DNA of 18,459 nucleotides, taken from the NCBI GenBank assembly GCA_005792225.1, contig SXSP01000397.1:1-18459 (forward strand), given 5' to 3'. This DNA comes from Bdellovibrionales bacterium (lineage in GTDB: Bacteria > Bdellovibrionota > Bdellovibrionia > Bdellovibrionales > JAMPXM01). A program made the translations under genes and the position numbers. This document shows, piece after piece, positions 1 through 18,459 of the stretch (positions within the stretch are counted from its first letter, which is position 1; each line of letters starts with the position of its first letter). The notes beneath the pieces were generated by a model. It was given only the letters and a program-made list of their open reading frames with translations, was not told the origin of the DNA and made no database searches.

Positions 1-106
1 GGCGCCTCGGAGAGAGCGTGTCGCGCGTGAGCTGCGTGCGCAGGCGGGCTTCAACGAAAACGAGATCGCGCTTCTCGAAACCCTCACCGGTCAGCAAGGA
101 GCCTGA
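1..106 (+). CDS. C-terminal end of an unidentified protein (5' end outside window)
   Basis: An open frame runs from base 2 to a TGA at 104-106 and gives a 34-residue C-terminus that is charged and probably helical, ending in LLETLTGQQGA. The stop is directly followed by the ATG of the DUF4870 gene (TGAATG), which suggests one transcript and coupled translation. Too little is visible to name a family. That it is coding is inferred from the open frame, the typical amino-acid composition and the tight junction with the next gene. Confidence 0.55.
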   Translation, partial: APRRERVARELRAQAGFNENEIALLETLTGQQGA

Positions 107-604
107 ATGAACACTGCGGCTACCCATCATCATGGCGATCGAACTTGGAGCATTCTCTGTCACCTGGGCGGGCTCGGTCTCTTTGCGCTGCCGCTGGGTC
201 ACTTGATCATTCCGGCGGTCATCTGGTTTGCGAGGCGAGATACTGATCCCGAAGTGCGAGAACACGGCCGAGTGTCTCTGAATTTCCAGCTCACCTTGAC
301 CTTGATCGCGTTCGTTCTCCTCGTGATCATCGCGATCGGCGGGATTCTTATGATGATCTCAGGGTTCACGATCGAGGGGGTCGATCACCTCTTCTCGGCG
401 CTGGGAAGGGTCATCGGGCCATTCTTGATCGTGGCGGTCGCCGCATCGGCTCTCGCATTAATGGGGCTTCTCAATCTTGTTCTGATTGTCGTCAACACCG
501 TTCGCGCTTACGATGGTCGAGCCCCTGAATACTGGCCGGTGATCTCGTTCTTTAAACCTGAATCTGCGCCTCAGGTCGGGCTCGAAGACAGGAGTTCTCA
601 ATGA
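107..604 (+). CDS. DUF4870 domain membrane protein
   Basis: This 165-residue protein fits the DUF4870 family, small integral membrane proteins of unknown function. Seen: an N-terminal W-S-I-L-C-H-L-G-G motif (about 14-22), an Ile/Pro-rich first membrane segment (about 22-41), the family signature of a charged loop with E-H-G-R-V-S-L-N-F-Q (about 52-61), two long hydrophobic segments (about 62-87 and 103-135), and the closing motif with A-Y-D-G-R and Y-W-P-V. The start follows the stop of the upstream gene with no gap, and the last bases (ATGA) overlap the next gene. It is probably the middle member of a three-gene operon. Its role cannot be read from the sequence. Confidence 0.85.
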   Translation: MNTAATHHHGDRTWSILCHLGGLGLFALPLGHLIIPAVIWFARRDTDPEVREHGRVSLNFQLTLTLIAFVLLVIIAIGGILMMISGFTIEGVDHLFSALGRVIGPFLIVAVAASALALMGLLNLVLIVVNTVRAYDGRAPEYWPVISFFKPESAPQVGLEDRSSQ

Positions 605-1104
605 AAAGTTTCGCTGCCGTGATGATCCTGACATCGATTCTTTTGATGAGCGGAGCGAATGCGGCGCCCGAAGAATCAAAACCAACGAGCCTGAAGATCG
701 ATAGCGAAGTTTTCACGCGCGAGTCGATCGTCGAAGTTGGCGGTAGAAAGTACCGCAAAGTCGAGTTCAAAAACCAGGTGGTGTATCTTCAGCTTTTAAG
801 TGAGGAAACGACCGGGGCTGACCTTCAACTTCTCTGCGAACGCGAGGGAGTTTCGGCCTTTCAGGGGCAGCCGCAACTTGTCTTGGCGAGTGTCAAGGTC
901 ACGCGCCGGTCGAGCTTGTTCGTTGAAGGCTTACAGCAAGTCTGCTCGGATAGCCGAGGCGGCAAGAAGAGGATCACGCTTGATCCCGCGATTCACGTTG
1001 GCTTTCTTTTTCACGATCGGAACGAAGATAAGGCCCTTCTGCGAAACAAACGGGTTTTCATAAATCCATTTGGTTCGGGCATTGGCTTCAAGGCTGATTG
1101 GTAA
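601..1104 (+). CDS. small exported protein, unknown function
   Basis: This 167-residue protein has a clear Sec signal peptide (positive n-region MKS, hydrophobic core 4-17, cleavage near A-N-A-A-P at about 19-22). The mature part is rich in charged residues and beta-type segments, with two cysteines (in LLCER and QVCSDS) that could form a periplasmic disulfide. The ATG overlaps the stop of the DUF4870 gene by four bases, which implies translational coupling. It ends two bases before the stop codon of the oppositely oriented pseudouridine synthase gene. I do not recognise a family. Confidence 0.75.
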   Translation: MKSFAAVMILTSILLMSGANAAPEESKPTSLKIDSEVFTRESIVEVGGRKYRKVEFKNQVVYLQLLSEETTGADLQLLCEREGVSAFQGQPQLVLASVKVTRRSSLFVEGLQQVCSDSRGGKKRITLDPAIHVGFLFHDRNEDKALLRNKRVFINPFGSGIGFKADW

Positions 1105-1106
1105 TT

Positions 1107-1835
1107 TTAAAATTTCTCGCTCGGCCTCAGAAAACGCCATTTGCCCTCGGGAAGATTCCCGAGCATGACGCGACCCACTCGCACGCGTTTAAGACCGACG
1201 ACCCGAAGTCCGACGAGCTCGCACATCCGGCGAATTTGCCGTTTTTTTCCTTGGCGCAAGATGAACCGAAGTTGATCGCTGTTGAGCCAAGAAACCTGAG
1301 CCGGTTTAAGTTTTTCGCCGTCGAGTTCAAGACCATGATTGAGGAGCTTCAGCTCGCGATCTCCGATCGAGCCACGAACGCGAACGAGATACTCTTTTTC
1401 GATTGAACTGTCTTCGCCGATCAGTTGCTTGGCGATTTGTCCGTTTTGCGTGAAGACTAATAAACCCTGCGAATCGATGTCGAGTCGCCCTGCCGGTGCG
1501 AGACCTTCGAAGTGTTTGCGCGAGAGGCGTGGTTCGTTTCCGTCCCGCTCCTGCGAGTCGGGAGTGATCAGGCGAACGGCCGGTTCGTAGTCCTTTTCGG
1601 GCTGACCAGAGACGTAGCCGACGGGTTTATTCAGAATGATGGTGACCAGAGTATCGAGTTTGGTTTGTGCTTGCGGCAGGAGTTCGATTGTCGCCGTCGG
1701 CAAAACTTTTGTTCCCAGCGTCGAAATGATCTCGCCGTCAACTTTGACCCAGCCCTTCGCGATGAGCTCATCAGCCTCGCGTCGGGAGCAAAGGCCTCGT
1801 TCAGCCATTAATTTTGAGAGGCGCACGGGTTCCAT
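1107..1835 (-). CDS. RluF/RsuA-type pseudouridine synthase
   Basis: This 242-residue protein isomerises uridine to pseudouridine in structured RNA, most likely rRNA. An N-terminal S4 RNA-binding domain (about 3-50, with the C-S-R-R-E-A-D motif at 16-22) is followed by the catalytic domain. The catalytic aspartate is D119 in [10 protein letters not shown]. The family motifs N-K-P-V-G (69-73), E-K-E-Y-L-V (146-151) and G-K-K-R-Q-I-R-R-M (196-204) are all present. The R-R-M-C-E tail of that motif resembles RluF/RluB more than RsuA, but the RNA target cannot be read from sequence. The frame is open further upstream to 2078; I chose the ATG at 1835 because the S4 domain begins there and the longer version would cover the promoter and start of the divergent gene. 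Confidence 0.9.
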
Positions 1836-1854
1836 CGACCCTTCATAAAGGTGC

Positions 1855-1883
1855 TTGCAAAGGAAAGCAATGGCCCGTTTAAT
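1855..1883 (+). promoter_or_regulatory. sigma-70-like promoter of the exported protein at 1906
   Basis: TTGCAA (1855-1860) and TTTAAT (1878-1883) are separated by 17 bases. The -10 matches the consensus at five of six positions and the -35 at four of six. Transcription would start near 1890, a few bases before the Shine-Dalgarno AAAAGGAG (1893-1900). This supports the ATG at 1906 and argues against the in-frame ATG at 1855, which lies inside the promoter. Confidence 0.5.
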
Positions 1884-1905
1884 TCTCAAACGAAAAGGAG
1901 CCTTT

Positions 1906-2625
1906 ATGAGAAAACTTCTGGGTGTGATGGCCTCGTGCGCTTGTTTGCTTTCGGTCCCGGCTTTGGCTGCGGAGGGCGGATCCAAAGGGCAAGTCTTTGA
2001 ACTGAAAGGACCGGAGGACAAACCCATCGCGCTTTTCTCAAAAGATGTGCAAAAGAAAGAGGGCCTCACGGTGTCCACTTCCGTTTACACGGACCCGGCA
2101 GGAAAAGAACTCGTGCGAGAGGTCACCGAGCTTGAGAAGGCGGGCGACAAGGACCGGGTGAAGTCCTACAAGATCAGTCAAAAGCAACTCGGAGCTGAAG
2201 GTGTCGTCGAAGTTAAAGAGGGGAAGGCACACTTCTCATACACCCGAGATGGAAAGACCAAGACATCACAGGAGAGCGTCGGCGAGGATTTCATCGTTGG
2301 ACCTTTCATTGTGGACTATATCCAGCGTTACTGGTCCGAAATCTCCGGCGGAAAGAAAATCAAAGCGCGCTTGGCGGTCCCTGATCGCCAAGAAACGGTC
2401 GGCTTTGAGTACACGCGCGAAGGCGAAGAAGACGTGAACGGACAAAAGACCGTCGTCGTTAAAATGAAACCATCGAGCATCATCATCTCCGCCCTCGTTG
2501 ACCCCTTGCGTTTCTATTTCACGCCAGACGGCAAGCGACTCATTCAGATGCGTGGTCGCACTCAGGTGAAGCGACAGGACGGATCAAAATTCAAAGATAT
2601 GGATGCGAAAACGAACTACGACTGA
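1906..2625 (+). CDS. exported periplasmic protein with DUF3108/LolA-like tail
   Basis: This 239-residue protein has a standard signal peptide (MRKLLGVMA..., cleavage after A-L-A near residue 21). The mature protein is strongly beta-type, with alternating charged and hydrophobic residues. The C-terminal part, with [15 protein letters not shown], resembles the last strands of DUF3108 or LolA-like lipid- or lipoprotein-handling folds; this is a weak resemblance. The start has an excellent ribosome binding site (AAAAGGAG, five bases upstream). The gene ends inside the last codons of the convergent PTPS-like gene (10-base overlap). It could be an envelope carrier protein, but no catalytic residues stand out. 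Confidence 0.7.
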
Positions 2626-3002
2626 GACTGGTATTCAAAATAATTTTTCCGCGTCTCCTGAATTCCGACGCGAACGAGATTCGGAAGAGGCCCTTTTAAC
2701 CGATCATAGATCGCGATCGCAAGGGCCTCGCCCGAGGTATTCGAAAAAATTCTGTTGAGATCTTTTCCGTCGAGCGGATCGACCAAATTTTCTCGCAAGA
2801 TGCGGTCGAGGGCGTCGCGGTCCATGAGAAGTGACGAGCGGGAATCAATTTTCCCCTCGATCGTCACGCGCACTTTGTAGTGATGGCCGTGTTGGCCGTA
2901 GCAGATGCCGTAAAGGGATTCGTTCTCGGCCGGCGAAAGCTTGGGATTCTCGAGATTATGGATGCCGCGAATGGTGACTTCTCGGGTCAGTTGCATCTTC
3001 AT
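2616..3002 (-). CDS. PTPS/QueD-family protein lacking the catalytic His
   Basis: This 128-residue protein belongs to the 6-pyruvoyltetrahydropterin / 6-carboxytetrahydropterin synthase family. The zinc ligands are visible as H15 and the H-G-H pair H38/H40. The catalytic Cys is C34, and the C-x3-H-G-H spacing is that of bacterial QueD. The substrate-anchoring Glu is E116 (Q-E-T). The usual L-D-H-x-x-L-N motif reads L-D-G-K-D-L-N (77-83), so the Asp of the Cys-Asp-His triad stays but the His is Gly. The ATG overlaps the stop of the upstream paralogue by four bases (ATGA), so the two are probably co-translated. It may have altered chemistry, or may work in a mixed complex with the neighbour. No queC or queE homologue is nearby, so a queuosine role is not supported. 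Confidence 0.85.
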   Translation of the reverse strand: MKMQLTREVTIRGIHNLENPKLSPAENESLYGICYGQHGHHYKVRVTIEGKIDSRSSLLMDRDALDRILRENLVDPLDGKDLNRIFSNTSGEALAIAIYDRLKGPLPNLVRVGIQETRKNYFEYQSQS

Positions 3003-3421
3003 TCGATTTCCACCCAGAGATCGTCTGTTTCAAAGAGCCGGAGCCGCTTGAGCTTGAGAGACGGATGCCGCGTCTGCAATTCGATTCGAACCTTCTCTCG
3101 CAAATAGAGAGCGATGTTTTCGGTGGTCGGGACCTTCTCTTTAAATTCCGCGACATCGAAATTCAGGTGTTGGTGATCGAGCGGATCCGTCACTGTTAAG
3201 AGAATCGAGTCGAGATCAGTCAGATCAATGACCATCTTGGTTCGCTCGTCAATTCGACCCTCAACGAAAATTTCGAGCACATAGTTGTGGCCGTGACCGT
3301 GCGGAGTGTGACATCGGCCGAATGTTGCGAGGTTCTCCTCCCGCGAGAACTTTTTTTGATCGTAGAGATGCGCGCTTGAAAAAAGACGTCGGCGGGCGAT
3401 GACGGCGGTGCGGGTGTCCAT
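2999..3421 (-). CDS. 6-pyruvoyltetrahydropterin synthase-type enzyme (PTPS/QueD family)
   Basis: This 140-residue enzyme of the PTPS/QueD family acts on 7,8-dihydroneopterin triphosphate, giving either the 6-pyruvoyl or the 6-carboxy tetrahydropterin. All expected residues are present: zinc ligands H18 and H43/H45, catalytic C37, D82-H83 in L-D-H-Q-H-L-N, and the anchoring E131 in F-E-T-D. The C-x5-H-G-H spacing (C-H-T-P-H-G-H-G-H-N-Y) and the phrases P-T-T-E-N and F-E-T-D-D resemble animal PTPS more than E. coli QueD. It lies four bases after the SDR stop and overlaps the second PTPS-like gene. With a reductase in the operon, biopterin-type synthesis is plausible, but a queuosine-precursor role cannot be excluded. 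Confidence 0.88.
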   Translation of the reverse strand: MDTRTAVIARRRLFSSAHLYDQKKFSREENLATFGRCHTPHGHGHNYVLEIFVEGRIDERTKMVIDLTDLDSILLTVTDPLDHQHLNFDVAEFKEKVPTTENIALYLREKVRIELQTRHPSLKLKRLRLFETDDLWVEIE

Positions 3422-3425
3422 GGAT

Positions 3426-4166
3426 CTAGGATCCCGCTAAAATGATTCCGCCGTCAACCGAGAGCGATGCGCCCGTGATCCACTCCGAACCGGGGCCCGA
3501 TAGAGAGTAGATCGCGTGCGCGATGTCTTCCGGGCGTCCCACGCGTCCTAGGGGTTGCATCTTCTCGAACTGCGCCCTCAAGCTTGAGTCCATTTTATCA
3601 AAGGAATGTATGGGCGTATCGACGATGCCTGGGCAAACGCAATTCGCACGTGCGCCCGATGGAGCAATCTCGAGGGCCAGGGCTTGAGTCCAATTGATCA
3701 TCGCTGCCTTGAGCGCTGAGTAAACGGAGGTCTCGGCGACGGGTTTGAGACCTAAGGTGGATGAGACATTGATAATGACGCCGCGATTTCTCTCAATCGC
3801 TTTCAAAAAGGCCCGCGTGATGCGAACTGAACCCATCAAGTTTGTTTCAAAGGTGCGTTGCCACAATTCATCCGTTGAATCGGCGAACCGCTTTCGCTCG
3901 TAAATGCCGGCGTTGTTCACCAAGACCGACAGAGTCTCGTAAAACGGAGGTTGCGCCTGGATCTTCTTGGCGAGTTCTTCTACGTCCTTTATGCGGGAGA
4001 GGTCGCAAGTGACCGGCAGAACTTTCTTAGGTGCCGCTGTCGCCAAATTCTCGAGCGGCTCGGCCCTGCGGCCGACGGCGATAACCTGCCAATCGTTTTT
4101 CAGAAAGTGTTCGGCGGTGGCTTTACCGATTCCGGTTCCGGCTCCGGTGATCAAGACGGTTTTCAT
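3426..4166 (-). CDS. short-chain dehydrogenase/reductase (SDR)
   Basis: This 246-residue classical SDR has the Rossmann glycine motif T-G-A-G-T-G-I-G (7-14), N-N-A-G (84-87), catalytic serine in N-V-S-S-T (133-137), and Y149-x3-K153 in the active site. R33-R34 after the second strand suggests NADP(H) preference. The C-terminus (P-G-I-V-D-T-P, V-D-G-G) is FabG-like. It is the first gene of a three-gene unit with two PTPS-family genes. Inference: it reduces a pterin intermediate, in the manner of sepiapterin reductase or a dihydromonapterin/dihydrobiopterin reductase. A general 3-oxoacyl or sugar reductase is the alternative, since SDR sequence alone does not reveal substrate. Confidence 0.88.
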   Translation of the reverse strand: MKTVLITGAGTGIGKATAEHFLKNDWQVIAVGRRAEPLENLATAAPKKVLPVTCDLSRIKDVEELAKKIQAQPPFYETLSVLVNNAGIYERKRFADSTDELWQRTFETNLMGSVRITRAFLKAIERNRGVIINVSSTLGLKPVAETSVYSALKAAMINWTQALALEIAPSGARANCVCPGIVDTPIHSFDKMDSSLRAQFEKMQPLGRVGRPEDIAHAIYSLSGPGSEWITGASLSVDGGIILAGS

Positions 4167-4195
4167 TTAGACCTGCGCTCGAGCTGGGGGCTTGC

Positions 4196-4223
4196 GGCAG
4201 CCGCAGGAAATTCCCGGGCTGCC
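4196..4223 (-). other. stem-loop between histone and SDR genes
   Basis: GGCAGCC (4196-4202) and GGCTGCC (4217-4223) form a perfect seven-base inverted repeat with a 14-base loop. It lies in the 71-base gap between the histone stop and the SDR start. No T-run follows in either direction, so it is not a classical intrinsic terminator. It could weaken read-through or protect the 3' end of the histone mRNA. Confidence 0.35.
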
Positions 4224-4237
4224 ACAAAGGGAAAGAC

Positions 4238-4450
4238 TTAGAAGTCGTAGCCGCGAACGGTTTTGCGACCGTTTTCTTGAGCGCGTTTTACCGCGTTCGT
4301 GAGCATCGCGTGAACTTTTTCGTTGAGATGTTCAATCGCATCGCCCGCGACGTTGCAGCCCGCGTTGCGGATTGCGTCTTTCATTTTGCTTGCGACGATG
4401 ACGATCTCTTTTTTACCGCCGCCTTTTCCTGACTTTTTTCCTTTTGCCAT
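4238..4450 (-). CDS. bacterial histone-fold protein (Bd0055-like)
   Basis: This 70-residue basic protein is predicted to bind DNA as a histone-fold dimer. Residues 1-14 are a Lys/Gly/Ser tail. Helix 1 (about 15-29, KEIVIVASKMKDAIR) is followed by a short loop with G-C-N-V, a long amphipathic helix 2 (about 36-60), and loop 2 reading G-R-K-T-V-R (61-66). That loop nearly repeats the G-R-K-T-I-K loop of archaeal histone HMfB, whose Arg-Thr pair stabilises the fold. The chain ends at G-Y-D-F, so helix 3 is almost absent, as I recall for the Bdellovibrio histone Bd0055. The Shine-Dalgarno AAGGAGG (4456-4462) is very strong and five bases from ATG, suggesting high expression. It sits between an HD-GYP gene and the pterin operon on the same strand. 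Confidence 0.88.
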   Translation of the reverse strand: MAKGKKSGKGGGKKEIVIVASKMKDAIRNAGCNVAGDAIEHLNEKVHAMLTNAVKRAQENGRKTVRGYDF

Positions 4451-4474
4451 TGAGGCCTCCTTCTAGGTCCCCAA

Positions 4475-4503
4475 ATTTGAATAGAGGCCTTTTGCGAAGT
4501 CAA
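4475..4503 (-). promoter_or_regulatory. sigma-70-like promoter of the histone gene
   Basis: Read on the minus strand, TTGACT (4498-4503) and TCAAAT (4475-4480) are separated by 17 bases. The -35 matches at five of six positions and the -10 at four of six. Transcription would start about 17 bases before the ATG, leaving just enough leader for the ribosome binding site. A palindromic AGGCCT lies in the spacer (4485-4490) and another next to the ribosome binding site (4453-4458), 32 bp apart. Confidence 0.45.
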
Positions 4504-4532
4504 AGGAAACGCGCGGGTTGTGGTGCGGGTGC

Positions 4533-6209
4533 TCAGCCGACCTTGCGAAGGCGCATGCCGTCTGCCGAGCGGAAGACTTGGGCGTCAACGAAGATCTTGA
4601 GCAGATCGAGATCAAGCTTTCCGCGGCGGGCTTCCCAATGCAAAATCTCGAGAGCACGGTCGGCGCTGAGCGCGGGTTTATAGGGACGATCCATCGATGT
4701 CAGGGCATCGTAGATATCCGAGATCGTCATGAGCTTCGCTTGCACCGGGATGTGCTCGGCGGTGAGTCCACGTGGGTAGCCGCTTCCGTCGCACTTTTCG
4801 TGGTGAGCGTGGGCGATATCGGGAACACTACTCAAATCCTCGGTCCATGCGATCTGGCGGAGAAAGTGATAGGTGTGGCTCACGTGCGATTCGATCTCGC
4901 GACGTTCCTCTTCGCTGAGAGAACCCTTCGGCATCGAGAGCTTGATGATCTCCTCGGAGGTGAGGAGGGTTTGGTCAAGCTCGCGCGAAGCCTTGTTGAT
5001 CCAAGACATGAGCGAGGCAATGTCGAAATCCTCGGCGACGACCTGAGGTTGATTGGCTTTTAGAATCGACAGACGAACTTGCTGGAGTTGTTGAGCGAAT
5101 TGATCGATTCGCTTCGTCACGGCTCCGAGTTTCTCGCGGGGTGGAGCGTGCGGGTGACCCTTCTCGAACATGTCGACGAGTTCCATCGCCATTTCTTTCC
5201 ACGCCATCATCTCTTGACGGGCGCGCGCGGAGTCGAGGCGAAGGAGGATGGTCTCCATCTCGTGCGGGTAGAGTTTGAGTTCCTTGCGGAGAACGGACTC
5301 TCGAACGCCGATCTTTCCGAAGTCATGCAGAAGGGCCGCGTACCGAAGTTCTCGGATCTGTTGTTCTGAGAAGATGACATCCTTATGCGGGCCATCCGAG
5401 CATTGGTGAACCGCCCGGGCGAATTCAACCGTGAACACCGCGACGCGGTCGCTATGTCCACTCGTGGAAGGATCTCGAGATTCGATCGCGGTGACCGACG
5501 CGCGAATAAAGCTCTCGAAGAGATTTTCGATATCCTCGGTGAGTTTCGCGTTCTCGATCGCAACCGACGCTTGTGAAGCGAAAACTTCCATGAGCTCTTG
5601 ATCTTCATCCGTAAACGGGATCACGTCATCAAAGTTAATGATGCGTCTATTCTTATGCGCGGCAGAGTCTGTGCCCGGGCGAATCTTGTTCAAGATCTGG
5701 AGGACGCCGCGGACTTTCCCGTTTGAACTCTTCATCGGGATGGTGAGCATCGAGATGGTTTTGTAACCCGTCTCCTCATCCACTGCCGTATTGAATTTAA
5801 ACGGCGTATCGTTGGTCAGCTTGTAACAATCATCAACCCGCACGGATTCGCCGGTGAGCGCGACGTAGCCGGCGATGCTCGTGTCGTCGAGCGTGAGGAC
5901 CTTGTCGTGCAACTCCTGTTTCGCCGCGCGATTGGCGTTACGATGGAAGCGCAAGACCGTGAAGAATTTTTTATCCGTGTTGCCGATCGAGTCGATCTTG
6001 ATGTTTTCGGTCAGTGAGATGCTCGCCGAGTCCGCCTCGGTCGTCTCGAGCGCTTTCTCCAAAATCAAATCGAGTATACGGCCGAGTTCTTTTTCGCTCG
6101 AGAGCGCAACACCGATATCGACGAGTGATTTGTATCGATCGTTGGAGCGGGCGGGAGCATCGGCAGGTTGGACGCCGGACTTTTTCGTGGCACTCGATTT
6201 TCGCTTCAA
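4533..6209 (-). CDS. GAF / HD-GYP cyclic-di-GMP phosphodiesterase
   Basis: This 558-residue protein has a GAF sensor domain (about 28-222) followed by an HD-GYP domain (about 230-535), a family that hydrolyses cyclic di-GMP. Seen: G-H-S-D-R-V (251-256), the H295-D296-F-G-K-I-G-V motif, the metal-ligand H442 in E-S-H-V, and H-H-E-K-C-D-G-S-G-Y-P-R-G-L (469-482), so it looks active. About 118 residues (roughly 310-428, Lys/Arg/Glu/Gln-rich and helical) are inserted between the HD motif and H442. No signal peptide or membrane segment is present, so it is cytoplasmic. The start is TTG at 6209, with GGGAG about ten bases upstream and an in-frame TAA shortly before it. The ligand of the GAF domain is unknown. 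Confidence 0.92.
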   Translation of the reverse strand: MKRKSSATKKSGVQPADAPARSNDRYKSLVDIGVALSSEKELGRILDLILEKALETTEADSASISLTENIKIDSIGNTDKKFFTVLRFHRNANRAAKQELHDKVLTLDDTSIAGYVALTGESVRVDDCYKLTNDTPFKFNTAVDEETGYKTISMLTIPMKSSNGKVRGVLQILNKIRPGTDSAAHKNRRIINFDDVIPFTDEDQELMEVFASQASVAIENAKLTEDIENLFESFIRASVTAIESRDPSTSGHSDRVAVFTVEFARAVHQCSDGPHKDVIFSEQQIRELRYAALLHDFGKIGVRESVLRKELKLYPHEMETILLRLDSARARQEMMAWKEMAMELVDMFEKGHPHAPPREKLGAVTKRIDQFAQQLQQVRLSILKANQPQVVAEDFDIASLMSWINKASRELDQTLLTSEEIIKLSMPKGSLSEEERREIESHVSHTYHFLRQIAWTEDLSSVPDIAHAHHEKCDGSGYPRGLTAEHIPVQAKLMTISDIYDALTSMDRPYKPALSADRALEILHWEARRGKLDLDLLKIFVDAQVFRSADGMRLRKVG

Positions 6210-6224
6210 ACGGATGACTCCCGA

Positions 6225-6266
6225 TTAGACTTCACAGTCTTATCGACAGTTTACGATGAAGTCTAA
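6225..6266. repeat. 10-bp inverted repeat in the HD-GYP leader
   Basis: TTAGACTTCA (6225-6234) and TGAAGTCTAA (6257-6266) are perfect reverse complements separated by 22 bases; the arms repeat every 32 bp. They lie 16 bases upstream of the TTG start of the HD-GYP gene and follow the end of the SBP gene. AGTCT (6237-6241) between the arms can instead form a short five-base hairpin with the 6227-6231 part of the start-proximal arm, so two mutually exclusive RNA structures are possible. The arms could equally be operator half-sites. Confidence 0.55.
6240..6266 (-). promoter_or_regulatory. possible sigma-28 (FliA)-like promoter of the HD-GYP gene
   Basis: On the minus strand, GTCGATAA (6240-6247) matches the FliA -10 consensus GCCGATAA at seven of eight positions. 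Eleven bases upstream, TTAGACTT (6259-6266) matches the -35 TAAAGTTT at only four of eight. The arrangement would place the -35 on one arm of the inverted repeat and +1 near the other. The -35 is weak, so this is tentative. Confidence 0.25.
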
Positions 6267-6295
6267 ACGCGCACCAGGCGTTCTGGACCGAAGAC

Positions 6296-7894
6296 TCAGG
6301 GCTTTTTCTTCTCGGACGGGACCCGCGTCTTTAATCCAGCAAGGTTTAGCTGATTCATCTCATTCAGGGACCAACCCGTGAACTGCGGATTGACAAGAAG
6401 CGTGAAGCTAGCTCGACCGAGCGGTATCAACCTGTTCTCATCGATGAGTCGCGCGACACCTTGGCTACAGAGTTTCCGTTTCGCCTCGGCAGAAGTCGTG
6501 TTCGCGAGATCTTTGATGATCGCTTCAAGTCGCGGATCTTCAATCTTCAGAAAATTCTCAGGACCTCCGGCCGCGAAGGTCTCGAGCGCCGCAAGACAAG
6601 TCGGGCGCTCAAGGTGCATCCCTTTGCGAAAAATCGGCGGCGGTTTGGTTTTCAGCGTGTGAATGTGAACACCTTGTTCAACCTGCTCAAGCTCAACGTG
6701 AAAGCCGAGGTTTTTCTTCCACTGGGCTTGAAACCACTCGGCTGTTTTTTTGATGTCGTCGCCGCCCAATTTGGAAAACGTCATGCGAAAGCGCTTGGTC
6801 CTCGTTTCTTCGGAGAGTTTCGCGAATTTTTCGCGAGCGAGTTGAGGATTGAACTCCAAGCACGTGAGAGGATTCAAGAGTTTTTCGGAGATGCCGGGGC
6901 AGCCGCCGCGCTGACTTCCTTCGAGGATCTTCGCGATCTCCCCGTAGTCCACCGACATTGAGAGCGCTGCGCGAAGGTCGGGGAGATGGCGCAGTTCTTC
7001 CCCGAAGCCGATGTAGTCAAATCGAGCGACGGGAATTTGGATGAAGTCGGGCTTGGTTTTGTATCGACCGATGTAAGTCGCCGGAAGCCGTCTGAGGAAA
7101 GTGAGCTCGCCTTGGTCGTAAAGATTCAGCGCGGTCTGATCATCATCGATCATCAGAATCTCGACGGGAGGTCGCGCCTCGAACCCCTCGTAGCGTGAAT
7201 TTGGCTCAAGGCGAATTCGACGGCCCGGAGTCCACGATGCAACTTTGTAAGGGCCGTTGACGACCGTTTGCGCAGAATCTTCTCTTTTTGGAAATTTCTC
7301 GGATTTGACGGGAACGAGCACGCTGTGCGTGAGCTTGTATAAGAAATCTTGATCACGTGATTCGAAGTCGAAGATGAGTCGATGAGAGCCCTGAGCTCGG
7401 ACTCCGAGTTGGTCGGCCGCCATTTTTCCGGCATGAATCTCGACCGCGTTTTTAACCCGCTTCAAAAGTTCAACACTAAGACTCCGCGCCGTTGGCGTTA
7501 CGAGCCGGCGAAAGGCGCGTACGTAGTCGTCGGCCACGACGTCCGTTCCGTCGCTCCACTTTCGATCTTTTTTAAGTCGGCAGGAGATGCGGCGAGGTGT
7601 TTCGAATGCGCATGACTGGGCGCCCTCGGGCTTGAGGCCCTCGCTTTCGTGGTAGGTGTAAAGCCCCCTCATGACGTTGATGAGAAAATAACTGGCATCG
7701 CTTGAAACGAGGAGCGCGGGATCGATCGAGGATGGCTCCGTCGGCATGTGAAAGCGGAACACGGGTTTTGTCTCAGCTTGAGACGCCGGCGTGAGCATCA
7801 GACTGAGGACGAGGAGCAAATAAAACGCAGGGGAGGGGAGTTGACTGCGAATTCCTCGCGAAATCCGTGTCCCCGACTGAAGTCTCCGTCTCAT
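6296..7894 (-). CDS. oligopeptide/dipeptide-type solute-binding protein (SBP_bac_5)
   Basis: This 532-residue exported protein is like OppA/DppA, the periplasmic receptors of peptide ABC importers. The signal peptide has an arginine-rich n-region (MRRRLQ...), a hydrophobic core (about 22-35) and cleavage after S-Q-A (about 40). The mature start, F-R-F-H-M-P-T-E-P-S-S-I-D-P-A, is the family's usual opening. R-K-W-S-D-G-T, D-D-Y-V-R-A-F and V-N-G-P-Y-K-V are typical SBP_bac_5 landmarks. The frame is open to 8029, but I chose the ATG at 7894 because the signal peptide begins there and the longer form would overlap the divergent lipoprotein gene. The ribosome binding site is weak. No permease or ATPase gene adjoins it, so it may serve a distant transporter or act as a sensor or chaperone. 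Confidence 0.85.
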   Translation of the reverse strand: MRRRLQSGTRISRGIRSQLPSPAFYLLLVLSLMLTPASQAETKPVFRFHMPTEPSSIDPALLVSSDASYFLINVMRGLYTYHESEGLKPEGAQSCAFETPRRISCRLKKDRKWSDGTDVVADDYVRAFRRLVTPTARSLSVELLKRVKNAVEIHAGKMAADQLGVRAQGSHRLIFDFESRDQDFLYKLTHSVLVPVKSEKFPKREDSAQTVVNGPYKVASWTPGRRIRLEPNSRYEGFEARPPVEILMIDDDQTALNLYDQGELTFLRRLPATYIGRYKTKPDFIQIPVARFDYIGFGEELRHLPDLRAALSMSVDYGEIAKILEGSQRGGCPGISEKLLNPLTCLEFNPQLAREKFAKLSEETRTKRFRMTFSKLGGDDIKKTAEWFQAQWKKNLGFHVELEQVEQGVHIHTLKTKPPPIFRKGMHLERPTCLAALETFAAGGPENFLKIEDPRLEAIIKDLANTTSAEAKRKLCSQGVARLIDENRLIPLGRASFTLLVNPQFTGWSLNEMNQLNLAGLKTRVPSEKKKP

Positions 7895-7950
7895 CTTGTC
7901 GATAAATGGGTCAGAATAGAGAGACGGGAGAAACCGCTTTGCGTCCAACG

Positions 7951-8493
7951 ATGAAACGATTCTCATTCCTGGTTTCGATATTTGCCATCTCATTGTCGCT
8001 CGCCGTTGTCTTTCAGAATTGCGGGACATATCAAACCGGAATCAACCCCTTGACGGATGATCGCGAAGAGGCCGAGTGCATCGGTGTCTCCTGCAAACTC
8101 GATCTGGAGTTCGTCGAGCTGGTCGTCGCAAACGCCCAGCCCATCGGAATCAAAAAGCCCACGACCACGCCGAAGTTCTGCGATCCCTCAACCTGCTTTG
8201 ATCTTGCGGGCTACTGCAACACCGCCGGCTACAAACAGTCCTATATCTACTATCAATGGCGCCTGAATAACAGCTTGATCGGCCAGAGAATCACGACGGG
8301 TCTCGGATGTGACTCGATGGGCCGCTTCCGCATCTTGGTACAAATCCCGCCGCCGCAGTCGCACACCTTCAATTATGGCGATCTCTACTCCGTCGAGGTG
8401 AGCATGACCGTGGTCGACGAAAACGACGTTGAGCAGGGAAATCCCACCGCCGGCGTGAGCACAAAGCTCGTACCCGTCGTTGGCATCGACTGA
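7951..8493 (+). CDS. Cys-rich lipoprotein-like exported protein
   Basis: This 180-residue protein has an N-terminal hydrophobic segment (4-21) ending in V-F-Q-N-C-G (20-25). C24 sits where a lipobox cysteine would be, although N at -1 and F at -3 are not the usual lipobox residues. Endings of the form FQNCG are, from memory, common among Bdellovibrio exported proteins. Six more cysteines follow (43, 48, 77, 82, 89, 120), enough for three disulfides. The rest is beta-rich with no recognised domain. I start at 7951 (MKRFSF) because the upstream in-frame ATG at 7906 adds 15 polar residues before the signal sequence; neither start has a strong ribosome binding site. It is divergent from the SBP gene (56 bp) and ends four bases from the convergent PotD-like gene. 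Confidence 0.7.
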   Translation: MKRFSFLVSIFAISLSLAVVFQNCGTYQTGINPLTDDREEAECIGVSCKLDLEFVELVVANAQPIGIKKPTTTPKFCDPSTCFDLAGYCNTAGYKQSYIYYQWRLNNSLIGQRITTGLGCDSMGRFRILVQIPPPQSHTFNYGDLYSVEVSMTVVDENDVEQGNPTAGVSTKLVPVVGID

Positions 8494-8497
8494 GTCT

Positions 8498-9571
8498 TCA
8501 GCGGGGTTTTGCAGCCTCGATCGCGCCGCGAACTTCGCGCGCGCGGCTAAAATCTTGCCACAAAATAAATTGATCAAAGGGACTCGCGCGCAAGTGCGAA
8601 GGCTTCAGGCGCGAGTCAAAATTGGCGAGTTCCTCAAGTGAACGGTTTGTTGAGGCTTGCTTCGCGGATTCCGTCAGCCGCTTGGCGTTTTCGCGTTTGA
8701 GCATGGCATCGAGAAACTTATACGCTTGGTCTTCTTCGCTCGCATCGCGGGTCATGGCGAGCGACAAAATCCAAAGAGTTGCCTTCTCCCGCGGTAGTTG
8801 AAACTTCCACTTGTTAAAAGGCGGAAAAGCCATTTCGCCATGGCTGGCGAGCGCGACTTCCAAATTCGAATCCGCTTGAATGAGCTCGCGCGCACTTAAG
8901 AAATCCTTCGCGAGAACGGCACCTTCGAGCCAAGGTTGAAGGGATTTCGTTAACGGCGCGGCAATCGCCTTCCCGCTTGGCTTTTCGATTTGCGAGAGGC
9001 GCAAGAGTTCAATTGTCGAAGAGGGAAGGCCCACCTTTCCCTTTAGCTTCGCGTTTTCAATCACGCCCATCCACGAGTCGAGAGAGCCGTGTTTGCAGGA
9101 ATCAAAAGCAATGCCGGTCAACCCCCAGAGGAGCGGGATCACTTGGTGCAGTGCCGGATCGCCAGGCAGATCAATGAAGTCAGGAGAGATTGCATCTTGA
9201 TTTACGAGTCTGCGCGGGAGAATGGCTTGTAGCCACCCCAGCTGCGCTGCCAGCGGCACTTGATAAGAGAAGAGCGTCACGAGATCGGGGGCTTCACTCC
9301 CTCTTCGTTTCTCGAGCTGGTCCCAAAGCTCTTCAGGTGTTGAGACTTCTGAAATACTCAGCTCAACGCCTGCGTCCGTCATGATGGCTGACTTCAACTC
9401 AGGACTGAAGAGATCTTTGTAAGCTAGGATTTTGAGTGCAGGAATCGGAATTGCGCTCGCGAGGCGTGCCTCGCGATCAAAGTAGATTTTGAGACCCACG
9501 CCGATTCCGAGAAGCAGCGAGACGCCGATGGCGATGACGAGCGGTTGGGAGAAGCCAGTTGTTTTTAGCAT
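8498..9571 (-). CDS. membrane-anchored PotD-like solute-binding protein
   Basis: This 357-residue protein has one N-terminal hydrophobic segment (about 10-29) with no obvious cleavage site, so it is probably anchored in the inner membrane facing the periplasm. The rest follows the spermidine/putrescine (PotD/PotF) binding-protein layout: a first strand L-K-I-L-A-Y-K-D-L-F, a second lobe entry P-D-L-V-T-L-F-S-Y-Q-V, and I-P-L-L-W-G-L-T-G-I-A-F-D, which corresponds to PotD's Y-I-W-G-A-T-A-I-G. The ATG lies within the last codons of the upstream CDF gene (7-base overlap, ATGCTAA), indicating coupled translation. No ABC permease is present. The ligand could be a polyamine, another small cation or a metal complex; the sequence does not tell. 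Confidence 0.75.
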   Translation of the reverse strand: MLKTTGFSQPLVIAIGVSLLLGIGVGLKIYFDREARLASAIPIPALKILAYKDLFSPELKSAIMTDAGVELSISEVSTPEELWDQLEKRRGSEAPDLVTLFSYQVPLAAQLGWLQAILPRRLVNQDAISPDFIDLPGDPALHQVIPLLWGLTGIAFDSCKHGSLDSWMGVIENAKLKGKVGLPSSTIELLRLSQIEKPSGKAIAAPLTKSLQPWLEGAVLAKDFLSARELIQADSNLEVALASHGEMAFPPFNKWKFQLPREKATLWILSLAMTRDASEEDQAYKFLDAMLKRENAKRLTESAKQASTNRSLEELANFDSRLKPSHLRASPFDQFILWQDFSRAREVRGAIEAAKPR

Positions 9572-10548
9572 GTCTCATCATCCGACGCCGAATGGGGATG
9601 CTCCGCCGACAAACATGTTTCAAGCGTGGCCTGTGCGCCCTGGGCTTTCGCAAACGCACGCACACCGTCTTTTACGCGCTCGATTTCTTGAGGATCACGG
9701 ACGGAATGAAGGTGGAGCCTTGCCGAGAGGACACTGGATTCGCCGTCAAGAGACCACACGGCCAGCTGATCGACCTTCTCAACTCCGTGCACGGAGAGTG
9801 TTTCACGTAGGAATCGATCTGAATCGAAGTTTGCCGGTCGCCCTTGAAGGAAAAGATAAAGGGTGCTCTTTAAGTACCGCAAAACATTGAACATGACGAA
9901 TCCGGCAAGCGCGATTGCGAGCACCGGATCGATCCACGCGGCGCCCGTGAAATGGATGACGATCGCGCCGACCAGCACGACGGCCCAACCGAGGACGTCT
10001 TCAATCAAATGCCACGTAAGAACGCGTTCGTTTTGCGTGTTCCCCCTCGAGAGATTCCAAGCTGCGAAGCCGTTGACCGCAAGACCGAGGAGCGCAAGAC
10101 CCATCATGGGAAGCGCCGCCGGAGGCGTCGGTTGTGAAAATCTTTGGACCGATTCGATGATGATAAAAATTGAACCAATCGTGATCACGACGCCCGAGAT
10201 CAGCGCCGAGAGCAGTGAAAATCTTCGATAACCAAAGTTAAACTGCCGATCCTTACCCCGGTTAGCAAAACCCTCTAAAAACCAAGCGCCACCGAGACTC
10301 ACCGAATCGCCGAGATCGTGAACCCCGTCGGCCACGATCGCCATGCTTCCCACCCAGAGTCCCCCGATCACCTCGATGATGCTGAAGGTGAAATTCAAAA
10401 AGAACGCGAGCCGAATATTTTTCGTGGCCGAACCGTGGTGATGATGGTGATGATGATGGCCGTGCCCATGACTGTGATTGTGGCCGTGATGGCCCGAGGG
10501 CCCATGATCATGGTCATGACTGTGCGTGCTCTCGTGTCGTTCTTTCAT
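9565..10548 (-). CDS. zinc-type cation diffusion facilitator with His-rich N-terminus
   Basis: This 327-residue CDF transporter (CzcD/ZitB/ZnT type) exports Zn2+ or related metals in exchange for protons across the inner membrane. The transport site is seen as H77 and D81 in A-D-G-V-H-D-L-G-D on the second membrane helix and H180 and D184 in W-H-L-I-E-D-V-L-G on the fifth, the His/Asp combination of zinc transporters. Six hydrophobic segments lie between about 46 and 230, followed by a cytoplasmic ferredoxin-like domain with A-R-L-H-L-H. The first 40 residues hold 19 histidines, including eight in a row, a likely metal buffer or sensor. It is followed by, and overlaps, the PotD-like gene. The Nudix gene diverges only 30 bp away. 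Confidence 0.92.
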   Translation of the reverse strand: MKERHESTHSHDHDHGPSGHHGHNHSHGHGHHHHHHHHGSATKNIRLAFFLNFTFSIIEVIGGLWVGSMAIVADGVHDLGDSVSLGGAWFLEGFANRGKDRQFNFGYRRFSLLSALISGVVITIGSIFIIIESVQRFSQPTPPAALPMMGLALLGLAVNGFAAWNLSRGNTQNERVLTWHLIEDVLGWAVVLVGAIVIHFTGAAWIDPVLAIALAGFVMFNVLRYLKSTLYLFLQGRPANFDSDRFLRETLSVHGVEKVDQLAVWSLDGESSVLSARLHLHSVRDPQEIERVKDGVRAFAKAQGAQATLETCLSAEHPHSASDDETC

Positions 10549-10578
10549 CTTCTCTTGAATCTAGAGGGGGCCCAATCC

Positions 10579-11073
10579 ATGAGCAAGGCGAATCTCGAGA
10601 CACCCGTGCGGCACCGAGCTTGCGCGGTCTGTGTGCGAGGCGCGGAGCTCCTCCTTGTGAAAATGAAAGATCCGACATCTGGCGCAGAGTTCTGGACACC
10701 TCCGGGCGGAAAAATCGAGCCTGATGAAACGAGCGAAAGCGCGGCCATACGAGAAGCGCTTGAAGAGACGGGTTATCGTGTTCAGATCGCAAACCTCGCG
10801 CCCGTGGTTGCCCAGTACGACTTCGAGTGGGACGGACGCCTCAACCGGTGCCGAACGGTCTTTCACCTTTGCGGTCTCGCTCAGGAAGAATCTCAACCGT
10901 CACGGGTGACCGATGCGGACTATATCCTAAGTGCCCAGTGGTTTGATTTGAGTGAGGCGGTGGCTCTCCTAAATTTTCATCCCGTGATTCAAGCGGCCGT
11001 TCGGGACTGTCTCGGCTGGACGGATCCAGCCGACTTCGCTAAAGCTGAGAGCCGTAAACCTTCCGGAAGGTAG
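10579..11073 (+). CDS. Nudix hydrolase
   Basis: This 164-residue protein carries a complete Nudix box, G-G-K-I-E-P-D-E followed seven residues later by R-E-A-L-E-E-T-G-Y, which binds Mg2+ and cleaves nucleoside-diphosphate-linked substrates (residues roughly 43-66). The surrounding W-T-P-P-G-G and C-terminal A-Q-W-F-D-L-S-E are typical of small NUDIX enzymes. Substrate cannot be deduced. The start at 10579 is preceded by GAGGGGG (10564-10570), eight bases upstream; the frame is open to 10318, but that part lies antisense to the CDF gene's His-rich region and is not coding. The aldehyde dehydrogenase gene begins seven bases after its stop, so the two are probably one operon. Confidence 0.9.
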   Translation: MSKANLETPVRHRACAVCVRGAELLLVKMKDPTSGAEFWTPPGGKIEPDETSESAAIREALEETGYRVQIANLAPVVAQYDFEWDGRLNRCRTVFHLCGLAQEESQPSRVTDADYILSAQWFDLSEAVALLNFHPVIQAAVRDCLGWTDPADFAKAESRKPSGR

Positions 11074-11080
11074 AGGCGCC

Positions 11081-12514
11081 GTGCGACTGCAAAATTATAT
11101 CTCAAGCGAGTTCGTAGATCCCAGCGATCAAAAATGGTGTCCGCATCACAATCCTTGGACGGGGGAGATCTCGTCTGAGGTCCCCGATTCTGATGTGATC
11201 GACGTCGTGCGGGCGATTCAATCCGCAAACAAAGCGCTCCCGAATTGGCTGAAAGTTGATGTCGAGCAGCGCGCCCGCTTTCTTGAAGCGATCGCCGTCG
11301 GTCTTGAGTCGAACGCTTCGGAGCTCGCGCGCCTTCAATCGGAAGATGAAGGATGTCTCGAAGCTCACGCACTTCAAACGTCAATCCCGCGGGCAGCCTC
11401 GGTCTTCCGACTTTACGCAAGGTTCATGCTCGATGATCGGTCCGTGAGCGTCTCGTCCAACAAAGCTCACTTCTTTACGCACCGAAATCCCCACGGCATC
11501 GCCGCGATCATCTCCCCGGCCACTGATCCCTTGGTGATGATCTCCCTTCGCGTGGCGCCTGCGCTGGCAGCCGGGAACGTGGTTCTCCTCAAACCCTCGG
11601 AGTACGCACCCAAGACCGCAAACGCGTTTGCGCAAACCGTGCACGGCGCAGGTCTTCCGTCGGGCGTTTTCAATCTGGTGCAGGGGAGGGGAGAAAAAGT
11701 CGGAAAGACCATCTCCACGCACCCTGGGCTTTCTCTGATCTCGCTCATCGGCCAGACGGAAACGGGACGAGAGCTTCAGCGAGATGCAGCCGAGTTTTTA
11801 AAACGCACTCACTTAAGTTTGAGCGGAAGAAATCCCGTTCTGATTTTCGCGGGATTCGATCTTAAAAAAGCGATGCCCGCGATTTTAGCCTCGACCGTGC
11901 GGTTTGAAGGACCCGGTTGCTTGCGCGGTTCGCGCATTTTTGTGCAAGAGACGATCTATAAAGAATTTCTCGAAGCGTTTCGCACGAATCTCGAAACACT
12001 TTCTCCGACGCAAATCGGACCGGTCAATCGCGCGTCTCACCGCGCCCGTTTCGAAGCTGCCGTTCAACAAGCCCTCGATGAAAAGGGCAAACTCCTCACG
12101 GGCGGGATCGGAGACCCTGAGGGCTTGGATGAAAAATATCGCGGCGGGTATTTCGTAAAACCCACGGCGATCTACGATCTTACGAACTGCTCGACTCTCC
12201 AGCAAGAAGAAGTGCCTGGACCCTTTGTTACGATTTCCTCTTTCAAGTACCAACATGAAGCCCTCAAGCACGCGAATACGGGCCCGCTGGGACTTGCGGG
12301 TTACGTCTTCGAAACTCAAGGCGCCAAGGCCTTGCGAGTCGCGCAAAAGCTTGATGCCGGCCGTGTTTTCATTAATTCTCCCGGCGCCGTTGCCGACGAG
12401 CGCGTTCCGTATGGGGGATTAAAGAACTCCGGTGTCGGAATCGAAGGTGCGGCCGCGATGATGGATTTCTTCTCTAAGCCCAGCTTGATCGCGAATTATT
12501 TCGCCGCGGATTAA
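11081..12514 (+). CDS. aldehyde dehydrogenase family protein with altered active site
   Basis: This 477-residue protein follows the NAD(P)-dependent aldehyde dehydrogenase fold. Conserved: L-L-K-P-S-E (169-174), the nucleophile C280 in G-P-G-C-L-R-G-S-R, Q-E-E-V-P-G-P and P-Y-G-G-L-K-N-S-G-V-G. Two catalytic positions differ. The oxyanion Asn of S-P-W-N-F-P is Thr (S-P-A-T-D-P, T148), and the general-base Glu of L-E-L-G-G-K is Ser (L-S-L-S-G-R, S246). The protein may therefore catalyse another reaction, such as a thioester or acyl transfer using only the Cys, or have lost activity. The start is GTG at 11081, with GGAAGG about ten bases upstream. It lies between the Nudix gene and the exported protein at 12533 in one direction with short gaps. 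Confidence 0.9.
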   Translation: MRLQNYISSEFVDPSDQKWCPHHNPWTGEISSEVPDSDVIDVVRAIQSANKALPNWLKVDVEQRARFLEAIAVGLESNASELARLQSEDEGCLEAHALQTSIPRAASVFRLYARFMLDDRSVSVSSNKAHFFTHRNPHGIAAIISPATDPLVMISLRVAPALAAGNVVLLKPSEYAPKTANAFAQTVHGAGLPSGVFNLVQGRGEKVGKTISTHPGLSLISLIGQTETGRELQRDAAEFLKRTHLSLSGRNPVLIFAGFDLKKAMPAILASTVRFEGPGCLRGSRIFVQETIYKEFLEAFRTNLETLSPTQIGPVNRASHRARFEAAVQQALDEKGKLLTGGIGDPEGLDEKYRGGYFVKPTAIYDLTNCSTLQQEEVPGPFVTISSFKYQHEALKHANTGPLGLAGYVFETQGAKALRVAQKLDAGRVFINSPGAVADERVPYGGLKNSGVGIEGAAAMMDFFSKPSLIANYFAAD

Positions 12515-12532
12515 GCCGGCGCCGGAAAGGTT

Positions 12533-13756
12533 TTGAAAATGGTAGCCCTATTTTTGATAGTAGCGCTGGCCCTCTCAGGTTCGGTTACAAACGTTGCAAG
12601 AGCCGATGTTTGGGAGACTTCATCGAATTGGAATGCGCGGGCCGAGAGCGCCTACCAAGCTTGGGTCACCACGAAGTGGCAGAAAAACTTTTTTAAAAAG
12701 CCTGGCTTTTACCAAAACATCGCGATGGATTGCGCCGACACCGTGTACGCAATGCGACTTGTTTACGCGGCCGAGAATGGTCTTCCCTTCGCGATGAAAG
12801 ATCCGACAGGCGGCGGAGGCATCATCTCAAATGAGATGACTCGTTGGGATCATCTGCCGCCTGACCTGAGGAAGCGCGAGTTCTTAAAATTTGTTTACAA
12901 GATCGCAAGTACATCGTCTCTCCCGAACGACTCTTACCCCGTAGCGGTCAACCGCGCGGCGATTGGCGCGGGGAGATTCCTGTTAACGGATAAAGCAAGT
13001 CATCATTCGTGGACGATCAAGTCGTTATCTGAGCACGGAGTGCCATTCCTGCTCTTTGCCTCGAGGCCCGCGCGTATCGGACTCTTCGAAAGATTTGAGT
13101 ATCCCACGGTCCCTTTTGTTTTTCCCAACGGAATCAAGCCCGAAACTCACGCGGGCTTCCGTGCCTTCCGTCATCCCCGCGACTTAGGAAAGGCCGTCTG
13201 GCAGGTGCCGGGCTACAGTCTCGAGCAGTACACGATTCCCCACAAGAATTGGGCGAGCCAAATGCAGAAGCGCCTTGCTTTAAAGAGCGAAGGAGCCGAT
13301 CAAAAGCTCATGCGAATCCTCGCTAATGCCTGCCAGGGAGCCGTCGAGCGAATCGATGCGGTGAAGAGAGGTGACGAAATCAACCGAAGTCTTGGCGGTG
13401 CTTGCATGACTTCCATTCAATTCGACGATCACTCAACCCCGAGTCGAGATTCAAGACTGAAGGGGAGCTTCATCGAGCTTCGGGACTCCTATCGGCGCTA
13501 TTTGAGAAACGGAAAACGCATCTCCCCGCGCGTAAGAGCACAGGTTGAGGCTGTCCTCGCCGGTGACGAGGGAGTGGATCAAGATGATTTTTGTCCCGTT
13601 CAGATTGAGCGGCGAACCACTCTGACGCTGGGCCAGGTTTATGTTCGGAGCCTAAACGATATGATGTCGGCAGACCCCCACGACTCCATCGCGCAACGCT
13701 GGGGGCTTCAACGATTCCCAAGTTCTAAGGCGAATTCTTGCCGTCATTTCCGATGA
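12533..13756 (+). CDS. exported protein with candidate Cys/His catalytic residues
   Basis: This 407-residue protein has a signal peptide (MKMVALFLIVALALSG, cleavage near A-R-A at 22-24). The mature N-terminal half contains M-D-C-A-D-T-V-Y-A-M-R (C67) at the start of a likely helix and S-H-H-S-W-T-I (H157/H158) entering a likely strand. A Cys at a helix start and a His at a strand start are the pattern of papain-like folds (NlpC/P60, transglutaminase, CHAP), so a secreted peptidase or amidase acting on peptidoglycan or prey protein is possible. No named family is matched by eye. I give the TTG start at 12533, which supplies a Lys to the signal n-region (GGA six bases upstream); ATG at 12539 is the alternative. 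It overlaps the next gene by four bases. Confidence 0.75.
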   Translation: MKMVALFLIVALALSGSVTNVARADVWETSSNWNARAESAYQAWVTTKWQKNFFKKPGFYQNIAMDCADTVYAMRLVYAAENGLPFAMKDPTGGGGIISNEMTRWDHLPPDLRKREFLKFVYKIASTSSLPNDSYPVAVNRAAIGAGRFLLTDKASHHSWTIKSLSEHGVPFLLFASRPARIGLFERFEYPTVPFVFPNGIKPETHAGFRAFRHPRDLGKAVWQVPGYSLEQYTIPHKNWASQMQKRLALKSEGADQKLMRILANACQGAVERIDAVKRGDEINRSLGGACMTSIQFDDHSTPSRDSRLKGSFIELRDSYRRYLRNGKRISPRVRAQVEAVLAGDEGVDQDDFCPVQIERRTTLTLGQVYVRSLNDMMSADPHDSIAQRWGLQRFPSSKANSCRHFR

Positions 13757-14475
13757 AGCGACTGGGTGTTGTCGCGATTTTCGCCGTGATGATGGGCCTT
13801 CTTTATTGGAGGTCGCCAAGTGAGCAGCCGGAGCCAGTTGTGACTGAGGCTGCCGAGATCCCAGCGCAGCCCCCATCGCAATTTCACGAGGGGAGTGAGG
13901 CCGTCACCAATTCCGACACACCCCGATCCGCGATTCGTCTCAGCTCCACGACGAAGGACCTTCTGCTCAGTTGCGTGAAGGGGAGTGAGACCTTCAGCGG
14001 AATTCATTCCCCCGCTGATTTCCAAACACTTGATGAGTTCTTCACCCGCGCACAACGAAGCCATGGCGGCGAGAAACCCACCGTTGAACTCGCCTTCCAA
14101 AACCTGCACGCCCTCACGAGTAACGAAGAAGAAATTCGGCTCCATGTCGCGGCCTTAAGCGGGGGCGAGACACCTTCCCGAATGGTCCCCCAGTTTTTTA
14201 AGGCCGACGAGGATGGGCTTCCCGTTCCGGTTGATCTTCCGCAAGACTACGAGACGCTCACCGCGGAAGAGGCGTTGGTACGGTTTCATCAGCAGTTCCC
14301 CAAACTAATCTTAGATGAGAAATCGGAGACCTGGAGATGGCCTTCGGGTGCATCAGCCAATCTCAAGCTCAGAAACGGTCAACTCGAAGAGATTCAGCTG
14401 TTCCTCGAAACAAAATCCTCGCTCGCATGCGGAGTTGCTCAAGAACGACAGATCGATTGCCAATGTCTTGAGTGA
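13753..14475 (+). CDS. membrane-anchored or exported protein, unknown function
   Basis: This 240-residue protein starts MKRLGVVAIFAVMMGLLY, a hydrophobic segment (4-18) acting as an anchor or uncleaved signal. It is followed by a Pro/Glu/Ser-rich linker (about 20-60) and a mostly helical, acidic domain. Four cysteines are present, three of them in the last 20 residues (A-C-G, D-C-Q-C). The ATG overlaps the stop of the preceding gene (ATGA), so it is probably co-translated with the Cys/His protein and may be its partner. I do not recognise a family. The longer in-frame start at 13738 lies inside the preceding gene and adds only five residues. Confidence 0.7.
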   Translation: MKRLGVVAIFAVMMGLLYWRSPSEQPEPVVTEAAEIPAQPPSQFHEGSEAVTNSDTPRSAIRLSSTTKDLLLSCVKGSETFSGIHSPADFQTLDEFFTRAQRSHGGEKPTVELAFQNLHALTSNEEEIRLHVAALSGGETPSRMVPQFFKADEDGLPVPVDLPQDYETLTAEEALVRFHQQFPKLILDEKSETWRWPSGASANLKLRNGQLEEIQLFLETKSSLACGVAQERQIDCQCLE

Positions 14476-14534
14476 AAGAGACCTCCGATCCAAGACCTCG
14501 GGCTATTTAAGGTCTGGCCCTTGTGAATTGAGAC

Positions 14535-14551
14535 CCGAAACCTCGGTTTTT
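14535..14551 (+). terminator. weak terminator-like hairpin after the 13753-14475 gene
   Basis: CCGA (14535-14538), loop AACC and TCGG (14543-14546) are followed by TTTTT (14547-14551). The stem is only four base pairs, so termination efficiency is doubtful. A second hairpin, AGACCT with AGGTCT, lies just upstream (about 14497-14519) and has no T-run. Confidence 0.3.
14538..14549. repeat. palindrome AAACC-TC-GGTTT, copy 1
   Basis: Perfect five-base half-sites separated by two bases. It shares the AACC/GGTT core with the elements at 14703 and 14965. It overlaps the weak terminator hairpin, so it may be only a by-product of that structure. Confidence 0.4.
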
Positions 14552-14578
14552 GCGATGAAATAGGGCTACCCTCATACC

Positions 14579-14606
14579 TTTACTCCGTCTTTTCGTAACA
14601 TAATAT
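14579..14606 (+). promoter_or_regulatory. weak promoter candidate for the CPBP protease gene
   Basis: TTTACT (14579-14584) and TAATAT (14601-14606) are separated by 16 bases, each matching the sigma-70 consensus at four of six positions. This is the most AT-rich spot of the intergenic region (C-A-T-A-A-T-A-T-T-A). The distance to the ATG at 14848 would give a long leader. Confidence 0.3.
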
Positions 14607-14652
14607 TACTTATCAGAACCATTTTCCCAGATCGATCGTCTAGCCCTTTCTC

Positions 14653-14664
14653 GGTTCTCGAACC
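14653..14664. repeat. palindrome GGTTC-TC-GAACC
   Basis: Perfect five-base half-sites with a two-base spacer, in the opposite half-site order (GGTT first) to the neighbouring AACC-N2-GGTT palindromes. It lies between the promoter candidate and the palindrome at 14703. Confidence 0.4.
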
Positions 14665-14702
14665 TTGATTCACCTCTCAAAATCCAAATCCTTGGCGAAC
14701 GA

Positions 14703-14716
14703 AAAACCTGGGTTTT
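14703..14716. repeat. palindrome AAAACC-TG-GGTTTT, copy 2
   Basis: Perfect six-base half-sites with a two-base spacer. With its flanks (14702-14722) it matches 17 of 21 positions of the element at 14964-14984 inside the CPBP gene, in the same orientation and 262 bp apart. Confidence 0.5.
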
Positions 14717-14731
14717 CGGCACGTCTTTTCC

Positions 14732-14800
14732 ATGACTGAGATCTTGAATGGCTCGTTGGCTCAGGATTTCTACGTAAAGCCTGATCCGCCGGTCACCTGA
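14732..14800 (+). CDS. possible 22-residue leader ORF
   Basis: An ATG at 14732 opens a frame of 22 codons ending in TGA at 14798-14800, 47 bases before the CPBP start. It encodes MTEILNGSLAQDFYVKPDPP plus V-T. No good Shine-Dalgarno precedes it (the nearest bases are pyrimidine-rich), and no run of one amino acid suggests attenuation. It is recorded as a possibility only. Confidence 0.15.
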   Translation: MTEILNGSLAQDFYVKPDPPVT

Positions 14801-14847
14801 TCAACAATTTTTGTCTCAAACAGATCCGCTTTTTCCGGAGGCACAGC

Positions 14848-15567
14848 ATGATCGTCGTTCGCAGCTCGAAACCAGAAACGAATTACCGATCTAAGTTCAA
14901 GCATCTTGATCACCCGAGCTTGAAGGTTCAAACCGCGATCCCAGAAGTTTCGAAGAACGATCAAAAAACCCTGGTTTTCGGTGCCTTGTTTTTGCTGACT
15001 TACATTGCGGTCCGATTCGGCTTCTCAAAACAGCTCGATTCGGCGGGTTTTTACGCGGGATATTTATTCGAGATCGTGATGGTCGGCCTTGCCGGCATCA
15101 TTTACCACGACCGAATTCGAATGAAGCTCGAGAATCCGGTCAGCGAACTCGCGAAAGCTTTCATACCATCCATGGTCCTGGGTGCCGCAGCTTTTTTAGC
15201 GACAAAACCCTTGGGCCTCGTCGTACCGTTTGATCTCGGCTCAATGGAAGCAATTTTGTTCTTAATCCTGATCGGACCCGTGCTTGAAGAATTCATTTTT
15301 CGAATGGCTCTTTGGCAGCCGCTTAAAGATCTAATGGGACCGCGGACGGCGCTCATCGGAACGACCTTGATTTTCGCGTACGCACACTTTCATGCGTACT
15401 GGTTCGTACCGGCCGAATACAAAACATTCGTTATTTATCAAACAATCTATGTTTTGGGGTTGGGATTTTATTGCGGATGGCGGCTCAGTAGGACCTCAGC
15501 CCTCACCGCCCCCCTGCTCGTTCACCTGGCCTTTAATCTTGGCTTCTACTTGAGTACGAAACTCTAA
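14848..15567 (+). CDS. CPBP (Abi/Rce1-type) intramembrane metalloprotease
   Basis: This 239-residue membrane protein carries the CPBP family motifs: E147-E148-F-I-F-R152 (E-E-x3-R), F-A-Y-A-H180 (F-x3-H) and H226-L-A-F-N230 (H-x3-N), the residues proposed to form the glutamate/histidine site of this intramembrane protease family. Several hydrophobic segments span about 42-235, after a charged 40-residue cytoplasmic N-terminus. Family members process prenylated proteins in eukaryotes; in bacteria they act in peptide modification, bacteriocin immunity and signalling. The substrate here is unknown, and no bacteriocin-like peptide gene is next to it. GGAGG lies six bases before the ATG. A palindrome found upstream recurs inside codons 40-44. 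The gene ends in a four-base overlap with the convergent GNAT gene. Confidence 0.88.
   Translation: MIVVRSSKPETNYRSKFKHLDHPSLKVQTAIPEVSKNDQKTLVFGALFLLTYIAVRFGFSKQLDSAGFYAGYLFEIVMVGLAGIIYHDRIRMKLENPVSELAKAFIPSMVLGAAAFLATKPLGLVVPFDLGSMEAILFLILIGPVLEEFIFRMALWQPLKDLMGPRTALIGTTLIFAYAHFHAYWFVPAEYKTFVIYQTIYVLGLGFYCGWRLSRTSALTAPLLVHLAFNLGFYLSTKL
14965..14978. repeat. palindrome AAAACC-CT-GGTTTT, copy 3 (inside CPBP gene)
   Basis: Same half-sites as copy 2 with a different two-base spacer. Both are followed by CGG. It lies about 120 bases inside the coding region, in codons encoding K-T-L-V-F. Its position could be chance, or it could be a downstream operator site. Confidence 0.4.
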
Positions 15568-16001
15568 AAACGGCGGAGCATGAAATAACGAGCGCGGCCT
15601 GGGAAAAACTCATCGATTTTTCCGAACGACTGAAAGCCCTCGCGCTCGTAGAACGCACGCGATCTTTCGTCGAATGTATCGAGATAAATACCTCTCGCGT
15701 TACGCTTCTTCGCCTCGACTGAGAGCTTTTCGAGAACGGCTTTTCCAACGCCCGAGGAGCGATGAGCTTCGGCAACCCAAACGTGACTGACGTAAACCCA
15801 GTTCCAGTGAGAATATCCGCGTAAGCCCCCGATGAGTTCACGCGTCTTGCGGTCTCGCACGGTGATGACGAGGGGCTCTCTTTTTGGCGGGCCGACATCG
15901 ATCTCCGCATGGGCTTTGAGAGCCTCATGGATTTCGCGGGCGTCTTCCGTATCATCTCGGTCCGAGACGGACCAATTGAGGTTTTCAGAATTTTGTTCCA
16001 T
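15564..16001 (-). CDS. GNAT family N-acetyltransferase
   Basis: This 145-residue protein has the GNAT fold that transfers acetyl groups from acetyl-CoA to amines. Seen: the central strand Y-V-S-H-V-W-V (70-76), the pyrophosphate-binding loop H-R-S-S-G-V-G-K (80-87, the R-x2-G-x-G type), helix A-V-L-E-K-L, and the C-terminal A-F-Y-E-R-E-G-F (116-123). The layout resembles small-molecule or aminoglycoside-like acetyltransferases rather than RimI, but the substrate is unknown. Its TAG stop overlaps the TAA of the convergent CPBP gene. It diverges from the deacetylase-like gene across a 98-bp region. Confidence 0.88.
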   Translation of the reverse strand: MEQNSENLNWSVSDRDDTEDAREIHEALKAHAEIDVGPPKREPLVITVRDRKTRELIGGLRGYSHWNWVYVSHVWVAEAHRSSGVGKAVLEKLSVEAKKRNARGIYLDTFDERSRAFYEREGFQSFGKIDEFFPGRARYFMLRRF

Positions 16002-16033
16002 ATCAAAACGTCTCGCTCGATCTCAGTCGGGGT

Positions 16034-16057
16034 TTAGGGGAGAGCCGGTTAACCTAA
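16034..16057. repeat. inverted repeat and GGTTAACC palindrome between divergent genes
   Basis: GGTTAACC (16047-16054) is a perfect eight-base palindrome, and TTAGG (16034-16038) pairs with CCTAA (16053-16057). They lie in the 98-bp region between the GNAT and deacetylase-like genes, about 45 bp before the ATG at 16100. The site may be an operator for either gene. No convincing promoter pair could be read next to it. Confidence 0.3.
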
Positions 16058-16099
16058 GAGTACAACAGGTTCAGTCGACATCTCGAGTGGAGAAGCTCT

Positions 16100-17080
16100 A
16101 TGCTTCGCAGCTTTCTTCTGATTTTTGCCTTTCTTGCGACTCCCCTCGCATCTGCCGATCAGTGCCAACTCTTCCCCGAAATCACGCAAGATTCTTCAAG
16201 TATGGTTTACCCGGTTTCAATGATTGAGGCCAAGTGGATGAGCTGCAAGAGTCATCTTACCGGCGAAATTCGCATCGGCACACGCAATCTCGTTATCGGC
16301 GGCAACCACCATGTTCTCCTCGTTGACCCATACAGCATGAAAACCGTGATTGAAAAAGATATGTGCTGGCTCTGTTCAGAGGTGGCGCCCGAGACGTTCC
16401 AGAGCACGCGTTATCAAACTGCAATCCAGCGTCTGACGAAATCCGTGGATGGACAGTTCGCAAGGGCGGGCCTCAGACGATCCGAGAATTCTCTGAGCGG
16501 TGTTATCGTCACGGCAGATTTATGCCCGAGCGCAAAGAAGATGGACCGTGATTTCATTGAGCATCTGATCTCATCGGCACGCACGGTCCCGATTCCCATT
16601 GCGTTTGCGCTCTCGGGGAAATGGTTAAAGGCTCACCCGGTAGATTTTCAGTATCTGAAGTCAAAAGTTCAGGCGCGGTCACTCGACGTGACTTGGGTCA
16701 ATCATTCCCTCACCCACCCCTATCATTCAGGCCTTCCCGACAAGGAGAACTTCCTTCGCTCCGCAGGCGTCAAGATGGCGAATGAAATTCTTGAAAACGA
16801 AAGGCTCATGATCGAGAACGGCATTACGCCGTCGGTGTTTTTCCGCTTTCCAGGTCTCATTTCCGATCAAAAGCTTTTAAGCTACCTTCAGTCGCACGGG
16901 CTCATCCCGATCGACGCCGACGCGTGGCTCGCCAAGGGCGAAATCCCGCACGAGGGTTCGGTGATTCTGATTCATGCTAATGGTAACGAGCCGAAGGGCC
17001 TCAAGGAATTCTCGAAACTCTGGAACGAGGCGCGCCTTCCGACTCCGCTCGAGCCGTTGACGAGCGCACCTCGAAAGTGA
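16100..17080 (+). CDS. exported polysaccharide-deacetylase-like (CE4/NodB-fold) protein
   Basis: This 326-residue protein has a signal peptide (MLRSFLLIFAFLATPLASA, cleavage near 19). The second half carries CE4 deacetylase motifs in order: T-A-D140-L-C (motif 1, normally T-F-D-D-G), N-H202-S-L-T-H206-P (motif 2, two metal His), R249-F-P-G (motif 3), D-A-D-A-W276 (motif 4) and I-L-I-H292 (motif 5). The second, metal-binding Asp of motif 1 is Leu; D-L-C variants exist in the family as I recall. About 120 residues before the domain, with cysteines at 22, 49, 89 and 92, are unassigned. It probably removes acetyl groups from peptidoglycan or another extracellular glycan. In Bdellovibrio such enzymes act on prey wall, but nothing here proves that role. 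GGAGA precedes the ATG. Confidence 0.8.
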   Translation: MLRSFLLIFAFLATPLASADQCQLFPEITQDSSSMVYPVSMIEAKWMSCKSHLTGEIRIGTRNLVIGGNHHVLLVDPYSMKTVIEKDMCWLCSEVAPETFQSTRYQTAIQRLTKSVDGQFARAGLRRSENSLSGVIVTADLCPSAKKMDRDFIEHLISSARTVPIPIAFALSGKWLKAHPVDFQYLKSKVQARSLDVTWVNHSLTHPYHSGLPDKENFLRSAGVKMANEILENERLMIENGITPSVFFRFPGLISDQKLLSYLQSHGLIPIDADAWLAKGEIPHEGSVILIHANGNEPKGLKEFSKLWNEARLPTPLEPLTSAPRK

Positions 17081-17097
17081 AGCCGCTCGTTAACGGC
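17053..17097 (+). terminator. long stem-loop across the convergent gene ends
   Basis: GCCGTTGACGAGCG (17053-17066) pairs with CGCTCGTTAACGGC (17084-17097) over 14 bases, with a single G-U wobble on the plus-strand RNA (C-A mismatch on the other strand). The 17-base loop can add a CAC/GTG mini-stem. It starts inside the last codons of the deacetylase-like gene and ends inside the last codons of the convergent lipoprotein gene. No T-run follows on either strand, so it may act with Rho, or as an mRNA 3'-end protector. Confidence 0.55.
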
Positions 17098-17737
17098 GTG
17101 CGGTCGCAGCGCCCTTGATGTCTTGCTCAAGTTTCACGACATCGTCACGAAACTTCGCTTTAAAAGTTTCCCAGCGTTGTTCGGTCACATTCTCTATTTT
17201 CGCGAGTTGACCAGAGACACGCGCTTTTTCGGCTTCCACGCGTTTTACAACCTGAGTTTGCTCACCCTTAGTCTGCGTCTTTGACGGATTGACGCTCTTG
17301 AGGGTCTCAAGGCTTCTTTCCATATCCCCCAGACGCGCATTCATGACGTTCTTAAAATCTTCGCGCTTGGAATAGGGAAATTCGTTGAGATCGATTGGCC
17401 CACCCACGGAAGTCGCATCATCGTGACGAAGCTGCGCGGTCGGAGCGCCAGGAATCCCTTTTTCATCGCGGGGAACGCTGGGGTCAGCAGAGTTCTTTGA
17501 GTTCATCTCATCATTCGATTCAGAAGGCGCGACAGGTGCGGCGATGTTAGCCGGCTCACGGGGAGAATTCTCTTTGTTACCGGTACTCTCGTTTGACTGA
17601 TTGTCTCTCATCGCATCCGGGATCGACTGACCACTTCCAGGAACGTTCGCCTCACATCCGACGAGCGAAATTGAGATCATCAGTGCCAAAGATAAGACCA
17701 GAGTCGGTAGCAGAGATGAGAGAAATTGTTTGCGCAT
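17090..17737 (-). CDS. lipoprotein with C-terminal coiled coil
   Basis: This 215-residue protein has a lipoprotein signal peptide ending in the lipobox S-L-V-G-C28. An Asn/Ser/Glu/Pro-rich disordered linker (about 30-110) follows, then a helical region (about 115-215) with heptad-like spacing, including L-N-E-F-P-Y-S-K-R-E-D-F and a later E-Q-R-W-E-T-F-K-A-K-F. The helical part resembles the sll1863-type stress-response or YtxH-like coiled-coil proteins; this is a loose resemblance. Acylation and the spacer suggest an outer-membrane lipoprotein. The Shine-Dalgarno AAAGGAGG lies five bases before the ATG. A perfect -35-like TTGACA is found at 17798-17803 (minus strand), but no good -10 could be matched to it. 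It is convergent with the deacetylase-like gene. Confidence 0.8.
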   Translation of the reverse strand: MRKQFLSSLLPTLVLSLALMISISLVGCEANVPGSGQSIPDAMRDNQSNESTGNKENSPREPANIAAPVAPSESNDEMNSKNSADPSVPRDEKGIPGAPTAQLRHDDATSVGGPIDLNEFPYSKREDFKNVMNARLGDMERSLETLKSVNPSKTQTKGEQTQVVKRVEAEKARVSGQLAKIENVTEQRWETFKAKFRDDVVKLEQDIKGAATARR

Positions 17738-17827
17738 TGAGTCCTCCTTTAATCGACTCCATCATCGGAGACCGCAAAGAAAGGGGCATGGCGGAGTTGT
17801 CAAAGTCTCGTGGTGATTTGCCCTGGA

Positions 17828-18376
17828 TTAGGGCGCAGCTTCGATCTCGACGATGTAATGCTGATTTTTTCCGGCGTACGTGATCCGATAAGTGCGGCCT
17901 GCCGTCACGAGTTCTCCCGACAGTTTCTCGGTCGTGGCCCAAAGGTGAACTCGACTCTTCGGATCTCCCTCGACTTGACCCACCAGCTCACCTCGCAAGC
18001 TCACGAGCGGTGACGGTTCACGAAACCTCACGGTGAAAATGGCGTCATCGAAGAGATGGAGCCTCACCAATCGATCGCCGCGCTTTGCTGCCCGCAGACT
18101 TTCTGAATGAAACACCACGCGCCTTGCTCGCAATGCGCGAAGTCCTGTTCTCGCAGTCGCTTCGCGCGCCATGGCTCGAGTGTCCGCTCCGCCGGGTACG
18201 GGCGTAAAGACGACGTCCTCGTACCGCGCTGGCAGACGCACCGACGAAGGGGTACGTAGGCCTTCGCCTGAGGGCGCGCGTGTCTTAAAGAGGCTCGCAG
18301 CGCCAATAGCAACGCCAACGAAGACCACAACGGCGATCAGAATCTTAAGTCTGGGTTTGAGATAGATTTTTCGCAC
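17828..18376 (-). CDS. anchored protein resembling a metalloprotease propeptide
   Basis: This 182-residue protein has a basic N-terminus, one hydrophobic segment (about 11-30) and a region of about 100 residues. That region reads like the propeptide domain of reprolysin-type (M12B) and peptidyl-Asp (M72) metalloproteases: V-R-L-H-L-F-D-D-A-I-F-T-V, then G-E-L-V-G-Q-V-E-G-D-P-K-S-R-V, then S-G-E-L-V-T-A-G-R-T-Y-R-I and a closing H-Y-I-V-E-I-E. In those enzymes a catalytic domain with H-E-x-x-H would follow; here TAA-type termination comes directly after E-I-E-A-A-P, and no H-E-x-x-H is found downstream. It starts at GTG (18376) with AGGA about eight bases upstream. It could be a stand-alone inhibitor or chaperone, or a truncated enzyme. 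Confidence 0.65.
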   Translation of the reverse strand: MRKIYLKPRLKILIAVVVFVGVAIGAASLFKTRAPSGEGLRTPSSVRLPARYEDVVFTPVPGGADTRAMAREATARTGLRALRARRVVFHSESLRAAKRGDRLVRLHLFDDAIFTVRFREPSPLVSLRGELVGQVEGDPKSRVHLWATTEKLSGELVTAGRTYRITYAGKNQHYIVEIEAAP

Positions 18377-18414
18377 GCAAATCCTGTATCGGAGTTTCAG
18401 TGCGTAATCTAGAG

Positions 18415-18440
18415 CGCTCGATCAAGGACTAGGTCGAGCG
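18415..18440. repeat. 7-bp inverted repeat near the window end
   Basis: CGCTCGA (18415-18421) and TCGAGCG (18434-18440) are perfect reverse complements separated by 12 bases. They lie upstream of the GTG start of the propeptide-like gene. This could be a hairpin ending the gene to the right or an operator. No T-run adjoins on the minus strand. Confidence 0.35.
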
Positions 18441-18459
18441 ATGGAGGTACTCTTTTGGA

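Follow-up and report, generated by a model that had tools for sequence, protein, structure and literature searches.

The stretch of DNA considered here, referred to as the window, comprises 18,459 nucleotides (contig SXSP01000397.1 of assembly GCA_005792225.1, from a Bdellovibrionales bacterium) and carries a short gene for a basic protein. The question raised by this locus is which kind of bacterial histone the gene encodes: a relative of Bd0055 (HBb) of Bdellovibrio bacteriovorus with an added tail, as a preliminary description had supposed, or a member of another class with its own mode of assembly on DNA. Sequence comparison gives good support to the second answer, in which the protein appears to be a bacterial face-to-face (FtF) histone with a truncated helix α3. 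The gene and its ribosome binding site are as follows.

4238..4450, minus strand: FtF-type histone gene, 70 amino acids plus stop, assigned by sequence matches, model and structure alignments
4456..4462, minus strand: Shine-Dalgarno sequence AAGGAGG, 5 bases before the histone ATG, found by reading

The open reading frame (ORF) extends from an ATG at 4450 to a stop at 4238-4240, and its 70-residue product (MAKGKKSGKGGGKKEIVIVASKMKDAIRNAGCNVAGDAIEHLNEKVHAMLTNAVKRAQENGRKTVRGYDF) contains G-R-K-T-V-R as residues 61-66 and ends in G-Y-D-F. Both the histone-like ORF and the strong ribosome binding site recorded in the preliminary description are borne out, and the strand, which it had not given, is minus. 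The ORF is not a chance reading, because 96 other proteins match its product in a protein search (E <= 2e-8; 97 proteins with the query itself), because gene order is kept in relatives, and because codon changes relative to the closest relative from the genome search, an orthologue in genome G001 with 84% identity, are mostly synonymous (29 identical, 20 synonymous, and 7 nonsynonymous among the 56 fold codons). Pfam and NCBIfam searches with the protein returned sub-threshold matches only (PF00808, E 0.01; NF043032, E 0.0012); the highest-ranking Pfam entry, FAM25 (0.0014), fell below its cut-off and was taken as chance. Lysine codons, the only ones counted, are used at an AAA:AAG ratio of 10:1 in the histone gene versus 97:82 in nine window genes, a sample too small to indicate high expression.

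A single-chain AlphaFold2 model, built from an alignment of 50 of the 97 proteins, shows a histone fold with a mean pLDDT of 84.6, and its parts map onto the gene as listed below.

4409..4450, minus strand: N-terminal Lys/Gly/Ser tail, residues 1-14, mostly at pLDDT < 50
4364..4393, minus strand: helix 1, residues 20-29 (AlphaFold2); K22, K24, and R28 correspond to the HLp DNA contacts K15, K17, and K21
4274..4339, minus strand: helix 2, residues 38-59 (AlphaFold2), containing R56 (HLp R49, dimer-dimer contact)
4241..4273, minus strand: N60, loop 2 (G61-R62-K63-T64-V65-R66), and one-turn helix 3 (67-69), from AlphaFold2 and alignment

Foldseek places Leptospira perolatii HLp nearest to the model, with an rmsd of 0.6 A, a TM to target of 0.97, and 46-47% identity, followed by HBb and HTkC at 0.9-1.0 A, with the nucleosomal archaeal histones more distant. 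VIA-align ranks them similarly, with 8.6 and 8.5 for HLp, 7.7 for HTkC, 7.6-7.5 for HBb, and about 5.5 for HMfA/HMfB; since the gap between FtF and HBb structures is about one Z, the fold identifies an α3-truncated histone and the class is decided by sequence. Model and structure matches thus agree with the histone fold that had been proposed, and also with the truncation of helix 3, which spans only residues 67-69: the full helix of about 10 residues found in HMfB-type nucleosomal histones is absent, as the chain stops one residue after the three-residue helix. The GRKTVR of loop 2 resembles GRKTIK of HMfB. Loop 1 has a cysteine at residue 32 (4355-4357) that is shared by 79 of 97 homologues, and the HBb-type protein of the same genome has a cysteine at the matching place (GGCN).

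Among solved relatives, HLp gives by far the best sequence match (E 9.6e-12), with HBb far behind (3.7e-4), so that the protein does not group by sequence with the HBb/Bd0055 dimer histones. HLp has been described as an FtF tetramer with about 60 bp of DNA wrapped around it, with R49, N53, and R55 as conserved tetramer residues and an RD clamp formed by R55 and D62 (Hu et al., PMC12701072). Counted back from the C-terminus, R49, N53, R55, and D62 of HLp become R56, N60, R62, and D69 here, which gives an R62-D69 clamp, and these four residues are kept in 96, 95, 97, and 97 of the 97 proteins, respectively. The arginine and asparagine conserved in the FtF class (R48/N52, equivalent to R49 and N53 of HLp) are therefore present as R56 and N60, and the two residues of this dimer-dimer contact occur in all 20 FtF-type genes of the order. 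The RxTxxxxD motif of loop 2 and helix 3 is likewise found (R62-K-T64-V-R-G-Y-D69), with R, T, and D in 97/97 proteins, and the model has the helix 3 of 3-4 residues and the shortened helix 2 of the class. HLp (PDB 9qt0, 9qt1, 9qt2) further resembles the window protein in having a flexible N-terminal stretch ahead of helix 1 and a chain that ends after a one-turn helix 3. Beyond the overall identity of 46-47%, the two differ as follows: the window protein is seven residues longer, all of them in its nearly pure Lys/Gly/Ser tail; S52 and T61 of the HLp hydrogen-bond network are replaced by E59 and Y68; and in place of T27 and T56, which touch DNA in HLp, it has V34 and K63. These four substitutions are real differences that could tune the tetramer. 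The archaeal FtF histone HTkC of Thermococcus kodakarensis (PDB 9f2c) is 30% identical to the window protein. Bacterial FtF histones with a basic tail that has no conserved sequence have been described, and tails are reported to be generally absent from archaeal FtF histones (PMC11390915), so the window protein adds a member to a class already in print rather than a new system.

This assignment bears on quaternary structure. It had been proposed that the short helix 3 would limit the tetramer contact, which holds for the four-helix-bundle contact of archaeal histones and fails for the FtF interface, whose three conserved residues are kept here; members of the FtF class whose helix 3 is just as short are described as forming tetramers through another interface (PMC12701072). 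By analogy with these proteins, the short helix 3 would itself contribute to the contact through which FtF tetramers form, and the earlier conclusion on tetramers should be reversed.

The genome that contains the window (3.19 Mb in 546 contigs, 64.5% complete) returned three histone matches when searched with the window protein: the window gene itself and the two genes listed below.

L002:1504-1698 (G000:C391): HBb/Bd0055 orthologue, 64 residues, E 1.9e-29 to PDB 8cmp
L003:1249-1716 (G000:C245): ZZ-type zinc-finger histone, assigned from Cys/His spacing read by eye and the histone match

The ZZ-type protein has an HBb-like histone fold in its C-terminal half (8cmp, E 3.7e-11), and in its N-terminal half seven of eight Cys/His ligands lie, by reading, at the spacing published for ZZ domains (Schwab et al., PMC11390915), the sixth being placed two residues later. 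Pfam reported no ZZ domain in this protein and neither half passed the cut-off, with a query that lacked the first of the eight ligands; the same query, which begins two residues after the first zinc-ligand Cys, was used in the search of the order. The R and N positions of the FtF contact are occupied by S and D in the genome's HBb-type gene and by N and E in its ZZ-type gene. Two HU/IHF-family genes (PF00216) are also present in the same incomplete genome.

A search of 140 genomes of the order, with the FtF, HBb-type, and ZZ-type proteins in turn as query, gave FtF-type matches (E <= 8.4e-12) in 20, HBb-type matches (E <= 1e-18) in 124, one of them (in G135) interrupted by stops, and ZZ-type matches (E <= 1e-13) in 60, four of which are doubtful (G019, G021, G081, G093), the absences behind these counts being soft because the assemblies are incomplete. 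The next matches to the FtF query were a second gene in one of the 20 genomes (3.1e-9) and a protein of G121 (1.8e-8) that is of HBb type by sequence. Every one of the 20 FtF genomes has a separate HBb-type match, and all three types occur together in 9 of 140. Two of the doubtful ZZ cases match only through the ZZ half, in short frames (G021:C11:571275-571457, 100 aa; G081:C17:23191-23370, 78 aa), and may be broken genes or ZZ domains that lack a histone part. For Bdellovibrionota as a whole, homologues of Bd0055 and Bd3044 have been reported in 67% and 37% of genomes, respectively (Hocher et al., PMC10627809). Within this phylum, FtF histones have been placed predominantly in the class Bacteriovoracia and dimer histones in Bdellovibrionia (PMC11390915), whereas here both types occur together in Bdellovibrionales genomes, which suggests that the taxonomic split overlaps more than the sentence in that source implies. 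A full-text literature search for "FtF histone" with "Bdellovibrion" returned nothing beyond two papers in Nature Communications.

The basic N-terminal tail of 14 residues is as originally described and is predicted to be disordered, with pLDDT < 50 at residues 1-5 and 7-12. Across the 97 proteins, of which five or so with longer N-termini were trimmed by script to an inner MAK-like start, the stretch before the fold measures 7-24 residues (median 13) with a net charge of +3 to +9. It consists of 45% Lys, 22% Gly, 20% Ala, and 8% Ser, with an acidic residue in one tail, and after trimming 91 of 97 proteins start with MAK; beyond these first residues, no shared motif was seen among the 97. Lysine outnumbers arginine by 567 to 7 in the tails and by 498 to 409 in the fold, and since nine other window genes together encode 179 Lys and 218 Arg, the lysine preference is a property of the tail. 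FtF genes in other families of the order have some arginine in longer tails. Among 65 of the 80 loci from named genomes, a tail is present in most rows from Bdellovibrionota, in many from Myxococcota, and in several from Acidobacteriota, whereas it is almost absent from two Bacteriovoracaceae rows and some others, and Diapherotrites-type archaeal proteins start almost directly at the fold. This distribution agrees with that given by Schwab et al. (PMC11390915), and most bacterial singlet histones are reported to be without long tails (Hocher et al., PMC10627809). That composition is retained and sequence is not favours a non-specific electrostatic role for the tail, and the near absence of arginine leaves room for lysine modification.

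The histone gene lies between two genes on the same strand and is preceded by a candidate promoter element.

4533..6209, minus strand: GAF + HD (HD-GYP-like) gene, upstream neighbour, adjoining the histone gene in 7/9 family loci, the window included
3426..4166, minus strand: short-chain dehydrogenase gene, downstream neighbour, adjoining the histone gene
4475..4503, minus strand: promoter-like element TTGACT-N17-TCAAAT, upstream of the histone gene, spotted by eye

The upstream protein carries the motifs HDFGKIG and GSGYP, which we take to mark it as HD-GYP-like; they lie 173 residues apart, an unusually long spacing. Within the family, this GAF-HD neighbour is matched at E <= 1e-100 in 9 of 13 genomes, the window's included, and the FtF gene stands directly behind it in seven of these nine loci. 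In one of the other two (G002), the dehydrogenase gene comes next after GAF-HD, with the FtF histone on a different contig; in the other (G005, 57% complete), GAF-HD and dehydrogenase are joined and no histone was found. Neither the GAF-HD nor the FtF gene was found in the remaining four family genomes, and at five FtF loci outside the family there was no adjoining window gene, one weak partial GAF-HD match lying 3 kb away (L126). HLp has different neighbours, with SMC and MAP genes reported in many Leptospira (PMC12701072), and the neighbouring genes say little about histone function. Farther downstream (2616-3421, minus strand) are two tandem 6-pyruvoyl-tetrahydropterin-synthase-like genes (PF01242) with a four-base overlap, both of which are matched in G001 and G008 and only one in G003, G007, G009, and G010.

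A pattern of the promoter-like element, TTGACN-N15-18-T(C/G)A(A/G)A, precedes all eight family FtF genes, including the relocated G002 gene; single-base shuffles yield a mean of 0.01 of 8, a comparison to be read with the caveat that both pattern and 8/8 count are post hoc and come from the same sequences. A sigma-70 scan of 3400-6300 gave no site, as expected for this element because its second hexamer has C at position 2. As the element is kept even in front of the relocated gene, the histone gene probably has its own promoter and does not depend just on the neighbour's operon.

Taken as a whole, the best explanation of these observations, to which we assign a probability of roughly 85%, is an FtF histone that forms a torus-like tetramer, wraps DNA, grips it with its tail, and works beside HBb-type and ZZ-type histones. 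Two chains would pair into a handshake dimer, as the modelled fold predicts, and two dimers would join into a torus by contacts of R56, N60, R62, and the one-turn helix 3, as the kept HLp residues suggest. By analogy with HLp, where the wrapped length is about 60 bp, DNA would wind around this core along the helix 1 lysines and arginine and loops 1 and 2, while the disordered Lys-rich tail, given its composition, may provide a sequence-independent electrostatic grip on wrapped or neighbouring DNA. The FtF histone would act in the same cell as an HBb-type dimer, which would bend DNA, and a ZZ-type histone. HLp is described as only the second bacterial histone characterized both structurally and functionally, after HBb (PMC12701072), and HLp and HBb belong to different organisms; a genome with both types allows bending and wrapping to be compared directly within one cell. 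Genes of a putative bending type and a putative wrapping type in one bacterium are the most useful fact of this analysis, and the family also offers a compact natural data set on bacterial histone tails, with the same fold and a composition that is kept where the sequence is not.

The reading of the preliminary description, in which the protein is an orthologue or close relative of Bd0055 (a dimer histone that bends DNA) to which a tail has been added, draws on real likeness: HBb (PDB 8cmp, 8fvx, 9ezz, 9f0e) has the same fold, an equally short helix 3, and RKTV in loop 2, and similarity is detectable, at 29-32% identity to HBb chains in structural alignments and 35% to the HBb orthologue of the same genome. 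However, that orthologue is a separate gene on another contig, the type is present across most of the order, including all 20 FtF genomes, and HBb has no such tail and is missing the arginine and asparagine of the FtF contact, a trait of the bacterial dimer class (Schwab et al., PMC11390915). With HLp the better match besides, orthology to Bd0055 was rejected, and we regard this reading as very improbable. A more serious alternative is that the protein is a minor, specialized histone and not a major nucleoid protein. The two PF00216 genes and the HBb gene of the same incomplete genome, the restriction of the FtF gene to 20 of 140 genomes, and an FtF histone of Thermococcus kodakarensis reported to be expressed 34 times less than the main histone (PMC11390915) all point this way; the strong Shine-Dalgarno sequence and the promoter-like element common to the family point to the contrary, and we consider a minor role possible, though somewhat less probable than a major one.

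A different function for the tail, in which the genome's ZZ-type histone would read it as a protein-docking or lysine-modification site, is suggested by lysine being almost its sole basic residue, by the presence of that ZZ-type gene, and by the binding of H3 tails by eukaryotic ZZ domains (PMC11390915). Yet ZZ-type genes are no more frequent beside FtF genes than elsewhere (9/20 versus 51/120 genomes, Fisher p 1.0; 9/20 versus 47/120, p 0.63, once the four doubtful matches are removed), the tail varies from 7 to 24 residues with no conserved motif past its start, and such tail reading is itself deemed unlikely in PMC11390915. The ZZ domain was accordingly set aside as a reader of FtF tails, and we hold this function of the tail to be unlikely. 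For the preferred reading of a DNA-wrapping tetramer with an electrostatic tail, one extension can be envisaged: with an HBb-type dimer, a Lys-tailed FtF tetramer, and a ZZ-type histone in one cell, chromatin might switch from bent to wrapped DNA and back, the tail being the part that is adjusted. FtF and HBb genes coexist in 20 of 140 genomes, nine of which have all three types; a division of labour between bending and wrapping histones is a conjecture, and the switch is a speculative one to which we give only a modest chance.

Whether the family's gene arose separately from the order's other FtF genes was considered in a tree of the fold (81 rows, 56 columns), from which L012, L033, L034, L139, L041, L099, L103, and L109 were absent, as were L150, L180, L181, and L183 (ZZ and HBb sequences, the intended outgroup); 12 further rows, comprising near-copies, L097, and L098, had been dropped beforehand. 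In this tree the eight family members group in a single clade (96/81) that excludes the 10 other FtF rows representing the order, and forcing these 18 rows together was rejected (p-AU 9e-12). The 10 are interspersed with Acidobacteriota, Myxococcota, and other rows, and a constraint that joins the family to this entire set (32 rows in total) was not rejected (p-AU 0.41), nor was one that joins it to Diapherotrites-like rows (p 0.46). Because these broader groupings are compatible with the data, a separate origin for the family's gene was set aside, horizontal transfer is possible, and the tree does not separate it from vertical descent. Diapherotrites-type archaeal FtF histones (L044, L046-L049, L051) are 54-61% identical to the window protein over the fold, with others down to 48%, and resemble it more closely than many bacterial proteins do; the record containing L051 is titled complete genome. 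In L097 (6001 onward), two FtF-like histone folds occur in tandem in one frame.
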